Source of the DNA: Lentimicrobium sp.
GTDB taxonomy: Bacteria; Bacteroidota; Bacteroidia; Bacteroidales; Lentimicrobiaceae
Assembly (NCBI GenBank): GCA_024709105.1
Contig: JANJXJ010000039.1
Coordinates: 1 to 59,593, forward strand
Reading direction: 5' to 3'
DNA: 59,593 nt
Within the stretch, counting starts at the first letter, position 1, and each line of letters starts with the position of its first letter. This document shows positions 1 through 59,593 of the stretch, in pieces. The notes under the pieces are model-generated. The model was not told the DNA's origin and searched no databases. It was given only the letters and a program-made list of their open reading frames with translations. A program made the translations under genes and the position numbers.

Positions 1-1116
1 TTCACCGCATATAAATTCTGCAGCTTTTCCATCCCCAAATACCTGGGGATAAGCTATGGACTGATTCCCGGTAAAATAATCAAGCGCCTGCAAAATACGC
101 TCCTCCGAAGCATCGGCAATTATTCCTGCACCGGCTTCCACAATTTCAACCCATTCGGTTTCTGGCCTGGCAATGACACAAGGCTTACCAAAAAAGTAGG
201 CTTCTTTCTGAACACCACCAGAATCGGTCAAAATCAGGATGGCGTTTTTTTCAAGCCAGGTCATCTCCAGAAACGAAACCGGAGGAATAATTTTCAATAA
301 TTCATTCCCCATTATTTCTCTGTACAATTCCTGACCAAGATTTTTTTCAAGTAAAGCAGATGTACGTGGATGCAAGGGGATAATTACCTGCCGCTGATGA
401 TTCAGACTAAACTGTTGCAATGCCTTAAAAATTGCAGTTAGTCTGTGTGGAATATCGGTGTTGTTATCGCGATGAATAGTGGCCAGAACAAATCCGGCTT
501 CAGAAATCTCAGTATTTTCAGGCTTTTTGGCTAACGACGCAAAATATAATGAGTTGTCGTACATTACATCGCCGCAATGGTAAATAGCAGGATTATCAAC
601 AGAATACGGGGCTTTGTTATCAGATGTAAATCCTTCTCTTATCAAATTATTATAGCCTGTAATAGTAGGGCTAAATAACAAGGTAGAGGCATGATCACAC
701 ATGATTCTGTTGATTTCCTCGGGCATAGATTTGTTATAGGAGCGCAACCCGGCTTCAACATGTGCAATGGGCACATGCAATTTAGATGCAGCTACAGCTC
801 CGGCAAGTGTGGAATTGGTATCACCGTAAAGCACAATAAAGTCTGGCCTTTCATTGACAAGAATTTCTTCTATGCCTTCAATCATTCGCGCCGTTTGTTT
901 GCCGTGAGGGCCGCTGCCAACTCCAAGGTTATAATCCGGGCGGGGAATTCCCAATTCTTCAAAAAACACCTGCGACATATTATTATCATAATGTTGCCCG
1001 GTATGGACAATCACTTCTTGAATCCTGCCAGAAAAATGTGTTTTAACAGCACGGCTGATTGCAGCTGCTTTAATGATTTGTGGACGAGCGCCAATAATTG
1101 TAAGAATTTTAATCAT
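1..1116 (-). CDS. wecB: UDP-N-acetylglucosamine 2-epimerase (non-hydrolysing), partial
   Basis: This gene is cut by the left window edge: 372 codons are present and only the last few residues of a normal 365-385 residue protein are missing. It starts at ATG 1116, giving MIKILTIIGARPQ, the typical first strand of the fold. Other visible family motifs are YGDTNSTLAGA, HVEAGLRS, PEEINR, TIHRDNNTD and LTDSGGVQKEA near the end. The family epimerises C2 of UDP-GlcNAc-type sugars to make ManNAc-type precursors for surface polysaccharide. The TIHR-NNTD variant and LHPRT motif also resemble the WbpI branch (UDP-diacetamido-glucuronate epimerase), so the exact substrate is uncertain. The start lies 15 bases after the radC stop, so the two genes are probably co-transcribed. 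Family call is firm; substrate is inference. Confidence 0.88.
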   Translation of the reverse strand, partial: MIKILTIIGARPQIIKAAAISRAVKTHFSGRIQEVIVHTGQHYDNNMSQVFFEELGIPRPDYNLGVGSGPHGKQTARMIEGIEEILVNERPDFIVLYGDTNSTLAGAVAASKLHVPIAHVEAGLRSYNKSMPEEINRIMCDHASTLLFSPTITGYNNLIREGFTSDNKAPYSVDNPAIYHCGDVMYDNSLYFASLAKKPENTEISEAGFVLATIHRDNNTDIPHRLTAIFKALQQFSLNHQRQVIIPLHPRTSALLEKNLGQELYREIMGNELLKIIPPVSFLEMTWLEKNAILILTDSGGVQKEAYFFGKPCVIARPETEWVEIVEAGAGIIADASEERILQALDYFTGNQSIAYPQVFGDGKAAEFICGE

Positions 1117-1131
1117 TTTTTCAGAAATGGG

Positions 1132-1830
1132 TTAAAGTAAGCCGTTGTCTGCAAAGCTATAATAATTATCATCACCGATAATAAGGTGATCCAGCACTGG
1201 AATTTCGAGCATAATTCCGGCATTTTTTATCTTCTCGGTGAGTTTGATGTCGGCATCGCTGGGCCGTAGGTTTCCGGATGGGTGATTATGACACAGAATA
1301 ATTTTGGAAGCATTTTGTTCCAGGGCCAGTTTAAAAATCTTTTTGGGATCAACTACAGTGCCAGCCTGTCCTCCTTCACTTATCTGATGCAGTGAAATTT
1401 TCTTGTGGGCATGGTTAAGCATAAGCACCCAGAATTCCTCGTAAATGAGGTCGGCCAATGATGGATACATCATTTCAAAAGCATCCCTGCTTGAGTTAAC
1501 CTGCTGCTTAACTGGCACTTCGGCAGCCCTTCGGCGCATACCCAGTTCCAGAGCAGCTACTATACTCACCGCCTTAGCCAAACCAATGCCTTTATTTTTC
1601 ATCATTTCCTTTACAGTTAACTTTGAAAGATCTGCAAGGTTGTTGTTAACTTTCTGCAGCAGGTTTCTGCCCAACTCAACTGCCGACATTTCTTTGGTTC
1701 CTGTACTGATAAGTATAGCAAGCAATTCAGCATCGCTGAGGGTTTCACGGCCTTTATTTACAAGCTTTTCGCGGGGCTGATCATCTTCAGCCCATTCTTT
1801 GATTGATTTTCGTTTGTTATGATCTGCCAT
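1132..1830 (-). CDS. radC: RadC family protein (JAMM/MPN domain)
   Basis: The protein has 232 residues, a normal RadC length. The N-terminal half has the helix-hairpin-helix-like segment (KNKGIGLAKAVSIVAALELG, about residues 78-97). The C-terminal half is a JAB/MPN domain with the metal-binding motif HNHPSGNLRPSDAD at residues 181-194. The family was first linked to DNA repair, but that role has been withdrawn for E. coli RadC; a metal-dependent hydrolase activity is likely but the substrate is unknown. It sits between the rpsT terminator and the epimerase gene. No promoter with both boxes is seen upstream. Confidence 0.93.
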   Translation of the reverse strand: MADHNKRKSIKEWAEDDQPREKLVNKGRETLSDAELLAILISTGTKEMSAVELGRNLLQKVNNNLADLSKLTVKEMMKNKGIGLAKAVSIVAALELGMRRRAAEVPVKQQVNSSRDAFEMMYPSLADLIYEEFWVLMLNHAHKKISLHQISEGGQAGTVVDPKKIFKLALEQNASKIILCHNHPSGNLRPSDADIKLTEKIKNAGIMLEIPVLDHLIIGDDNYYSFADNGLL

Positions 1831-1869
1831 ATATTAAGAATAATGCTGCTAAATTACGGAAATACCAAC

Positions 1870-1900
1870 AAAAAAACCCCCGAACCGAAGCACGGGGGTT
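1870..1900 (-). terminator. Rho-independent terminator of rpsT
   Basis: An 8-bp perfect stem (1875-1882 with 1893-1900, core CCCCCG/CGGGGG) closes a 10-base loop and is followed on the minus strand by seven T (1870-1876). It lies 20 bases after the rpsT stop codon. Confidence 0.88.
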
Positions 1901-1920
1901 ATAATTAACCTCTGTTTCAA

Positions 1921-2175
1921 TTATGCTAATTTATTCACAAAACGGGTAAGCTTTGATTTAAGGTTACCTGCTTTATTTTTGTGAATGATAGTTTTTTTGG
2001 CAAGTTTATCAATCAGTGAAATAAGCTTGGGCAGCTTTTCAGTTGCTTCAGCTTTATTTTCAAGAGCCCTGAATTTGCGAACAGCATTACGCATGGTTTT
2101 TCCGTAATACCTGTTGCGAAGACGGCGGGTTTCGCTTGACCTGATTCTTTTGAGTGATGATTTATGGTTTGCCAT
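1921..2175 (-). CDS. rpsT: 30S ribosomal protein S20
   Basis: 84 residues, very basic, starting [20 protein letters not shown], which is the standard S20 N-terminus; the helical basic middle ([14 protein letters not shown]) and the C-terminal K-rich segment ending in FVNKLA also fit. S20 binds 16S rRNA in the small subunit. The start codon is only 17 bases downstream of the tRNA-Glu 3' end, so the mRNA is probably released by tRNA processing from one transcript started at the promoter at 2290-2320. There is no Shine-Dalgarno-like sequence, as is usual in this phylum. Confidence 0.97.
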
Positions 2176-2192
2176 TTGTTAGTTCATTTTTG

Positions 2193-2264
2193 CAGTCCGT
2201 AGGGGAATCGAACCCCTATTACCAGGATGAAAACCTGGCGTCCTAACCGTTAGACGAACGGACC
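2193..2264 (-). tRNA. tRNA-Glu (anticodon TTC)
   Basis: 72 bases fold as a full cloverleaf on the minus strand: acceptor GGTCCGT pairs with ACGGACT (one G-T at the first pair), discriminator G, anticodon stem CCAGG/CCTGG with loop TTTTCAT giving anticodon TTC, and T-arm GGGGTTCGATTCCCC. The 3' CCA is not encoded. Confidence 0.96.
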
Positions 2265-2289
2265 GTAAGGTTTTTGTGTTTTGGGACTG

Positions 2290-2320
2290 CAAATGTACAA
2301 CTATTTTTTATTCCTCCAAA
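2290..2320 (-). promoter_or_regulatory. Promoter of tRNA-Glu/rpsT
   Basis: On the minus strand a -33 box TTTG (2317-2320) is followed after 19 bases by a perfect -7 box TACATTTG (2290-2297), the Bacteroidota housekeeping pattern. The predicted start is about 20 bases before the tRNA. Confidence 0.7.
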
Positions 2321-2415
2321 CATCCTGAAACTTTTTTTTCACTTTTTTGACTTTTTTCATCCATTAAGTTATTTAACTACTGCTATTCAAGCACTTACAA
2401 AACTTGAAACTGGCT

Positions 2416-3117
2416 TTACTCTTCTTCTCTAAATTCATTCGGGTCGGCCTGAAACCGAAAACCCAGCCTTTTTCCGGTTTTTAACTTCATATTTTCAAGA
2501 GAAGCCTGCATTTCTGACACAGAAACCAGCTTTACTTCATCGTATGGAGGAGTAAGAAGATCAAAATTGATGGTGTACTCTATTGCTGAAGAAATAATAT
2601 TGTAAATCTTATCACGATCGAGCACCGAAGAGGTAAAATTATTGTAGAGCATTCCCAGCTCGCGCTTGCCTTCAATCAGATAGTGCATATCACGGTTGAT
2701 GAAAACACGGCCGATCATATAACCTATATCATTGACTCTGTTGTACTTAAATGAATCGGCCAGAAAATTGTAAATGTTGATTACTCCACAGTATGACCGT
2801 GATTTGTCATCACGTATGTAGCTGGTTTTCATCACTTCATGCAGGCGGGGAAATTCAAAAATATTGGTGTGCATCATAAAAATCAGAACATCGCCACCAA
2901 ATTTCAGCTCCAGTTCAAATTCGCCCCTGTCTCTGAATTCAAATGGTATAACAGGCTGGTTTCCATTATATTTTTGCTGATAAGCTGTAACCAGCTCCAG
3001 CATAACAGATTTAAAAATTTTAAAACTGCTTAAGGTTTTCTGGTAAATTTCCTGTTTAAGTATGGCTTTTTTGCGCAGGTCTTCAAAAAGGCTGAAATCA
3101 GGCTGTGAATTTTCCAT
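2416..3117 (-). CDS. Conserved hypothetical protein of Bacteroidota type
   Basis: I do not recognise a named family. The protein has 233 residues, is soluble-looking with no signal peptide or membrane segment, starts with a charged helical region (DLRKKAILKQEIYQKTL) and ends in an acidic tail (FREEE). The middle contains regular beta-type strands (FEFRDRGEFELELKFGGDVL) and a possible long C-terminal helix. It has its own good promoter at 3151-3182, and stands alone between the FAD oxidoreductase and tRNA-Glu, so context gives no role. Coding is supported by the promoter, the full-length open frame and normal composition. Confidence 0.75.
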   Translation of the reverse strand: MENSQPDFSLFEDLRKKAILKQEIYQKTLSSFKIFKSVMLELVTAYQQKYNGNQPVIPFEFRDRGEFELELKFGGDVLIFMMHTNIFEFPRLHEVMKTSYIRDDKSRSYCGVINIYNFLADSFKYNRVNDIGYMIGRVFINRDMHYLIEGKRELGMLYNNFTSSVLDRDKIYNIISSAIEYTINFDLLTPPYDEVKLVSVSEMQASLENMKLKTGKRLGFRFQADPNEFREEE

Positions 3118-3150
3118 TATTCAGAAATTAAATGGTAAAAAAATTAAGGA

Positions 3151-3182
3151 CAAACCTATTGGTTTCCGGCAACATAAACAAA
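3151..3182 (-). promoter_or_regulatory. Promoter of the 2416-3117 gene
   Basis: TTTG (3179-3182, minus strand), 20 bases, then TAGGTTTG (3151-3158): both boxes match the Bacteroidota consensus. The predicted start is about 28 bases before ATG 3117. Confidence 0.68.
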
Positions 3183-3261
3183 TTATATGATAAAAATATC
3201 AGCAAATTTCAGGGATCTCCCAAACAGATTAAACAAACAAGAGACCTCTTATATCTATTTA

Positions 3262-4824
3262 TTAATCAGGTTTGTATCTTTTCAAGACCGCCATCGCGCA
3301 TCTTTGCCCGTCCATCGCTGATGAAACTATGCCACCAGCATATCCGGCTCCCTCTCCGCATGGGTAAAGTCCGTCGGCCTGGGGATGGCACAAAGTGTCG
3401 TCATGCCGGGGAATTCGCACCGGTGATGAGGTGCGGGATTCAAAACCTGTTAATACTGCATCAGCTGTAAGAAAGCCTTTCATTTTTTTGTCGAAATCAT
3501 AAAACGCCATCTTCAGCCTTTCTGAAATAAAACGGGGAAGTGCTTCGTGTAGCGGACTGCTCACCAAACCCGGATTATAAGAACTTTGTGGTAAAGAAGA
3601 CGAGAGTCTGCCTTTTACAAAATCTGTCATTTTTTGTGCAGGGGCTTTGAATGTCCTGCCTGACAATTCAAAAGCTTTTCGTTCCAGACTGCGCTGAAGC
3701 TCAAGTGCGGCAAACGGGCCTGCCGACTCAAACTCCTGCCAGTCAGAAGGTTCTACAGCAACAGCAATCCCCGAATTGGCAAAAGGTGAATTGCGCCGGG
3801 AGTTTGACATTCCATTTACCACGGTTTCGCCTGAGTCGGTTGCAGCGGGTACAATTATTCCGCCCGGGCACATACAGAACGAAAAAACACCTCTGCCATC
3901 AGCCTGAGTAACAAGACTGTAAGTTGCTGCCGGAATATGCGGGCCTCTGTCATCTATGCGATATTGAATTTTATCTATCAAAGCCTGAGGATGTTCAATA
4001 CGAATGCCCATGGCAAATGGCTTGGGCTCAAGCAACAAACCATGGTTTACCAGCATTGAATAAACATCGCGGGCCGAATGGCCGGTTGCCAGAATCACAG
4101 AATCTGCAATGTATTCATTTCCAAGATGATCAGCTACTCCTCTGATTTTCCCTTTAGATAGTATAAGCGATGAAACTCTGCGGTTGAAATAGAACTCCCC
4201 TCCTGCTTCGGTAATTGAACGGCGCATGGATGCAATAATTCCGGGCAATCTGTCGGTCCCTATATGCGGATGAGCATCTATAAGTATATCATCTGATGCA
4301 CCATGCTCCACGAGCAATTTCAGCACACTGCCTACATCCCCTCTCTTGCTGCTGCGGGTATATAGCTTTCCATCGGAATAAGTACCTGCCCCGCCTTCGC
4401 CAAAACAATAATTCGAATCTGTATTGAGCTTCTCTCCTCTGTTTAGCAGACTTATATCATACTTGCGGGCTTTTACATCTTTACCGCGTTCTATGATAAC
4501 TGGTTTTAATCCGTTTTCGAGCAAGGTAAGTGCGGCAAATAATCCGGCTGGCCCTGCTCCAATAATTATTACAGGTTGCTTTCTTGAAACATCTGCATAT
4601 GAAGACTTGATTATTTTTTCACTGAAAGGGAGTGGCTCCCCGATAAATATTTCGGCTTTTAATCTGAAAACTACCTTATTGCGGGCATCAAGAGAGCGTT
4701 TTAAAGGTTTTATGTGATATATCCGCCCTTTGGGCACTCCCAGCAGTGAAGCAGCCACATGCTTCCACCGTTCCGGATCGGCAGCATCCGGCGGATTTAA
4801 TTTCATTTCTAATATTTTCCTCAT
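3262..4824 (-). CDS. NAD(P)/FAD-dependent oxidoreductase (COG2509-like)
   Basis: 520 residues, typical for the family of uncharacterised FAD-dependent dehydrogenases. After an N-terminal domain of about 85 residues comes the dinucleotide-binding motif IIIGAGPAGLFAALTL (residues about 86-101), then an acidic strand end (VIIERG). The motif CFGEGGAGTYSDGKLYTR and the C-terminal flavin-contact motif LYPCGEGAGYAGGIVSSAMDG are characteristic. The substrate is not known for this family. It follows porT with 66 bases between the stop and this start; that gap holds a large hairpin (4836-4886). Confidence 0.9.
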   Translation of the reverse strand: MRKILEMKLNPPDAADPERWKHVAASLLGVPKGRIYHIKPLKRSLDARNKVVFRLKAEIFIGEPLPFSEKIIKSSYADVSRKQPVIIIGAGPAGLFAALTLLENGLKPVIIERGKDVKARKYDISLLNRGEKLNTDSNYCFGEGGAGTYSDGKLYTRSSKRGDVGSVLKLLVEHGASDDILIDAHPHIGTDRLPGIIASMRRSITEAGGEFYFNRRVSSLILSKGKIRGVADHLGNEYIADSVILATGHSARDVYSMLVNHGLLLEPKPFAMGIRIEHPQALIDKIQYRIDDRGPHIPAATYSLVTQADGRGVFSFCMCPGGIIVPAATDSGETVVNGMSNSRRNSPFANSGIAVAVEPSDWQEFESAGPFAALELQRSLERKAFELSGRTFKAPAQKMTDFVKGRLSSSLPQSSYNPGLVSSPLHEALPRFISERLKMAFYDFDKKMKGFLTADAVLTGFESRTSSPVRIPRHDDTLCHPQADGLYPCGEGAGYAGGIVSSAMDGQRCAMAVLKRYKPD

Positions 4825-4835
4825 GGGCAGCAGAG

Positions 4836-4886
4836 TTCAGTTATCTTCTCACAGGGGAGTTGGTGAGATAACAAGCAATAACTGAA
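4836..4886. repeat. Intergenic inverted repeat between porT and the FAD gene
   Basis: Perfect 9-bp arms TTCAGTTAT (4836-4844) and ATAACTGAA (4878-4886) enclose a second pairing CTCAC/GTGAG, so the RNA could form a long stem with bulges. There is no T-run on either strand, so it is not a simple terminator. Confidence 0.5.
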
Positions 4887-4890
4887 TTTG

Positions 4891-5679
4891 TTATTCAAAG
4901 GTAAAAGAAAGGAGAAATAGTTTAGAACTGAACCGATCAACTCCTTCGGTATATATATTTCCTTCTCTTTTCAGTACGTCGGTAAGTCCATACGACATTT
5001 TTAATTCGATACCGAACTTAAAAAAGGTAGTATAGAAGTCCAATCCGGCGCCAAGTTCGCCATATATATCATTCTTGTTCAGCGCAATATAAATGTTGTT
5101 ATTTTCTTCACGCTTCTTTTTTGAGTCGCTGGCCAGATCGATGGAATATTTTGCTCCCGCAAGCCAATATGGCCTCATATTATTTAACCGGTTGCCTTTA
5201 TATTTCAGATGAAGTGGAAATTCAACAAAAGTAGACTGCAGCTTTTTGTTTACGATGATATCACTTTGAACACCGTCAAAATTGGTTTTGATCTTATAGA
5301 TAATATCCCTTTCGCCAAAAGAAAGTGATGGCACAAAACGCAGGTCGGCATATTCGCCTAATCTCAGATTAGAAACAATACCGATGGTAAATCCTAATGT
5401 TGGTTTGTGTTCAATTCCAAAAAGATGAGCAGAATCAGAATACAAATCAGGAGTTTGCAGAGAATTATAGGTTACATTCTGAAAGCCGGGAATCGTGCGA
5501 TAGGAAAAAAGCATTTCGTTCATTCCAAGAATAAAACCAAAATGGTAGGGAGCGAGGTCGTATGAAGGCAGATTCCTGACTTTTATGCGCTGTGCATTAA
5601 CATCTTGTGAAAACAACACTAAAACAAGCGCGACAACAGACAGATATTTGGTTAATTTTTGCACAGTCAGTTTTTTCAT
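4891..5679 (-). CDS. porT: Type IX secretion accessory outer-membrane protein PorT/SprT
   Basis: I take the ATG at 5679, not the longer frame, because it gives a clean signal peptide (MKKLTVQKLTKYLSVVALVL... ending VNA-Q) and avoids overlap with the upstream kinase gene. The mature part begins with LPSYDLAPYHFGFILGMNE, which matches the PorT N-terminal pattern, followed by alternating beta strands (GFTIGIVSNLRLGEYADLRF, VPSLSFGERD) of a PF13568-type beta-barrel and an aromatic C-terminus (LFLLSFTFE). PorT/SprT is needed for T9SS secretion. 262 residues fits the family. It lies 46 bases after the heptose kinase gene, likely in one transcript. Confidence 0.85.
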   Translation of the reverse strand: MKKLTVQKLTKYLSVVALVLVLFSQDVNAQRIKVRNLPSYDLAPYHFGFILGMNEMLFSYRTIPGFQNVTYNSLQTPDLYSDSAHLFGIEHKPTLGFTIGIVSNLRLGEYADLRFVPSLSFGERDIIYKIKTNFDGVQSDIIVNKKLQSTFVEFPLHLKYKGNRLNNMRPYWLAGAKYSIDLASDSKKKREENNNIYIALNKNDIYGELGAGLDFYTTFFKFGIELKMSYGLTDVLKREGNIYTEGVDRFSSKLFLLSFTFE

Positions 5680-5725
5680 TTTTAACGGAAACAATCGGGT
5701 TTTATTTTGGCAACACCAAATCAAT

Positions 5726-6745
5726 CTATTCATTGACCAATAACAGCATGGCTTCTTTGTAAAATTTTTCACGATCAACCGGAACAACTCCAACCTTTTC
5801 GCAAACAAGTCCACCTGCCAGATTGGCCAGAGAAACCATGAGGAAATCACCCAGTTTTGATGCGACACATAATGATGCAACACTGATCACTGTATCACCG
5901 GCACCTGAAACATCAGAAATATGTCTGACATGAGCCGGAATAAGCACCTCCTGTAATTCGCCCATCACCTCCCTGTTAAGGTATACACCTCTTTCTGAGA
6001 GCGTTACCATAATTGAACTTACCCCAGACTGCCTCCTAAACATATTACAGCCTTTGCGGAGACTATTTACATCAGAAGGATCTATCTCAGTTTTTAAGCC
6101 CTCACGTAGTTCCTTAAGGTTCGGTTTGAACAACTCTACCTTTTTATATGCATCAAAATTCTTCTTTTTGGGATCAACAACAACAGGTACATTTCCGTGG
6201 CCGGCAATTTCTATAACTTCTGAAATTATTCCTGATGTCAACACGCCTTTGTTATAATCCTGAAAAACTACAACGTCAATTTGTGTATTCTTCAGAAGAT
6301 GAGTAACTGCTTTAAGCAATTCAGCGGCATCAATAGCAGAAAGGTCGTGATCAACCTCTTCGTCAACCCTCAGCATCTGAAAATTGTTTCCTATAATTCT
6401 GAATTTTGTAGTAGTAATTCTGTCGTTACTCAACAAGATGCCCTGTGCTGAAATGTCATCTTGCTCAAGCAATTTAAGAAATTCATCACCCCTTAAATCG
6501 TTGCCTATTACCGAACAAAGAACAGGTTCGCCACCCAGTGCTTTAACATTCAGAGCAACGTTGGCTGCTCCTCCAAGCATGTTCTCGCGCTTAAAAAGGC
6601 TAACAACAGGCACAGGCGCTTCGGGCGAGATCCGGTCAACCTTGCCTCTGAGGTATGCATCAATCATCACATCGCCCAGTATCAGCACTCTTTTCCCTTT
6701 GAAGGAGGCAAATGCTTGATTAATATTTTCCCTGCTGATTTTCAT
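5726..6745 (-). CDS. rfaE1: D-glycero-beta-D-manno-heptose-7-phosphate kinase
   Basis: 339 residues of the PfkB/ribokinase fold, covering only the kinase half of HldE; the nucleotidyltransferase half is absent. Visible signatures: LILGDVMIDAYLRGKVDRIS and PEAPVPVV at the N-terminus, MLGGAANVALNVKALGG (substrate lid), VVDPKKKNFDAYK, and the catalytic anion-hole motif SGAGDTVISVASL with the base Asp near residue 281. The enzyme phosphorylates heptose-7-P at C1 in ADP-heptose synthesis for LPS or S-layer glycans. A -7 box lies at 6861-6868. PorT follows at 46 bases. Confidence 0.92.
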   Translation of the reverse strand: MKISRENINQAFASFKGKRVLILGDVMIDAYLRGKVDRISPEAPVPVVSLFKRENMLGGAANVALNVKALGGEPVLCSVIGNDLRGDEFLKLLEQDDISAQGILLSNDRITTTKFRIIGNNFQMLRVDEEVDHDLSAIDAAELLKAVTHLLKNTQIDVVVFQDYNKGVLTSGIISEVIEIAGHGNVPVVVDPKKKNFDAYKKVELFKPNLKELREGLKTEIDPSDVNSLRKGCNMFRRQSGVSSIMVTLSERGVYLNREVMGELQEVLIPAHVRHISDVSGAGDTVISVASLCVASKLGDFLMVSLANLAGGLVCEKVGVVPVDREKFYKEAMLLLVNE

Positions 6746-6860
6746 CCGGAAATAATTTTCATTTCAATTGTCAGCTGATACGCACATTTCCCGAACGTGC
6801 CTGAGAAACCAATCCGTGTGCGTTACATTCACAATGTTTGACATGCAGACAAACAGGCTG

Positions 6861-6868
6861 CAAATATA
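6861..6868 (-). promoter_or_regulatory. Possible promoter (-7 box) of rfaE1-porT
   Basis: TATATTTG on the minus strand is a perfect -7 box. No TTTG is found at the right distance (the nearest is 25 bases upstream), so only one box supports it. The leader would be about 110 bases. Confidence 0.4.
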
Positions 6869-6904
6869 CGGAATACATGCAGATGATTAAACACAAAATG
6901 TTTT

Positions 6905-8350
6905 TCAGACAAAGAAGGTCTCTTTAAAATTAACCAGGTACAGCTCGGCTGATGAGCGGGTAACAGCAGTATAAAGCCATCTGATAAAAGATGAATCTAT
7001 CATTTCATCGGTGAGATATCCATGATCAATAAAAACTGCATCCCACTGCCCTCCCTGTGTTTTATGACAAGTAAGAGCATAGGCGAATTTCGCCTGTACT
7101 GCATTGTAGAACTGATTGTCCTTTATTTTCTCCATTTTTGCTGAAGCAGAAGTAAGCCCGGTATAATCAAGTAAAATCTCCTCATAAAGTTTCTTCATCT
7201 CCTCCTGAGGCATGGCTGCTGACTCAACATTCATTGAATCAAGTAGAAGTTTGACTTCGATGAGGCCTTCGTCAGGATAGTCGAGTAACTGAATAGTAAT
7301 ATCAGCAAAACGGTATCCGTACATTTCACCTATATGACGTATTCTTCGTACTTCAGCCATGTCTCCATTAGCTATAAAGCCAGCTTTGGAACCTTTGGGC
7401 AACCAGAAATAGTTGTTTTTGGTTATCATAATTATATCACCGGCCGATAATTCAGTCTCTCTGAATAACATACGGGCGCGAATCTCATTATTAAACAGGT
7501 TGGCGCGCTTATTCGACCGTGTGACGATGGCTGTATTTTCAATTCCAAATCTGGAGTAGCATGAATTGAGTGCATCTTCAAAGTCGGCACCGGAAATACT
7601 TTTGATATCCGGGAAACCGGATAAATCAAAAAAAGGAGGCTGAGGGTTTTCAGAGTCAATGAGCTCTCTCAACCGGGTTGCATTCGACAAAATTCCACTA
7701 TCAAGAGACTGACGGACAACCTCACTGAGCTCATAAGCCGTTACATCAAGATGATAGGATGCCCTGAGGTATTCAAGATTAAGCGCTGGACTGAGTTCAT
7801 CACCTACCGGAGGCAACTGAGCATTATCTCCGATTATCAGAAGCCGGCAACCTTCAGAATTGTAAATATAGGTAATCAGATCTTCAAGAATATCTCGGTG
7901 TGAATATATTCCCTGCTCTCCGGTTGCGGAAGGGCCAGGAATCATAGAAGCCTCATCCACAATGAAAAGAGTAAATTTATGGGGATTTTGGGCGAGAGCC
8001 ATGGTAAATCTGCCATCGTTTGACATTGCCTGACGGTAAATCTTCCGGTGAATGGTAAACGCCTGTTTCCGGGAATAACCTCCCAGGACTTTTGCGGCCC
8101 TGCCTGTGGGAGCAAGCAATACCGACTGCATTCCTACCAAAGGGAGCACCCTTACCAAAGCACTTACCAGTGTTGTTTTTCCGGTCCCGGCATATCCTTT
8201 GAGCATAAATGCCGGATTCTCCCTCTTTTTTGCCGGAGAGGTGAGAAAAGATGAAATCAGATTAATAGCTTCAACCTGACCGCTGGTAGGTTCATGCCCC
8301 AGTTCTCCTATAATTTTCCCGGCAATAATGCGGGCATCCATTTCAAGCAT
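6905..8350 (-). CDS. RecD-like/superfamily 1 ATP-dependent DNA helicase
   Basis: About 480 residues. Walker A GYAGTGKTTL lies near residue 55, Walker B FIVDEASMIPG near residue 130, motif III LLIIGDNAQLPPVGDE, and a C-terminal UvrD-type motif with ALTCHKTQGGQWDAVFID and YTAVTRSSAELYLV. This is the AAA_30/UvrD_C_2 architecture of stand-alone RecD-like helicases; the exact repair role is not known. The frame opens at 8383, inside the upstream gene, so ATG 8350 (MLEMDARI) or 8341 is more likely the start; I cannot choose firmly. It follows the TamL-like gene by 10-20 bases. Confidence 0.9.
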   Translation of the reverse strand: MLEMDARIIAGKIIGELGHEPTSGQVEAINLISSFLTSPAKKRENPAFMLKGYAGTGKTTLVSALVRVLPLVGMQSVLLAPTGRAAKVLGGYSRKQAFTIHRKIYRQAMSNDGRFTMALAQNPHKFTLFIVDEASMIPGPSATGEQGIYSHRDILEDLITYIYNSEGCRLLIIGDNAQLPPVGDELSPALNLEYLRASYHLDVTAYELSEVVRQSLDSGILSNATRLRELIDSENPQPPFFDLSGFPDIKSISGADFEDALNSCYSRFGIENTAIVTRSNKRANLFNNEIRARMLFRETELSAGDIIMITKNNYFWLPKGSKAGFIANGDMAEVRRIRHIGEMYGYRFADITIQLLDYPDEGLIEVKLLLDSMNVESAAMPQEEMKKLYEEILLDYTGLTSASAKMEKIKDNQFYNAVQAKFAYALTCHKTQGGQWDAVFIDHGYLTDEMIDSSFIRWLYTAVTRSSAELYLVNFKETFFV

Positions 8351-8360
8351 AAAACGAAAA

Positions 8361-10748
8361 TTAGAAAGGATAACCAATTCCAAAGTTCCAGTTGATGTTT
8401 TTCATCTGAAATTTGGCAAAATTCAGCCATCGCTTTTCCGGCAGCTGACCTGGATCGTAAATTGGCAAACCACCATCAATTCTGAAAATAAAAAAACTAA
8501 AATCAAATCTGAACCCCATACCTGCATCAAGTGCAAGAGATTTAAACAATCTTTCAGGTTGAAATTCCCCATTGGGATAAGATTCATTCTCTTTCAATAA
8601 CCAAATATTTCCCGCATCTGCAAAAATTCCGCCAGTAAGGAAGCTGTACATAGGGAAACGATACTCAACATTACCCTCAAACCAGATATCACCAACCCTT
8701 TCAAAACCGGTTTTATTGATGCTGTAATATTCACCGGGGCCTAATGAACGCACCTGCCATCCACGCAGGCCATTTGCACCGCCGGCAAAAAAAGCTTTTT
8801 CAAAGGGCAATGCTTCTGAATTGCCATAAGGAACTCCAATCCCGAATGCAGTACGAAACACAAGGTTCTGGTCTTTGCCAGTGGGATGATAAAACCTTAA
8901 ATCGAAATCGGTGCGAAAATATTGAGCATACCTGATACCAAACAGTGTGTAGTTCCCGTCTTCATTTATTTCACCGGAACTCAGGCTGCTATATAGATTA
9001 AGTATATTGCCTGCCGTTTCTACATTAAAACGAAAGAAAACATGATTATCCTTGACATTGAGCTCCTGGTTGTTAAAAATAAACGAATACCTTGCTGCCA
9101 TTACCAGATGGTCAGTATATTGACTTAGGAAGCGGGGATCGCTCAATTGGCTCAGATAATCATTAAAGGTACTGTCGCGGGTAATACTCACCGAACTGAT
9201 TTCAAGAGGTGTAAGCATATGCCTGACAGCAAGTGACGCATTCCATTCATACCCGAAAGTCAGGTAGCTCAGGTAGCGGGCATATGAGTTTTTTCGCAAC
9301 TGGTAATTAAACCCGAGTGATATGGCGGTTTTCGCTTTGGTATTTATGCCGAGTTTTTTTACCGGGAATGGGGTAAGCAGCATCGGAAAATCAATTCCCG
9401 ATTCAATACCAGTTTCCAGGGTGTTGAATATGGTGTTGTTTTGTGAAGTCTCTATTCCCAGATCGGGTGCAATTTCAAATGATGAACGGGCTTTTAGTCT
9501 TAGTGTTTCGGCTCCTCTAAAAATATTTCTGTTACGATAATTTATACTGCTGCCCAATCCAAGATATCCTCCGGCATTGGTACCCTCTGCTTCAATGGTA
9601 AACATATTTACATCTGCTCTCACCATTCTTATATCGTAATCTAGTAGTCCGTAACCCCTTGCCTGGTTTTCAGCATTCTCAGAAGGATTGACATTAAGAG
9701 AAACAAAACGGGTTAGCCCAAGATTCTGCAACCGGTTGTAGGAATAATTGATGTAGTTCTGATTAAAAGGTTGACCGGGTTTGAGAAACAAAGAGCGCGC
9801 AATAACAACTGGCCTGAGCCTGACCTCAGAACGGTAAATCTGATAGAAATCAGCCCTCATATTTAAAGATGTATCAATACCTGACCTATACTCCAGAGTA
9901 TCAAATCCCTGCTGATCTGACAGCTGGTCGCCAAAATTGGAATTAACAAAAATCCGGTTAACAAAATAACGTATATGTTGGGGTGCAGAAATTGTATCAC
10001 CTTTGGGTGATAAAAGAGGCCTGATGTTTTCAATCCTTATATTTACATCAGCACTTAAAGTCGCTTTGGTAGTATCTATCTCAAAAAAGACATACTCACG
10101 GGAGAATGCATAATAGCCTATATCTCTCAGTTCTTTGGTGATCCGCTCACGTTCATCACGTATAAGATATGCATCGTATTGATTCCCTGTCTTTAACAGT
10201 GAAGTTTTTCCAATATTATTCATAAAAAATCTCAAACTGTCATCTGCAATTATGTACGTGATATTCCCAAACTTAAATGGCTCTGAAGTGTGTGTATAAT
10301 ATGTTGCTCTTGATTTGTCTTTTTTCAAATTAATGCTGCGACTAACTGTTGCACCAAAATAACCCTTATTGTTCAGATAAATAGTCATTGGTGTCAGAGA
10401 GTTATCAACCAGGGCCGAATCAAGTACTGATGGTGGCCTTCCTAGTAGCTTCTTGAAAAAAACTTTGGTTTTGGTTTGTTTGCCCACTGACAACCATTCA
10501 TACATCAGCACCCCATTGCGCACAACCCCTAAAAACCTGGGGGTGGGCTTGGGTTGTGCAAAATTCATCAGATCGTAATTGCTAATCCCCTTTCGGTCAA
10601 CAACCACATTATTCGAAACATGATGATAACCTCCCCTGCGTTGTATTCTTTTCGAAGGGCTGCATGATGCAATGGCAAAAATCAGAAAAAGAAATATAAA
10701 AAGCCGGAAGTAATTACCGAAAAAACTTTCTGGCTTAAATTTTCGCAT
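8361..10748 (-). CDS. BamA/TamA-family outer-membrane lipoprotein (TamL-like)
   Basis: 795 residues. The N-terminus is a lipoprotein signal with Cys29 (lipobox AIASC followed by SPSKR), which separates it from ordinary BamA. Residues about 40-330 form POTRA-like modules (LLSPKGD and RSLFLKPGQPFNQNYINYSYNRLQNLG is typical of a POTRA/FtsQ-like repeat), and the last 400 residues are a surface-antigen (D15) barrel with FFAGGANGLRGWQVRSLGPG and a C-terminal aromatic residue (NFGIGYPF). In Bacteroidota this lipoprotein form is called TamL and works in outer-membrane protein insertion, usually with TamB. No tamB is in this window. It is followed directly by the helicase gene. Confidence 0.85.
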   Translation of the reverse strand: MRKFKPESFFGNYFRLFIFLFLIFAIASCSPSKRIQRRGGYHHVSNNVVVDRKGISNYDLMNFAQPKPTPRFLGVVRNGVLMYEWLSVGKQTKTKVFFKKLLGRPPSVLDSALVDNSLTPMTIYLNNKGYFGATVSRSINLKKDKSRATYYTHTSEPFKFGNITYIIADDSLRFFMNNIGKTSLLKTGNQYDAYLIRDERERITKELRDIGYYAFSREYVFFEIDTTKATLSADVNIRIENIRPLLSPKGDTISAPQHIRYFVNRIFVNSNFGDQLSDQQGFDTLEYRSGIDTSLNMRADFYQIYRSEVRLRPVVIARSLFLKPGQPFNQNYINYSYNRLQNLGLTRFVSLNVNPSENAENQARGYGLLDYDIRMVRADVNMFTIEAEGTNAGGYLGLGSSINYRNRNIFRGAETLRLKARSSFEIAPDLGIETSQNNTIFNTLETGIESGIDFPMLLTPFPVKKLGINTKAKTAISLGFNYQLRKNSYARYLSYLTFGYEWNASLAVRHMLTPLEISSVSITRDSTFNDYLSQLSDPRFLSQYTDHLVMAARYSFIFNNQELNVKDNHVFFRFNVETAGNILNLYSSLSSGEINEDGNYTLFGIRYAQYFRTDFDLRFYHPTGKDQNLVFRTAFGIGVPYGNSEALPFEKAFFAGGANGLRGWQVRSLGPGEYYSINKTGFERVGDIWFEGNVEYRFPMYSFLTGGIFADAGNIWLLKENESYPNGEFQPERLFKSLALDAGMGFRFDFSFFIFRIDGGLPIYDPGQLPEKRWLNFAKFQMKNINWNFGIGYPF

Positions 10749-10831
10749 CTGCTGAATCAGGAATGGTTAAAGTGTAAAGTCAAATCTGCAGCTCTTTTTT
10801 CAGAAGCCGAGCGCGCCAGATTCAAACATTG

Positions 10832-10839
10832 CAAAGGTA
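10832..10839 (-). promoter_or_regulatory. Possible promoter (-7 box) of the TamL-like gene
   Basis: TACCTTTG on the minus strand, between the tRNA-Val terminator and ATG 10748. A TTTG is present only 14 bases upstream, shorter than the usual 19-21. Confidence 0.42.
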
Positions 10840-10871
10840 AATCTAATTTTGAGCAAAAAAGATACCGGCAT

Positions 10872-10898
10872 AAAAAAAGCCACTAAAAAGTGGCTTTT
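10872..10898 (-). terminator. Rho-independent terminator of tRNA-Val
   Basis: A 10-bp stem (10875-10884 with 10889-10898, core AGCCACT/AGTGGCT) with a 4-base loop, followed on the minus strand by T7. It begins 5 bases after the tRNA 3' end. Confidence 0.88.
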
Positions 10899-10903
10899 CT
10901 TTG

Positions 10904-10978
10904 TGGGAGCAACAGGGTTCGAACCTGTGACCCCCTGCTTGTAAGGCAGGTGCTCTGAACCAGCTGAGCTATGCTCCC
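10904..10978 (-). tRNA. tRNA-Val (anticodon TAC)
   Basis: 75 bases fold as a full cloverleaf: acceptor GGGAGCA/TGCTCCC, discriminator A, D-arm AGCTCAGCTGGTTCAGAGC, anticodon stem CCTGC/GCAGG with loop CTTACAA giving TAC, and T-arm ACAGGTTCGAACCTGT. CCA is not encoded. Confidence 0.96.
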
Positions 10979-11007
10979 GTATCAAGTATTTTACCTGATT
11001 GAGGCTG

Positions 11008-11038
11008 CAAATGTACACACATTTTTGAATCATGCAAC
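11008..11038 (-). promoter_or_regulatory. Promoter of tRNA-Val
   Basis: Minus strand: GTTG (11035-11038), 19 bases, then perfect -7 box TACATTTG (11008-11015), the same -7 sequence as in front of tRNA-Glu. The predicted start is about 25 bases before the tRNA. Confidence 0.62.
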
Positions 11039-11351
11039 ACCTGCATTAAAAATATTTTAAATTTTTCACACAGTTTCTCCTCATAATATTCATTATCAAC
11101 CCTATAATAAAACCAAAAAAAATCCGTCAGAATAATTTAACTATGATATTGAGCTAAAACATGAGTAAAAATCCTGCTTTAATAATGATGTTAAGATGCA
11201 AAAAATTTAGTACCCTCCGATTATTGTCTTTAAAAAACATCTATTACTGCTCGATAAATAAGCTGCAAAGCTAACTGAGAAAATAATGCGGTTGGATTTG
11301 CAAATCAGCAAGCTCAATTTTTTGTAGTTTTACGGACTAAAACTTCAATTT
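11039..11351. other. Gene-free region between tRNA-Val and ispF
   Basis: A+T-rich, with stops in all frames. It must carry the ispF promoter. The only candidate is TTTG (11297-11300) with TAGTTTTA (11325-11332), but the 24-base spacing and imperfect -7 box make it weak. No RNA gene or repeat is seen. Confidence 0.5.
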
Positions 11352-11837
11352 ATGTTTCCTTTCCGGATAGGCATGGGATATGATGTTCACAAACTTGAGC
11401 AGGGTTTACCTTTTATGCTTGGTGGAATAAGAGTTGAACATCATTCAGGAGCTGTGGGGCATTCAGATGCCGATGTTTTGCTTCATGCGATATGCGATGC
11501 ATTGCTTGGCGCAGCAGGGCTCAGAGACATAGGATTTCATTTTCCTGACAACAACCAGACCTACAAAGGAATTGACAGCCGGAAGCTGCTTGCTGAAACA
11601 TGCCGGAAAATATGGGAAAAAGGATGGGTAATTGGCAATGTGGATTGCACCATTGCTCTGCAGAGCCCTAAAATCTCAGGCTACATAAATGAAATGCAAT
11701 CTGAAATTGAAAAAATCACACAAACTGCTTCAGGCTGTGTATCAGTAAAAGCAACCACCACTGAAAAACTCGGATTTACCGGGCGCGAAGAAGGCGTTGC
11801 TGCCTGGGCGGTTGCCTTGATTCATAAACAGGATTAA
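11352..11837 (+). CDS. ispF: 2-C-methyl-D-erythritol 2,4-cyclodiphosphate synthase
   Basis: 161 residues, the usual length. The zinc-site residues are visible as GYDVHKL (Asp and His near residues 9-11) and the His in SDADVLLHAICDALLGA; FHFPDNNQTYKGIDSR and KATTTEKLGFTGREEG are the cofactor and substrate loop motifs. The enzyme closes the cyclodiphosphate ring in the MEP isoprenoid pathway, in the cytoplasm. The next gene starts 12 bases after its stop, so the two form an operon. Confidence 0.96.
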   Translation: MFPFRIGMGYDVHKLEQGLPFMLGGIRVEHHSGAVGHSDADVLLHAICDALLGAAGLRDIGFHFPDNNQTYKGIDSRKLLAETCRKIWEKGWVIGNVDCTIALQSPKISGYINEMQSEIEKITQTASGCVSVKATTTEKLGFTGREEGVAAWAVALIHKQD

Positions 11838-11849
11838 AGGTTTGTAAAT

Positions 11850-12785
11850 ATGGAGATACGTTATCTTACACATTCCGAAATAGACCAGCCTTCATGGGAC
11901 AGATGTATCTCAAAGGCTGTAAATGGGAATGTGTATGGATGGTCCTGGTATCTCAATATGATGAGTTCTGAATGGGATGCATTGATATCGGGAGATTATG
12001 AAACTGTTTTCCCGCTCCCGTTCAGGAAACGAGCCGGTATTTATTACATTTACCAGCCATTTTTTACTCAGCAATTAGGCATTTATTCTGTAAAACCTCT
12101 TTCCCCTGAGATAGTAAACCATTTTATCTTAGCAATTCCTTCAAGGTTCAGGTATATAGAGCTAAACTTTAACTCTTTCAACAAAATGGAATCAACAGGG
12201 TTACAATTCAGGAATAACCTGAACCATGAACTCGACCTGATTGAGCCTTATGAGGAAATAAGAAGGAGATACAATGATAATCTAAAACGAAACATAGGCA
12301 AAGCAGTAAAGGAAAACATAAGTATAAATGCCAACTTGCAACCCGAAGACATTATACAGCTTTTCAGGCAAAATAAAGGCAGGGAATTTAAGCATCTGGG
12401 CGAATACGATTACCGGAAGCTGCAAAGAATGGTTTACCAATGCACTGCCCAGAACAAGGCCATTTGTTATGGTGCATATACAGCTGACAATTCATTATGC
12501 GCGGGTGCAATTATGCTTTTCAGCCACAGGAAGGCTACTTTTATATTTTCGGCAACCAATGAAACCGCCCGAAAGACCGGAGCAATGTCATTTTTGATTG
12601 ACAGGTTTATTCAAGACTCAGCCGGAAATCATTTAACATTGGATTTTGAAGGATCAAACAATGAGAACCTCGCCAGATTTTACCGAAGTTTCGGCGCAAA
12701 AGTACTCACCTACCCAACTTTGGTAATTAACCGGCTTCCCTTCCCGGTTAATGTTCTTTTTTACGTTAAAAGGCGGTTTCTTTAG
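11850..12785 (+). CDS. GNAT/FemAB-like acyltransferase family protein
   Basis: 311 residues, cytoplasmic. The C-terminal half resembles a GNAT fold of the FemAB/BioF2-like type: a strand with AICYGAYTADNSLCAGAIMLF, FIFSATNETARKTGAMSFLI, and the late motif LDFEGSNNENLARFYRSFGA, which is common in this group. The N-terminal half contains the paired aromatic strand YIYQPFFTQQLGIY seen in many Bacteroidota homologues. The substrate is unknown; aminoacyl or acetyl transfer is a guess from the fold. Co-transcribed with ispF by spacing. Confidence 0.75.
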   Translation: MEIRYLTHSEIDQPSWDRCISKAVNGNVYGWSWYLNMMSSEWDALISGDYETVFPLPFRKRAGIYYIYQPFFTQQLGIYSVKPLSPEIVNHFILAIPSRFRYIELNFNSFNKMESTGLQFRNNLNHELDLIEPYEEIRRRYNDNLKRNIGKAVKENISINANLQPEDIIQLFRQNKGREFKHLGEYDYRKLQRMVYQCTAQNKAICYGAYTADNSLCAGAIMLFSHRKATFIFSATNETARKTGAMSFLIDRFIQDSAGNHLTLDFEGSNNENLARFYRSFGAKVLTYPTLVINRLPFPVNVLFYVKRRFL

Positions 12786-12879
12786 CAAATTCAAATAAAA
12801 TCACTTATAGTACCAGCAGAACGCCTTTTTTATTGAATAGCTAAGTAGTATATCACCACTAAATTAGTACAAACAGATC

Positions 12880-12913
12880 AAAAAAAAGAACCCCCGGAAT
12901 GCAGGAGTTCTTT
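12880..12913 (-). terminator. Rho-independent terminator of porV
   Basis: Minus strand: stem AAAGAACTCC with GGGGTTCTTT (one G-U pair) around an 8-10 base loop, followed by T8. It lies 26 bases after the porV stop. Confidence 0.8.
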
Positions 12914-12938
12914 CAAAGTATTATTACCTTAAAGCTTA

Positions 12939-14174
12939 CTACTGCCTGTTTTGTTGCTGAAAAGCATCAAAGTCAAAATGCAGGGTAAACCTAAGTGTAT
13001 TTTCAAGTGGGTTTCTGGCTTGTCCACCGGTAGGGATGAGATAAGCAAAATCAAGTCCGAAAACATTATACCTTAAACCTGCACCGAGGGTAAAGAATTT
13101 TCTGTTTCCTTTAAATTGGTTTTCATAAAAGTAACCACCTCTGATTGCAAACTGTTTATCGTACCAGTATTCAACACCAACTGCCAGGGCAAATTCTCTC
13201 ATTTCTTCCTTAAACCCTCCTGGTGCATCGTAAAATGATTGAAACATTCCTACCGGAACGCTCACGTTCGGGTCTTTTCCAAAGGCAATTATCTGTTCGC
13301 CATTATCGTCAAAAATGGGCAGCCCGGTAATGGAATCGGTAGCATATATAGGAGGAGTCGGAATAAGAAGTTTATTCACATCAACCATAAATGAAAGACG
13401 GTTATAATCATCAATATCCAAAGTGAGCGAAGGACCAAACCTGAGATTTGTAGGTATAAAGTCCCGCTCGGTGTTGTCATCTGAATATGAGATTTTAGAA
13501 CCGATGTTGCTGATATTTAAGCCCCAGGCAAAATACCCCTCCATATTTGGAAATTCGACATCATGCTCAGAATACAGCGCTATATCTGCAGCGATGGAAC
13601 GACCTGGTTTTGTAGAGGCTCCACCAACACTCTGGCCTTGAGTGAGATTTGAATTGATAAATCTGGCTGATACTGCTCCTGAAAGATTCTGGGTTAGTTT
13701 ACGGGCATAAGATGCACTTAGCGCAAATTCATTTGGCCTGTAATTACCAATGGTAGCTCCCTGTATATCAGTAAAAGTAATGTCTCCCAATGAAAAATAG
13801 AGCAGCGAACCGGCAACAGTTTGGTTTTCATCTAACTTTAAATAACCAGTTAAATATGCCAGATTAATATCACTTACCAAAGCTCTGAGCCAAGGGCTGT
13901 ATGACATTGAGAAACCCATAGAGTTCTCAAGATAAGTGTATTTGGCAGGATTCCAATGCATTGAATTAGCGTCAGGAGCGCTGGAAACCCCGGCTTCACC
14001 CATTCCGCCTGCCCGTGCATCGGGGGCAATCTGTAAAAACGGCACAGCTGTAGTAATGGTGTTGAGATCCTGGCCGATGTAAGTAACCTTATCATTCTGA
14101 CCCTGAATCGTAGAAATTGATGCAATTATAACCGAAACAACAAGGGTTATACGCATTACGGAAAAAACTCGCAT
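12939..14174 (-). CDS. porV: Type IX secretion outer-membrane protein PorV (LptO)
   Basis: I use ATG 14174 (411 residues) although the frame opens at 14201, because the -7 box at 14199-14206 places transcription start inside the longer version. The signal peptide (MRVFSVMRITLVVSVIIASI... to IQG-Q) follows directly. The mature protein starts with the PorV hallmark AVPFLQIAPDARAGGMGEAG and SMHWNPAK, then repeated barrel strands, GGYFYENQFKGNRKFFTLGA, and ends with an aromatic-rich strand (FTLHFDFDAF). PorV is a 14-strand barrel that carries cargo from the Sov channel to the PorU sortase. It has its own promoter and terminator, away from the porU genes. Confidence 0.93.
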   Translation of the reverse strand: MRVFSVMRITLVVSVIIASISTIQGQNDKVTYIGQDLNTITTAVPFLQIAPDARAGGMGEAGVSSAPDANSMHWNPAKYTYLENSMGFSMSYSPWLRALVSDINLAYLTGYLKLDENQTVAGSLLYFSLGDITFTDIQGATIGNYRPNEFALSASYARKLTQNLSGAVSARFINSNLTQGQSVGGASTKPGRSIAADIALYSEHDVEFPNMEGYFAWGLNISNIGSKISYSDDNTERDFIPTNLRFGPSLTLDIDDYNRLSFMVDVNKLLIPTPPIYATDSITGLPIFDDNGEQIIAFGKDPNVSVPVGMFQSFYDAPGGFKEEMREFALAVGVEYWYDKQFAIRGGYFYENQFKGNRKFFTLGAGLRYNVFGLDFAYLIPTGGQARNPLENTLRFTLHFDFDAFQQQNRQ

Positions 14175-14198
14175 AAATTTTTGTTTATTTAAAGTGCG

Positions 14199-14206
14199 CA
14201 AAGTTA
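14199..14206 (-). promoter_or_regulatory. Promoter (-7 box) of porV
   Basis: TAACTTTG on the minus strand matches the -7 consensus. No good TTTG is at the expected distance. It decides the porV start, giving a leader of about 18 bases to ATG 14174. Confidence 0.45.
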
Positions 14207-14430
14207 TTGATAAATTTTGTGATTCTAACGCTTTACAAACGCAGACAATTAGCTTATATTGTCTGAAAGAGATCCAAAATCGTACAACAACAGTAAAAAA
14301 CTCATAATAAGCTTATTTATTGTGTGAATAAACCAGCTATTTGTTAATAAACAACATACTTCGGGTTTGGTTCTCTATACAGGATAGCTGGAAGGACTAA
14401 AAAAATAAATAATTCTTCCAAAATATTTGT

Positions 14431-14946
14431 CTACCAAACATTTACTCCTTGATTAATAAGCAATTGAGTAATTAATGAAAGTAATAAAGACCAACCAAGC
14501 ACCGAAAGGCTCAAAAAAGCCAGCACTCCTTTTCGTTTAGAGAAGTATTTCAGTGTTAGAAAAGTTCCGATTGGTATTGAAAAAAGAACAGGTGTAAGAA
14601 TAACGATTCCTGAAAGCCCTAATCTTTGTCTGATTCTGACTATTATCCTGTTTCGCCTTGAAAATATTTTCTTTTTGCGTGGCACATCAGTATAAAACCA
14701 AAAGCGCAAGCCGGTCGTTTGCTCCAGGGCCCTTATCAGCAAAGGAAACTCTTTTGAGAAGAAATATATTAAGGCTTTACCGAAGTAAAAAAAGACAAGC
14801 ACACCCATAAATCCGCCGGCAAATATGCTGACAAAAGTGTGCATAAAAGTAAATCCAAACAGATAAGATGCAGGTGCCGCGACCAAAAACTTAACTGCAC
14901 TGATTAAAAGTAAAGAAAGTTGCTTTATCAGAAAACCCTCGGGCAT
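14431..14946 (-). CDS. Small integral membrane protein, unknown function
   Basis: 171 residues with about four membrane segments: LSLLLISAVKFLVAAPASYL, FVSIFAGGFMGVLVFFYFG, GIVILTPVLFSIPIGTFLTL and VLAFLSLSVLGWSLLLSLI. A very basic stretch (PRKKKIFSRRNRIIVRIRQR) lies between the second and third and should be cytoplasmic. The block GLSGIVILTPVLFSIPIGT resembles the small multidrug export/SNARE-like membrane families (PF06695 type), but I would not name a transport substrate. It sits upstream of porV on the same strand, with a 230-base gap holding the porV promoter, so it is probably a separate unit. Confidence 0.75.
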   Translation of the reverse strand: MPEGFLIKQLSLLLISAVKFLVAAPASYLFGFTFMHTFVSIFAGGFMGVLVFFYFGKALIYFFSKEFPLLIRALEQTTGLRFWFYTDVPRKKKIFSRRNRIIVRIRQRLGLSGIVILTPVLFSIPIGTFLTLKYFSKRKGVLAFLSLSVLGWSLLLSLITQLLINQGVNVW

Positions 14947-15342
14947 TTGATTAAAAATTCATTAAGAAAAAAAACTGAACTTTATTATTAATCTCGTTTT
15001 TAAAGAGTTGTAACTCAACCAGTAATAAACGATCCGGCTTGACTTGTCAACTTACACTTGCATGAGTATTATATAAGGCAATTTATCTTCTAAACACTCA
15101 ATACAGTTAATGCAAGGTGTGTCTAAACCCGGGAAAATCACATGCATCGCTTCTCCGAAATGAGAATTGACACTGAGTATTATCTTCTAACGATTAAACA
15201 ACGATAAAGTTTAATAATACAACATCCATATTCAGAATCCCTTAGAGAAAAATTATTATCTAAATCAATAATTATTTTCAAAAATCAGTAAAAACACCTG
15301 TCGCATTTTATAGTTATCTTTGCTAAACAACTGTTGTAAACC
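14947..15342. other. Gene-free region between two divergent genes
   Basis: A+T-rich and without open frames. A small dyad GAGTT-GT-AACTC lies near 15005-15016, and the string TATCTTCTAA occurs twice (about 15087 and 15181). Apart from the -7 box at 15315-15322 nothing else is visible. Confidence 0.5.
15315..15322 (+). promoter_or_regulatory. Possible promoter (-7 box) of the M23 peptidase gene
   Basis: TATCTTTG, a perfect -7 box, 20 bases before ATG 15343. No TTTG at the expected -33 position. Confidence 0.45.
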
Positions 15343-17058
15343 ATGCTTCTCAAAATATTTCACCTTTTCATAATATTTCTGTTTGTACTAACCGGAAAAA
15401 GCCAAAGCCAGTTTCCCCAGAATCTTTTTGATTCGCCGGTTGAGATTCCAATCAGCCTTTCAGGCAGTTTTGCAGAACTGAGAAGCAATCATTTTCATTC
15501 AGGAATAGATATAAAAACCGGAGGAGAAGAAGGCTTAAGGATAAATGCTTGTGCAGACGGATATGTTTCGCGGATCAGAATCTCGCCGTTTGGGTTTGGA
15601 AAAGCATTATATGTTGTCCATCCACAGGGATACACTACTGTTTACGCTCATCTTCAGAAATTCAACAGCGAAATAGACCGATGGGCCAAATCGGAACAAT
15701 ATAAACTACAGAAATTTGATGTTGACCTTTTTCCAAAGCCAGGCGAATTAAAAGTAACAAAGGGACAACTCATCGCTTTTTCAGGGAACTCAGGATCATC
15801 ACAGGGGCCTCATCTGCATTTTGAGATCAGGGATTCAAAAACCGAAGAACCGATTGACCCTTTACTTTTCGGGTTTCCTGTCAAGGATTTTGTCAGGCCA
15901 ACTTTAAATGGAATAAGAATTTATCCGGCAAACAACAGTTCGCTGATACACAACAAAAACGAACCTTATGAACCTGAAATTGCAGGATGGGGACCAGATT
16001 ACCGCATAAAGAAAAAAGATACTATCAGCGTAAGCGGAAGTATTTACTTTGGGGTTAATGCCCATGATCTGATGCCGGGATCATCAAACAAGAACGGCAT
16101 TAACCTGATTGAAATTTTTATTGATTCAGCATTATTCTTCAAATGGGAAGCTCAAAAATTTAATTTTAATGAAACCAGATACATCAACAGCTTTATTGAC
16201 TACGCTCATTACCAAAAAAACGGCACCAGATTCATAACTACAATCAAAGCCCCCAACAACCAATTAAGTATGTACAAGAAGGTAGTTAACAATGGAATCA
16301 TCAAAACCGAAGCGGGATTACTTAACAAAATAAAGATCAACATCGCTGACAGCCGGAACAATATATCTTCAATAAGCTTTATTATTAAAGGTATAGAGGA
16401 AAAAGCTGCAACATTTCCTGAAACCGTGAAACCGCAGATATTTACCTGGAACAATCTAAATAATTACCGTAATAAAGACCTAAGCATCAGTATTCCGGCG
16501 AATACACTTTATGATGACATTGCTTTTGAATACAGCTCTGAAAAAAAAGAATCGTTCACCTGCGCCAGGATACACTCAATACATAAGACTGATGTACCAG
16601 TGCACAGCAACTTTGATCTTTCAATCAGAATAGATAGCACCTGCAACATCAGTACTGATAAACTATTTATTGCCCGGCTAAACTTAAAAAATAAACCAAC
16701 TTATATTGGAGGCAAAAGTGATGGCAGGTTCATCAGTACCAAGGTCAGGGAATTTGGACGCTACACCATTATGGCCGACACTACCCAACCCGTTGTTAAG
16801 GCTGTAAATATTTCTGAGGGGAAAAATATAAGCAGCCAGAAAAACATTAGTATAACCATTTCAGATGATCTTTCAGGCATAAAATCATATGATGGTTATC
16901 TGAATGAAAAATGGATACTGATGGATTATGATGCGAAAAACAACCTTTTATTGTACGAATTTGATGACAGATTAAACAAGGGAATTAACCATTTCAGGAT
17001 AAAAGTAGTTGACAACTGTGGAAACGAAACAGAATACAAATGTAAAATCGTAAATTAA
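15343..17058 (+). CDS. Exported M23 (LytM) family metallopeptidase
   Basis: 571 residues. Signal peptide MLLKIFHLFIIFLFVLTGKS ends near residue 20. The LytM domain is at residues about 45-185 with an intact zinc site: HSGIDIK (His and Asp), YTTVYAHLQKF, and GPHLHFEIRD (HxH). The remaining 380 residues look like beta-sandwich modules, ending in IKSYDGYLNEKW and FRIKVVDNCGNE, an Ig-like pattern. Members cut peptidoglycan cross-links or act as activators of other hydrolases in the periplasm. Its stop codon overlaps the convergent UpxY gene by 4 bases. Confidence 0.9.
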   Translation: MLLKIFHLFIIFLFVLTGKSQSQFPQNLFDSPVEIPISLSGSFAELRSNHFHSGIDIKTGGEEGLRINACADGYVSRIRISPFGFGKALYVVHPQGYTTVYAHLQKFNSEIDRWAKSEQYKLQKFDVDLFPKPGELKVTKGQLIAFSGNSGSSQGPHLHFEIRDSKTEEPIDPLLFGFPVKDFVRPTLNGIRIYPANNSSLIHNKNEPYEPEIAGWGPDYRIKKKDTISVSGSIYFGVNAHDLMPGSSNKNGINLIEIFIDSALFFKWEAQKFNFNETRYINSFIDYAHYQKNGTRFITTIKAPNNQLSMYKKVVNNGIIKTEAGLLNKIKINIADSRNNISSISFIIKGIEEKAATFPETVKPQIFTWNNLNNYRNKDLSISIPANTLYDDIAFEYSSEKKESFTCARIHSIHKTDVPVHSNFDLSIRIDSTCNISTDKLFIARLNLKNKPTYIGGKSDGRFISTKVREFGRYTIMADTTQPVVKAVNISEGKNISSQKNISITISDDLSGIKSYDGYLNEKWILMDYDAKNNLLLYEFDDRLNKGINHFRIKVVDNCGNETEYKCKIVN

Positions 17059-17621
17059 ATCGGCAGCGGATTATTATCAGAATAATCGCGAACCAGCAAT
17101 TCCACAGGGATAGTAACAAGGATACTTTCGGTAAGTTTGCCTAAGCGGATCAATACTTTATTTTTCCCTCTGTACTCAACCAGTTCGCCCTGCAGGCCAA
17201 GGAAAGGGCCAGCCTGAACAACAACCTTTTCTCCCTGCGAAAACCTTTCGCTGGTTACTTCAAGTTCGGCACCCTGATTCAAGAGCAGCTTAATTGCCTC
17301 TATTTGCCGGTCAGGAATAGGAATGGCTCTATTTTCAAAAGTAACAAACCTAACCAAAGAATTAACTGATTGAACTTTTGTATAATCTGCTTCAGAAACT
17401 TTAACAAAAATATACGACCTCAGCAAGGGCATATCTACCCATTTCATACGATCGCTCCATTTGCGGCGGGTACGGACAAGCGGAAGATAAGATTCTATTC
17501 CAGCCTCCTGCAATTCATCCCATGCTGCTTTTTCAGCTCTGGACCGGGTGTAACAGGCATACCATTGCCTTTCTTCACCGGATACTAACTTTGCTGGTTT
17601 TATTTTGTCTATCTTTCTCAA
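17055..17621 (-). CDS. UpxY-type NusG-family transcription antiterminator
   Basis: 188 residues. The N-terminal NGN domain (about residues 18-115) starts with RQWYACYTRSRAEKAAWDEL and contains ESYLPLVRTRRKWSDRMKWV and the family motif PLLRSYIFVKV; a KOW domain (about 125-175) contains FSQGEKVVVQAGPFLGLQG. UpxY proteins are NusG paralogues that let RNA polymerase read through the leader of one particular polysaccharide operon. Here the gene is alone: downstream is the convergent M23 gene with a shared TTAA at the stops, and no surface-glycan operon follows. It could act in trans or on its own leader; that is inference. Confidence 0.9.
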   Translation of the reverse strand: MRKIDKIKPAKLVSGEERQWYACYTRSRAEKAAWDELQEAGIESYLPLVRTRRKWSDRMKWVDMPLLRSYIFVKVSEADYTKVQSVNSLVRFVTFENRAIPIPDRQIEAIKLLLNQGAELEVTSERFSQGEKVVVQAGPFLGLQGELVEYRGKNKVLIRLGKLTESILVTIPVELLVRDYSDNNPLPI

Positions 17622-17643
17622 TTTAATAATCTTAAAATCCTAG

Positions 17644-17651
17644 CAAAATTA
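17644..17651 (-). promoter_or_regulatory. Possible promoter (-7 box) of the UpxY gene
   Basis: TAATTTTG on the minus strand, 22 bases before ATG 17621. No -33 box is seen. The leader is too short to hold an antitermination structure. Confidence 0.38.
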
Positions 17652-17824
17652 AAGCTTTCTTGAATAATATCTTTACCTTTTCAATAAGCATAACAAAAAT
17701 TTAAACCTTTCAACTGATTAATTCTGATTTTCAGAAGCCTGTGAACACAAAAATTTATTGAGAATAAAGCAAATCTCTTATTCCATCATAAGAATGACTA
17801 TAAATGGTAAATCCATTTGAAGAG

Positions 17825-18145
17825 CTAAACAGCCATTTGCTGCATTTCGGAGTCTGCTGTAATGCCGGGGACAATTTCGAATAACTTGCTTTTTACCGGA
17901 GGAATTTCAAACAACTCATAATTCTCAATAATACAGCCATCCGGACCCGTTTTTGTCCATGCAATAAAATTTTCCAGATCATGGGTAAGGCCTTCTGCCT
18001 CAATAAGTATATCACGATTTACATAACAAGCTATTCCCGTTAAATTATTACTGTTTGCTATAGCACTTGCCACATGTCTATAACCAACTCTCTGAACATT
18101 CCCTGCAACTCTGATTCTGTAGCGTTTTGTATTTTTCGTATTCAT
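17825..18145 (-). CDS. Acylphosphatase
   Basis: 106 residues. The active-site loop appears as AGNVQRVGYRHVA (consensus GxVQGVGFR; the catalytic Arg is kept, a Gly is replaced by Arg) and the catalytic Asn probably in CYVNRDILIEAEG. The C-terminal 15 residues extend beyond the usual 90-residue fold. Acylphosphatases hydrolyse acyl phosphates in the cytoplasm. The gene has its own -7 box at 18182-18189 and stands alone. Confidence 0.85.
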   Translation of the reverse strand: MNTKNTKRYRIRVAGNVQRVGYRHVASAIANSNNLTGIACYVNRDILIEAEGLTHDLENFIAWTKTGPDGCIIENYELFEIPPVKSKLFEIVPGITADSEMQQMAV

Positions 18146-18181
18146 AACATCATGGTTTTAAAATAAAAACAAATGAGAATG

Positions 18182-18189
18182 CAAAGATA
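18182..18189 (-). promoter_or_regulatory. Possible promoter (-7 box) of the acylphosphatase gene
   Basis: TATCTTTG on the minus strand, 36 bases before ATG 18145; no -33 box at the right distance. Confidence 0.42.
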
Positions 18190-18360
18190 CGACTGTACAA
18201 AATTAAGTCAATAGCTGTCTTTACAAATGCTGTGATTTTGAATGTTTTTGTATCTGTTTATTTATCAAACGCTGGCATTTTTTTATCAAACGCAATTTCA
18301 GTTTTTCAAAACAACAACTTAAAGAAATTTTTCATAAACTATAAAATTGTAAAAATAACC

Positions 18361-19698
18361 TTACATTAATTGTTTATACACAGCATATTCAAGCATCTCT
18401 TCATAAACTTTAACCCAGCCTTTCCACCTCTTATCATCAGATAATGATTCATTATGCCATAGACTAATAAAAGTACCTCCCACATTTTTCACCTCATCAA
18501 TCAGGGGTTTAATAAATTCAGCGGCACTCTTAAAATCAAGTTTCATATAATCCAGCAATGTACCATCCATTACAGCAAAAGGATGAATCCTTAGTTTAGT
18601 AACAACTTCCGATTCAAGGTCATACCACAAAAATGATGTACAAATCCCTGCTCTGAATCCGGGAGTAGCTGCAAAACCCATTGTAAAATCGTCTTTGATA
18701 TCATTATCAATGAGTCTGCGGTACGTTTCAGGAAGTGAAAGTTTTAGAAAATGTTGCCTGCTGCAAGTAATTTCTTTGTGCAGCACATTAGACAAAGCCG
18801 TTATTTCGCTCGCAAGAAGATTAGGTTTACTATTTGAAGCATAAGAAGGATGAATGCCCACTCCGGCATAATCAGCTATTGTTTTGATCAGCTCCTGAAA
18901 TCGCTTGTTGTTGGTTGGAATATTTTTATCATTAAACCCATATTCAGCAAATAAAATAAAAAAGACTGGCCTCAGATCATACCGGTCATGTAATTCTTTC
19001 ATTAACGCAAATGTATCAAAAGGATCTTTCTCGATTCCGATTATTGTATTAAATCTACTTTTTATATCATGAAAATCTTTCGCAGCCAGAGCCTTAAAAA
19101 AACCTCCGATAGTCCTGATCATACCTTTGTTCTTATATGCCCAGGCTGCATCAATATCAATGGTTGGTAAAAATTTATATTCCGGAAAGCGAAATGCTAT
19201 GCCGGGAAAAACGCCTTTCATACGAACTGCAAGGTCTTTAGCCCAGCGGTTAATTACAGGAATACCAATAAAACCCTTTTGATATGCCAGAGATGATGAT
19301 GACGAAAAACGCCCGTGCTCATCCCTTATGTAAGGCAGGTATTCTTCATAACGAGTTACCAGATAAAAGGCCGCTGAAAAAGGATCAAAAGGAAATGCTG
19401 ATGCTTTGCTATAAACAGCAAAAGGAACTTTATGATCAGTATAGTCAATAAATGAAATTTTGTGACTGTTAATCCCTTTTTCTTCCAGCAAACCTGCTGG
19501 AGAAATCTGCAACGAATTTTCAATATTTTGATTTGAATAATTCAAGACAGCACCATGGAATGATGCAGCTACCTCAGCATTGTTACTTAACTGAAAATCA
19601 ACACCTAATAGTTCAGCAAAAAACAGCTGAAAAATATATTTTGTCCGGTTGGTGATAACCGGTGTAAAAATCAGGATTGAATCAGAATTCGGGTTCAT
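18361..19698 (-). CDS. Polysaccharide deacetylase-like family protein
   Basis: 445 residues, no signal peptide. The N-terminal 150 residues resemble the DUF7033-type domain found before such enzymes (AAFYLVTRYEEYLPYIRDEHGRF). The C-terminal part has the NodB-like pattern: FLPTIDIDAAW (metal-binding Asp pair), VFFILFAEYG, VGIHPSYASN (His of the metal site), CSRQHFLKLSLPETYRRL, and FISLWHNESLSD (catalytic His region). Its substrate is unknown; homologues often sit in surface-glycan regions. The start is 2 bases after the ABC permease stop, so it is the second gene of that operon. Confidence 0.82.
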   Translation of the reverse strand: MNPNSDSILIFTPVITNRTKYIFQLFFAELLGVDFQLSNNAEVAASFHGAVLNYSNQNIENSLQISPAGLLEEKGINSHKISFIDYTDHKVPFAVYSKASAFPFDPFSAAFYLVTRYEEYLPYIRDEHGRFSSSSSLAYQKGFIGIPVINRWAKDLAVRMKGVFPGIAFRFPEYKFLPTIDIDAAWAYKNKGMIRTIGGFFKALAAKDFHDIKSRFNTIIGIEKDPFDTFALMKELHDRYDLRPVFFILFAEYGFNDKNIPTNNKRFQELIKTIADYAGVGIHPSYASNSKPNLLASEITALSNVLHKEITCSRQHFLKLSLPETYRRLIDNDIKDDFTMGFAATPGFRAGICTSFLWYDLESEVVTKLRIHPFAVMDGTLLDYMKLDFKSAAEFIKPLIDEVKNVGGTFISLWHNESLSDDKRWKGWVKVYEEMLEYAVYKQLM

Positions 19699-19700
19699 GA

Positions 19701-20942
19701 TTATTCGTAACGCAAGGATTCAACCGGGTCGAGTTTGGCAGCTTTGGTAGCTGGCACAAAACCTGAAACTATTGCAACTCCGAAACACAAAACTACCCCA
19801 AGGATTATCCAGGCCCAGGGCACTATAAAACTTGACCCTATAATCAGCGACAAGATATTTCCGATACCAATTCCAAGCACAATGCCAACAAGGCCACCAA
19901 TCTGGCCAATAACTATTGCCTCAACCAAAAACTGATTTCTGATGGTTTTTCTGTTTGCCCCAAGTGCCATCCTGATCCCTATTTCACGGGTTCTTTCGGT
20001 AACAGAAACCAGCATAATATTCATTAGTCCTATGGCTGCACCTATAAGGGTAATAATACCGATTACGGTGGCTGCCAGCCTCAGATACTTCAGATTATCG
20101 AATAACATTTCGGCGAGGTTATCGCTTTTTGCCACATCAAAGCTGTCTTCATCACCGGCTCTTACATCTCTGATAATTCTGAAAAGCCCGGTTGCCTCAC
20201 CAATGGCGGGTTCCAGCATCATAGGATCGTTTACCATAACATTGACAGAATATGACATATTCGCTCTCGAAAATGCTTGCCTGGCATTGGTTACAGGTAT
20301 AATGCAAATATTATCAGGATTAAATCCCATGCTCGAACCTTTTGATTTCATAACACCAACCACCCGATATTTCGCAGGACCAATACTTATGATTTTATCA
20401 ACAGGGTCTTCATTGTTTTTAAATAGTTTATCAACTACCCCGGAACCAAGAACTACTGCATGAGTACCATAAAGCACTTCGTTGCCCGAAAGATTACGTC
20501 CCCGTTCAATTTCATTCCCCGATGTGATTAAATAATTTTCGTCCGACCCAATTATGGAAATGTTCGGGTTGGTTTTTTCCGATCCATACTTGAGGGTTGC
20601 TATGCCTGAAGCATTCGTATATACTGAAGTAAAAGCCGGGAAATCAAATTGTGTTTTAAAGTCCATGGCCTCCTGCCAGGTAATTGATCTGAAATTTTTG
20701 GGCAATGTGGTGCGGTTGCCCATTTGAATCCTCATTGAACGATTCCTGATGGTGAAAGTATTGGCTCCCATCATCATAAAATTCTCATTCAGGTAGTATT
20801 TGATCGAATCTATGGAAGTCAGAATCCCCACCAGTGCCATAATTCCAAAGGAAATAATGAGCACAGTAAGTGTACTCCTGAGCAGGTGACTTTTGATGGA
20901 GTCGAGAGATATTTTTACGTTTTCCTTCAACAGGTTTGTCAT
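19701..20942 (-). CDS. MacB-like ABC transporter permease
   Basis: 413 residues with the MacB/FtsX arrangement: a first membrane segment at about 20-42 (STLTVLIISFGIMALVGILT), a large periplasmic MacB_PCD domain (about 50-280), and three C-terminal membrane segments around 287-310, 335-360 and 370-395. The FtsX signature LMNIMLVSVTERTREIGIRM is intact, with MALGANRK after it and a final PVESLRYE. Such permeases work with an ATPase and often an adaptor in export or envelope stress. No partner ATPase gene is adjacent, so it must be encoded elsewhere. Confidence 0.9.
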   Translation of the reverse strand: MTNLLKENVKISLDSIKSHLLRSTLTVLIISFGIMALVGILTSIDSIKYYLNENFMMMGANTFTIRNRSMRIQMGNRTTLPKNFRSITWQEAMDFKTQFDFPAFTSVYTNASGIATLKYGSEKTNPNISIIGSDENYLITSGNEIERGRNLSGNEVLYGTHAVVLGSGVVDKLFKNNEDPVDKIISIGPAKYRVVGVMKSKGSSMGFNPDNICIIPVTNARQAFSRANMSYSVNVMVNDPMMLEPAIGEATGLFRIIRDVRAGDEDSFDVAKSDNLAEMLFDNLKYLRLAATVIGIITLIGAAIGLMNIMLVSVTERTREIGIRMALGANRKTIRNQFLVEAIVIGQIGGLVGIVLGIGIGNILSLIIGSSFIVPWAWIILGVVLCFGVAIVSGFVPATKAAKLDPVESLRYE

Positions 20943-20958
20943 GGAAAGTAATTTTATA

Positions 20959-20990
20959 CAAACCTACATGAAATCGGGATGATACACAAG
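20959..20990 (-). promoter_or_regulatory. Promoter of the ABC permease/deacetylase operon
   Basis: Minus strand: CTTG (20987-20990), 20 bases, TAGGTTTG (20959-20966). The leader to ATG 20942 would be only about 10 bases. Confidence 0.52.
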
Positions 20991-20997
20991 AAAAGAC

Positions 20998-21031
20998 AAA
21001 AAAAACTGATGCCGGCAATGCAATGCCGGCA
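20998..21031 (-). terminator. Rho-independent terminator of upp
   Basis: Two copies of the palindrome TGCCGGCA (21010-21017 and 21024-21031) pair as an 8-bp stem with a 6-base loop; a T-run (eight T) begins four bases after the stem on the minus strand. Confidence 0.78.
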
Positions 21032-21093
21032 ACTGGAGAATTAAAAACAAATTTGGATCAGCCAAGCTGGCTCAAAACTTTATGCAGATTATT

Positions 21094-21744
21094 TCAAATC
21101 TTGCTTCCGAACGCCAGATCACCAGCATCGCCAAGCCCGGGAACGATATAGGCTTGTGCTGTGAGCTCTTCGTCAATAGCTCCAACCCAAAGGGTTACTT
21201 CTTCTGATGAAAGGTATCTTTTAATATACTCAACACCTTCGGTACTGGCAATGAGAGTTACAATATGGGTGTGTTTGGGTTTTCCTTTGTGAAGAAGGGC
21301 CTTGTAGCTCAAAACAAGTGAAGCACCTGTGGCCAGCATTGGATCGCAAAGTATAAGCTCTCTTCCGGTAAGATCGGGCGATGAAACATACTCAACCTGA
21401 ATATCAAAACCTCCATCCTTGGTATGCCGCCTGTAAGCAGAAACAAAAGCATTGTCAGCTTTATCAAAAACATTAAGCAAACCTTTATGAAGGGGCAGCC
21501 CTGCTCTGAGAATAGTGCCCAAAACAGGAGCTTGTTTAAGCACAGGCACCTCTGCAATACCAAGAGATGTAACAACTTCACGTGTTTCATATTCCATGGT
21601 CCGGCTGATTTCGTAGGCAAAAATAGCTCCAAGCCTTTCCATGTTGTACCTGAAACGCAGGTGATCCTGTTGTATAACTGAATCTCTGATTTCGGAAATG
21701 TACTGATTGAAAATTGAGTTTTGAGCTCCCAGGTTTCTTATCAT
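21094..21744 (-). CDS. upp: Uracil phosphoribosyltransferase
   Basis: 216 residues, the family length. The PRPP-binding motif LILCDPMLATGASLVLS (about residues 127-143) and the uracil-binding C-terminus AYIVPGLGDAGDLAFGSK are intact; ILRAGLPLHKGLL is the expected N-terminal active-site segment. The enzyme salvages uracil to UMP in the cytoplasm. It has its own -7 box upstream and a terminator downstream, so it is a single-gene unit. Confidence 0.96.
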   Translation of the reverse strand: MIRNLGAQNSIFNQYISEIRDSVIQQDHLRFRYNMERLGAIFAYEISRTMEYETREVVTSLGIAEVPVLKQAPVLGTILRAGLPLHKGLLNVFDKADNAFVSAYRRHTKDGGFDIQVEYVSSPDLTGRELILCDPMLATGASLVLSYKALLHKGKPKHTHIVTLIASTEGVEYIKRYLSSEEVTLWVGAIDEELTAQAYIVPGLGDAGDLAFGSKI

Positions 21745-21779
21745 CGCGCAAAAACTGTGGTTTGACTTATAATTCGCTG

Positions 21780-21787
21780 CAAATATA
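21780..21787 (-). promoter_or_regulatory. Possible promoter (-7 box) of upp
   Basis: TATATTTG on the minus strand, 36 bases before ATG 21744. No clear -33 box. Confidence 0.42.
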
Positions 21788-21873
21788 TAGATTAGTTCAC
21801 ACTAAGCGTGTTTGTAACCAAATAATAATTCATCCTGACTGGTTAATACCGGGCAATCTGAATCAATTAAAAT

Positions 21874-22986
21874 TCAGAATCGGATATTCACCTTAAGTTT
21901 CTGATCAGGAGCTACAAACATATTCTCAACCATAAACCCGAACTGCTGGCCTGGTTTTACAGCGATTTCTGAGCCCCACCCTCCTGCAGTAAGTTTGATT
22001 GTTGAATGTGCTGGTAATTCAATGCGATAGATCATTCCGGCTTTTTCGGCTTCTTTTCCCGGGACAAGGAAGAGGTCAATGCTGCTATAATTAGTTATCT
22101 CAACTGATCTCGATTTTTCTCCTGAAGTCAATGGGTCTGCATTTATCCCGACACAAGCCTTGAATAATTTGCTCATCCATTCTTCGCGACCATAATAAGT
22201 ACCATTAAATAAAGCAACAGTGCGTCTTTCGAACAATGCATCTTTTACACCTTTTTCTGAGCGCTCCCTGGTGAAAATCAGAGTCATTGGGCGGTGCCCC
22301 GATCCTGAGAGATCATACTCCTGATAAACAGAACCATGTATATCAGAATTGGCGAGGATTGTGAGATTCTTTTCCAAAGCCCATTTAAAAGCTTCGGGAT
22401 AATACTCCTTGTAGTTTACTATCTCAATACCATGCATCTGTTTTGAAGCCAGCAAGCCGGTATGTTCATCAAACCATTTTACAGTATCGCGTTGCTGGGC
22501 TTTCCAGCCAGGATGATTCCAGAAAATAAAAGCACCTTGTTTACCAGCTTCAGCAAAGGCATCTTTCCACTCCGGAGTATCAATTTGATTTATATCTTTC
22601 ACAAACAAAGCATTAGAATGCCCGGGAGGCATTTTTCGGGTAATTTCAGTGCCTTTAATAAGAATAATACCCAGTTCAGCAGCTTTTGGCAAGGCCAGTT
22701 CATAGGAGCGATTGTGATCTCCAACAACATCTTTTGAAAAAGGCCGGTACTCAATGTGGTCGGTGATTGAAATAACATCAAGTCCTTCTGCCCAGGCTTC
22801 AACAGGCCGCAAAGTTGGCCATACCAAGCCATCAGAAAAAACAGTATGTATATGAAGATCAGCTTTTAGGGTATGAAATCCGTCAATATCAGGAATATTA
22901 AAATGCCGTCTGGCACCATCCTGAGCTGAAATAAATGAGTTGATGAACAAAAAGAAAAGAAATGGAAGAACTAAATTTTTTATCAT
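21874..22986 (-). CDS. Exported PHP-domain phosphoesterase
   Basis: 370 residues. Signal peptide MIKNLVLPFLFFLFINSFIS ends before AQDGA. The PHP domain starts at residue about 40 with LKADLHIHTVFSDGLVWP, then ISITDHIEY, ILIKGTEITRK, GAFIFWNHPGW and LANSDIHGS, which together supply the metal-binding His/Asp set. The last 100 residues are a beta-rich domain of the kind found after exported PHP domains. PHP proteins hydrolyse phosphoesters; the substrate is unknown and periplasmic or surface action is implied by the signal. The start overlaps the acyltransferase stop by 4 bases (ATGA), so translation is coupled. Confidence 0.88.
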   Translation of the reverse strand: MIKNLVLPFLFFLFINSFISAQDGARRHFNIPDIDGFHTLKADLHIHTVFSDGLVWPTLRPVEAWAEGLDVISITDHIEYRPFSKDVVGDHNRSYELALPKAAELGIILIKGTEITRKMPPGHSNALFVKDINQIDTPEWKDAFAEAGKQGAFIFWNHPGWKAQQRDTVKWFDEHTGLLASKQMHGIEIVNYKEYYPEAFKWALEKNLTILANSDIHGSVYQEYDLSGSGHRPMTLIFTRERSEKGVKDALFERRTVALFNGTYYGREEWMSKLFKACVGINADPLTSGEKSRSVEITNYSSIDLFLVPGKEAEKAGMIYRIELPAHSTIKLTAGGWGSEIAVKPGQQFGFMVENMFVAPDQKLKVNIRF

Positions 22987-23558
22987 TGTTTTGCAGATTG
23001 AAGTTTTTCTGAGAGATTGAATTTTTCTGGAATCCGGGCAGTTTTGGTACGGTAGAATTTTTCTATCTGCGCAAAATCCTTTTCGAAGTCGCCGGATGGT
23101 ATAAACCAGGGGCCAAAACCACCGGTTTTTGTTTTGTAATCCAGAAACCCCATAACCACAGGTACACCGGAATTATGTGCAATAAAATAAAAACCGCGCT
23201 TCCAGTTTCGGTTAAGTTTTCGGGTGCCTTCGGGTGTAATGGTTAAAATAAATTCTTTCCGTTTGTTGAATTCCTCTGTTAACTGCAGCACCAGATTGCT
23301 GCTATGCTTTCTGTCAATGGCAATTCCCCCCATTGCCCTGAGCGGCTTTGCTGTAAAGCGATTGAAGGCTTCTTTTTTGATCAGGAAATGAGAATGAATT
23401 CCCTGTGAGGAATAACCCAGCCAACCAATAAAAAAATCGAGGTTTGAAGTGTGTGGTGCCATCATCACTACACATTTTGGGGTTCCGGGTGGAAGACTGC
23501 CTTCAATTTTCCATCCCATAATTTTGAGAATGAAGGCAGCAAGGCTTTTTTTTATCAT
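22983..23558 (-). CDS. 1-acylglycerol-3-phosphate acyltransferase-like protein (PlsC family)
   Basis: 191 residues from ATG 23558 (MIKKSLAAFILKIMGW). The frame opens further upstream, but that part runs inside the sugar kinase gene. PlsC signatures are the H-x4-D motif in APHTSNLDFF (about residues 36-45) and TPEGTRK near residue 119; FNRFTAKPLRAMGGIAIDR is the usual middle motif. It transfers an acyl group from acyl-ACP/CoA to a glycerolipid-like acceptor at the inner membrane. It lies 10 bases after the kinase stop and overlaps the PHP gene start by 4 bases. Confidence 0.87.
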   Translation of the reverse strand: MIKKSLAAFILKIMGWKIEGSLPPGTPKCVVMMAPHTSNLDFFIGWLGYSSQGIHSHFLIKKEAFNRFTAKPLRAMGGIAIDRKHSSNLVLQLTEEFNKRKEFILTITPEGTRKLNRNWKRGFYFIAHNSGVPVVMGFLDYKTKTGGFGPWFIPSGDFEKDFAQIEKFYRTKTARIPEKFNLSEKLQSAKQ

Positions 23559-23568
23559 AAAAACTGTT

Positions 23569-24450
23569 TCATGGTCTTTTCCTCGCAACAAAATTTGCGG
23601 TTGAAGCACAAACTTCTGTTGCAAAGATAATCGCCTGAGCAATTGCCTGGTCCCAAAATTTTTCTGAAAGCTGATTTTGTTTCTTTCCATGAAGAATACT
23701 TATCAGCCCGGCATTGAAATTGTCGCCCGCACCTATTGTGCTAACCACCTGAACCTGAATTGAATCATAATGCTTCTCAAACTCAGGCGTAAATAAATCA
23801 ACACCTTTGTTATTGCGGGTATAAATCAGGTAATCTGCACCGGCACTCCTCACTTTCTCATAAGCTGATTTGCCATCAAAAACCCCAAATAAATTAAAGA
23901 AATCCTGATCTGACCCTCTAACAATATCTGAAATGGCAATGTTATCATTAACTACCTCATGTATTAACTTTGTACATCCTGCTGTTTTCCTGAAATTAGG
24001 ATCGTAAATTACCCATCCATTCCTTTCTTTTATACTTTTTGCCAACTTCCGGATATTTTCCTGGTTCCTTAACTGCAAGGCATAGGAAGAACCAAAAAGC
24101 ATAACATCGCCGGCATTTGAATCAAGAGCCTGAAAAACAGGAGCTTCTTCAGGCCTTTCCTGATAAAAACTGTAAGAAGCATCTCCGTGGTCATCGAGAA
24201 AAGCAACAGCCAGCGATGTTTTTCCGGGATAAAGATGTACAGGTTGTGTTTCTATACCTTCAGATCTTAAGAAAGAAACAAGAAGTTCGCCGGCCTGATC
24301 ATTCCCTGCTTCAGAATAAAAAGTTACAGGGATATTGCTGCGCGCCAGAGAAACAGCTGAATTAAGCATACTCCCTCCCGGGCAGGCATCCACCTGGTAA
24401 AAAGACCTGAATGTCAAATCATATAAACACTCACCTATGGCATGAACCAT
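23569..24450 (-). CDS. PfkB-family sugar kinase (fructokinase-like)
   Basis: 293 residues from ATG 24450 (MVHAIGECLYDLTF); the longer frame would run into porU. The PfkB signatures are ACPGGSMLNSAVSLARSNIP near residue 24 and the catalytic loop STIGAGDNFNAGLIS near residue 240 with the base Asp. The sequence SYSFYQERPEEAP resembles fructokinase/2-keto-sugar kinases, but the substrate cannot be fixed by sight. The start is only 2 bases after the porU stop, so it is co-transcribed and probably translationally coupled with the sortase gene. Confidence 0.88.
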   Translation of the reverse strand: MVHAIGECLYDLTFRSFYQVDACPGGSMLNSAVSLARSNIPVTFYSEAGNDQAGELLVSFLRSEGIETQPVHLYPGKTSLAVAFLDDHGDASYSFYQERPEEAPVFQALDSNAGDVMLFGSSYALQLRNQENIRKLAKSIKERNGWVIYDPNFRKTAGCTKLIHEVVNDNIAISDIVRGSDQDFFNLFGVFDGKSAYEKVRSAGADYLIYTRNNKGVDLFTPEFEKHYDSIQVQVVSTIGAGDNFNAGLISILHGKKQNQLSEKFWDQAIAQAIIFATEVCASTANFVARKRP

Positions 24451-24452
24451 GA

Positions 24453-27400
24453 TCAGGGTTTTGAAATTATTATTTTGGCTGTTCGGGTTGATGTATTTCC
24501 GTTTCTGTCGCGAACTTTTAAACGAGCCAGATAAAGTCCTGAACGGGCGGCACTGCCATCGGCTAACCGGCCATCCCATTCAATACCTCCGGCAACATAC
24601 CCTTCCGATTGTACTTTAAAAGGGCCGATATATCTTGCCAACTGGCCAGTAGAAGTAAATATTTCAAGTTCCACATCGAAACGGCCATCGAAAAGATTAT
24701 GTCCAAATCTGATGGTAACTTTATCGGGAGATGGATTTGGAAATACAAGGACTTCATCAACATCAAGAAGAATATTTCTTCTGACTTCAAATTTCAAAGT
24801 CGCAGAAGCCGAATTGTTAAAAATATCCCATGCTTTGAGCGTAAGCTCATGCGGGCCTTCGGGAAGATTAAAATACTGATATAATAACCTGCCCTTCTGG
24901 TAACTATCTACATCTGAAACATAAAAATCATTCAGGACTACTGAGCTGTAAGAATCACCATCTATCGTTGCCACAATATCGTGTCCAATCCCATTCCCAA
25001 TAGTATTGATTCCGCTTTCATCATAGAAAAAGGCAAGCAACTTGGGATACTCACTGGTAAGTCCGCCATCAATAAAGTTGGTGTCGTTCATAAATATTCT
25101 GATCTGAGGAGGAGTAAAATCTGTTTGTAATTGATTTCCGGAACCTCCAACAAGAATATTATCATCCATTCCATTGGCATCATCCACTCCATCCGTTGCA
25201 TAGTAACTGATTTTACCTCTTCCAAAGCTGTAATCTATATCTTTAGGAACCAGAAAAGTGAATTCAAACTGCCCGTTCCTGACCGATGCCTTGCCCTGAT
25301 AAATGATATTTTTATGCATTCTGAATTCGGTAACAAAGCTCTGCGGATCCTGCCCAAGGGTTTTGATTCGAGCAGGCTTGTCGAATATCTTCACCTGCAA
25401 TTCGCCATTAAATCCACTTATGGTCATCTCATCAGCATTTCTGACTTCGCCGGTAATTTTAACTTTACGCATGGCATAAAGCGTGTCAGAAGGCTTTCCT
25501 GTATTTGCATCGGTAATGGAGGTGGTGACTACCTGATACCTTGGCAACGGCATGCGAAGCGAAGGATCACCAAACAGGGTCAGATGCCTTGTATTCGCCG
25601 AATAAACCAACTGATTTTTGGTATACTTTAAAATATCGCCAATCCTTGGAACATTGTCATATCCTTTGCTGAATGCTGTATCGGCAAAGCTGAGATTAAG
25701 GGCTGCATTGGTATTGGAAAATGCCAGCCTGGTAGTGGTAATCATATTTAATGCTCCGCCGTTGGGATTAAGAAATACCAGTTCACCTGCCGAGGTAAGT
25801 GCCGGATTATCGAAACGAGAAAATTCGCAGGTGGCTGTAAAAAATAAACCCATACGATCATAGTTCGTCCATGCATTAATGTCGGCTATTTCAAGTATAC
25901 GTTCATCAGCCCAGCCTACTTCCCCACCATGGCCTATATAATTTACCAGCAATGCGCCTTTCTCAACACGACTTACCAACTCACGGTTAACTTCAGGATA
26001 AAGACTGCCCCCCGGAGTAGAAACCTGCTTAAACGCATCAAAATAAAGTTTTTCAATATTGAATTCAGGGTTGCTTTCTGATATTTTGGACGCAAGCTGC
26101 TCCGCCTGATTCAGGTGTGTATTATTGTTTTCATCATCTGCTATTACAATAAGTGTGTTTCTCCAGTCGCCATGGGTCTTTGCCTCATTGTGCATATAAG
26201 TAATGGTTTTGTCAACCACCACATTGGCCTGGTTTATATTTCTAACCGGGAATCGGCCCACTGCCAGATCAAGCATACCGGCAGCAGTTTCACCGCCTTC
26301 ACCTTTGTCAAGCATCACAAAGTAGTCGTCAGACAGAAATGAGTTGACCGGAGTTACCGAATTTGCACTTTGATATGTTGGAACAAAATTGGTATTGCCG
26401 GCAACCCGGTTTTTAAGATCGTAAGAGGCATTACCAAACAGGAGCAGGTATTTGGGATAGCCTGCATTTTTACCTCTGTCATACAGCATCTTCATAAAAT
26501 TCCTGATGGCTGTAATATCCTGAACTCCTGAAGAAAATTCATTGTAAATTTCGGGCAAAGAGACTACAATTGCCGATATCTGCCCCATGTTATTGTGAGC
26601 AGCAGCGAGTCGTTTCGCTGGTGTTGCAAATTCGGGCGGGCTTATGATGATCATATCATAATTACCAATTGCATGTAAGTTCTGATTGGGAACTTTAGCG
26701 CCGGTTTTAATACTCTTATATTCACTTCCATCAATCGCAACAAAGGTTTTAAGTCTGTCTGTTGAGCTTCTGAAAGAAATTACACCTCCTGTTTTATTAA
26801 AATCAACGAGGCCAACATTCATTGGGTCTGAAATATCCCATATCTCAGTAACTGCAGCGGCATCACTTAAGGTAAATTGTGTAATACGCTCCGCTGCAAT
26901 GGTTTTCGGATCGCTGAACTCAAACTGCCCGCCTGTAAATTTGAGGTAACTCCTGACATTAAGGGCTACAAAGTCGAGCCAGCCAATATCTGTGCTTGAC
27001 GAAGGGTTAAATCTCACCTGAATATCCAACTCAGCTGTCGGAGGCACAAATGATGCAGAAGTTGTGAGTTCATTAGCAAATCCATAATCGCTTGTTATTT
27101 TCGCCAGTGTGCTGTTGGAAACGGCTTGACCGTTAATCAGTATATTAAAAGTAACATTGCCAGTAACCGACCGTGCGGCAATGCCATACCTGAGATTGGC
27201 TGCCACATTCGGAACAATATTTCTAAAACGGGCCTTTGGAAGCGTAACAGTACGGGTATAAAAATCCAATTTATCACCAAACCATTTGCTTCCGCTTTTC
27301 AGCAAATTATAAAGTTCTTTTTCATAGACATATACATCATTATATTCTTCGGTTGAATAATTTGCCGGAGCTGATGGTGATGAAATTGTAGAAATCCTCC

Positions 27401-28277
27401 GTCCCGCTCCCTGATCAACATTTACAAAATAACAGGCTTCATCAGCATACAGATGAGTAGTATGCTCCAAACGGTTTGAGAATGGGTTGTTCTTCCATGT
27501 TTGAGTACCCTCTCCATAAAACAAAACATAGTCTCCCTGTTTAAAAGCCCCGGGCGATGCTGTAACAACTTTTATGGCAGCCTCATTCAGATCGTCGGCT
27601 CGCAGATCACCGACCACGTCATCCAACATGGCACCACCATTCCCAAAAACTCTGATATTGTCCGGGTTTAGACCATTGGTATTAATTCCAAGTTTTTTTA
27701 AATCGTCATAGGTGATTTTGTAAATACCACTTTCTCCAACATAAATTTTATACCAGTTTCCTGAAGAAAGCACAGAGTTCTGAGCATAGCTGAATGTGGT
27801 CTTTTCCAGTACTGAGGCTTCACGAACTTCAGTTGCAATAGAATACGAAGATAATTTAGCGGCAACTTTTTTCAATGGATCTATCCCAAAAGGTAACACA
27901 GTCACCATAATAACATCCTTACCGGCTTGTCGCTGTATTGTATAATTCAATTCAGGGGCTTCGGGCAGTGAAATGTCTTTTAAAATACGCTGATCTTCTT
28001 CTGAAAAAGGACTATAAACCAAATCAATCAGCTTTACTGATTCAACGGTATGCCCGTCTGCAAGCGAGATTGATGTAACTGAAAATGGCAACAACACTTC
28101 AGGCAGGAATGGGTATTGAGCACCCGAAAATGAAACAGCAGGTACTACTTCAATCCCTCCAAGCATCAGATCAACCGGCTCCTCCCAATTCAGTGTAACT
28201 TTTTTAAGGTTTTGCCCTGTAAGTAAAACCGAATAAAAGAAAAGAGAAACCAAAATGATGAAACTATATTTTTTCAT
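24453..28277 (-). CDS. porU: Type IX secretion sortase PorU (first of two tandem copies)
   Basis: 1274 residues. Signal peptide MKKYSFIILVSLFFYSVLLT, then an N-terminal beta domain containing the PorU motif VLSSGNWYKIYVGESGIYKI. The gingipain-like C25 peptidase domain (about residues 540-920) has the catalytic His783 (YIGHGGEVGW) and Cys817 (TATCEFSRFDNP). The C-terminus (EVLVFPNPSPDKVTIRFG to the end) is a T9SS-type sorting-domain-like module that PorU keeps. PorU cuts the sorting signal from T9SS cargo and joins the cargo to A-LPS at the cell surface. It is 210 bases downstream of the second copy and 2 bases upstream of the sugar kinase. Which copy is the main sortase cannot be told from sequence. 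Confidence 0.9.
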   Translation of the reverse strand: MKKYSFIILVSLFFYSVLLTGQNLKKVTLNWEEPVDLMLGGIEVVPAVSFSGAQYPFLPEVLLPFSVTSISLADGHTVESVKLIDLVYSPFSEEDQRILKDISLPEAPELNYTIQRQAGKDVIMVTVLPFGIDPLKKVAAKLSSYSIATEVREASVLEKTTFSYAQNSVLSSGNWYKIYVGESGIYKITYDDLKKLGINTNGLNPDNIRVFGNGGAMLDDVVGDLRADDLNEAAIKVVTASPGAFKQGDYVLFYGEGTQTWKNNPFSNRLEHTTHLYADEACYFVNVDQGAGRRISTISSPSAPANYSTEEYNDVYVYEKELYNLLKSGSKWFGDKLDFYTRTVTLPKARFRNIVPNVAANLRYGIAARSVTGNVTFNILINGQAVSNSTLAKITSDYGFANELTTSASFVPPTAELDIQVRFNPSSSTDIGWLDFVALNVRSYLKFTGGQFEFSDPKTIAAERITQFTLSDAAAVTEIWDISDPMNVGLVDFNKTGGVISFRSSTDRLKTFVAIDGSEYKSIKTGAKVPNQNLHAIGNYDMIIISPPEFATPAKRLAAAHNNMGQISAIVVSLPEIYNEFSSGVQDITAIRNFMKMLYDRGKNAGYPKYLLLFGNASYDLKNRVAGNTNFVPTYQSANSVTPVNSFLSDDYFVMLDKGEGGETAAGMLDLAVGRFPVRNINQANVVVDKTITYMHNEAKTHGDWRNTLIVIADDENNNTHLNQAEQLASKISESNPEFNIEKLYFDAFKQVSTPGGSLYPEVNRELVSRVEKGALLVNYIGHGGEVGWADERILEIADINAWTNYDRMGLFFTATCEFSRFDNPALTSAGELVFLNPNGGALNMITTTRLAFSNTNAALNLSFADTAFSKGYDNVPRIGDILKYTKNQLVYSANTRHLTLFGDPSLRMPLPRYQVVTTSITDANTGKPSDTLYAMRKVKITGEVRNADEMTISGFNGELQVKIFDKPARIKTLGQDPQSFVTEFRMHKNIIYQGKASVRNGQFEFTFLVPKDIDYSFGRGKISYYATDGVDDANGMDDNILVGGSGNQLQTDFTPPQIRIFMNDTNFIDGGLTSEYPKLLAFFYDESGINTIGNGIGHDIVATIDGDSYSSVVLNDFYVSDVDSYQKGRLLYQYFNLPEGPHELTLKAWDIFNNSASATLKFEVRRNILLDVDEVLVFPNPSPDKVTIRFGHNLFDGRFDVELEIFTSTGQLARYIGPFKVQSEGYVAGGIEWDGRLADGSAARSGLYLARLKVRDRNGNTSTRTAKIIISKP

Positions 28278-28299
28278 TAGTAAGTAATTTTAAATTTAA

Positions 28300-28321
28300 A
28301 AGGAATTTCATTTAATTCCTT
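28300..28321 (-). terminator. Terminator-like hairpin between the two porU genes
   Basis: A perfect 8-bp stem AAGGAATT/AATTCCTT with a 6-base loop is followed on the minus strand by TTTAAATTT. It sits 22 bases before the start of the downstream porU and 166 bases after the end of the upstream one. The stem is A+T-rich, so termination would be weak or conditional. Confidence 0.35.
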
Positions 28322-28487
28322 CCGGAAAACCTTATTGTTCGCATCGCATTCGGATAACCTTGTTACCAAAGTGGCAAATTTGCTCACAACATTAGTTAAC
28401 CTGTTCGTTTTAAACCAATTATTTTCAAACAGTGTTTCATGCTTGTTTGAGATAACTCAGGCGCAACAAAAGCAGCTCCGGAAGTCA

Positions 28488-31400
28488 TCATTTAATCAAT
28501 GAAATTTTTACCGAGCTTACTGCCTCATTTCCAAACTTATCTTTAACCCGAAGTCGTCCTATGTAAAAACCGGCAGCCAGCGGGCTCCCGTTTCCGCCCC
28601 GGCCATTCCATTCAAACGCCGGAGTCCTGTATCCATCAGCAAATATAGAACGATTAAGCGTTGCTGCTCTAACTCCTGATAATGAAAATATATCGAGGGT
28701 AAGATCCAGCGTTTCGCCTGCCTTATTGTGTTCAAAAAGAAATACTGCTGATTCTGAAACAGGATTTGGAAAAACTTCAAACCCGCCAAGCACAAGGCCA
28801 GAAGATGAGCTCACCACAAAATCAATGGATGCTTCAGATGAGTTATTGTTTACATCCCAGAGTTTGAGTTTCAAAGTATGTTTTCCGGGGCTCAGGTTTT
28901 TAAACGGAAATGAGATTCTTCCGCTTTTGTAGGTTCCTAAGTCAGCTTCATAAAATTCGTTGAGTACGTAGGGTAATTCGGTTTTTCCATCCAATACTGC
29001 AACAATATCGTGTCCTATGCTGGTTCCAATGGTATTTATTCCGCTCTCGTCTTTTATATGTGCCAGTAAAACCGGGTTTTCGTCAGTATATCCGCCTGAC
29101 TTAAACAATGTATCATTGATAAACAGCCTGATTTCCGGACCTTCATTATCGGTAATTGCATTTTTACTGAATCCGCCAACTATCAGATTATCAAAAGAAC
29201 CGGAAGCGTCAGCATCTCCGTTTGTGGCATAATAACTAATCTTACCCAAACCATACTGATAGATGATGTCACGGGGCACTATAAATGAAAAGCTGAAATG
29301 TCCATCCTTAACAACAGCCTTTCCTTTATATATTATGTTGCGTCTGAGTCCAAATGTCATGGGAGTTGTTCCATCAGTACCCAATGTTTTTACAACACTC
29401 TCTTTATCAAAAATAAGCGAAGTGAGAACCCCCTGAAAATCACTGAGTAAAAGTCCGTCGGTAGTTCCAACATATCCGGAAATAGTAACTTCGCTCATTG
29501 CTTTGAGTGTATCGGGGATGGCTTCAATTTCTCGCCCATTAATGCTGGTAGTAAAAACCCTGTGTTCGGGATAAGCCATTTTCATGGCAGGATTACCTAG
29601 CAAAATAAATTTTTTACCGTTGTTATCTGAACCTGAAAGTTTTTTTGATTCTCTGATTAAGTCTCCCAGATAAGGCATTCCATTATCATCAGGTTTAAGT
29701 GCAAGATTGTAAAAGTTTCGTGCCAGGGTAAAATTAGGAGTGCCGAATGTTGGCCTGGATGTTGTAAACAAAGCCACTCCTCCTCCTTTGGGGTTAAGAA
29801 ATACCAATTCACCTCCTGAGACTCTTAAAGGATCGTCATATCTGCTGAATTCACAGGTCGCTGTCATAAATACCGGGAGACTATTGTAATTAGTCCAGGA
29901 GTTGACATCATTATTTTCAAGAACCCTCTCCAAAGACCAACCTGTTTCGCCTCCATGCCCTGTGTAATTAACAATTAACGCACCTTTTTCCATGCGCTGA
30001 TTGATGGCCTTATTGGCTTCAGGAATGCGCTGCCCCCCCGGAGTAGATATTTGGGGATAAGCATCCAGAAATATCTTATCAGTAATATAATTTTTATAGG
30101 TAGTGTCAATCATGGTAGCAAGTTCATCGGCCTGCCTCATGTGATCGTTCCCGTCTTCATCATCAGCAACAAAAACAATATAATTGCGCCAGTCACCATG
30201 AACTTTTTCCTTTGCAGTAACATAATGAATAATCTTGTCAACAGCATTTTTGGCTTCTTCCGTTGTCTGAACTACAAACCTTCCTATACCTATATCTACA
30301 ACATCGGTAGAAAGCCCCCCCTCTGCGCTATCAAAACTGCCAAAAAAGTCATCGGTTGCATATGATGAAACCGGATGCAATGATTCAACCGACTGAAAAG
30401 TTGGAATAAAATTGGAATTTCCAGGAATTATATCTTTGAAATCAAATGAAGCATCACCAAAAAGTAATAAAAATCTGGGCTTATTCCACTCATCAGCTTT
30501 AGTATAAAGCATTCGCATAAAATCACGAATGGCCGATATATCCTGAGCCCCTGAGGAAAATTCGTTGTAAATGGCCTGGGGCTGAACCACAAGGACACTA
30601 AAGTTATCGTGTTGGGCATGAAATCCGGCCAGGCGGTTTGCTTCTTCCGAAAAAAGCGGATGTGTAATTATAACCATGGTATGCGAAGGAGTTCCATGAA
30701 GATTTTGATTGACCACTTTCTCTACGAATTCTGGCTTCAAAAATGAGCCTTCATCCCCAAGGGTATATTCTCTGATCTGATCTGACAGGGCCTTAAATTT
30801 CAAACCACTACCATTTGATTCAGGAATTATTTTTCCCGGATTAAGCGGGTCGGTAACATCCCAAAGCTGAGCAACATTACCAGTTCCGCTGATATTAAAT
30901 TCTGCTACTCCTGATAACCTGAATTTCCTGAAGTTCATTAAACCGCCATCAAACCTCAGCTCAGCAGGCATATTAATCTCAATAAAATTAAGCCACCCGA
31001 CAGAGGCTCCGGATGCTTTTACGAATTTAAGATTAAATGTTTCAGGCCTTGCTGAAACTTCGGTTGTATATGTTTCGGTTGCCATACGGGCGTATGCTGT
31101 ATTTGGCTCAATTATGATAGGTGAAACCCAGGCGTTAAATGTCTTTCCAAAGGCACTCAGGGTGAAACTGCTCGAATTTACCGAACGGGCAGCAACACTG
31201 AGTCGTATTGAGGCATTAGCATTTGCTGCAGGGCTAACAGAGGGTATGGAATAGTTTCTGGAGGTGACTACATCAAAAATATCCCCAAACCATTCTTTTC
31301 CGGATTTAATCAGATTATACTGATCCGTATGGTAAACGTACCTCCAATCAAAAGTATTTACAACAGTACTGGCAGCCGATTGAGGCTGAGGAAACACTTC

Positions 31401-31940
31401 TATTCTTTTTCCTGCTCCAGGCCGCACACTTATAAAATAATATGTTTTTTCGGTGTAAAGATGCTTTTTGTGGTTAAAGATGCCTGTTTGGGTGTTGTAT
31501 ATCCACTCTGTAGGCTCAACTCCGTAAAACAAAATATAATCTCCCTGATCAAAAGTACCGTCACCTCCATCTGAAACATGAATAGCCATTTCCGGAAGGT
31601 CGTCGTATCTGATATCGCTGTTGCGCTCTGGAATCATTCTGCCACCATATCCATGAACCCGTATTGAAGATGATGCCAATCCATTTACAGGAATCCCCAT
31701 AGAATTCAGGTCTGAAAAAGAAAGTTTGTGAATTCCTGTGGACGAAACAGCAATCCGGAACCAGTCTCCTGATGCTAAAACAGAGTTTCCGGCATATTCA
31801 GGGGTGGCCTGGTTTGATTTTTCCCATGCAGATTCTGCTGCTTTATTCAGCTCTCCAATGGTTTGAGCCGAAGCTACAACGGGCAGAAAAAGCAAAGACA
31901 AATTAAAGAATATAGAGTATATGTAGTTGTTTTTTAACAT
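28488..31940 (-). CDS. Type IX secretion sortase PorU-like protein (second tandem copy)
   Basis: 1150 residues, close to the 1158 of P. gingivalis PorU. Signal peptide MLKNNYIYSIFFNLSLLFLP... cleaved after VASA-Q. The same order of parts as its neighbour: VLASGDWFRIAVSSTGIHKL, then the C25 domain with His662 (YTGHGGETGW) and Cys696 (TATCEFSRYDDP), again 34 residues apart, then a C-terminal module from EVFPNPVSESAVFLFEHN. All catalytic residues are intact. It is divergent from the porP/sprF-gldJ pair, the usual porU neighbourhood, so it may be the canonical PorU. No promoter with both boxes is seen upstream. Confidence 0.88.
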   Translation of the reverse strand: MLKNNYIYSIFFNLSLLFLPVVASAQTIGELNKAAESAWEKSNQATPEYAGNSVLASGDWFRIAVSSTGIHKLSFSDLNSMGIPVNGLASSSIRVHGYGGRMIPERNSDIRYDDLPEMAIHVSDGGDGTFDQGDYILFYGVEPTEWIYNTQTGIFNHKKHLYTEKTYYFISVRPGAGKRIEVFPQPQSAASTVVNTFDWRYVYHTDQYNLIKSGKEWFGDIFDVVTSRNYSIPSVSPAANANASIRLSVAARSVNSSSFTLSAFGKTFNAWVSPIIIEPNTAYARMATETYTTEVSARPETFNLKFVKASGASVGWLNFIEINMPAELRFDGGLMNFRKFRLSGVAEFNISGTGNVAQLWDVTDPLNPGKIIPESNGSGLKFKALSDQIREYTLGDEGSFLKPEFVEKVVNQNLHGTPSHTMVIITHPLFSEEANRLAGFHAQHDNFSVLVVQPQAIYNEFSSGAQDISAIRDFMRMLYTKADEWNKPRFLLLFGDASFDFKDIIPGNSNFIPTFQSVESLHPVSSYATDDFFGSFDSAEGGLSTDVVDIGIGRFVVQTTEEAKNAVDKIIHYVTAKEKVHGDWRNYIVFVADDEDGNDHMRQADELATMIDTTYKNYITDKIFLDAYPQISTPGGQRIPEANKAINQRMEKGALIVNYTGHGGETGWSLERVLENNDVNSWTNYNSLPVFMTATCEFSRYDDPLRVSGGELVFLNPKGGGVALFTTSRPTFGTPNFTLARNFYNLALKPDDNGMPYLGDLIRESKKLSGSDNNGKKFILLGNPAMKMAYPEHRVFTTSINGREIEAIPDTLKAMSEVTISGYVGTTDGLLLSDFQGVLTSLIFDKESVVKTLGTDGTTPMTFGLRRNIIYKGKAVVKDGHFSFSFIVPRDIIYQYGLGKISYYATNGDADASGSFDNLIVGGFSKNAITDNEGPEIRLFINDTLFKSGGYTDENPVLLAHIKDESGINTIGTSIGHDIVAVLDGKTELPYVLNEFYEADLGTYKSGRISFPFKNLSPGKHTLKLKLWDVNNNSSEASIDFVVSSSSGLVLGGFEVFPNPVSESAVFLFEHNKAGETLDLTLDIFSLSGVRAATLNRSIFADGYRTPAFEWNGRGGNGSPLAAGFYIGRLRVKDKFGNEAVSSVKISLIK

Positions 31941-32045
31941 TTTGCAGCAGTTTAATCAAAATTTTTCAGCAATTGTTGCCAGGGCAAAAAAATATTAATT
32001 GCACTAAATTGTAACACCTTGAACCGGTAATTGTTTCATTTATTG

Positions 32046-32053
32046 TATCTTTG
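32046..32053 (+). promoter_or_regulatory. Possible promoter (-7 box) of porP/sprF-gldJ
   Basis: TATCTTTG, a perfect -7 box; CTTG is 24 bases upstream, longer than usual. The leader to ATG 32207 would be about 145 bases. Confidence 0.42.
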
Positions 32054-32206
32054 TAAACAATCTGTGAGAGTTACCGGTTTAAGAAGCAATAACGGCATTT
32101 TTGCAGCGTTATTGTTACAAATTTTAAGGAATTTTCACATTTTTCAATCGGGCGGTCATCATTTTAAAAATTATTCGTAATATTGGCTGCTGAAAAAACG
32201 AACGAC

Positions 32207-33199
32207 ATGAGAATTAAGCTGAGCCTGTTCATGTTGCTGATATTGGCCTTCCAGGCGGTATTTGCACAGGACGCCTCCTTTTCACAGTACTACGGAAACC
32301 CCATGTATCTTAACCCTGCACTGGCAGGTTCTAAGATTTGCCCTCGTCTTACCCTGAACTATCGCAACCAATGGCCGGCAATACCTGCAACTTATGTCAC
32401 TTATTCCGCTTCATACGATCAATTTATTGACGCCATATCAGGTGGAATTGGACTTATGGTTGTTTCCGACAACCAGGGAGATGGCATGATTACCAACACT
32501 TCGGCCAGCGCCATGTATTCTTTCAGGCTCAATCTCTCCAAAAACATGACTCTGAATACCGGAGTTCAAGCCACTTACACCCAGAATAAACTAAACTGGA
32601 ATAAGTTCATTTTTGAGGATCAGTTGCTTTGGGGCGACATCAATAACCCTCCTCCTACCCAGGAAAGTCCGCCCGACAGGCTTAATATCGGAATGATTGA
32701 CTTTTCAGCCGGTATGCTTGTGGGATACAAAGAGAGCATGTATTTCGGTGTAGCCGCACACCACATGAATCAGCCAGATAACTCATACTATAGCACCAGC
32801 GATAGTAAACTCGACATGAAACTTACTGCACATGCAGGCGCTCTGATTGACTTAAGAGATGGCTTGGGTGGTGGTGACATTGAGGATATGAGTATTTCAC
32901 CTAACATCATGTACCAGCAACAAGGCAAATTCCATCAATTAAATGTGGGAATGTACCTTAATATTTATCCTATGGTTATTGGTGGCTGGTTCAGACACAA
33001 TTTTGAAAATGCAGATGCTGTTATCGGACTAGTCGGGTTTCAGCATGCAAAATTTAAAGTAGGATACAGTTACGATTACACCGTTTCGCGATTAACCAAT
33101 AATGCAACAAACGGTGCACACGAAATAAGTTTTGCCTGGCAATTCGATTGCGGACAAAAAACTTTCAAGCACAAGGCAATAAAATGCCCCAGGTTTTAG
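32207..33199 (+). CDS. PorP/SprF family type IX secretion membrane protein
   Basis: 330 residues from ATG 32207, chosen because it gives the signal peptide MRIKLSLFMLLILAFQAVFA-Q; the frame opens 24 bases earlier. The mature start DASFSQYYGNPMYLNPALAG is the hallmark of the family, followed by CPRLTLNYRNQWP and about ten amphipathic beta strands. PorP/SprF proteins are outer-membrane barrels; some anchor a particular surface-exported adhesin or cargo. gldJ follows after 32 bases, in the same transcript. Confidence 0.92.
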   Translation: MRIKLSLFMLLILAFQAVFAQDASFSQYYGNPMYLNPALAGSKICPRLTLNYRNQWPAIPATYVTYSASYDQFIDAISGGIGLMVVSDNQGDGMITNTSASAMYSFRLNLSKNMTLNTGVQATYTQNKLNWNKFIFEDQLLWGDINNPPPTQESPPDRLNIGMIDFSAGMLVGYKESMYFGVAAHHMNQPDNSYYSTSDSKLDMKLTAHAGALIDLRDGLGGGDIEDMSISPNIMYQQQGKFHQLNVGMYLNIYPMVIGGWFRHNFENADAVIGLVGFQHAKFKVGYSYDYTVSRLTNNATNGAHEISFAWQFDCGQKTFKHKAIKCPRF

Positions 33200-33231
33200 T
33201 TAACAATAATTAAAAACAACAAATACCCGAA

Positions 33232-34722
33232 ATGACCAGTCACAGGAACATCTATCTGAAGTTAGCTTCTTTTGCTGCTGTTGCCTTATTTGCTACCTCT
33301 TGTGGTAATAAAGATTTATCCAATACAACCGGTTGGGAATACAATAATCCCAAAAATGGTGGTTTTCAGGTCAATACCAAATACCAGGAACAGCCATTAG
33401 GGCCAGGTTTGGTAATGATTGAAGGCGGAACTTTTACAATGGGCAGGGTTACTGACAACCCTATGTATGATTGGGACAACATCCCCCGGAGGGTTACAGT
33501 TCCTTCGTTCTACATTGATGAAAGAGAAGTAGCCAACGTTGATTATGTTGAATATCTGTATTGGCTTAGCCGCGTTTTTGGAACTGATTTCCCTCAGGTT
33601 TACCGCAATGCGCTTCCCGACACTCTTGTTTGGCGCGAAAAACTGGCATACAACGAGCCTTTGGTAGAAACCTACTTCAGGCACCCTGCATACCGCAACT
33701 ATCCGGTAGTTGGAGTGAGCTGGGTTCAGGCTAATGAATACTGCCTTTGGAGAACCGACCGTGTAAATGAAATGCTCCTTATTAAAGAAGGTATTCTTGA
33801 TTTTGACCCTGACCAGCGCAACGACAATAACTTTAACACCGAAGCTTATCTTGCAGGGCAGTATGAAGGTCTTGTAAATAAGCCACTCAAAGACCTGAAT
33901 CCCAGCGGCACCGGCGAACGCCGTGCCCGCCTCGAAGATGGCATCATGGTACCTAAATATCGTCTGCCAACCGAAGCAGAATGGGAATTTGCTGCTATGG
34001 GCCTTGTAGGTAATACATTGTATGAGCGTGTAGTAGAAAGAAGAGTATACCCCTGGAACGGTACAATCGTACGTTCTGACCAGAAAAAATATTACGGTCA
34101 GTTCCTCGCCAACTTTAAACGCGGCAGAGGAGACTATATGGGCGTCGCTGGAAGCCTGAATGATGGTGCAGACCTGCCTTCAGAAGTGGCTTCTTACTGG
34201 CCAAACGATTATGGCCTTTATAACATGGCTGGAAACGTTGCCGAATGGGTGCTTGATGTTTACCGTCCTCTTTCGTTCGAAGATGTTTCAGACTACTCTC
34301 CATTCCGCGGTAATACATTCACCACCAAAGTTACCGATGAAGAAGGATTTCTGGCTCCAAAAGATTCTCTCGGAAGAATCCGTTACCGCGAAGTTACTGC
34401 CGAAGAAAGCAAAGACAGATTTAACTACAGAAGTGCAAAACAATCCAATTATCTTGATGGAGATTATCAGTCAACTATCAATCCCGACTGGACTTCTGCT
34501 CCTGCCGATACACTCAATACAACCAATCTGATGTATGAGTTTGGCAAAACATCTTTAATCTCTGATAAATCAAGAGTATATAAAGGTGGTTCATGGCGCG
34601 ATCCGGCTTATTATTTAAGCCCTTCGGCCAGACGATATCTGGATGAAAATCTTTCAACCAATTATATAGGTTTCCGTTGTGCCATGGGGCGCGTTGGCGG
34701 AGCCTATGGAAAAGGGAAATAA
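33232..34722 (+). CDS. gldJ: Gliding motility/T9SS lipoprotein GldJ
   Basis: 496 residues. Lipoprotein signal with Cys24 (ALFATSCGNK). The GldJ N-terminal pattern TTGWEYNNPKNGGF precedes an FGE-sulfatase (SUMF1) fold that begins GPGLVMIEGGTFTMG (about residue 58) and contains YRLPTEAEWEFAAMG, YNMAGNVAEWVLDVY, YKGGSWRDPAYYLSPSARRY and IGFRCAMG. GldJ is an outer-membrane lipoprotein that stabilises GldK and the secretion/gliding complex; the enzymatic role of the fold is lost in this family. GldK/PorK has a similar fold, but the GldJ-specific N-terminus and the downstream murF point to GldJ. Confidence 0.92.
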   Translation: MTSHRNIYLKLASFAAVALFATSCGNKDLSNTTGWEYNNPKNGGFQVNTKYQEQPLGPGLVMIEGGTFTMGRVTDNPMYDWDNIPRRVTVPSFYIDEREVANVDYVEYLYWLSRVFGTDFPQVYRNALPDTLVWREKLAYNEPLVETYFRHPAYRNYPVVGVSWVQANEYCLWRTDRVNEMLLIKEGILDFDPDQRNDNNFNTEAYLAGQYEGLVNKPLKDLNPSGTGERRARLEDGIMVPKYRLPTEAEWEFAAMGLVGNTLYERVVERRVYPWNGTIVRSDQKKYYGQFLANFKRGRGDYMGVAGSLNDGADLPSEVASYWPNDYGLYNMAGNVAEWVLDVYRPLSFEDVSDYSPFRGNTFTTKVTDEEGFLAPKDSLGRIRYREVTAEESKDRFNYRSAKQSNYLDGDYQSTINPDWTSAPADTLNTTNLMYEFGKTSLISDKSRVYKGGSWRDPAYYLSPSARRYLDENLSTNYIGFRCAMGRVGGAYGKGK

Positions 34723-34739
34723 TTGAAATAGCTTATCTG

Positions 34740-34778
34740 AAAGTCCGTTTACAAACGTAGTAAACGGACTTTTTTTTT
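34740..34778 (+). terminator. Rho-independent terminator of gldJ
   Basis: A perfect 13-bp stem (34740-34752 with 34760-34772, core GTCCGTTTAC) with a 7-base loop and a T-run to 34778. It starts 17 bases after the gldJ stop. Confidence 0.93.
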
Positions 34779-34808
34779 GGTAATCAACAATTATTTTTGG
34801 TAATTTAG
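34776..34808 (+). promoter_or_regulatory. Possible promoter of murF-anmK
   Basis: TTTG (34776-34779) is formed by the last bases of the gldJ terminator T-run; after 21 bases comes TAATTTAG (34801-34808), one mismatch to the -7 consensus. The start would be about 20 bases before ATG 34836. Confidence 0.45.
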
Positions 34809-34835
34809 TTTCAAAATCGCAAGCCTCTTAAGTTT

Positions 34836-36134
34836 ATGCATCTCACCAGTATTTCAGAAATTTACTCCATCTTCAAACAGCACCCTTACATAAGCACCGA
34901 TTCACGGATTGCTACTGCCGGAAGTATTTTCTTCGCGTTGAAAGGCGAAAACTTTGATGGCAATAAGTATGCACTTTCGGCAATTGAAAAAGGAGTAGCA
35001 TATGCTGTTATTGATAATCCCGAATATTACAATGGGAACAAAACCCTGCTGGTTGAAGACACTCTGAAAGCATTGCAGCAGCTGGCATCCTTACACAGAG
35101 AGAATCTTAACATACCAATCATTGGTATAACCGGATCAAACGGAAAAACCACTACCAAAGAATTAATTGCGGCAGCGCTTTCGGCCAGATTTAACACACA
35201 TGCCACACCGGGGAATCTGAATAATCATATCGGTGTTCCTTTAACTGTTTTATCTGTTGGCCCTGAAACTGAAATTGCAATCGTTGAAATGGGAGCAAAC
35301 CATGTTGGCGAAATTGCTGCTCTGTGTAAAATTGCCAGACCAACACATGGAATAATCACCAACATTGGCAAAGCTCATCTTGAAGGTTTTGGCGGGCCCG
35401 AAGGAGTGATTAAAGCGAAAAGCGAGCTCTATCAGCATTTATATAATTTTGGTGGAACTGTTTTTGTTAATTCAAACAATCCTCTTCTGATGAGTTTATC
35501 CGATAATCTGAACAGGATTCTGTTTGGATCTGATGAAAACCTCACCTATTCTGCAAAAGTCTCAGACCACGGGCCTATGCTCAAGGTTGATGTGATTAAA
35601 CCGCTTGAAATGGTGATCCAAACAAAACTAACAGGTAATTACAATTTCGAGAATGTTATGGCAGCATTCACAATTGCCAGCCATTTTAAGGTAAACAGTG
35701 AACTCATTAAACAGGCGATTGAAACATATGAGCCAAAAATGAACCGCTCTCAGGTACTTGAAACATCAAAAAACACCCTTATACTGGATGCATACAATGC
35801 CAATCCTTCAAGTATGGAAAGTGCAATAGGTAATTTTAAATCAATAAAAAAGCTACCTAAAGTTATGATATTAGGCGACATGTTTGAACTTGGAGATGCT
35901 GCGCCGGAAGAGCATACTGCAATACTGAAAATGGCCTTGATGTCAGATGCAGAGAGGATTATAACAGCCGGACAGCATTTTTACAATGCCGCAAAGGATT
36001 TTGAAAATATTCAGGCGTTTCCTGATGTAGCAACTTTGAGAAATCAGCTTATTAATGAACCAGTGCAAGGATGTTTGGTTCTTATCAAAGGTTCCAGAGG
36101 GATGAAACTTGAAACCATTACTGATTTACTTTAG
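34836..36134 (+). CDS. murF: UDP-N-acetylmuramoyl-tripeptide--D-alanyl-D-alanine ligase
   Basis: 432 residues. The Mur ligase order is clear: N-terminal substrate domain with TDSRIATAGSIFFALKGENF, ATP loop IIGITGSNGKTTTKELI (about residues 95-111), central motif EMGANHVGEIAALCKIARPT, and the third domain with LDAYNANPSSMESAI and LGDMFELGDAAPEEH. The enzyme adds D-Ala-D-Ala to the peptidoglycan precursor in the cytoplasm. Its position next to gldJ is the same as in some other Bacteroidota. anmK starts 1 base after its stop codon. Confidence 0.95.
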   Translation: MHLTSISEIYSIFKQHPYISTDSRIATAGSIFFALKGENFDGNKYALSAIEKGVAYAVIDNPEYYNGNKTLLVEDTLKALQQLASLHRENLNIPIIGITGSNGKTTTKELIAAALSARFNTHATPGNLNNHIGVPLTVLSVGPETEIAIVEMGANHVGEIAALCKIARPTHGIITNIGKAHLEGFGGPEGVIKAKSELYQHLYNFGGTVFVNSNNPLLMSLSDNLNRILFGSDENLTYSAKVSDHGPMLKVDVIKPLEMVIQTKLTGNYNFENVMAAFTIASHFKVNSELIKQAIETYEPKMNRSQVLETSKNTLILDAYNANPSSMESAIGNFKSIKKLPKVMILGDMFELGDAAPEEHTAILKMALMSDAERIITAGQHFYNAAKDFENIQAFPDVATLRNQLINEPVQGCLVLIKGSRGMKLETITDLL

Positions 36135-36135
36135 A

Positions 36136-37212
36136 ATGGATAGAAAATATACTGTAATTGGATTAATGTCAGGCACTTCGCTTGATGGACTCGACATTGC
36201 ACTTTGCAATTTCGATTTTTCTGAAGAAAAAATCCAATACGAAATTATTGCTGCAAAAACAGTTGAGTATCCAACAGGAATTGTTGAAATGCTTAATGAA
36301 GCCATTAATTCGGGTTCCTTACGGTTTAATGAGATTCACAATGAATACGGCAAATGGATTGGCCACCAGGTAAATGAATTTGTGCAAAACCACAAAGTTT
36401 CCATTGACCTGATTTCAAGTCACGGACATACCATATTTCATAAACCAGATGAGGGCTTCACGGTTCAAATCGGAAGCGGGGCACAAATAGCCGCTATAAC
36501 TAAAATAACAACAGTATGTGATTTCAGATCGCTGGATGTGGCACTTGGCGGACAAGGAGCTCCACTTGTGCCTGCAGGAGACAAGTTATTGTTTGAAAAT
36601 TATAATGCTTGCATAAATATCGGAGGGTTTGCTAACATATCGCTGGATTATAGAGATAAAAGGATAGCATGGGATATTTGCCCGGCTAATTTCGTGCTCA
36701 ACCATTATGCAAATAAACTAGGTAAACCCTGCGATATTGATGGAAATTTTGCAAGTAGTGGAAAAATAATTCCTGATTTACTCAATAGCCTGAATGAGCT
36801 GCCATATTATATTGCTCCTCCTCCTAAGTCACTAGGCAGGGAATGGGTTGAGAGTAACATTTTTCAGTTAATTGATTCGCAGAATCAACAAATAAATGAT
36901 ATCCTTTGCACATTTACAAATCATATTGCCGGGCAAATTTCAAAGAGTATTCCAAACGAATACTTCCCGGGCAAAAGAGTGAATGTGTTGTTTACCGGAG
37001 GCGGTGTAAAAAACAAGTTACTGATAGAATTAATCACTCAAATGGCGCCTTTTAATGTTATTGTTCCTTCTGAAGAATTGATTGATTATAAAGAGGCTCT
37101 GGTTTTTGCATTACTGGGAGTATTGCGGGTAAGAGAAGAGCACAACTGCCTTAAAGAAGTAACGGGAGCGGTATCCGACAGCTCCGGAGGATGTATCTAC
37201 AGGATAGTATAA
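36136..37212 (+). CDS. anmK: Anhydro-N-acetylmuramic acid kinase
   Basis: 358 residues from ATG 36136, which removes a 9-codon overlap with murF. The ATP motif TVIGLMSGTSLDGLDIALC is at residues 6-24; SSHGHTIFHKP, VCDFRSLDVALGGQGAPLVP and FTGGGVKNKLLIELI are the family signatures. The enzyme opens the anhydro ring of recycled muropeptide sugars and phosphorylates them. It fits with murF as a wall-precursor pair. Confidence 0.95.
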   Translation: MDRKYTVIGLMSGTSLDGLDIALCNFDFSEEKIQYEIIAAKTVEYPTGIVEMLNEAINSGSLRFNEIHNEYGKWIGHQVNEFVQNHKVSIDLISSHGHTIFHKPDEGFTVQIGSGAQIAAITKITTVCDFRSLDVALGGQGAPLVPAGDKLLFENYNACINIGGFANISLDYRDKRIAWDICPANFVLNHYANKLGKPCDIDGNFASSGKIIPDLLNSLNELPYYIAPPPKSLGREWVESNIFQLIDSQNQQINDILCTFTNHIAGQISKSIPNEYFPGKRVNVLFTGGGVKNKLLIELITQMAPFNVIVPSEELIDYKEALVFALLGVLRVREEHNCLKEVTGAVSDSSGGCIYRIV

Positions 37213-37283
37213 TTCGCAATTGAACAGGTTTACGATAGATTATCATAACCATATTTCAGGTAATAACTACTGTTCATTAAAAA

Positions 37284-37961
37284 TTAAAGTGCCCAATTAA
37301 TCGGCTGTAATCCTTTTGAGATTAAAAACTCATTTGTTTTGGAAAAGTGGCGGCAACCAAAGAATCCGCGGTAAACACTCAAAGGAGAGGGATGAGGAGC
37401 TTCAAGAACAAAATGTTTGCCAATATCTATCATACTTTTTTTATTCTGGGCATATTTCCCCCAAAGCAAAAAAACAACATTTTCGCGAAGATCAGATATG
37501 GTTCGGATTACTGCGTCTGTAAAAATCTCCCAGCCTCTGCCCTGATGCGATCCGGCTAAATTTGCCCTCACTGTGAGTGTAGCATTGAGCAGCAGAACTC
37601 CCTGATCGGCCCAGGCTGACAAATCTCCTTTTAAAGGGTAATCTATACCAAGATCAGTTTGTAACTCCCTGAAAATGTTTTGCAGCGACGGCGGAAATGC
37701 GACACCCTCCGGAACTGAAAAACACAAACCATGTGCCTGGCCTGGTCCATGATAGGGATCCTGTCCAAGAATTACAACTTTAACTCTTTGAAGAGGTGTC
37801 CTGTTCAGTGCTTCAAAAATAACGCCCCCGGGAGGATAGACAATATGCGCTTGCTTTTCCTGAATCAGAAAATTCTTAAGCTCAGAAAAATATTCATTTT
37901 CAAATTCTTTTGACAGCGCCGATTTCCAGCTATCGTCAATTTTGGGATTTATTTCGCCCAT
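37284..37961 (-). CDS. ung: Uracil-DNA glycosylase (family 1)
   Basis: 225 residues. The catalytic water-activating loop is [18 protein letters not shown] with Asp68; LLNATLTV and the Leu-intercalation loop [10 protein letters not shown] with the catalytic His are both present, and [12 protein letters not shown] matches the usual strand. The enzyme excises uracil from DNA. It converges on anmK and is divergent from the small lipoprotein gene. Confidence 0.97.
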
Positions 37962-38008
37962 GTACAGTTACTTTTAATTGATTCAGTAATAAACAATAAA
38001 TAAGAAAG

Positions 38009-38028
38009 TATTGAGTTTATACTCAATA
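38009..38028. promoter_or_regulatory. Dyad between the promoter boxes of the small lipoprotein gene (possible operator)
   Basis: Perfect 8-bp arms TATTGAGT and ACTCAATA with a TTAT spacer lie over the -33 box and the spacer. Position and symmetry fit a repressor site. It also lies in the ung upstream region. Regulator unknown. Confidence 0.42.
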
Positions 38029-38042
38029 GTGACTTACCTTTG
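38011..38042 (+). promoter_or_regulatory. Promoter of the small lipoprotein gene
   Basis: TTG (38011-38013), 21 bases, then perfect -7 box TACCTTTG (38035-38042), about 30 bases before ATG 38073. Confidence 0.6.
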
Positions 38043-38072
38043 CAGAAAATTTAACCACAAGCGAGTAAAAGT

Positions 38073-38201
38073 ATGAAAAAAATTGTTGTATTAATATTAA
38101 TGGCCATCACAGTTGGATTAATCCTGTCGTCCTGCCAGTCAAGCCGTCAATGTGCAGCTTATGGCGAAACCAGCAGGTATAAGGTTGACCGCAACCGATA
38201 A
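38073..38201 (+). CDS. Small lipoprotein, 42 residues
   Basis: This gene is short enough to be passed over by usual length limits. It reads MKKIVVLILMAITVGLILSS before the lipobox Cys21, then a 21-residue mature part beginning CQSSRQCAAYGE and ending in basic residues (DRNR). The combination of Lys-Lys start, hydrophobic core, L-S-S-C lipobox and a consensus promoter at the right distance supports real coding. I have an impression that short lipoproteins with a C-A/P-A-Y-G motif occur widely in Bacteroidota, but that is memory and not a search. Function unknown; it precedes an outer-membrane-like gene with a separate promoter. Confidence 0.7.
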   Translation: MKKIVVLILMAITVGLILSSCQSSRQCAAYGETSRYKVDRNR

Positions 38202-38250
38202 TTAAAAAATAATTATCGCTGTTGAGCCTGTGATTATTTCATGGGCTATT

Positions 38251-38284
38251 TTTGTGTTAATCGGCACATTCTTTGCTATATTTG
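38251..38284 (+). promoter_or_regulatory. Promoter of the 38307-39077 gene
   Basis: TTTG (38251-38254), 22 bases, then perfect -7 box TATATTTG (38277-38284). It lies 22 bases before ATG 38307 and supports that start over the earlier ATG at 38241. Confidence 0.58.
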
Positions 38285-38306
38285 TGTACCTGCAAACCCG
38301 GTAGAA

Positions 38307-39077
38307 ATGCGAGATTCTTTGCTTAAGTATCTTTTCGTCTTTATAATCACGCTGATTTTCAGCACAGAACTCCGTGCCCAGTTGTTTGGCGAAGAACCTG
38401 ATACAGCAAGCGACAACCTGCTTTTCAGAAAAGAATATGGAGGAAGTGCAATCATTCACTCTAATGGCTGGGGGCTGGAATTCAGAATCGGAAGAAACAA
38501 AAGCATTAACAACAAGCTGATGTTCGAGGGTAATCTGCTCGAAATGAAAGACAGTAAAGAAATTAAATCCATTAATCCATTCTTCACCAATACCAGGAGC
38601 TATTATTATGGCAAACTTAACGCTCTGTACATGCTCAGAGGTGGAGTTGGTATGCAAAGAATGTTGAACAGAAAACCTTACTTCGGCGGGGTTGAACTCA
38701 GGATATTCTATTCAGGGGGCATTTCTGCTGCATTTACCAAGCCCGTTTACCTGCACATAATAAAACTTGATGAAGGCACATATAGATATATAACAGTTGT
38801 TGAGAAATACAACCCGGATGATCACTTTCCCGATAACATTTACGGAAGAGCTTCTTTTACCAAAGGATTTGACGAACTTACACTTTATCCCGGATTATAT
38901 GCCAAAGCAGGGTTGAGTGTAGATTTTGGCACTTTAAATCAACGCCCAAAAATGCTGGAAGCCGGCATTGTGCTGGACGCATTCCCAAAAGGGGTTCCGA
39001 TTATGGCATTTAAAGACCCAAACCAATTTTTTCTTACACTATACATAAGTTTTGGAATAGGCAAAAGGTACGATTAA
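38307..39077 (+). CDS. Outer-membrane beta-barrel-like protein, unknown function
   Basis: 256 residues from ATG 38307. The signal peptide is MRDSLLKYLFVFIITLIFST ending ELRA-Q. The mature part has regular amphipathic strands (GWGLEFRIGRNKS, YYYGKLNALYMLRGGVGMQR, YFGGVELRIFYSGGISAAF, GLYAKAGLSVDFGTL) and ends FFLTLYISFGIGKRYD. That pattern fits a small barrel in the outer membrane. I do not recognise a named family. It has its own promoter and no close partner. Confidence 0.78.
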   Translation: MRDSLLKYLFVFIITLIFSTELRAQLFGEEPDTASDNLLFRKEYGGSAIIHSNGWGLEFRIGRNKSINNKLMFEGNLLEMKDSKEIKSINPFFTNTRSYYYGKLNALYMLRGGVGMQRMLNRKPYFGGVELRIFYSGGISAAFTKPVYLHIIKLDEGTYRYITVVEKYNPDDHFPDNIYGRASFTKGFDELTLYPGLYAKAGLSVDFGTLNQRPKMLEAGIVLDAFPKGVPIMAFKDPNQFFLTLYISFGIGKRYD

Positions 39078-39371
39078 AAGGACGGAAATAAGATCAAAAT
39101 CATCATTCTCTGTTCATATAATGTCAATCGCACCCGAAATTAAAAAACTTCAAGGTTAATCATATTAATAAATAATGTCTGAGGCAGGAGATATAATCCT
39201 TCTGCATATCAGCTATTCCCGGCTTTTAAAAAATGACAAGGCTATTTTAACCAATATACTTTCAGATTAGATGATCAGGGCAATTTAATTGATAGAAATT
39301 ACGAAATCTACATCTCAATAATTTCATAGTATGCCTGTATAATGCTTACACTCATTCCGGCTATTGGCAAT
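39078..39371. other. Gene-free stretch with a possible decayed reading frame
   Basis: No gene of normal size. One 31-codon frame starts at ATG 39175 and ends at 39270, and another frame from about 39238 to 39330 reads as a plausible peptide (YTFRLDDQGNLIDRNYEIY) but has no start and is cut by a TGA upstream. It could be a relic; evidence is thin. Confidence 0.3.
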
Positions 39372-39401
39372 AAAAAAAACCGGATGATCAATCACCCGGT
39401 T
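39372..39401 (-). terminator. Rho-independent terminator of the T9SS cargo pair
   Basis: Minus strand: about 10 bp of stem (AACCGGGTGAT with ATCATCCGGTT) with a very short loop, followed by T8. It lies 21 bases after the stop at 39423. Confidence 0.85.
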
Positions 39402-39422
39402 CTTAATATCACTATCAAGCAC

Positions 39423-40901
39423 TTACTGCTGAACAACAACCCTTGCAATCATGCTTTTTTCGTTAATTCTGACATGTACAAGATAAATTCCGTCTGGCAG
39501 ATTACCAAGAGCAAAGTTATTAATGGTTCCGTTATCAACAATCACCAGCCTTTCAATCCTTACTTTGCCTAACAGATCGTAAACCTTAACTTCTGCGGTT
39601 GAGCTGCTGATGTTTTTTCCAAGTTTTACATTGATCTGATCTTTGGCAGGAGTTGGATAGATGCTTATGGCATTGTTGATATCCTGATCACCGATACTTA
39701 ATGTAACTGTTCTGAAATTCCATGTAGAACCCCACTGTGTTGTATCTCTGCTGCTTACTGCTCTGACCCTCCAGTAATAAACACCAGCACTATCAAGAAC
39801 ATTAATGGGCACTTTAAATTGCTCATTACCTGTGCCCGATGTTGCAACAGGATAATAATTATAGGTTCCTGTACCAGTAAAGTTGCTGTTACGTGCAAGT
39901 TGTAACTCGTAGGATTTTACTCCTGAAATTTTATTCCAGGTAAGTGAGGGTTGAAGCACGATATTGGTTGCATTGTTTTCAGGTGCAACAAGAGTTACAT
40001 TATCCAAAGTTGTAAAACTTCTCTGATTGGAATCAAGAGTATCTTTGGCATGAATAGCAGCCATCTTCCAATAATACTGAGTGCCGAAGTTTAAGGTATC
40101 TGGCTTTGTTCTTCTAACTGAACCTTGAGCAATATAGGTTTCAAAATGATGAAAATCAGGATCAGTAGAAATATAAATGTTGTATTTACTAACACCTTTA
40201 ACTTCTGTCCATTGCAGTTCTACATCCGGAACCATACCGTTTGCAGCATTATCAGGTTTACTCAATGCAAAAACAGTTGTAATAACAACACTTCTAACAT
40301 CTGACCAATCTGAGTTATCCTGTGCATGTCTGGCTCTCAAACGCAAGAAATAGGTTTCGCCAAACAGAAGATTGGCCGCATTCCCTTTATTGGCAGTTCC
40401 AGAAACAGTAAAAGTAAGCAGTTCAGGGCTGTTGAATTGATTGGTTGTATCGAACTGAAAGTCATAATGACTTACGCCAGCTATTGCGTCCCACTGAACC
40501 TCAACATTGGCATCAACAGTAGCATTAATATTAGGCCGGCGAATTACAGGGCGAACAACCGTAGTGAACTTTCTTACGGCTGACCAATCAGAACTTCCGC
40601 TGGGGTCGACTGCTTTTACTTTCCAATAATAGTCAGTACCAAACATTAATTGAGCCGTTCTGTAACTGGAAAGATCAGTTATAAGTTCAACCGGACTCGT
40701 GAAAGCCTCATCAGTACTCAGATGAAGTACATAATACAAACCAGCAAGACCAACAACAGGTGTCCAGTCCAATTCAACATTCGGAGCAACTCCGGTTTGA
40801 TTATTTGCAGGTGCAACCTGCTCAGGAGTAAAAATTCCGGGAGCGGCAATGGCAAGAGAATAAACTGTTGCCAGTACCAAAGAGAGTAATATCTTTTTCA
40901 T
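39423..40901 (-). CDS. Exported fibronectin-type repeat protein with T9SS type A sorting domain
   Basis: 492 residues. Signal peptide MKKILLSLVLATVYSLAIAA. Four repeats of about 90-100 residues follow, each with a start like APANNQTGVAPNVELDW and a middle like FGTDYYWKVKAVDPSGSSDW, typical of FN3-like modules. The last 80 residues are a T9SS type A sorting domain (ISIYPTPAKDQINVKLG ... LPDGIYLVHVRINEKSMIAR). It should be exported through the outer membrane by the T9SS, have the tail removed by PorU, and remain on the surface or be released. It probably shares a transcript with the next gene upstream (48-base gap). Confidence 0.9.
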   Translation of the reverse strand: MKKILLSLVLATVYSLAIAAPGIFTPEQVAPANNQTGVAPNVELDWTPVVGLAGLYYVLHLSTDEAFTSPVELITDLSSYRTAQLMFGTDYYWKVKAVDPSGSSDWSAVRKFTTVVRPVIRRPNINATVDANVEVQWDAIAGVSHYDFQFDTTNQFNSPELLTFTVSGTANKGNAANLLFGETYFLRLRARHAQDNSDWSDVRSVVITTVFALSKPDNAANGMVPDVELQWTEVKGVSKYNIYISTDPDFHHFETYIAQGSVRRTKPDTLNFGTQYYWKMAAIHAKDTLDSNQRSFTTLDNVTLVAPENNATNIVLQPSLTWNKISGVKSYELQLARNSNFTGTGTYNYYPVATSGTGNEQFKVPINVLDSAGVYYWRVRAVSSRDTTQWGSTWNFRTVTLSIGDQDINNAISIYPTPAKDQINVKLGKNISSSTAEVKVYDLLGKVRIERLVIVDNGTINNFALGNLPDGIYLVHVRINEKSMIARVVVQQ

Positions 40902-40949
40902 TGCGATGTTAGTTTTCAGATTAATTACCTTTTTAAAGGGCCAAACAGT

Positions 40950-43793
40950 TTAGCGGGTTACTACAAATTTTGCTACTTCAACTTTCGAACCATAAGTTAC
41001 TTTCAGCAAATATGTACCGCTAATCAAGTCATGCGCAGGTATGCTGAACGATTGTTCACCAAAAGCAACATTACCAAGGTCGATAGTCTTAACGGTATTC
41101 CCTTTCAGGCTCAGCACCTCAGCTCTTATTTGCTGATTTACAGGAACATTCAAAACAAAGTTAATTTCGTTATTCACAGGATTCGGGAAAACATTAAACT
41201 TTTGAGTAACTTTTCCACCGGGAGCATCAGGTCCGTCAAAACCCACAAACATCCTGTTTTCAAAGATTCCATTACCATGTGAAGCAATGTAGATGGCACC
41301 GTAGTTATTAACACCTGTAAAGTTTTCGATCCAGGGACGGGAAACGGTTTGCTGACGAACCATCATTACAGGAATTGAACCCAGGCCAGTATTCTCGGCA
41401 ACCCATGAAGGAGACGAACCTAAGTTTTCAGTTGTAAAAACACCTAATTCGGTTCCAAGTATAACCCTGTTTGAATTATTCATCTCAATAATAGCTGAAT
41501 AAACAGGCATTGCTGGAAGATTGCCCTGAATTGGTGTAAAGGTCGGGAACTGACTTAATGCATTGGTTGTCCTGTAAATGTATTCGGTATTGCCATAATT
41601 GCCCAAGGTTACAATTACATGATTGTCATTATTGGGATCAACTGCAATAGAAGTGATGTATCTTCCGGGAAAATCAGCAACAGTAGTATTGTTAATGATA
41701 CATCCCGAACTTCTTACATCAGCTCTTACAGAATCGTAGGCAAGTGCAACGTTGGCGAGACGGATAAGTTTTCCGTCGGTGGTGCCGGTATAAACATAGT
41801 TGGCATCAGAAGAAAATGCAATAGCTGAAGGTACACCAGTAATATTTGCGATTCTATCCCAGGCGGGCAGGCTTCCAAATGTTAGAATATTTCTCGACAT
41901 GTAAACAGCATTAGTTGTGCCAATAAACATGACGGATGAAACAACATCCTTGATACGCAATGTATCGCCTTTATCAAGGGAAACGGGCAAAGTATATTTA
42001 AAAGGGAACTGATCATTTTTACTTTTCACAATAATTTCAGTTCCGGCAGTAAGGTTTTCGGCTGCTTTGTAAGTAACACTGTCGCGGGAATTCTGATTAT
42101 TGAAACTTTCCCAGAGCTTAAACGGAGTAATAAAGTTCGCAGCATTATTGTTAGTGATATCTAAACCATACAAAAACGAGGTAGCTTCAGAAACACCCAA
42201 ATCAGCTGAACGAACAAGATTACCACCGGTTGAGCTATAGAATACTGCAGTTGGCATTACCATTGACATATCAACTGTTCCTCCTACCAGATTGCCAAGT
42301 ATTTGGTTTGCAGTTTCAATAGTGTTGCCTTTTCTGTCAAGATACAAAACTCCGTTACCCTGAGTACCTCCCAGTGTATTGCCTTTATCATCGTAAGCAA
42401 CTGTGTAAAACATTGAAGTTTTATAACCTCTGTTTAAAGGTTTAACGGTAATAAAGTTGTCTTCGGTAGACGAAACTCCAAGGTCAGAAGCAAAATACAT
42501 ACGGTTTTCGTTGGCCGGATCAATAGCCACCGAATGGAAAAGGAATCCAAGATCTCCAAAAGGTCTGCTTTGCCACTGGTAGTTACCTGTTTCAAGCACT
42601 TTAAGACCTTCCCAAATCAAAGATCCTCCAACAAATACTTTATCAGGGTTTGACGGGCTAACTACAATACAACCAGCGTATTCGCCATAATTTGCTGCAG
42701 TAGGTGAATTTCCGAAGACATTAAAAAGATTACTTCCGCCTGGTCCTACCAATCTCCATGCATTGCCTTTGTTTTTTGAAACAAAGATGCCTCGTAATTG
42801 TCCCCTGAACGTTCCGGATAAAGTACCATCTGACACCAGAACTGCATAGAGTGTTGATGGATCTGAAGGAGCGAACGCCAGTTCGATTCTGCCCAGTCCG
42901 GTATTTGGCAGGCTGTCCTGACCTACTCCGGTTGATTTAAGCACAAAATCTTCGAATGAACCGCCCGAAACATAAACAAGGTTGTCAACCGAGGCAGCTA
43001 TGGTACCATCAGAAGCAATTTTTACATCGGTGCTGTTGCCAGTAAGTTCCTGATTACCACTCTTTGTCAAAGCCCAGTTTTGTCCGCCATTATTGGAGTA
43101 ATACAAACCAGTGCTGGTTGCTGCGACTACAATGTTGTTATCACCAGCAGCAACTTTATTAACATACGCCCAGTTGGCTGCAGGGTTATTGTAAGTACCG
43201 GGATTTGTTGATTCTAATTTGGTGAAAGTATTACCATCGGCAGATTTATAGATTCCCTGCCCAATAAAACCGGTAAACAAGTTGAAACGCTGGCTGGTGA
43301 ATGTTTCACCGGTTCCAACATAAATATCTCCGTTTGGAGCCTGAGTTATACAACTCACATTCAGAACAACATTACCAGTCTGAACCTGATTCCATGTGAG
43401 ACCGCCGGTTGTTGACTTCCATAAACCTCCGGAAACACTTCCGGCAAATATGGTTTTTCCGCTGTTGTCGCGTTTGTCAATTAAAATAGCACGTGTTCTT
43501 CCAGCTGCATTATCGGGGCCCATTGAAGTCCAGTTAAGACCAATAGCACCAGCTGATTTCAAAGCCTTTGCCTGAAGTCTTGCTTTAATTACATCATCGG
43601 GATTAACAGTACCTGTGTGCTGATTTCCTCTGACCAAAGACATAAATGACCATGCTGATTGAACACCATCTGCGGACAAATCAGCATCGGAAGCACTCCA
43701 TAAATACCTGTGCGTACCGGAAGTTGCGAGCACGAATATACATGCCCCGAAAGCAAAAGCAAGAAAGCCAAAGAGTAAACTTCTATTTTTCAT
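40950..43793 (-). CDS. Exported sortilin/BNR-repeat protein with T9SS type A sorting domain
   Basis: 947 residues from ATG 43793 (MKNRSLLFGFLAFAFGACIF), which is the start that gives a normal signal peptide. A large beta-propeller follows with repeats of the sortilin/BNR type: GSVSGGLWKSTTGGLTWNQV, GQGIYKSADGNTFTKLES, GLYYSNNGGQNWALTKS, GIFVSKNKGNAWRLVG. The C-terminus (KFNVFPNPVNNEINFVLNVP ... SGTYLLKVTYGSKVEVAKF) is a T9SS type A sorting domain. The ligand or substrate is unknown. It is the first gene of the two-gene cargo unit, with a -7 box at 43973-43980. Confidence 0.92.
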   Translation of the reverse strand: MKNRSLLFGFLAFAFGACIFVLATSGTHRYLWSASDADLSADGVQSAWSFMSLVRGNQHTGTVNPDDVIKARLQAKALKSAGAIGLNWTSMGPDNAAGRTRAILIDKRDNSGKTIFAGSVSGGLWKSTTGGLTWNQVQTGNVVLNVSCITQAPNGDIYVGTGETFTSQRFNLFTGFIGQGIYKSADGNTFTKLESTNPGTYNNPAANWAYVNKVAAGDNNIVVAATSTGLYYSNNGGQNWALTKSGNQELTGNSTDVKIASDGTIAASVDNLVYVSGGSFEDFVLKSTGVGQDSLPNTGLGRIELAFAPSDPSTLYAVLVSDGTLSGTFRGQLRGIFVSKNKGNAWRLVGPGGSNLFNVFGNSPTAANYGEYAGCIVVSPSNPDKVFVGGSLIWEGLKVLETGNYQWQSRPFGDLGFLFHSVAIDPANENRMYFASDLGVSSTEDNFITVKPLNRGYKTSMFYTVAYDDKGNTLGGTQGNGVLYLDRKGNTIETANQILGNLVGGTVDMSMVMPTAVFYSSTGGNLVRSADLGVSEATSFLYGLDITNNNAANFITPFKLWESFNNQNSRDSVTYKAAENLTAGTEIIVKSKNDQFPFKYTLPVSLDKGDTLRIKDVVSSVMFIGTTNAVYMSRNILTFGSLPAWDRIANITGVPSAIAFSSDANYVYTGTTDGKLIRLANVALAYDSVRADVRSSGCIINNTTVADFPGRYITSIAVDPNNDNHVIVTLGNYGNTEYIYRTTNALSQFPTFTPIQGNLPAMPVYSAIIEMNNSNRVILGTELGVFTTENLGSSPSWVAENTGLGSIPVMMVRQQTVSRPWIENFTGVNNYGAIYIASHGNGIFENRMFVGFDGPDAPGGKVTQKFNVFPNPVNNEINFVLNVPVNQQIRAEVLSLKGNTVKTIDLGNVAFGEQSFSIPAHDLISGTYLLKVTYGSKVEVAKFVVTR

Positions 43794-43972
43794 ATTCTTA
43801 GAGTTTATTGATATTTCGGTTTGACAAACACAAAACAGGGGCACAAGTTACGCCTTTTTTCAAGACCAACAAACCCCATTGCCCGTTTTTACTAACAAAA
43901 ATACATCAAAATACTTTAACTTTTTGATAATTGATGAAGTAAATCCAGAAAAATTTAAGCCGTTTTGACCGG

Positions 43973-44004
43973 CAAATGTATGTTAATTTGAAGTTAATTT
44001 CATA
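43973..44004 (-). promoter_or_regulatory. Possible promoter of the T9SS cargo pair
   Basis: Minus strand: TATG (44001-44004), 20 bases, then TACATTTG (43973-43980), the same -7 sequence as at the two tRNA promoters. The leader would be about 170 bases. Confidence 0.48.
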
Positions 44005-44084
44005 GTGTTTTGAACAAAGTCTTAAAAAAAAGAATGCATTTCAAAAAAAAGCACCAAAAAATCGGTAATCCGGGTAGTTTTTTA

Positions 44085-44092
44085 TAGGTTTG
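44085..44092 (+). promoter_or_regulatory. Possible promoter (-7 box) of the C1 peptidase gene
   Basis: TAGGTTTG, a perfect -7 box, about 68 bases before ATG 44161; no -33 box at the right spacing. Confidence 0.38.
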
Positions 44093-44160
44093 CCCTGATT
44101 TTAAAGCGATGCTTTTAAAAGTGTCCTGAATCTCACTTTTGATCCTGTAAAAAAACAATT

Positions 44161-45327
44161 ATGAAAAAACTTGTCTCCTTAAGCATTGTCCTTTTGCTCA
44201 CTTTTCAGCTATTCTCTCAGGACACTGTAAAAAGCGCCGAACCTGAAAAGTACAAATTTGATACCTTAAAAATTTTACTTGCAACACCAGTTAAAGACCA
44301 GTACAGGTCGGGCACTTGCTGGAGTTTTGCAGCAGTTTCTTATCTGGAATCAGAATTGATCAGACTTGGCAGTGGAGAAACCGACCTTTCAGAAATGTTT
44401 TTTGTAAATCATGCATACCGGGAAAAAGCAAAAAAATACATAAGATATCATGGCAGCAGCAATTTTGGCCCCGGAGGACAAGCACATGATGTGATGAATA
44501 TCATAAAAAGCTATGGTTACGTTTCAGAAACCGGGTATCCAGGCATTGTTCCAGGTGAAACATCACATAATCACGGAGAATTAGACAAGGTACTTAAGGG
44601 TTTTCTGGATGCTGTGCTGGCATCGAAATCGGGAAAGTTATCTCAGGCATGGTATCCGGCTTATCTCGGAATTCTTGATGCATATCTTGGCAAACTTCCT
44701 GAAAATTCAAAACAAACAACTCAAAAAATCAATCCTGACGATTACATCGAACTGACCTCCTATTCTCACCACCCTTATTATACATGGATTAACCTTGAAA
44801 TTCCCGACAACTGGTCAAACGACAAGTATTTTAATTTACCATTGGATGAACTGATGTCTTTAATGTTTGATGCCCTGAATAAAGGATACACCATTGCCTG
44901 GGATGGGGATGTAAGCGACAAAGGATTTTCTCATTCAAACGGAATAGCCATACTTCCTGACAAAGACATCAAATCGCTCGCAGGTTCTGAGCGTGAAAGA
45001 TGGGAAAAACTAAGTGAAAAAGATAAAAATGCTGAACTGTATAAATTCGAAACACCCGGCAACGAAAAAAAGGTAACCCCCGAAATGAGACAGGAAGCAT
45101 TTGACTCTCATTTGTCCACCGATGACCACCTGATGTATGTTATTGGGATTGCCGTTGACCAGAAAGGCACAAGATACCTGATTACTAAAAATTCGTGGGC
45201 TGCCAACAGCAACAAGTACGGTGGCTATTTAAAAATATCAGAGCCATATGCCCGCATGCATACCATTGCATTTATGGTTCACAAAGATGCACTGCCAGGC
45301 GCAATTCTAAAAAAAGCTGGCGAATAA
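44161..45327 (+). CDS. Exported C1 family cysteine peptidase (bleomycin hydrolase/PepC-like)
   Basis: 388 residues. Signal peptide MKKLVSLSIVLLLTFQLFS-Q. The catalytic Cys53 is in QYRSGTCWSFAAVSYLES, the catalytic His in STDDHLMYVIGIA, and Asn in LITKNSWAANSNKYGGYLKI; together they form the papain-type triad of the C1B (aminopeptidase C) branch. Unlike cytoplasmic PepC it carries an export signal, so it acts in the periplasm or outside. It stands alone with a terminator after it. Confidence 0.92.
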   Translation: MKKLVSLSIVLLLTFQLFSQDTVKSAEPEKYKFDTLKILLATPVKDQYRSGTCWSFAAVSYLESELIRLGSGETDLSEMFFVNHAYREKAKKYIRYHGSSNFGPGGQAHDVMNIIKSYGYVSETGYPGIVPGETSHNHGELDKVLKGFLDAVLASKSGKLSQAWYPAYLGILDAYLGKLPENSKQTTQKINPDDYIELTSYSHHPYYTWINLEIPDNWSNDKYFNLPLDELMSLMFDALNKGYTIAWDGDVSDKGFSHSNGIAILPDKDIKSLAGSERERWEKLSEKDKNAELYKFETPGNEKKVTPEMRQEAFDSHLSTDDHLMYVIGIAVDQKGTRYLITKNSWAANSNKYGGYLKISEPYARMHTIAFMVHKDALPGAILKKAGE

Positions 45328-45346
45328 TTATGCAGTTTTGACTGTT

Positions 45347-45380
45347 AAAAGAGCTTCTGAAAAACGGAAGCTCTTTTATT
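45347..45380 (+). terminator. Rho-independent terminator of the C1 peptidase gene
   Basis: A perfect 11-bp stem (45347-45357 with 45367-45377, core AGAGCTTC/GAAGCTCT) with a 9-base loop, ending in a short T-run. Confidence 0.85.
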
Positions 45381-45470
45381 ATATGCCTGAATCACATCAT
45401 CAAAAGCGCTGATATGAGGTGGTTTAACAATTTTTAACAGCGAAAACCGCATTAACAAAGGGCACTGGTT

Positions 45471-45478
45471 TAATTTTG
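45471..45478 (+). promoter_or_regulatory. Possible promoter (-7 box) of the moxR-bat operon
   Basis: TAATTTTG, a perfect -7 box, 21 bases before ATG 45500. No TTTG is seen near -33. It also argues against the TTG at 45476 as start codon. Confidence 0.42.
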
Positions 45479-45499
45479 CAAAAAAAACAACAGCTAACC

Positions 45500-46492
45500 A
45501 TGATTGAGACTGATATCAAAGAATTGAACGACCGGATTCAAAAAGAAAGTGCATTCATTGACATGATTGAAATGGAAATGCACAGGGTGATTGTCGGGCA
45601 GAAGCATATGGTTGAAAGGTTGCTGATTGGATTATTATCCAATGGCCATATTTTGCTTGAAGGAGTACCCGGCCTGGCCAAAACACTGGCAATAAAGTCA
45701 TTGGCCAACGTTATAGATGCCAAATTCAGCCGTATACAATTTACTCCCGACCTGCTGCCTGCCGACCTGGTTGGTACAATGATTTACAGTCAGAAAAAGG
45801 AAGAATTCCTGGTAAGAAAGGGGCCAATATTTGCAAACTTCATTTTAGCAGATGAAATCAACCGTTCGCCTGCCAAAGTTCAGAGTGCTTTGCTTGAAGC
45901 CATGCAGGAAAGGCAGGTGACCATAGGTGAACAAACATATGCTCTGCCTGAGCCATTTTTGGTACTTGCCACACAAAATCCCATTGAGCAGGAAGGAACT
46001 TATCCCCTGCCTGAAGCCCAGGTGGACAGGTTTATGCTGAAAGTTGTGATTGGATACCCTACCCGCGAGGAAGAAAAATTGATTATGCGCCAGAACATGG
46101 CCGAAACTCAGGCAAAAACAAAAACCATTATATCTCCTGAGCAAATCACCAATGCCCGCAAGCTTACCCGAGAGGTGTATCTCGATGAAAAGATTGAAAA
46201 TTACATTGCCGATATTGTTTTCTCAACCCGTTTTCCGGGAGAAAACAAATTGAAAAAGTTTGAAGGACTTATTTCCTATGGTGCATCGCCGAGGGCAAGT
46301 ATAAATCTGGCACTTGCTGCCAAAGCCTTTGCTTTTATCAAACGCCGCGGATATGTTATTCCAGAGGATGTAAGAGCGGTTGCCCATGATGTGTTGCGTC
46401 ACAGAATCGGCCTTACCTACGAAGCCGAAGCCGAAAACATCTCAACCACCGATATCATCAACGAGATACTTAATACTGTTGAAGTTCCCTAA
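45500..46492 (+). CDS. MoxR family AAA ATPase
   Basis: 330 residues from ATG 45500. Walker A GVPGLAKTLAIKSLANVID (about residues 56-74), Walker B FANFILADEINRSPAKVQSA with LLEAMQERQVTI, and sensor region FLVLATQNPIEQEGTYPLPE are the MoxR signatures. MoxR ATPases are chaperone-like and are typically paired with von Willebrand A proteins. This is the first gene of the Bat operon; the DUF58 gene follows after 28 bases. Confidence 0.95.
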   Translation: MIETDIKELNDRIQKESAFIDMIEMEMHRVIVGQKHMVERLLIGLLSNGHILLEGVPGLAKTLAIKSLANVIDAKFSRIQFTPDLLPADLVGTMIYSQKKEEFLVRKGPIFANFILADEINRSPAKVQSALLEAMQERQVTIGEQTYALPEPFLVLATQNPIEQEGTYPLPEAQVDRFMLKVVIGYPTREEEKLIMRQNMAETQAKTKTIISPEQITNARKLTREVYLDEKIENYIADIVFSTRFPGENKLKKFEGLISYGASPRASINLALAAKAFAFIKRRGYVIPEDVRAVAHDVLRHRIGLTYEAEAENISTTDIINEILNTVEVP

Positions 46493-46520
46493 TAACGCTG
46501 AACTTTAAAGAGTTAAAACC

Positions 46521-47396
46521 ATGGAATCGTCCGAAATACTGAAAAAAGTACGAAAGATTGAGATCAAAACCCGCGGACTGAGCAATCATGTTTTTTCGGG
46601 CCAGTATCATAGTGCTTTTAAGGGGCGGGGAATGGCTTTCAGCGAAGTGCGCGAATACCAGTATGGTGATGACATCAGAAACATTGACTGGAATGTTACT
46701 GCAAGATTTAACCATCCCTACATCAAGGTTTTTGATGAAGAACGCGAGTTGACAGTCGCCCTGCTGATTGATGTAAGCGGATCCAATGAATTCGGTACCC
46801 GTCAGTGGCTCAAAGAGGAAATGATGACCGAAATTGCAGCAATTCTTGCATTTTCTGCTATTCAGAACAACGATAAGGTTGGCGTTATATTCTTCAGCGA
46901 CCGGATTGAAAAATTTATTCCTCCAAAAAAAGGTTTAACGCACATACTCAGAATTATAAGAGAACTTATTGATTTTAAACCTGTAAGCCAGAAAACAAAT
47001 ATTTCTGAAGCGTTAAGGTTTTTAACCAATGCTATGAAAAAACGTTGTACGGCTTTTTTGATCTCTGACTTCATGGATACAGGTTTTGAAGATGCTTTGC
47101 GGATTGCCGGCAAAAAACATGATCTGGCAGCACTGCATATCATTGACAATCGCGACCAGCACTTACCTGATATGGGACTTGTAAAACTTTTCAGCAAAGA
47201 AACCGGACAGAGCATTTGGGCCGACACCTCAAGTAAAAAAGTACGCGAAGCCTATAAAAACCATGCTTTGAAACATTTGGCACAAATTAATCAGTCCTTC
47301 ACCAAAAGTGGTGTGGATGTAGCTCGTTTTTACACAGGAGAGGATTATGTAAAACCATTGCTCGGACTGTTTAAAGCCAGAGAAATCAGACACTGA
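46521..47396 (+). CDS. DUF58 domain-containing protein
   Basis: 291 residues, no signal peptide. The DUF58 core motif GRGMAFSEVREYQYGDDIRNIDWN is seen around residues 34-57 (shown in two parts: GMAFSEVREYQYGDD, IRNIDWNV). The later half is VWA-like with VALLIDVSGSNEFGT (MIDAS-type DxSxS) and CTAFLISDFMDTGF. The family regularly sits between MoxR and VWA genes; it is thought to help assemble or sense envelope complexes, but the role is not proved. Confidence 0.93.
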   Translation: MESSEILKKVRKIEIKTRGLSNHVFSGQYHSAFKGRGMAFSEVREYQYGDDIRNIDWNVTARFNHPYIKVFDEERELTVALLIDVSGSNEFGTRQWLKEEMMTEIAAILAFSAIQNNDKVGVIFFSDRIEKFIPPKKGLTHILRIIRELIDFKPVSQKTNISEALRFLTNAMKKRCTAFLISDFMDTGFEDALRIAGKKHDLAALHIIDNRDQHLPDMGLVKLFSKETGQSIWADTSSKKVREAYKNHALKHLAQINQSFTKSGVDVARFYTGEDYVKPLLGLFKAREIRH

Positions 47397-47421
47397 CTCA
47401 ACCAGGAATATATTTTGACAA

Positions 47422-48408
47422 ATGAAGAATCGGAGAGTATTATTTCTGTTAATGGTTGCGTTAGTATCCGTTTTGGGTATTAATCCTGGCATTATTATAA
47501 CAGCTTCGGCGCAAACCCTGAATGCTGATACCAACGCCTTTGCTATCGGCAAACAAATTGATCTTACTCTTGAATTTCATGCCGGTAAAGGAACCCAAAT
47601 ACTCTGGCCTGCTTTTTCTGACACGCTGAGCAGTGCTGTTGAGATAATAAATGCCGGAAAACCTGATAGCGTTACTGATGCAAGCGGAAAAACCGTTTTC
47701 AGCCAAAAGCTAACCATTACCTCTTTTGACACAGGATTTCATGTTATTCCACCAATCAGGTTCGGGACAATCCCAGCCGGGCAATCCGACACCATTTTCT
47801 CAGAAACCCAGCCTTTGTTAATTCATGTTTTAAATGTTGAAGTTGACCCTGCTGCTGAGATCAAAGATTTAAAGCCTGTTCTCGATGCACCATATACTTT
47901 TCTTGATTTTCTGCCCTGGATTCTCGCCTTGCTGGCATTAGCTTTTGTAATTCTTCTGATTTGGTTTATTTATCAGAGTAAAAAGAAGAATAAGCCCATA
48001 ATCAAACTTCCTTCCAGGCCTCAGAAACCAGCGCATGAGATTGCCATAGAGAAACTGGTTCAACTGAAAAATGAACAACTTTGGCAAAAAGGACAGATAA
48101 AGGAATACTATTCAGTGTTAACAGATATTCTTCGTGAATATTTTGAAGCAAGATTTGGTGTTGCAGCAGCAGAAATGACTTCAGATGAGATTCTCAGCGC
48201 CATGAAAGATCATTTGGCCGATGCTGCCAGAATGAATGACCTTAAAAAGATTCTCGAAAATTCTGATATGGCCAAGTTTGCCAAAGCCAGACCATCGGGC
48301 GCTGATAATGAACTAAGCCATACGTTGGCTATGGCAATCGTTAATAGCACAAAACCAACTCCAGAGCTTAAAAAAACAACTGAGAACGAGCCTAAAACCG
48401 AGCAGTAA
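47422..48408 (+). CDS. Membrane protein of the Bat operon, BatD-like N-terminus
   Basis: 328 residues. Signal peptide MKNRRVLFLLMVALVSVLG... to ASA-Q, a periplasmic beta-rich domain (residues about 32-165, with IDLTLEFHAGKGTQILWPAF), one membrane segment FLPWILALLALAFVILLIWF near residue 172, then a cytoplasmic helical part with QIKEYYSVLTDILREYFEAR and SDMAKFAKARPSGADNELS. The cytoplasmic part resembles the C-terminus of BatD, where a similar 'EFARFAPGNKD' segment occurs. It may be a half-size BatD relative. I do not know a firm family name. The stop is 3 bases before batA. Confidence 0.82.
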   Translation: MKNRRVLFLLMVALVSVLGINPGIIITASAQTLNADTNAFAIGKQIDLTLEFHAGKGTQILWPAFSDTLSSAVEIINAGKPDSVTDASGKTVFSQKLTITSFDTGFHVIPPIRFGTIPAGQSDTIFSETQPLLIHVLNVEVDPAAEIKDLKPVLDAPYTFLDFLPWILALLALAFVILLIWFIYQSKKKNKPIIKLPSRPQKPAHEIAIEKLVQLKNEQLWQKGQIKEYYSVLTDILREYFEARFGVAAAEMTSDEILSAMKDHLADAARMNDLKKILENSDMAKFAKARPSGADNELSHTLAMAIVNSTKPTPELKKTTENEPKTEQ

Positions 48409-48411
48409 GCC

Positions 48412-49407
48412 ATGTTTGATGAAATAAAATTTGCCAACCCTGAGTTTTTGTACTTTTTGCTGCTGCTTCCGGCGGCCTGGGTGTGGTATTGGTTTAAGGA
48501 TACTGATTCACGGCCAAAATTTCAAATCAGCAGTTACGAGGCATTCACTGCCAAAACACGTACCTGGAAATATTATCTTCGTCATTTACAGATAGTTTTA
48601 AAATCAGGTGCATTTACTTTGCTTGTAATTGCTTTGGCCCGGCCTCAATCAAGCAGCAGCAGGCAAAATGTTAATATTGAAGGGATTGACATTGTGATGG
48701 CAATGGATATTTCGGGGAGTATGCTTGCCGAAGATTTCAGGCCTAACCGTCTTGATGCAGCCAAAGATGTTGCCAAAGAATTTATTCTTGGCCGTTCTGG
48801 TGATCGCATAGGACTGGTTGTCTTCAGCGGAGAAAGTTTTACACAATGCCCGCTCACCAGCGACCACCCCATTCTCATCAATCTGCTTAAGGAAATTAAA
48901 AGCGGCATGATTGAAGATGGCACTGCCATTGGCGACGGGCTTGCCACAGCAGTAAGCAGACTCAAGGAAAGTAACGCTGTGAGCAAAGTAATCATACTTC
49001 TTACAGATGGTGAAAATAACCGGGGCTTTATTGATCCGGCGTCTGCTGCTGAAATTGCCAAAGTATTTGGTATCAGAGTATATACTATTGGCGTTGGAAC
49101 CATCGGCACAGCTCCATATCCTGTTCAAACGCCTTTTGGCATACAGTATCAGCAGGTAGAAGTAAGAATTGACGAACCTCTGATGAAACAAATTGCCGAA
49201 ATGTCAGGAGGTAAATACTTCAGAGCTACTTCTGAATCAAAGCTCAAAGAGATTTATCAGGAAATTGACCAATTGGAAAAGTCAAAAATTGACATCACCG
49301 AGTATCGCAAAAAGTCAGAGGAGTTTCTTCCATTTGCTCTGGCTGCATTGATATTGCTGGTGATTGACTTCATACTTGGCATTTCGCTTTTCAGAAGATT
49401 TCCTTAA
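48412..49407 (+). CDS. batA: BatA, von Willebrand factor A domain membrane protein
   Basis: 331 residues. Two N-terminal membrane stretches (FLYFLLLLPAAWVWYWF and VLKSGAFTLLVIALA), a VWA domain (about residues 85-275) with the MIDAS motif AMDISGSMLAEDF, the second motif IEDGTAIGDGLATAVS, and LLTDGENNRG, and a final membrane segment (FALAALILLVIDFILGISLF). The order fits BatA of the Bacteroides aerotolerance operon. It is the first of two VWA genes in a row. Confidence 0.9.
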   Translation: MFDEIKFANPEFLYFLLLLPAAWVWYWFKDTDSRPKFQISSYEAFTAKTRTWKYYLRHLQIVLKSGAFTLLVIALARPQSSSSRQNVNIEGIDIVMAMDISGSMLAEDFRPNRLDAAKDVAKEFILGRSGDRIGLVVFSGESFTQCPLTSDHPILINLLKEIKSGMIEDGTAIGDGLATAVSRLKESNAVSKVIILLTDGENNRGFIDPASAAEIAKVFGIRVYTIGVGTIGTAPYPVQTPFGIQYQQVEVRIDEPLMKQIAEMSGGKYFRATSESKLKEIYQEIDQLEKSKIDITEYRKKSEEFLPFALAALILLVIDFILGISLFRRFP

Positions 49408-49431
49408 TTTTAACACTGCAGCATTTGAATC

Positions 49432-50475
49432 ATGTTTAGATTTGAACATACAATATTTCTTAATCTGATGCTGGCTTTACCACTGCTGGTTATCCTATAT
49501 TGGATGTATCTGAGGTGGAAAAAGAGTGTAGCTCAGAAAATCGGCGACGCCGGGGTGGTAAAACGTTTGATGACAGATACATCTCCGGCAAGACAACACA
49601 TCAGATTTATCCTGCTTATGCTGTCGCTGGCAAGTCTTCTGCTCGCATTAGCCAACCCACAGATTGGTTCAAAGCTCGAAAAAGTACAACGTAAAGGAGT
49701 TGATCTTGTTATTGCTATTGATGTTTCGAATAGTATGCTTGCACAGGATATACAGCCCAGCCGGCTTGAAAGAGCAAGACAATCTATTCTCAGGCTGATA
49801 GATGATCTGGAGAATGACAGAATCGGTTTGATTGTCTTTGCCGGGAAAGCCTATACACAATTGCCCATCACCACAGATTACAGCGCAGCAAAAATGATGG
49901 TATCAACCATTAAGCCTGATATGGTTCCGACACAGGGAACTGCGATCGGGCAAGCCATTGAAATGGGGATGGCATCATTTAAAGAAGAAGATGGTGGTAA
50001 AGCAATAATTGTGATCACCGATGGTGAGAATCATGAAGATGATGCCATAGGAAAAGCAAAAGAAGCTGCAGAAAATGGTATCAGAGTTTATACTATCGGT
50101 ATGGGTCTTGCAGAAGGTGCTCCAATTCCTGAGATCAAAAACAATCAGATAACAGGATTCAAAAAAGACAGATCAGGAAATACTATAATAACAAGACTCG
50201 ATGAGTCTATGTTACAAAACATTGCTGAAGCAGGTAACGGAATCTATGTGCGTGCTAGTAATTCACAGGCGGGGCTTAAAAAGGTGTTTGAAGAAATTGG
50301 CAAACTGGATGAAAGCACCTTCGAGAGCTTTAATTATGCCGATTATGACGACAGATTTCAATATTTTATTGCACTATCCCTGCTATTTCTTGTAATTGCT
50401 TTTATGCTTAACGAGCGCAAAAGCAAGTGGGCCGATAAAATTAAAATGTTTAACCCCGAAGCCAGGCAGCCATGA
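49432..50475 (+). CDS. batB: BatB, von Willebrand factor A domain membrane protein
   Basis: 347 residues with the same plan as BatA: N-terminal membrane segments (IFLNLMLALPLLVILYWMYL, FILLMLSLASLLLALA), VWA domain with AIDVSNSMLAQD, VPTQGTAIGQAIEM and VITDGENHEDD, and a C-terminal membrane segment (FQYFIALSLLFLVIAFML). The MIDAS residues are complete, so metal-dependent ligand binding is plausible. batC begins inside its stop codon (4-base ATGA overlap). Confidence 0.9.
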   Translation: MFRFEHTIFLNLMLALPLLVILYWMYLRWKKSVAQKIGDAGVVKRLMTDTSPARQHIRFILLMLSLASLLLALANPQIGSKLEKVQRKGVDLVIAIDVSNSMLAQDIQPSRLERARQSILRLIDDLENDRIGLIVFAGKAYTQLPITTDYSAAKMMVSTIKPDMVPTQGTAIGQAIEMGMASFKEEDGGKAIIVITDGENHEDDAIGKAKEAAENGIRVYTIGMGLAEGAPIPEIKNNQITGFKKDRSGNTIITRLDESMLQNIAEAGNGIYVRASNSQAGLKKVFEEIGKLDESTFESFNYADYDDRFQYFIALSLLFLVIAFMLNERKSKWADKIKMFNPEARQP

Positions 50476-51161
50476 AAACGAAAACCACAATTTTCATCGC
50501 ATTTTTATTTCTGGCATTTTCCAATGGATTTGCACAGAACGAAAATCCTTTCATAAGGAAAGGCAACAAACTTTATAATGAAGGCAAATTCAGTGAATCA
50601 GAAATAGAATACCGCAAGGCACTGGAAAAAAACCAGAAATCGGCAAAAGGAACTTACAACCTTGGCAGTTCACTTTACCGGCAGGAAAATTTTGAGGAAT
50701 CTGCAAGGCATTTTATGGATGCTTCACAAAAGTTAAGTCCAAAAGATGCCGCCGGGAAATCTGCTGCACTTCACAACCTGGGCAATTCATTGCTTAAAGG
50801 TGGCAAACTTCAGGAAAGCATCGAGGCCTACAAGCAGGCGCTAAGACTCAACCCCAATGACGAAGATACCCGCTATAATCTTGCATTTGCAATGAAGCAA
50901 TTGCAGCAGCAGCAACAGCAACAAAATCAGGATAACAAAGACAAAAACGAGGATAAGAACAAGGAGCAGGAACAAAAGCAGAACAATCCTCAGAATCAGG
51001 ACCAGCAGCAAAAAGAACAACCACGCGAAAAGCCTCAGATTTCAAAACAGGATGCAGAACGAATGCTCGAAGCCCTGAAAAATGATGAGCAAAAGACCCT
51101 TGACAAGGTAAAACAACAAAAAATGAAAGCTACCCCTGTTCAGGTAGAAAAAGATTGGTAG
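50472..51161 (+). CDS. batC: BatC, periplasmic TPR protein with Gln/Asn/Lys-rich tail
   Basis: 229 residues. Signal peptide MKTKTTIFIAFLFLAFSNGF-AQ, then three TPR units (about residues 28-140: KGNKLYNEGKFSESEIEYRK, GTYNLGSSLYRQENFEESAR, LHNLGNSLLKGGKLQESIEA). A low-complexity segment from about residue 145 to 190 is made mostly of Gln, Asn, Lys, Asp and Glu. The tail ends in a basic helical region. Such proteins act as scaffolds in the periplasm for the VWA partners. Confidence 0.9.
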   Translation: MKTKTTIFIAFLFLAFSNGFAQNENPFIRKGNKLYNEGKFSESEIEYRKALEKNQKSAKGTYNLGSSLYRQENFEESARHFMDASQKLSPKDAAGKSAALHNLGNSLLKGGKLQESIEAYKQALRLNPNDEDTRYNLAFAMKQLQQQQQQQNQDNKDKNEDKNKEQEQKQNNPQNQDQQQKEQPREKPQISKQDAERMLEALKNDEQKTLDKVKQQKMKATPVQVEKDW

Positions 51162-51199
51162 ATTTGACGTTAAATCTGTCATGTAAAATATACAATCCG

Positions 51200-53044
51200 A
51201 TGAAGACCGGAAAAATAACAGGATTAATTTACATGTTGCTGATGTCCACTGCACTGGCCGGACAAAACATCGAATTCAGGGCATCAGCCAAAGAAGTAGT
51301 TGCTGTAGGTGAGCAATTCAGACTCATATACAGCGTCAATGGGCAGGCCACAGGATTCAGGGCTCCTGCTATCAAGAATTTCTCCTTGCTAAGCGGGCCA
51401 AATCAATCACAAAGCAGCAGCATGCAGATTATCAACGGACAGGTGACTCAATCTGTTGATTACTCATTCACATATATTCTCGAAGCCTCTCAGGAAGGAA
51501 ACTTTACCATCCCTCCTGCTACTGTAACTGTTGGTGGAAAGAATTACCAATCGAATAGTGTAACCATTAAAGTAGTTAAAGGCAGCAATCAGGGACCAGG
51601 TTCCACTCCAAGGCAGAATAGCACCCAACCTCAGGCAGAACTCACCTCAAAAGATCTTTTTGTAAGGGCTTCTGTAAACAAAAGCAATCCATTTCAAGGG
51701 GAACAGATTATAGTAACTTACAAAATCTACACCAGGGTTCCAGTTGCCGAATACAGCATTACCCGATCACCTTCCACAGCAGGATTTTGGCTTCAGGATC
51801 TGATAAAAGACAATAAAAAACTGGAACAGTACCGAGAGACTATTGATGGCCAGGAATATGTGGTTGCAGAAGTAAAAAAAGATGCCATGTTTGCACAAAA
51901 ATCAGGTACTCTGACCATAGAACCTCTCGAATTGGATGTTGTAGCCCAAATACAGCGTAAAGCAACCCGGCGCAACTTTAATGACCCGTTTTTTGACAGC
52001 TTCTTTAACGACAGCTTTTTTGGTGGAGGTTATCAGAATATCAGAAAGACAATAAAATCCAATGAACTGAAGATCAATGTAAAACCCTTGCCGGAACAAA
52101 GCAGGCCCAAAGACTTTACCGGCGGTGTAGGAGATTTTTCCATTACAGCTTCTGTTGACAAAGAAACACTTAAAACCAATGAAGCACTTACTCTCAAATT
52201 TACTTTATCAGGAAAAGGAAATATCAAGCTAATTGAAAAACCGGCAATTTCTTTTCCTGCTGATTTTGAAGTTTATGACCCCAGAACAACTGATAACATT
52301 ACTTCATCAGTGAAAGGTATTTCCGGCACAAGAAGTTTTGAATATCTCATAATTCCCCGAAATGCCGGGAAATACAACATTAAGCCAATAACATTTTCCT
52401 ACTTCGATCTGAACTCACAATCATTTAAAACCCTGACTACCCAGGGATTTGATATTACGGTTGAGAAAGGGAGCGGACAACAGGGCGGAACTGCCATTTC
52501 GGGAGATAAAGAAGATTTCAGATACATTGGTACTGATATCAGATTTATTAAAACAGGCCAAACTCAATTTATTAAGTCAGGAAATTACCTGTTTGGCAGC
52601 CCGTTTTTCCTGATATGGCTTCTGTCTATGCCGGTATTGTTTTTGTTATTTCTGGTAATCTGGCGAAAAGAACTCAAAAAGAGAAGCAATGTGGCTTTCA
52701 TGAAGAACAAAAAAGCAACCGGAGTTGCCCGGAAACGGCTGAAAGCGGCAGAGAAATTTATGAAAGCGCAAAATCATGAAGCTTTCTGGCAGGAAACTTC
52801 CAATGCACTTTGGGGCTATATGAGCGACAAATTCAATATTCCCAGGGCAACTCTTTCATTCAGCTCAGCCGAACAAGCTTTAAAAGACAAAGGAGTAAAA
52901 GAAGAATTGATTAAAAGGTTTTCTGAGGTCCTCAACAATTGTGAGTTTGCCCGCTTTGCTCCCGGTAATAAAGATGTAGCCATGGATACTCTTTATAAAC
53001 AAGCCATGGAGGTAATCATGCTAACCGAGGAAGAATTAAAATAG
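51200..53044 (+). CDS. batD: BatD, BatD-domain membrane protein
   Basis: 614 residues from ATG 51200 (MKTGKITGLIYMLLMSTALA-GQ), which gives a signal peptide; the frame opens at 51155 over the batC stop. The periplasmic part has BatD-type beta-sandwich repeats: IEFRASAKEVVAVGEQFRLI, PFQGEQIIVTYKIYTR, GDFSITASVDKETLKTNEAL. A Phe/Asn/Gly-rich insert (FNDPFFDSFFNDSFFGGGY) lies near residue 270. One membrane segment (FFLIWLLSMPVLFLLFLVIW) near residue 480 precedes a cytoplasmic helical domain with YMSDKFNIPRATLSFSSAEQ and CEFARFAPGNKD. Confidence 0.92.
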   Translation: MKTGKITGLIYMLLMSTALAGQNIEFRASAKEVVAVGEQFRLIYSVNGQATGFRAPAIKNFSLLSGPNQSQSSSMQIINGQVTQSVDYSFTYILEASQEGNFTIPPATVTVGGKNYQSNSVTIKVVKGSNQGPGSTPRQNSTQPQAELTSKDLFVRASVNKSNPFQGEQIIVTYKIYTRVPVAEYSITRSPSTAGFWLQDLIKDNKKLEQYRETIDGQEYVVAEVKKDAMFAQKSGTLTIEPLELDVVAQIQRKATRRNFNDPFFDSFFNDSFFGGGYQNIRKTIKSNELKINVKPLPEQSRPKDFTGGVGDFSITASVDKETLKTNEALTLKFTLSGKGNIKLIEKPAISFPADFEVYDPRTTDNITSSVKGISGTRSFEYLIIPRNAGKYNIKPITFSYFDLNSQSFKTLTTQGFDITVEKGSGQQGGTAISGDKEDFRYIGTDIRFIKTGQTQFIKSGNYLFGSPFFLIWLLSMPVLFLLFLVIWRKELKKRSNVAFMKNKKATGVARKRLKAAEKFMKAQNHEAFWQETSNALWGYMSDKFNIPRATLSFSSAEQALKDKGVKEELIKRFSEVLNNCEFARFAPGNKDVAMDTLYKQAMEVIMLTEEELK

Positions 53045-53070
53045 TTACCAAAACCACAAAGCAAAAAACC

Positions 53071-53826
53071 ATGAGAACTTTTTCTCTTTTTCTGTTTGTA
53101 ATGCTTAACAGCAGCTTTTGGTTGATGGCCAATCCGGATGATGAATTTACCAAAGCCAACAATGCATATATGGCCGGGTTTTACGGCAATGCCATAACCA
53201 TATATGAAGGTATACTTAATGGCGGATTGGAATCTGCTGATCTCTACTACAATCTGGGGAATGCGTACTTTAAAAACGACGAAATCGCCAAAGCTATTCT
53301 TAATTATGAGAGGGCTTTAAGGCTTAATCCCGGCAATGAGGATTATAAGTACAACCTGAGGATTGCCAACGATAAATTGGTTGATAAAATTGATTCTATC
53401 CCTGAACTTTTTTACATAAAATGGTGGAAATCAGTTAAATATTTACTATCTCCAAATGCATGGGCGAAGCTCGCACTTTTTAGTTTTTCACTGGTTTTTA
53501 TATTCATTGCTATTTTCTTGCTATCACGCACCGCATTGTTAAAACGGGTTTTCTTTTATTCAGGATTGGTACTGATTGCCCTTCACCTGCTCTCCGGAAT
53601 TTTTGCCTGGCAAGCATGGAATGAGGCAAAGAAAAAGAATGCTGCTATTGTCTTTTTGCCATCAATGCCGGTAAAGAGCTCCCCCGACGAAAACAGCATT
53701 GATTTATTTGTGGTACACGAAGGATTAAAAGTTCAGATTCTCGACAAAATAGGCGACTGGGTCGAGATAAGGATTAACAATGGCAGTAAAGGCTGGGTGA
53801 AGGCTGAAAATCTTGAACGGATTTGA
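53071..53826 (+). CDS. batE: BatE, TPR and SH3-domain membrane protein
   Basis: 251 residues. Signal peptide MRTFSLFLFVMLNSSFWLMA, two TPR units (about residues 26-95: FTKANNAYMAGFYGNAITIY, ADLYYNLGNAYFKNDEIAKA), two membrane segments (LALFSFSLVFIFIAIFLL and VFFYSGLVLIALHLLSGIFA), and a C-terminal bacterial SH3 domain (VHEGLKVQILDKIGDWVEIR, GSKGWVKAENLERI). This is the BatE layout. The next gene starts with TTG at 53823, inside the last codons. Confidence 0.9.
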   Translation: MRTFSLFLFVMLNSSFWLMANPDDEFTKANNAYMAGFYGNAITIYEGILNGGLESADLYYNLGNAYFKNDEIAKAILNYERALRLNPGNEDYKYNLRIANDKLVDKIDSIPELFYIKWWKSVKYLLSPNAWAKLALFSFSLVFIFIAIFLLSRTALLKRVFFYSGLVLIALHLLSGIFAWQAWNEAKKKNAAIVFLPSMPVKSSPDENSIDLFVVHEGLKVQILDKIGDWVEIRINNGSKGWVKAENLERI

Positions 53827-54782
53827 AAAAAACAATTCAATCTGTCTTACTTCTTTCTGGTATACACACAAAAAGGTACTGGAGAATACTGGGACAACTG
53901 GGATTATTCAGAGCGGCATTCGTTGTTGCAATATCAGCAACAGGAATCTACATTACATCTGATAAAAAGTTACTGATATTGCAAGCTTTGCTGATTGGGT
54001 TCATTCTTCTTGCCATGCAGAGCCAAAGGAAGGATAAAGTTTTACTGTCAAATTTAAACCTTTACCGACCTGCGTATTTTCTCCTTCAGAACTTTCTCGT
54101 TGCTCTTCCTTTTATCGTTTTTTATCTGGCAAAAGAAACATTTGTTCCTCTGCTGGTTTTATTGCCCATGCTATTGTTGTCAGCATTTCCAATTCCGGAA
54201 ATTAAAATCAATTTCAGAGCATCTTTTTTATCAGAAATTAATTTTCTGCCAACTCATGCCTGGGAGTGGAAATCAGGATTGCGCAGAAACTACCTAACAA
54301 TATTGCTTTTAATGATTTTGCCTTTACTTTTCTACAAGTCAGAAATGGTTTCCTATGTTTCAATTGTGCTTCTTTCGCTGGTCTCAGCAAATTTTTTGAT
54401 GCATCATGAGAACAGACTGATGATTCAGGCAATTGAAAAGAGCCCTGCCGCATTTTTGTGGCTGAAAATCTTAGTTCAACTCATTGCTTTCACCATAATC
54501 ACATTACCTGCTTTAATAGTTTTACTATCAAGCTATTACTCAAATTGGACTGTAATAATGTTTGTATTTGGCAGCAGTCTCATTACTCAGCTTGTAGCCG
54601 TACTTTTTAAATACATGTCTTACGAACCCGGGGCAAATACTTCCTATTTTATGGGATTGCTGGCAATAATCAATATCAGTTTTCTGTTTCCGCCTTTGAG
54701 TCCGCTGCCTTTATTAGTGTTACCTTTTATATACAGAAAGGCCGTTAACCGTCTTAAAACCATAACGTATGATTTTGATTGA
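53823..54782 (+). CDS. ABC transporter membrane protein joined to the Bat operon
   Basis: 319 residues with about six to eight membrane segments (LFRAAFVVAISATGIYI, LLILQALLIGFILLAM, VALPFIVFYLAKETFVPLLVLLPMLLL and more). It starts with TTG 53823, overlapping the batE stop; the next ATG is about 60 codons later and would cut the first membrane segments, so TTG is preferred. It has no motif I can name, but the ATPase gene that overlaps its end by 14 bases makes an ABC-2-like permease the likely role. Substrate unknown. Confidence 0.75.
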   Translation: MKKTIQSVLLLSGIHTKRYWRILGQLGLFRAAFVVAISATGIYITSDKKLLILQALLIGFILLAMQSQRKDKVLLSNLNLYRPAYFLLQNFLVALPFIVFYLAKETFVPLLVLLPMLLLSAFPIPEIKINFRASFLSEINFLPTHAWEWKSGLRRNYLTILLLMILPLLFYKSEMVSYVSIVLLSLVSANFLMHHENRLMIQAIEKSPAAFLWLKILVQLIAFTIITLPALIVLLSSYYSNWTVIMFVFGSSLITQLVAVLFKYMSYEPGANTSYFMGLLAIINISFLFPPLSPLPLLVLPFIYRKAVNRLKTITYDFD

Positions 54783-55443
54783 GAATTTGTCGTTCAGATA
54801 CAGCAAAGAACTGGTACTGGATTCTCTGGATTGGAGTCTTTTGCCCGGCAAGGTACATGGCCTGGTAGGCATGAACGGATCAGGAAAGACAACTCTTTTT
54901 AAACTATTATCTGCTATCCTGAAACCTGAAACTGGCCGAATGACATTTAACGGCAATCAAATCAACGCATTAACATGTGGACTGATGGAAACTCAACCAT
55001 TTTTTTATCCTATGATTACCGGAAAAGAATTTTTGACGATCTTTAAAATTACCAACCCTTCCTTTAATATTGAAGCATGGAATAATGTTTTCAAACTCCC
55101 TTTGAATGAAGTAGTTGACAATTATTCAACAGGAATGCAGAAAAAACTCAGCCTTATGGGCATGGTGGCATTAAACCGCAACATACTCATATTTGATGAA
55201 CCATTTAATGGCCTGGACTTTGAGTCAGTAATAATTACCCGAAATGTTCTTAAAAAACTTGCTGAGAGCGGTAAAACCATAATTGTAAGTTCACATATTC
55301 CTGAAACCATTACGATGCTATGCGATACATTAAGTTTGATTGGTCAGGGAAAAATCAAATTCAAAGTAAACAGAGATGAATTTGACCGCCTGGAGCAACT
55401 GGCAGGTTTCAATACCAATGAAAATATTTTACCTGCTATATAA
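54769..55443 (+). CDS. ABC transporter ATP-binding protein
   Basis: 224 residues. Walker A GLVGMNGSGKTTLFKLL (about residues 32-48), Q-loop LMETQPFFYPMITG, signature VVDNYSTGMQKKLSLMG (degenerate, STGMQ instead of LSGGQ), Walker B NILIFDEPFNGLDFES and the switch His in VSSHIPETI. The pattern matches ABC-2 type export ATPases (CcmA/DrrA group). It overlaps the membrane protein gene by 14 bases. No terminator is seen before the next gene. Confidence 0.92.
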   Translation: MILIENLSFRYSKELVLDSLDWSLLPGKVHGLVGMNGSGKTTLFKLLSAILKPETGRMTFNGNQINALTCGLMETQPFFYPMITGKEFLTIFKITNPSFNIEAWNNVFKLPLNEVVDNYSTGMQKKLSLMGMVALNRNILIFDEPFNGLDFESVIITRNVLKKLAESGKTIIVSSHIPETITMLCDTLSLIGQGKIKFKVNRDEFDRLEQLAGFNTNENILPAI

Positions 55444-55507
55444 GCGCAGGTGAATCGTTAAAATAAAACTAAACATTCAAGCAAATAAAAAAAATCACTA
55501 TAATCAT

Positions 55508-55541
55508 TTTGCACTATGTTGAAAATAAATTACTATATTTA
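55508..55541 (+). promoter_or_regulatory. Possible promoter of the TonB-domain gene
   Basis: TTTG (55508-55511), 22 bases, then TATATTTA (55534-55541), one mismatch to the -7 consensus. The leader would be about 190 bases and holds the hairpin at 55617-55637. Confidence 0.42.
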
Positions 55542-55616
55542 CATCAAATAGCAGTTTAGTGTCGTTTTCGTCTTTTATTCAACTATTCCAGGCATTCCAT
55601 TAATTGGCTTTTTCTT

Positions 55617-55637
55617 ACAACCTGCATACCAGGTTGT
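55617..55637 (+). repeat. Stem-loop in the leader of the TonB-domain gene
   Basis: Perfect 8-bp stem ACAACCTG/CAGGTTGT with a 5-base loop, about 98 bases before ATG 55735. No T-run follows on either strand, so it is not a terminator. Confidence 0.4.
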
Positions 55638-55734
55638 GCATTTACCACGGATTCTGGATTGGTTTTTAAGTTGGATCTTATTAAATCTGCTTCGCACGAA
55701 CAGGACCGCATCTTTCGTTTAACATTACAAATAT

Positions 55735-56547
55735 TTGGCAATGAATAAATTACTGCTAATTTCAGGATTATTGCTGTTTTTTGTCATTCGGCTTGCAGCA
55801 CAGGAAATAGTGCCTGCTTCACCTTGCGGGGGAAAACCGCAATTAAAATACTTTATTGAGCAGGAACTCATATATCCTGAAAAGGCTTTGAATCAAAATC
55901 TGGAAGGAGATGTATCACTCAGGTACAAGATTAATGAAAAAGGACAAGTTGCAAACGTCATTTTTCTTAACCGGCTTTCGCCAGAATGTGATGCTGAAGC
56001 CAAACGCATTTTTGACATGATTGAGTGGGTACCTGCAACCCGTCTTGGCATAACAATTCCCGATTCCGGCACGTTTAACATCAACTTTAACATAAAGAAA
56101 TACAACAGGTTATGTAAATCAAGAGGATACAAGTATCATCTAATGCCATTTGAACCAATTGACACCAGCAGGCTGGTATATCAATACAGGAATCTTCATG
56201 TGGCACCTTATCCGATTTTCACAAACAGCAATATAAATCTTGCTGGTTTTATAGCAGCCAACCTCAAGTACCCCGATGCAGCCATTAAACAAAATGTTAG
56301 CGGAACTGTTAAACTCGGGTTTATAGTTGAACCGCATGGCAAGATTTCCAATCTTACCGTGCTGAATTCAGTCGGAGCAGGTTGCAATGAAGAGGCGATT
56401 CGATTGGTTCGGCTGTTGAAATGGATGCCCGGAGTCAGAGACAATATGGCCGTGCGAACCCGGATGAGCATTTCTATAAACTTCAGTCTGGAACAGGGTC
56501 CTGATGGCAACTTTAATCCGAATGTTAAATCAAGCTACGGAGGCTAA
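55735..56547 (+). CDS. Exported protein with two TonB C-terminal domains
   Basis: 270 residues. Signal peptide MNKLLLISGLLLFFVIRLAA-Q. Two copies of the TonB C-terminal fold follow: residues about 35-122 (FIEQELIYPEKALNQNLEGD, VSLRYKINEKGQVANVIFL) and about 170-255 (FIAANLKYPDAAIKQNVSGT, VKLGFIVEPHGKISNLTVLN). Both keep the YP-A-x-G-V pattern and the EA-R ... W-P helix. There is no long Pro-rich linker and no clear inner-membrane anchor other than the signal peptide, so it is not a classic TonB. It may bind the TonB box of outer-membrane receptors or another partner in the periplasm; that is inference. Confidence 0.85.
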   Translation: MAMNKLLLISGLLLFFVIRLAAQEIVPASPCGGKPQLKYFIEQELIYPEKALNQNLEGDVSLRYKINEKGQVANVIFLNRLSPECDAEAKRIFDMIEWVPATRLGITIPDSGTFNINFNIKKYNRLCKSRGYKYHLMPFEPIDTSRLVYQYRNLHVAPYPIFTNSNINLAGFIAANLKYPDAAIKQNVSGTVKLGFIVEPHGKISNLTVLNSVGAGCNEEAIRLVRLLKWMPGVRDNMAVRTRMSISINFSLEQGPDGNFNPNVKSSYGG

Positions 56548-56566
56548 TTAACCAAATTTCAAAATA

Positions 56567-57472
56567 ATGTACAGAAAAATCATAACACTTACAGCAGTTC
56601 TGGCTCTGACCTTTTCGGCAGTAGCACAAAAAGCCGACACAACCAAGGCATGGACCAGAGGAGCGAAAGCTTCTCTCTCATTTACCCAGGTGTCATTAAC
56701 CAATTGGGCAGCCGGAGGCGAAAACAGTTTTGGGGGAAATTCATTCCTTAATCTTTTTGCCAATCTCAAACAAGGCAAAACAACCTGGGACAACTCTCTG
56801 GATATGGCTTATGGACTTATCAAACTGGGTGATGCAAAAATCAGAAAAAGTGATGACAAAATTGACCTGGTGTCAAAGTTAGGACACAACGTAATACATA
56901 AAAATCTTTTTCTGAGCGCTAACCTTAGTTTTAAGACTCAGTTTACCGAAGGTTTTAATTACCCCAACGATTCAGTCATAATATCAAATTTCCTTTCGCC
57001 CGCCTATTTAATGCTTGGTTTGGGTTTGGATTATAAACCTTACAAATACCTATCAATCTCCTTTCTGCCGCTAACCGGAAGATTAACCATTGTAAACGAC
57101 AAAGTTTTGTCAGACGCAGGAGCCTATGGTGTTGACCCGGGCAAGAAAACCCGGCCAGAATTCGGAGCAGCATTCAAAGCAACCATTGATAAAGATATCG
57201 CGACCAACATCAGCCTGAAAAGTAAACTCGAGCTCTTTACTAATTACATTGACAGACCACAAAATATAGATTTAAACTGGGAAGCACTCATGATACTTAA
57301 AGTAAACAAGTACATTTCCACACACATTGGCTTCCACACCATTTACGACCATGACATTCTCATTACCGACAAAGATGGCAATACCGGCCCGCGTACTCAG
57401 TTTAAACAAACTTTCGGAGTTGGCCTTACTTATTCGGTTAAAGATGTTAAGGCGACTGTTAAACCTTTGTAA
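56567..57472 (+). CDS. DUF3078 outer-membrane-like protein
   Basis: 301 residues. Signal peptide [21 protein letters not shown]. The mature part begins with the DUF3078 pattern [20 protein letters not shown] and [20 protein letters not shown], followed by [19 protein letters not shown] and many amphipathic strands ([30 protein letters not shown]-like). The family is a predicted barrel of unknown function, widespread in Bacteroidota. It is 19 bases after the TonB-domain gene, so the two are probably co-transcribed. Confidence 0.92.
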
Positions 57473-57513
57473 GCTTATCAGAACAAACCCCGTATAAACC
57501 AAAAAAGAACCCT

Positions 57514-57921
57514 ATGAAACTTCTGGACGAATTCAAAGCTTTTGCCATGCGTGGCAATGTTGTAGACCTGGCTGTTGCCGTTGTAATTGGCGGAGCTTTT
57601 GGAAAAATCGTAAGTTCCTTTGTTAACGACATCCTTATGCCACCTCTTGGATTACTACTGGGTGGCATTGATTTTAAAGACATGATGTATACCATGAAAG
57701 AAGCGGTTGGAGAAACTCCCGCTGTTACTCTGAACTATGGTATGTTTATCCAGAATGTTTTCGACTTCCTGATTATTGCCTTTGCAATATTTATGGCAAT
57801 AAAAGGCATGAATTCATTCAAGAAAAAGGAGGAGGCCGCTCCCGAAGCACCAGCTGCACCTCCGGCACCTACCCGCGATCAGGAATTACTGACCGAAATC
57901 AGGGACTTATTGAAAAAGTAA
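57514..57921 (+). CDS. mscL: Large-conductance mechanosensitive channel
   Basis: 135 residues. Typical MscL N-terminus [20 protein letters not shown] and [20 protein letters not shown] (first membrane helix with the pore Gly/Ala pattern), periplasmic loop with [10 protein letters not shown], second helix [18 protein letters not shown], and a cytoplasmic bundle [14 protein letters not shown] after an Ala/Pro-rich linker. It opens on hypo-osmotic shock in the inner membrane. The start is 41 bases after the DUF3078 stop and a terminator follows. Confidence 0.97.
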
Positions 57922-57957
57922 CCCATTTAAAAGATCTTCTTGATTGTTTCACTTCTG

Positions 57958-57983
57958 AAAACCTGCTTCGGCAGGTTTTTTTT
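57958..57983 (+). terminator. Rho-independent terminator of mscL
   Basis: A 9-bp stem AAAACCTGC/GCAGGTTTT closed by a TTCG tetraloop and ending in a T-run. Confidence 0.92.
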
Positions 57984-58029
57984 GTTATAAATCAGATATT
58001 AACAGGTTATTAAGTATAAGTATATCCAT

Positions 58030-58053
58030 AAAAAAAGGCGGCCTTAAGCCGCC
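58030..58053 (-). terminator. Rho-independent terminator of the response regulator gene
   Basis: Stem GGCGGC/GCCGCC with a 5-base loop, followed on the minus strand by T7. It is 52 bases after the response regulator stop. Confidence 0.88.
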
Positions 58054-58105
58054 ATGCAAGAATCCTGAATGTTTTCCCAAAAAATTTCCCCTTCTTGCAA
58101 TTGAA

Positions 58106-58594
58106 TTATTTTCCAGCCAGATCTTTTGATTCTCTGGGCACACCTGCTCCCAGAAATACACTGAGTTTTTCAAGCAGCAAGTGTTTATCTATTGGTTTAG
58201 AGATATAATCAATACAACCTGAGGCATAACAAAGTTCAACCTCATTATCGTGCACATAAGCAGTTTGTGCAATTACCGGCAAACCCGGCCTTATGCTGTG
58301 AATGGCAACCGTTGCATCAAAACCACTGATTCCCGGCATGTTGATGTCCATAAGGATAACATCAATCTCTTTATGCTCCCTAACCTGATTAATTGCTTCC
58401 TGCCCCGATGCTGCCCACAAAATCAAGGCATTGGTATGGCGGAGAATGGTCTTGAGATAAAGAAAACTGCAGTCAGTGTCTTCTGCGATGAGGATGGTTT
58501 TACCAGCCCAATCATAGACCTTCCCTTTGTTGTAATTCGAAAAATCGGTAAACAAAAGCTCTCTCATTTGAGTAAGATTAGCTGCAGATTTCAC
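58106..58594 (-). CDS. Stand-alone response regulator receiver protein
   Basis: 162 residues. A single REC domain from about residue 32 (KTILIAEDTDCSFLYL, acidic pair) with the phosphorylation Asp in VILMDINMPGISGFDA, the Thr switch in IAQTAYVHD, and the Lys in DYISKPIDKHLL. No output domain and no adjacent kinase gene are seen. The first 30 residues and the last 15 are extra. It probably receives phosphate from a hybrid kinase encoded elsewhere or interacts with another protein directly. ATG 58567 is an alternative start. Confidence 0.9.
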   Translation of the reverse strand: MKSAANLTQMRELLFTDFSNYNKGKVYDWAGKTILIAEDTDCSFLYLKTILRHTNALILWAASGQEAINQVREHKEIDVILMDINMPGISGFDATVAIHSIRPGLPVIAQTAYVHDNEVELCYASGCIDYISKPIDKHLLLEKLSVFLGAGVPRESKDLAGK

Positions 58595-59102
58595 TGAACC
58601 CGCTAATTTATAACATTTCTTTGTTCCTGGTTTAATGGTTTATCATCTATTTGTCAAAAAGTAACTTAATTTACTCCGAAATTATTTACTATCAGGGCTT
58701 AATGATAAATTAAACTCATCATCTCAATATTATCTATTTCATCCTCAATAGCTTAGGAAATTTTTAAATCATTGTTTGTTTTCAACAGCTTTTAAATATT
58801 TATATGAATTAAGCGAAAAAGTCCTGGATCAGGAAGTGACAGACCCTCAGACCGAAATAAGTTAAAAAAAATCTGTCATTTTAATCAAATCCTTCTCTTT
58901 AAACATTACATTTCTGGCGGTTTTGAAGTGATCTCCATTAATTTAACAAGTAAATAAATTGATTCTGCAAAAAATTACCTGCGGGTGTATTTCTTTGTTT
59001 TGCACAAGATTTTTGAAGAATCATTCAGCTTAAAAAGATTTTTGTTTACCTTTGCACCCTCGAAAAATTTAGAAGTTTATTTAACTCTGGTATTTTTTGA
59101 CT
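58595..59102. other. Gene-free region before tRNA-Arg
   Basis: 508 bases, A+T-rich, no open frames or long repeats. It holds the tRNA-Arg promoter at its right end. No promoter with both boxes is seen for the response regulator. Confidence 0.5.
59047..59054 (+). promoter_or_regulatory. Promoter (-7 box) of tRNA-Arg
   Basis: TACCTTTG, a perfect -7 box, about 48 bases before the tRNA. No TTTG at the -33 distance. Confidence 0.48.
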
Positions 59103-59176
59103 GGTCCGGTAGCTCAGCTGGATAGAGCAGCAGCCTTCTAAGCTGCGGGTCGTGGGTTCGAATCCCGCCCGGATCA
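59103..59176 (+). tRNA. tRNA-Arg (anticodon TCT)
   Basis: 74 bases fold as a full cloverleaf: acceptor GGTCCGG/CCGGATC (one G-T), discriminator A, D-arm AGCTCAGCTGGATAGAGC, anticodon stem GCAGC/GCTGC with loop CTTCTAA giving TCT, T-arm GTGGGTTCGAATCCCGC. CCA is not encoded. Confidence 0.96.
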
Positions 59177-59177
59177 C

Positions 59178-59210
59178 AAAATGGCCTCCTATTGGAGGCT
59201 ATTTTATTTT
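59178..59210 (+). terminator. Rho-independent terminator of tRNA-Arg
   Basis: A 12-bp stem (59178-59189 with 59194-59205, core GGCCTCC/GGAGGCT with one G-T) and a TATT loop, then T-rich sequence, right after the tRNA. Confidence 0.85.
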
Positions 59211-59275
59211 AAACCAATCACTTATACACCCATTAAATTCTGGGAACCTGTAGCAAATTCTTTAAATTTCTGAAC

Positions 59276-59317
59276 TTTGTGTTACTTTTGTGCTACCATT
59301 CCCAAAATTGCGCTACC
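59276..59317 (+). repeat. Three spaced copies of TTTGTGCTAC-like repeat (possible integrase arm sites)
   Basis: TTTGTGTTAC (59276-59285), TTTGTGCTAC (59287-59296) and ATTGCGCTAC (59307-59316) are spaced by 11 and 20 bases, near one and two helix turns. A reversed copy TTTGCTAC lies at 59251-59258. This pattern next to a tRNA 3' end is what arm-type sites of an integrated element can look like. Confidence 0.45.
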
Positions 59318-59330
59318 TCTCAATTCAAAA

Positions 59331-59352
59331 TGAACTTTGATAAATAAGTTCA
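59331..59352. repeat. Inverted repeat TGAACTT/AAGTTCA
   Basis: Perfect 7-bp arms with an 8-base spacer. The same TGAACTT also occurs at 59271, 59476 and 59529. In A+T-rich DNA some of this may be chance. Confidence 0.35.
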
Positions 59353-59593
59353 CATCATTAAAAATGCCAGCTGCAAAAGCAATAAACCGACCGCCTCAAT
59401 TACTCTAAAGAAGTGAAAGCAGTTGTTGATTCAAAAAAATGATAATTTTTTGATGCTTAAATAATGTGAACCGCATGAACTTAAGCCTCTGATAAAGAGA
59501 ATAATTCCCTGAAAAACTTGTTAAAACATGAACTTTATAGAGGAAAACCTGCAAACATTTGTAATTTTGGAGTTCAGAAGTCAAAATATTACT

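Follow-up and report, generated by a model that had tools for sequence, protein, structure and literature searches.

Two long-diverged PorU paralogues encoded in tandem in Lentimicrobium and further Bacteroidales families

PorU trims and anchors exported surface proteins. The parts of the literature consulted treat it in Porphyromonas gingivalis as one gene, and the review PMC10202324 states that how PorU selects cargo for release as opposed to attachment is unresolved. The locus described here, part of a 59,593-nucleotide stretch of Lentimicrobium sp. (Bacteroidales) DNA hereafter called the window, carries two such sortase genes side by side.

The initial annotation had proposed two complete PorU-like sortases of 1274 and 1150 codons in head-to-tail arrangement, and both open reading frames were recovered at the positions given in Table 1, on the minus strand, and assigned to PorU by the full-length NCBIfam model NF033707. 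We refer to the upstream copy as U and to the downstream copy as D. Peptidase_C25 scored 369 and 354 bits in the 1274- and 1150-aa frames, respectively, and both NF033707 scores are about three times the 420-bit cut-off, with the profile covering the C-terminal domain of each protein to its end. Membership in the family NF052324 ("putative type IX secretion system sortase PorU2"), also a second PorU-related family in Bacteroidota, was rejected, as U and D reached 182.2 and 175.9 bits against a cut-off of 450; PorU2 open frames (1621-1733 aa) are longer than U and D, and the model passes in 7 of 60 relatives and in none of the 21 pair genomes. Three gingipain-like peptidases of the same genome share Peptidase_C25 and a T9SS tail (Por_Secre_tail) but, unlike U and D, carry Propeptide_C25 and Peptidase_C25_C, and their PorU profile scores (36.6-50.9 bits versus 420) identify them as cargo rather than PorU.

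Table 1. Features of the PorU pair and its surroundings (positions in the window)
Feature	Position	Strand	Basis or remark
PorU-U, upstream copy, 1150 aa, short form	28488..31940	-	NF033707 1281.6 bits; U clade; AlphaFold model
PorU-D, downstream copy, 1274 aa, long form	24453..28277	-	NF033707 1260.2 bits; D clade; model
U Peptidase_C25 domain, residues 422-788	29577..30677	-	profile match
D Peptidase_C25 domain, residues 542-909	25551..26654	-	profile match
U catalytic His662 codon	29955..29957	-	alignment
U catalytic Cys696 codon	29853..29855	-	alignment
D catalytic His783 codon	25929..25931	-	alignment
D catalytic Cys817 codon	25827..25829	-	alignment
D signal peptide and "long form" N-terminal domain, residues 1-147	27837..28277	-	NF052318
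U residues 730-731, P-T (U clade mostly P/A-T), diagnostic versus D	29748..29753	-	column comparison
D residues 851-852, L-A (D clade L/V-A/S), diagnostic versus U	25722..25727	-	column comparison
U residue 777, Lys in 43/46 U, third diagnostic column	29610..29612	-	column comparison
D residue 898, Asn/His in 43/43 D	25584..25586	-	column comparison
210-bp U-D gap	28278..28487	no strand	longest among 38 U-D tandem loci measured
PorV (T9SS_OM_PorV, 493 bits), only canonical PorV found in genome	12939..14201	-	profile
PorP/SprF family protein, divergent neighbour	32183..33199	+	profile
GldJ	33232..34722	+	profile
MurF, next gene in conserved PorU neighbourhood	34836..36134	+	profile

The layout that the initial annotation ascribed to both copies was borne out for the signal peptide (a Sec signal being plausible, as judged by eye, at the start of each) and for the C25 domain, whereas the N-terminal domain is, in this genome, a feature of D only. 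In D, the "long form" domain NF052318 scored 49.8 bits (cut-off 40), while in U no match was found at an E-value of 0.001 and the signal peptide runs into the PorU core. Since only 242 bp separate the start of U from the divergent PorP frame, this domain is truly missing from U and was not misread. The AlphaFold models of U and D (pLDDT 85.3 and 88.7) both have as closest PDB match 6ZA2, titled dimeric latent PorU (E 9e-79 and 9e-86, 1186-1200 columns), and superpose on it with TM-scores of 0.49-0.54 and an rmsd of 17-19, indicating that domain placement differs. Both proteins are thus akin to P. gingivalis PorU (NF033707; 6ZA2) in profile, fold, His/Cys dyad, gingipain-like C25 domain and C-terminal domain, and depart from it in being two paralogues, in the extra N-terminal domain of D and in the changed stretch that U shows next to its active site.

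His783/Cys817 and His662/Cys696, named from the outset as catalytic residues, are indeed the aligned catalytic positions. The U residues lie in register with 6ZA2, and both copies align in register with 154 other PorUs, 153 of which keep both residues; within the alignment the dyad is invariant in D (42/42) and in U (44/44). The common 34-residue spacing between His and Cys was likewise correctly noted, yet it says little about the pair and was dismissed as a special sign of it, because this spacing is the norm of the family (46/46 U, 42/43 D and 54/67 other PorUs). Both copies are under purifying selection, with dN/dS values of 0.052-0.215 across the seven genome pairs for which they could be calculated; together with the invariant dyad this rejects a dead copy and agrees with the earlier impression that neither gene looks dead. 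D evolves slightly faster, its path being the longer one in 35 of the 40 genomes, and some relaxation of D is possible; in a comparison of the two copies, 84 versus 74 of 368 C25 columns were conserved at 95%.

The pair is not peculiar to the window. At least two PorU matches were present in all 19 Lentimicrobium genomes searched, one of which (G012) holds a third copy, and U plus D was found in 42 genomes belonging to 19 family codes. The U-D tandem itself was seen at 38 loci, in the genus and in 17 further family codes, and is therefore far beyond chance; most genomes of the phylum draw have a single PorU. Genomes keeping just U or just D were not found, the partners of lone copies lying on other contigs or being cut by contig ends. 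Loss of D in G591, the sole same-family genome showing a single PorU match (order draw), was considered and rejected, as the beginning of a D copy adjoins its U, interrupted into two reading frames and truncated where the contig stops. In G583 the second copy is known from a PorU match.

Single-PorU loci are arranged as gldJ-porP <> porU-porV, and pair loci mostly as gldJ-porP <> U-D-porV, the pair occupying the place of the single porU beside porP; in 14 of the 17 family codes outside the genus, the first gene recognised after the pair is porV. In the window gldJ and porP are likewise adjacent to the pair, and PorV lies about 10 kb away from it. The gap between U and D measures at most 85 bp in 36 of the 38 tandem loci, the two others being 125 bp (G474) and that of the window (Table 1), and from this near-abutting spacing we infer that U and D are probably transcribed together. 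A Bacteroidota-type promoter motif, TANNTTTG, was found neither in the U-D gap of the window nor in the 250-bp stretch preceding U; in the other loci it matched only sporadically.

As regards the age of the duplication, U and D share 40% identity across 1137 aligned residues, and the phylogeny that the initial annotation had proposed as a check resolved two paralogue clades, each spanning many families (SH-aLRT/UFBoot 100/92 for D and 95.5/97 for U), which excludes a recent duplication into near-identical copies and fits the old duplication suggested there. From the 156-protein tree, open frames below 870 aa (contig-end fragments and split genes) were left out; six of the 30 phylum-draw loci L038-L067 and six of L139-L147 were used, the duplicates L001-L037 (except L023, L031 and L032) and L133-L138 were omitted, and locus L186 contained no PorU. 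The full maximum-likelihood analysis used 67 rows, G312, G019 and the two copies from G453 having been removed from an initial 71. In trees of either half of the protein, Lentimicrobium U groups with U of other families and Lentimicrobium D with their D, although in the first-half tree U is not one clade and D together with G501 falls inside it.

A duplication within the genus that merely looks older through unequal rates appears very improbable, even though the tree holding Lentimicrobium U and D together, 72.7 log units worse than the free one, has an AU p of 0.051, so that such an origin is disfavoured without being formally rejected. An earlier, less thorough search had even placed the constrained tree 36 units ahead (p-AU 0.757), a result that the fuller searches overturned by the said 72.7 units. 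D residues about 438-825 likewise favour within-genus grouping by 44 units, a signal reached in 7% of column shuffles; gene conversion was for this reason, and given half-trees that lack it, rejected as the main story. Against a genus-level origin stand the half-trees, the U-D tandem in 17 family codes outside the genus, which would require repeated parallel duplication, and residue 731, which is Thr in 46/46 U and in 1/67 other PorUs. Trees and gene order thus point to one old tandem duplication behind U and D, a reading that is strongly favoured, though short of formal proof.

We then considered what accompanies the second sortase. In the 21 pair genomes examined, which come from outside the order draw, no doubling of canonical PorV, PorQ or PorZ was found. 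One copy each of PorV and PorZ was detected in 17 of 19 Lentimicrobium genomes and one PorQ in 18 of 19, the genome of the window having one of each; in the remaining Lentimicrobium assemblies, which are 72-89% complete, the respective partners were not found. These counts speak against a second full attachment complex, which was rejected, or a second PorZ-delivered glycan, but would be compatible with differences in cleavage site or acceptor; the sortase alone seems to be duplicated in these pair genomes.

Columns separating U from D completely number two, with a third nearly complete, and all three lie in C25 (Table 1). Two of them adjoin, residue 731 being in one, and fall where the alignment places the conserved gingipain-like motif "STINQSW", taken from a gingipain-like C25 protein that this genome also encodes; in the AlphaFold model they lie in a loop that follows a C25 core strand. 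Such a small number of separating columns, drawn from a most-divergent-column comparison that used 5 of the 19 Lentimicrobium genomes, is weak evidence of changed specificity.

Given these observations, we consider the chance about even that U and D are two active, co-expressed sortases that would share one attachment machinery and divide their labour by cleavage site or acceptor, and labour divided at the level of the active site is the likeliest reason why both persist. Both would stem from one tandem duplication, which took place in situ between porP and porV in a bacterium ancestral to many families of the Bacteroidales, and each copy has been kept since. The T9SS would carry each to the cell surface by its own uncleaved C-terminal domain, where they would work with the common PorV, PorQ and PorZ; the His/Cys dyad of each would cut cargo C-terminal domains, and the cargo would be released or handed to an acceptor. 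A different wall beside the substrate pocket may then impose different cleavage-site or acceptor preferences, such that U and D would anchor or release different cargo subsets. Surface location, catalysis and division of labour are here what we infer for both proteins.

The main rival to such a division of labour is a regulatory or structural heterodimer, in which one paralogue may have become the dedicated partner or inhibitor of the other and the putative working unit would combine U and D within a single attachment complex. In the P. gingivalis PorU homodimer, a hairpin of one subunit reportedly blocks the other. Latency of that PorU as a homodimer, through dimerisation, is described in the review PMC10202324 and agrees with the title of 6ZA2, and the near-abutting genes, the common partners not found doubled and the lack of any genome found to retain only one copy fit a heterodimer as well; intact dyads and comparably conserved C25 domains, however, would be needless in a pure partner, and we regard it as rather unlikely. 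Somewhat less probable still is a dosage effect, whereby two equivalent sortases would be kept to serve many cargo proteins. Lentimicrobium genomes do hold many Por_Secre_tail candidates (89-248 in first-look counts, up to 80 per genome being scored), and G012 has its third copy, but in near relatives with a single PorU the numbers are equal or higher (364 in G043, 333 in G044 and 296 in G056, likewise first-look counts), PorU2 being present as well in G043 and G044. A larger cargo load of pair genomes compared with near single-PorU genomes was accordingly not visible in these first-look candidate counts, and dosage leaves the 40% identity, the clade-fixed differences beside the active site and the old split unexplained. 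More speculatively, a broad Bacteroidales clade might possess an obligatory two-sortase complex of asymmetric U and D, one of which sets whether or where the other cuts; the anchor-or-release choice of a single PorU would then be split between two dedicated enzymes.

The pair could help to show how such bacteria choose the fate of each surface protein: a long-diverged sortase pair with apparently one shuttle and one glycan carrier offers a natural system for the question of cargo fate, and the clade-fixed residues beside the active site offer concrete positions for specificity. A comparable case is provided by the specialised PorP/SprF shuttles that, according to PMC12618676, serve type B CTD cargo. 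There too, T9SS parts are multiplied to give cargo-specific handling, the multiplied part being the shuttle in that case and the sortase here, where canonical PorV was not found doubled. A published description of the pair, which the initial annotation had named as a refuting case, was not encountered in full-text searches of open-licence papers, although NCBIfam already names the different second family PorU2. Genomes annotated plainly with "PorU" can contain two distinct paralogues.

Both genes encode a Peptidase_C25 domain and match the NCBIfam PorU model NF033707 over its full length, at 1281.6 bits for the upstream copy (U) and 1260.2 bits for the downstream copy (D) against a cut-off of 420. 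A PorU profile search of the window's own genome (assembly G000, 4.47 Mb, in which the window is contig C91) gave a third-best match of only 50.9 bits. Three of the weaker matches in this genome are gingipain-like C25 proteins with a propeptide and a secretion tail. The AlphaFold models (pLDDT 85.3 for U and 88.7 for D, the latter modelled from residue 160) both have the dimeric latent PorU entry 6ZA2 as top structural match (E = 9.2e-79 and 8.7e-86, respectively); the TM-scores against it are only 0.49–0.54, probably reflecting differing domain placement in the models.

Coordinates of the sortase pair, of further genes in the window and of gingipain-like proteins at two other loci of the same genome
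Feature	Coordinates	Strand	Remarks
U	28488-31940	minus	1150 aa, upstream copy
D	24453-28277	minus	1274 aa, 210 bp beyond U
PorV	12939-14201	minus, as the pair	NF033710; sole canonical PorV found in this genome; about 10 kb downstream
TamL-type assembly lipoprotein	8361-10748		
VWA-domain protein	49432-50475	plus	BatA/BatB models matched below cut-offs; in a run of plus-strand genes
Gingipain-like C25 protein, locus L206	3155-6598		C25 propeptide and Por_Secre_tail
Gingipain-like C25 proteins, locus L207	2678-6508, 6529-10449		C25 propeptide and Por_Secre_tail; two of the three adjacent

The initial annotation had assigned an N-terminal domain to both copies, which holds for D, where the 'long form' domain NF052318 is found, and not for U. 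Seventeen Lentimicrobium genomes have a U frame that no contig end interrupts, and in four of these (G000, G003, G007 and G008) it is short (1145–1169 aa). Since the U frames closest to that of G000 in the tree, those of G012 and G018, are long, and the remaining short-frame genomes group elsewhere, U appears, judged by frame length, to have lost this domain at least twice within the genus.

In a tree of 156 PorU proteins of at least 870 aa, the upstream and downstream copies form two clades of 44 and 42 proteins (local support 0.997 and 0.996), with 40 genomes represented in both. A full maximum-likelihood search on 67 of these proteins recovered D at 100/92 and U at 95.5/97 (SH-aLRT/UFBoot); it assigned three further upstream copies (G458, G037, G021) to U, and placed G520_L169, a U protein in the larger tree, in D. 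After this placement, 42 genomes carry both copies, in 19 family codes (17 from the 156-protein tree plus f107 and f169). Gene order agrees with the trees: murF-gldJ-porP is typically divergent from porU-porV in single-copy genomes and from U-D in pair genomes. In 18 pair genomes (14 family codes) D is followed by PorV as the next recognised gene; PorV was not seen there in f102, f123, f165 or Lentimicrobium, in listings restricted to recognised genes, where small unknown genes in between would not show. In the window, pfkB, an acyltransferase gene, upp and others lie between the pair and PorV; in most relatives no other recognised gene stands between porU and PorV.

The alternative that Lentimicrobium U and D arose within the genus was evaluated by constraining them to group together. 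In an earlier quick-tree test this constraint scored 36 units better than the free tree (p-AU 0.757); because that free tree came from a short search, both searches were redone more fully (constrained, 40 iterations; free, over 200). The constraint then cost 72.7 log units, with an AU p of 0.051, narrowly short of rejection. Site-wise, D residues from about 438 to 825 lean towards grouping within the genus (44 units, a value as low being reached in 7% of shuffles), and residues 826–1230 prefer the old split by 126 units. When each half of the protein is analysed separately, both trees still group the Lentimicrobium copies with their counterparts from elsewhere, U with U and D with D; many deep nodes in these trees are weakly supported, the first-half U is not one clade (it contains D and G501), and some rows are misplaced, for example G030_d in the first half and G509_u and G049 in the second. 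The old duplication proposed in the initial annotation is backed by two cross-family clades, by gene order and by the half-protein trees, and the AU test narrowly fails to reject the within-genus alternative; on these comparisons a single old duplication behind U and D is strongly favoured, not proved.

U and D are a real, conserved pair of PorU paralogues. The catalytic His and Cys are kept in 42/42 D and 44/44 U proteins (among 70 other PorUs one, a fragment, is without the Cys), and dN/dS values of both copies range from 0.052 to 0.215 across seven genome pairs, some with genomes in common, which bears out the view that neither copy looks dead. An eighth genome pair and the U-D comparison were saturated. 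The equal 34-residue His–Cys spacing, previously read as a telling sign, is the family norm. In 35 of 40 genomes D is the more distant of the two from the node that they share. If the first Met within 80 residues is used as start, the U-D gap is at most 85 bp in 36 of the 38 tandem loci, which suggests that the two genes share one transcript; the window's 210 bp is the longest of the 38. No genome was found to keep one copy with the other lost, one second match (G583) lying outside the inspected loci; partners of lone copies were on other contigs (G002, G015, G454, G520) or truncated where the contig stops (G004, and G591, where the gene is also broken). The D of G591, a genome of the same family, spans two frames cut by the contig end (locus L209, G591:C81, 1-1636), through either an assembly error or a true break.

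The attachment partners were counted within the 60-genome relatives set, which includes 21 pair genomes (19 Lentimicrobium, G030 and G057). Among the Lentimicrobium genomes, canonical PorV (>350 bits) is present once in 17 (none found in G002 and G015), PorZ, which delivers A-LPS to PorU (PMC8545088), once in 17 (none found in G003 and G004), and canonical PorQ (>250 bits) once in 18 (none found in G002). G057 has one of each. In G030, PorV and PorQ are each found once, and PorZ gives two partial matches, each on its own contig, which could be pieces of a single split gene. PorV-family proteins with weaker scores are present alike in pair and single genomes. Because PorV, PorZ and PorQ are mostly single, the sortase alone seems to be doubled in the pair genomes counted. 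By contrast, G020, whose PorU pair is independent of U/D, also has two PorZ matches, separated by about 2 kb (locus L196, G020:C20), a different route to doubling at the attachment step.

What the second sortase contributes may lie in the active site. In sets thinned for the genus, the three columns most divergent between U and D all fall inside C25: u777/d898 (Lys in 29/30 U, Asn/His in 29/29 D), u731/d852 (Thr in 30/30 U, Ala/Ser in 29/29 D) and u730/d851 (Ala/Pro in 29/30 U, Leu/Val in 29/29 D). In the full set, Thr at u731 occurs in 46/46 U and in 1/67 other PorUs. In the U model, u730-731 lie in a loop following a core strand of C25, and in the alignment they fall in the STINQSW stretch of a gingipain-like protein from G000, a stretch that in gingipain R would hold the tryptophan walling the S1 pocket. 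For PorU of P. gingivalis, a review gives cleavage at T/E/D/N before G/A/S (PMC10202324), so a pocket wall altered between U and D would be a plausible route to a changed cleavage preference. We give a division of labour between the active sites of U and D roughly an even chance. That the two copies act together as a heterodimer appears rather unlikely; PorU latency (PNAS 2021) is described in that review. Simple dosage we consider somewhat less probable still.

The U/D pair is apparently new to the literature: by listing, no paper on paired PorU was found in the full text of open-licence PubMed Central, 'PorU2' had zero matches there, and the one relevant 'two PorU' match (PMC11285876) concerns two mutants. 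A second PorU-like protein is already recognised as NCBIfam PorU2, but this is a family other than U/D. PorU2 exceeded its cut-off in seven of the 60 relatives (loci L202-L205 in G029, G044, G026 and G050, plus G035, G043 and G022). No U/D pair genome is among these seven, an absence that may be chance given that the set holds only three pair families.

All 19 Lentimicrobium genomes of the relatives search (the window's own counted) have at least two PorU matches, and G012 has three. Order-wide, PorU was found in 172 of 198 genomes and, among the matches listed, 52 genomes had at least two, some of these being split genes. Phylum-wide (genomes at least 90% complete, two candidates scored per genome), it was found in 270 of 392 and, among the matches listed, ten besides G000 had two, low scores marking some as split genes. 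Several two-PorU genomes outside the U/D clades of the 156-protein tree (L079 in G038, L083/L084 in G052, L112/L113 in G414, L172-L175 in G476 and G550) appear, from their placement, to be other duplications. G020, of another Bacteroidales family, carries an independent PorU pair on two contigs (L069 and L070). The G012 locus L127 (G012:C2:7000-26000) is a triple U-D-D array; dS between its two D copies is about 1.7, and the extra D is therefore not brand new.
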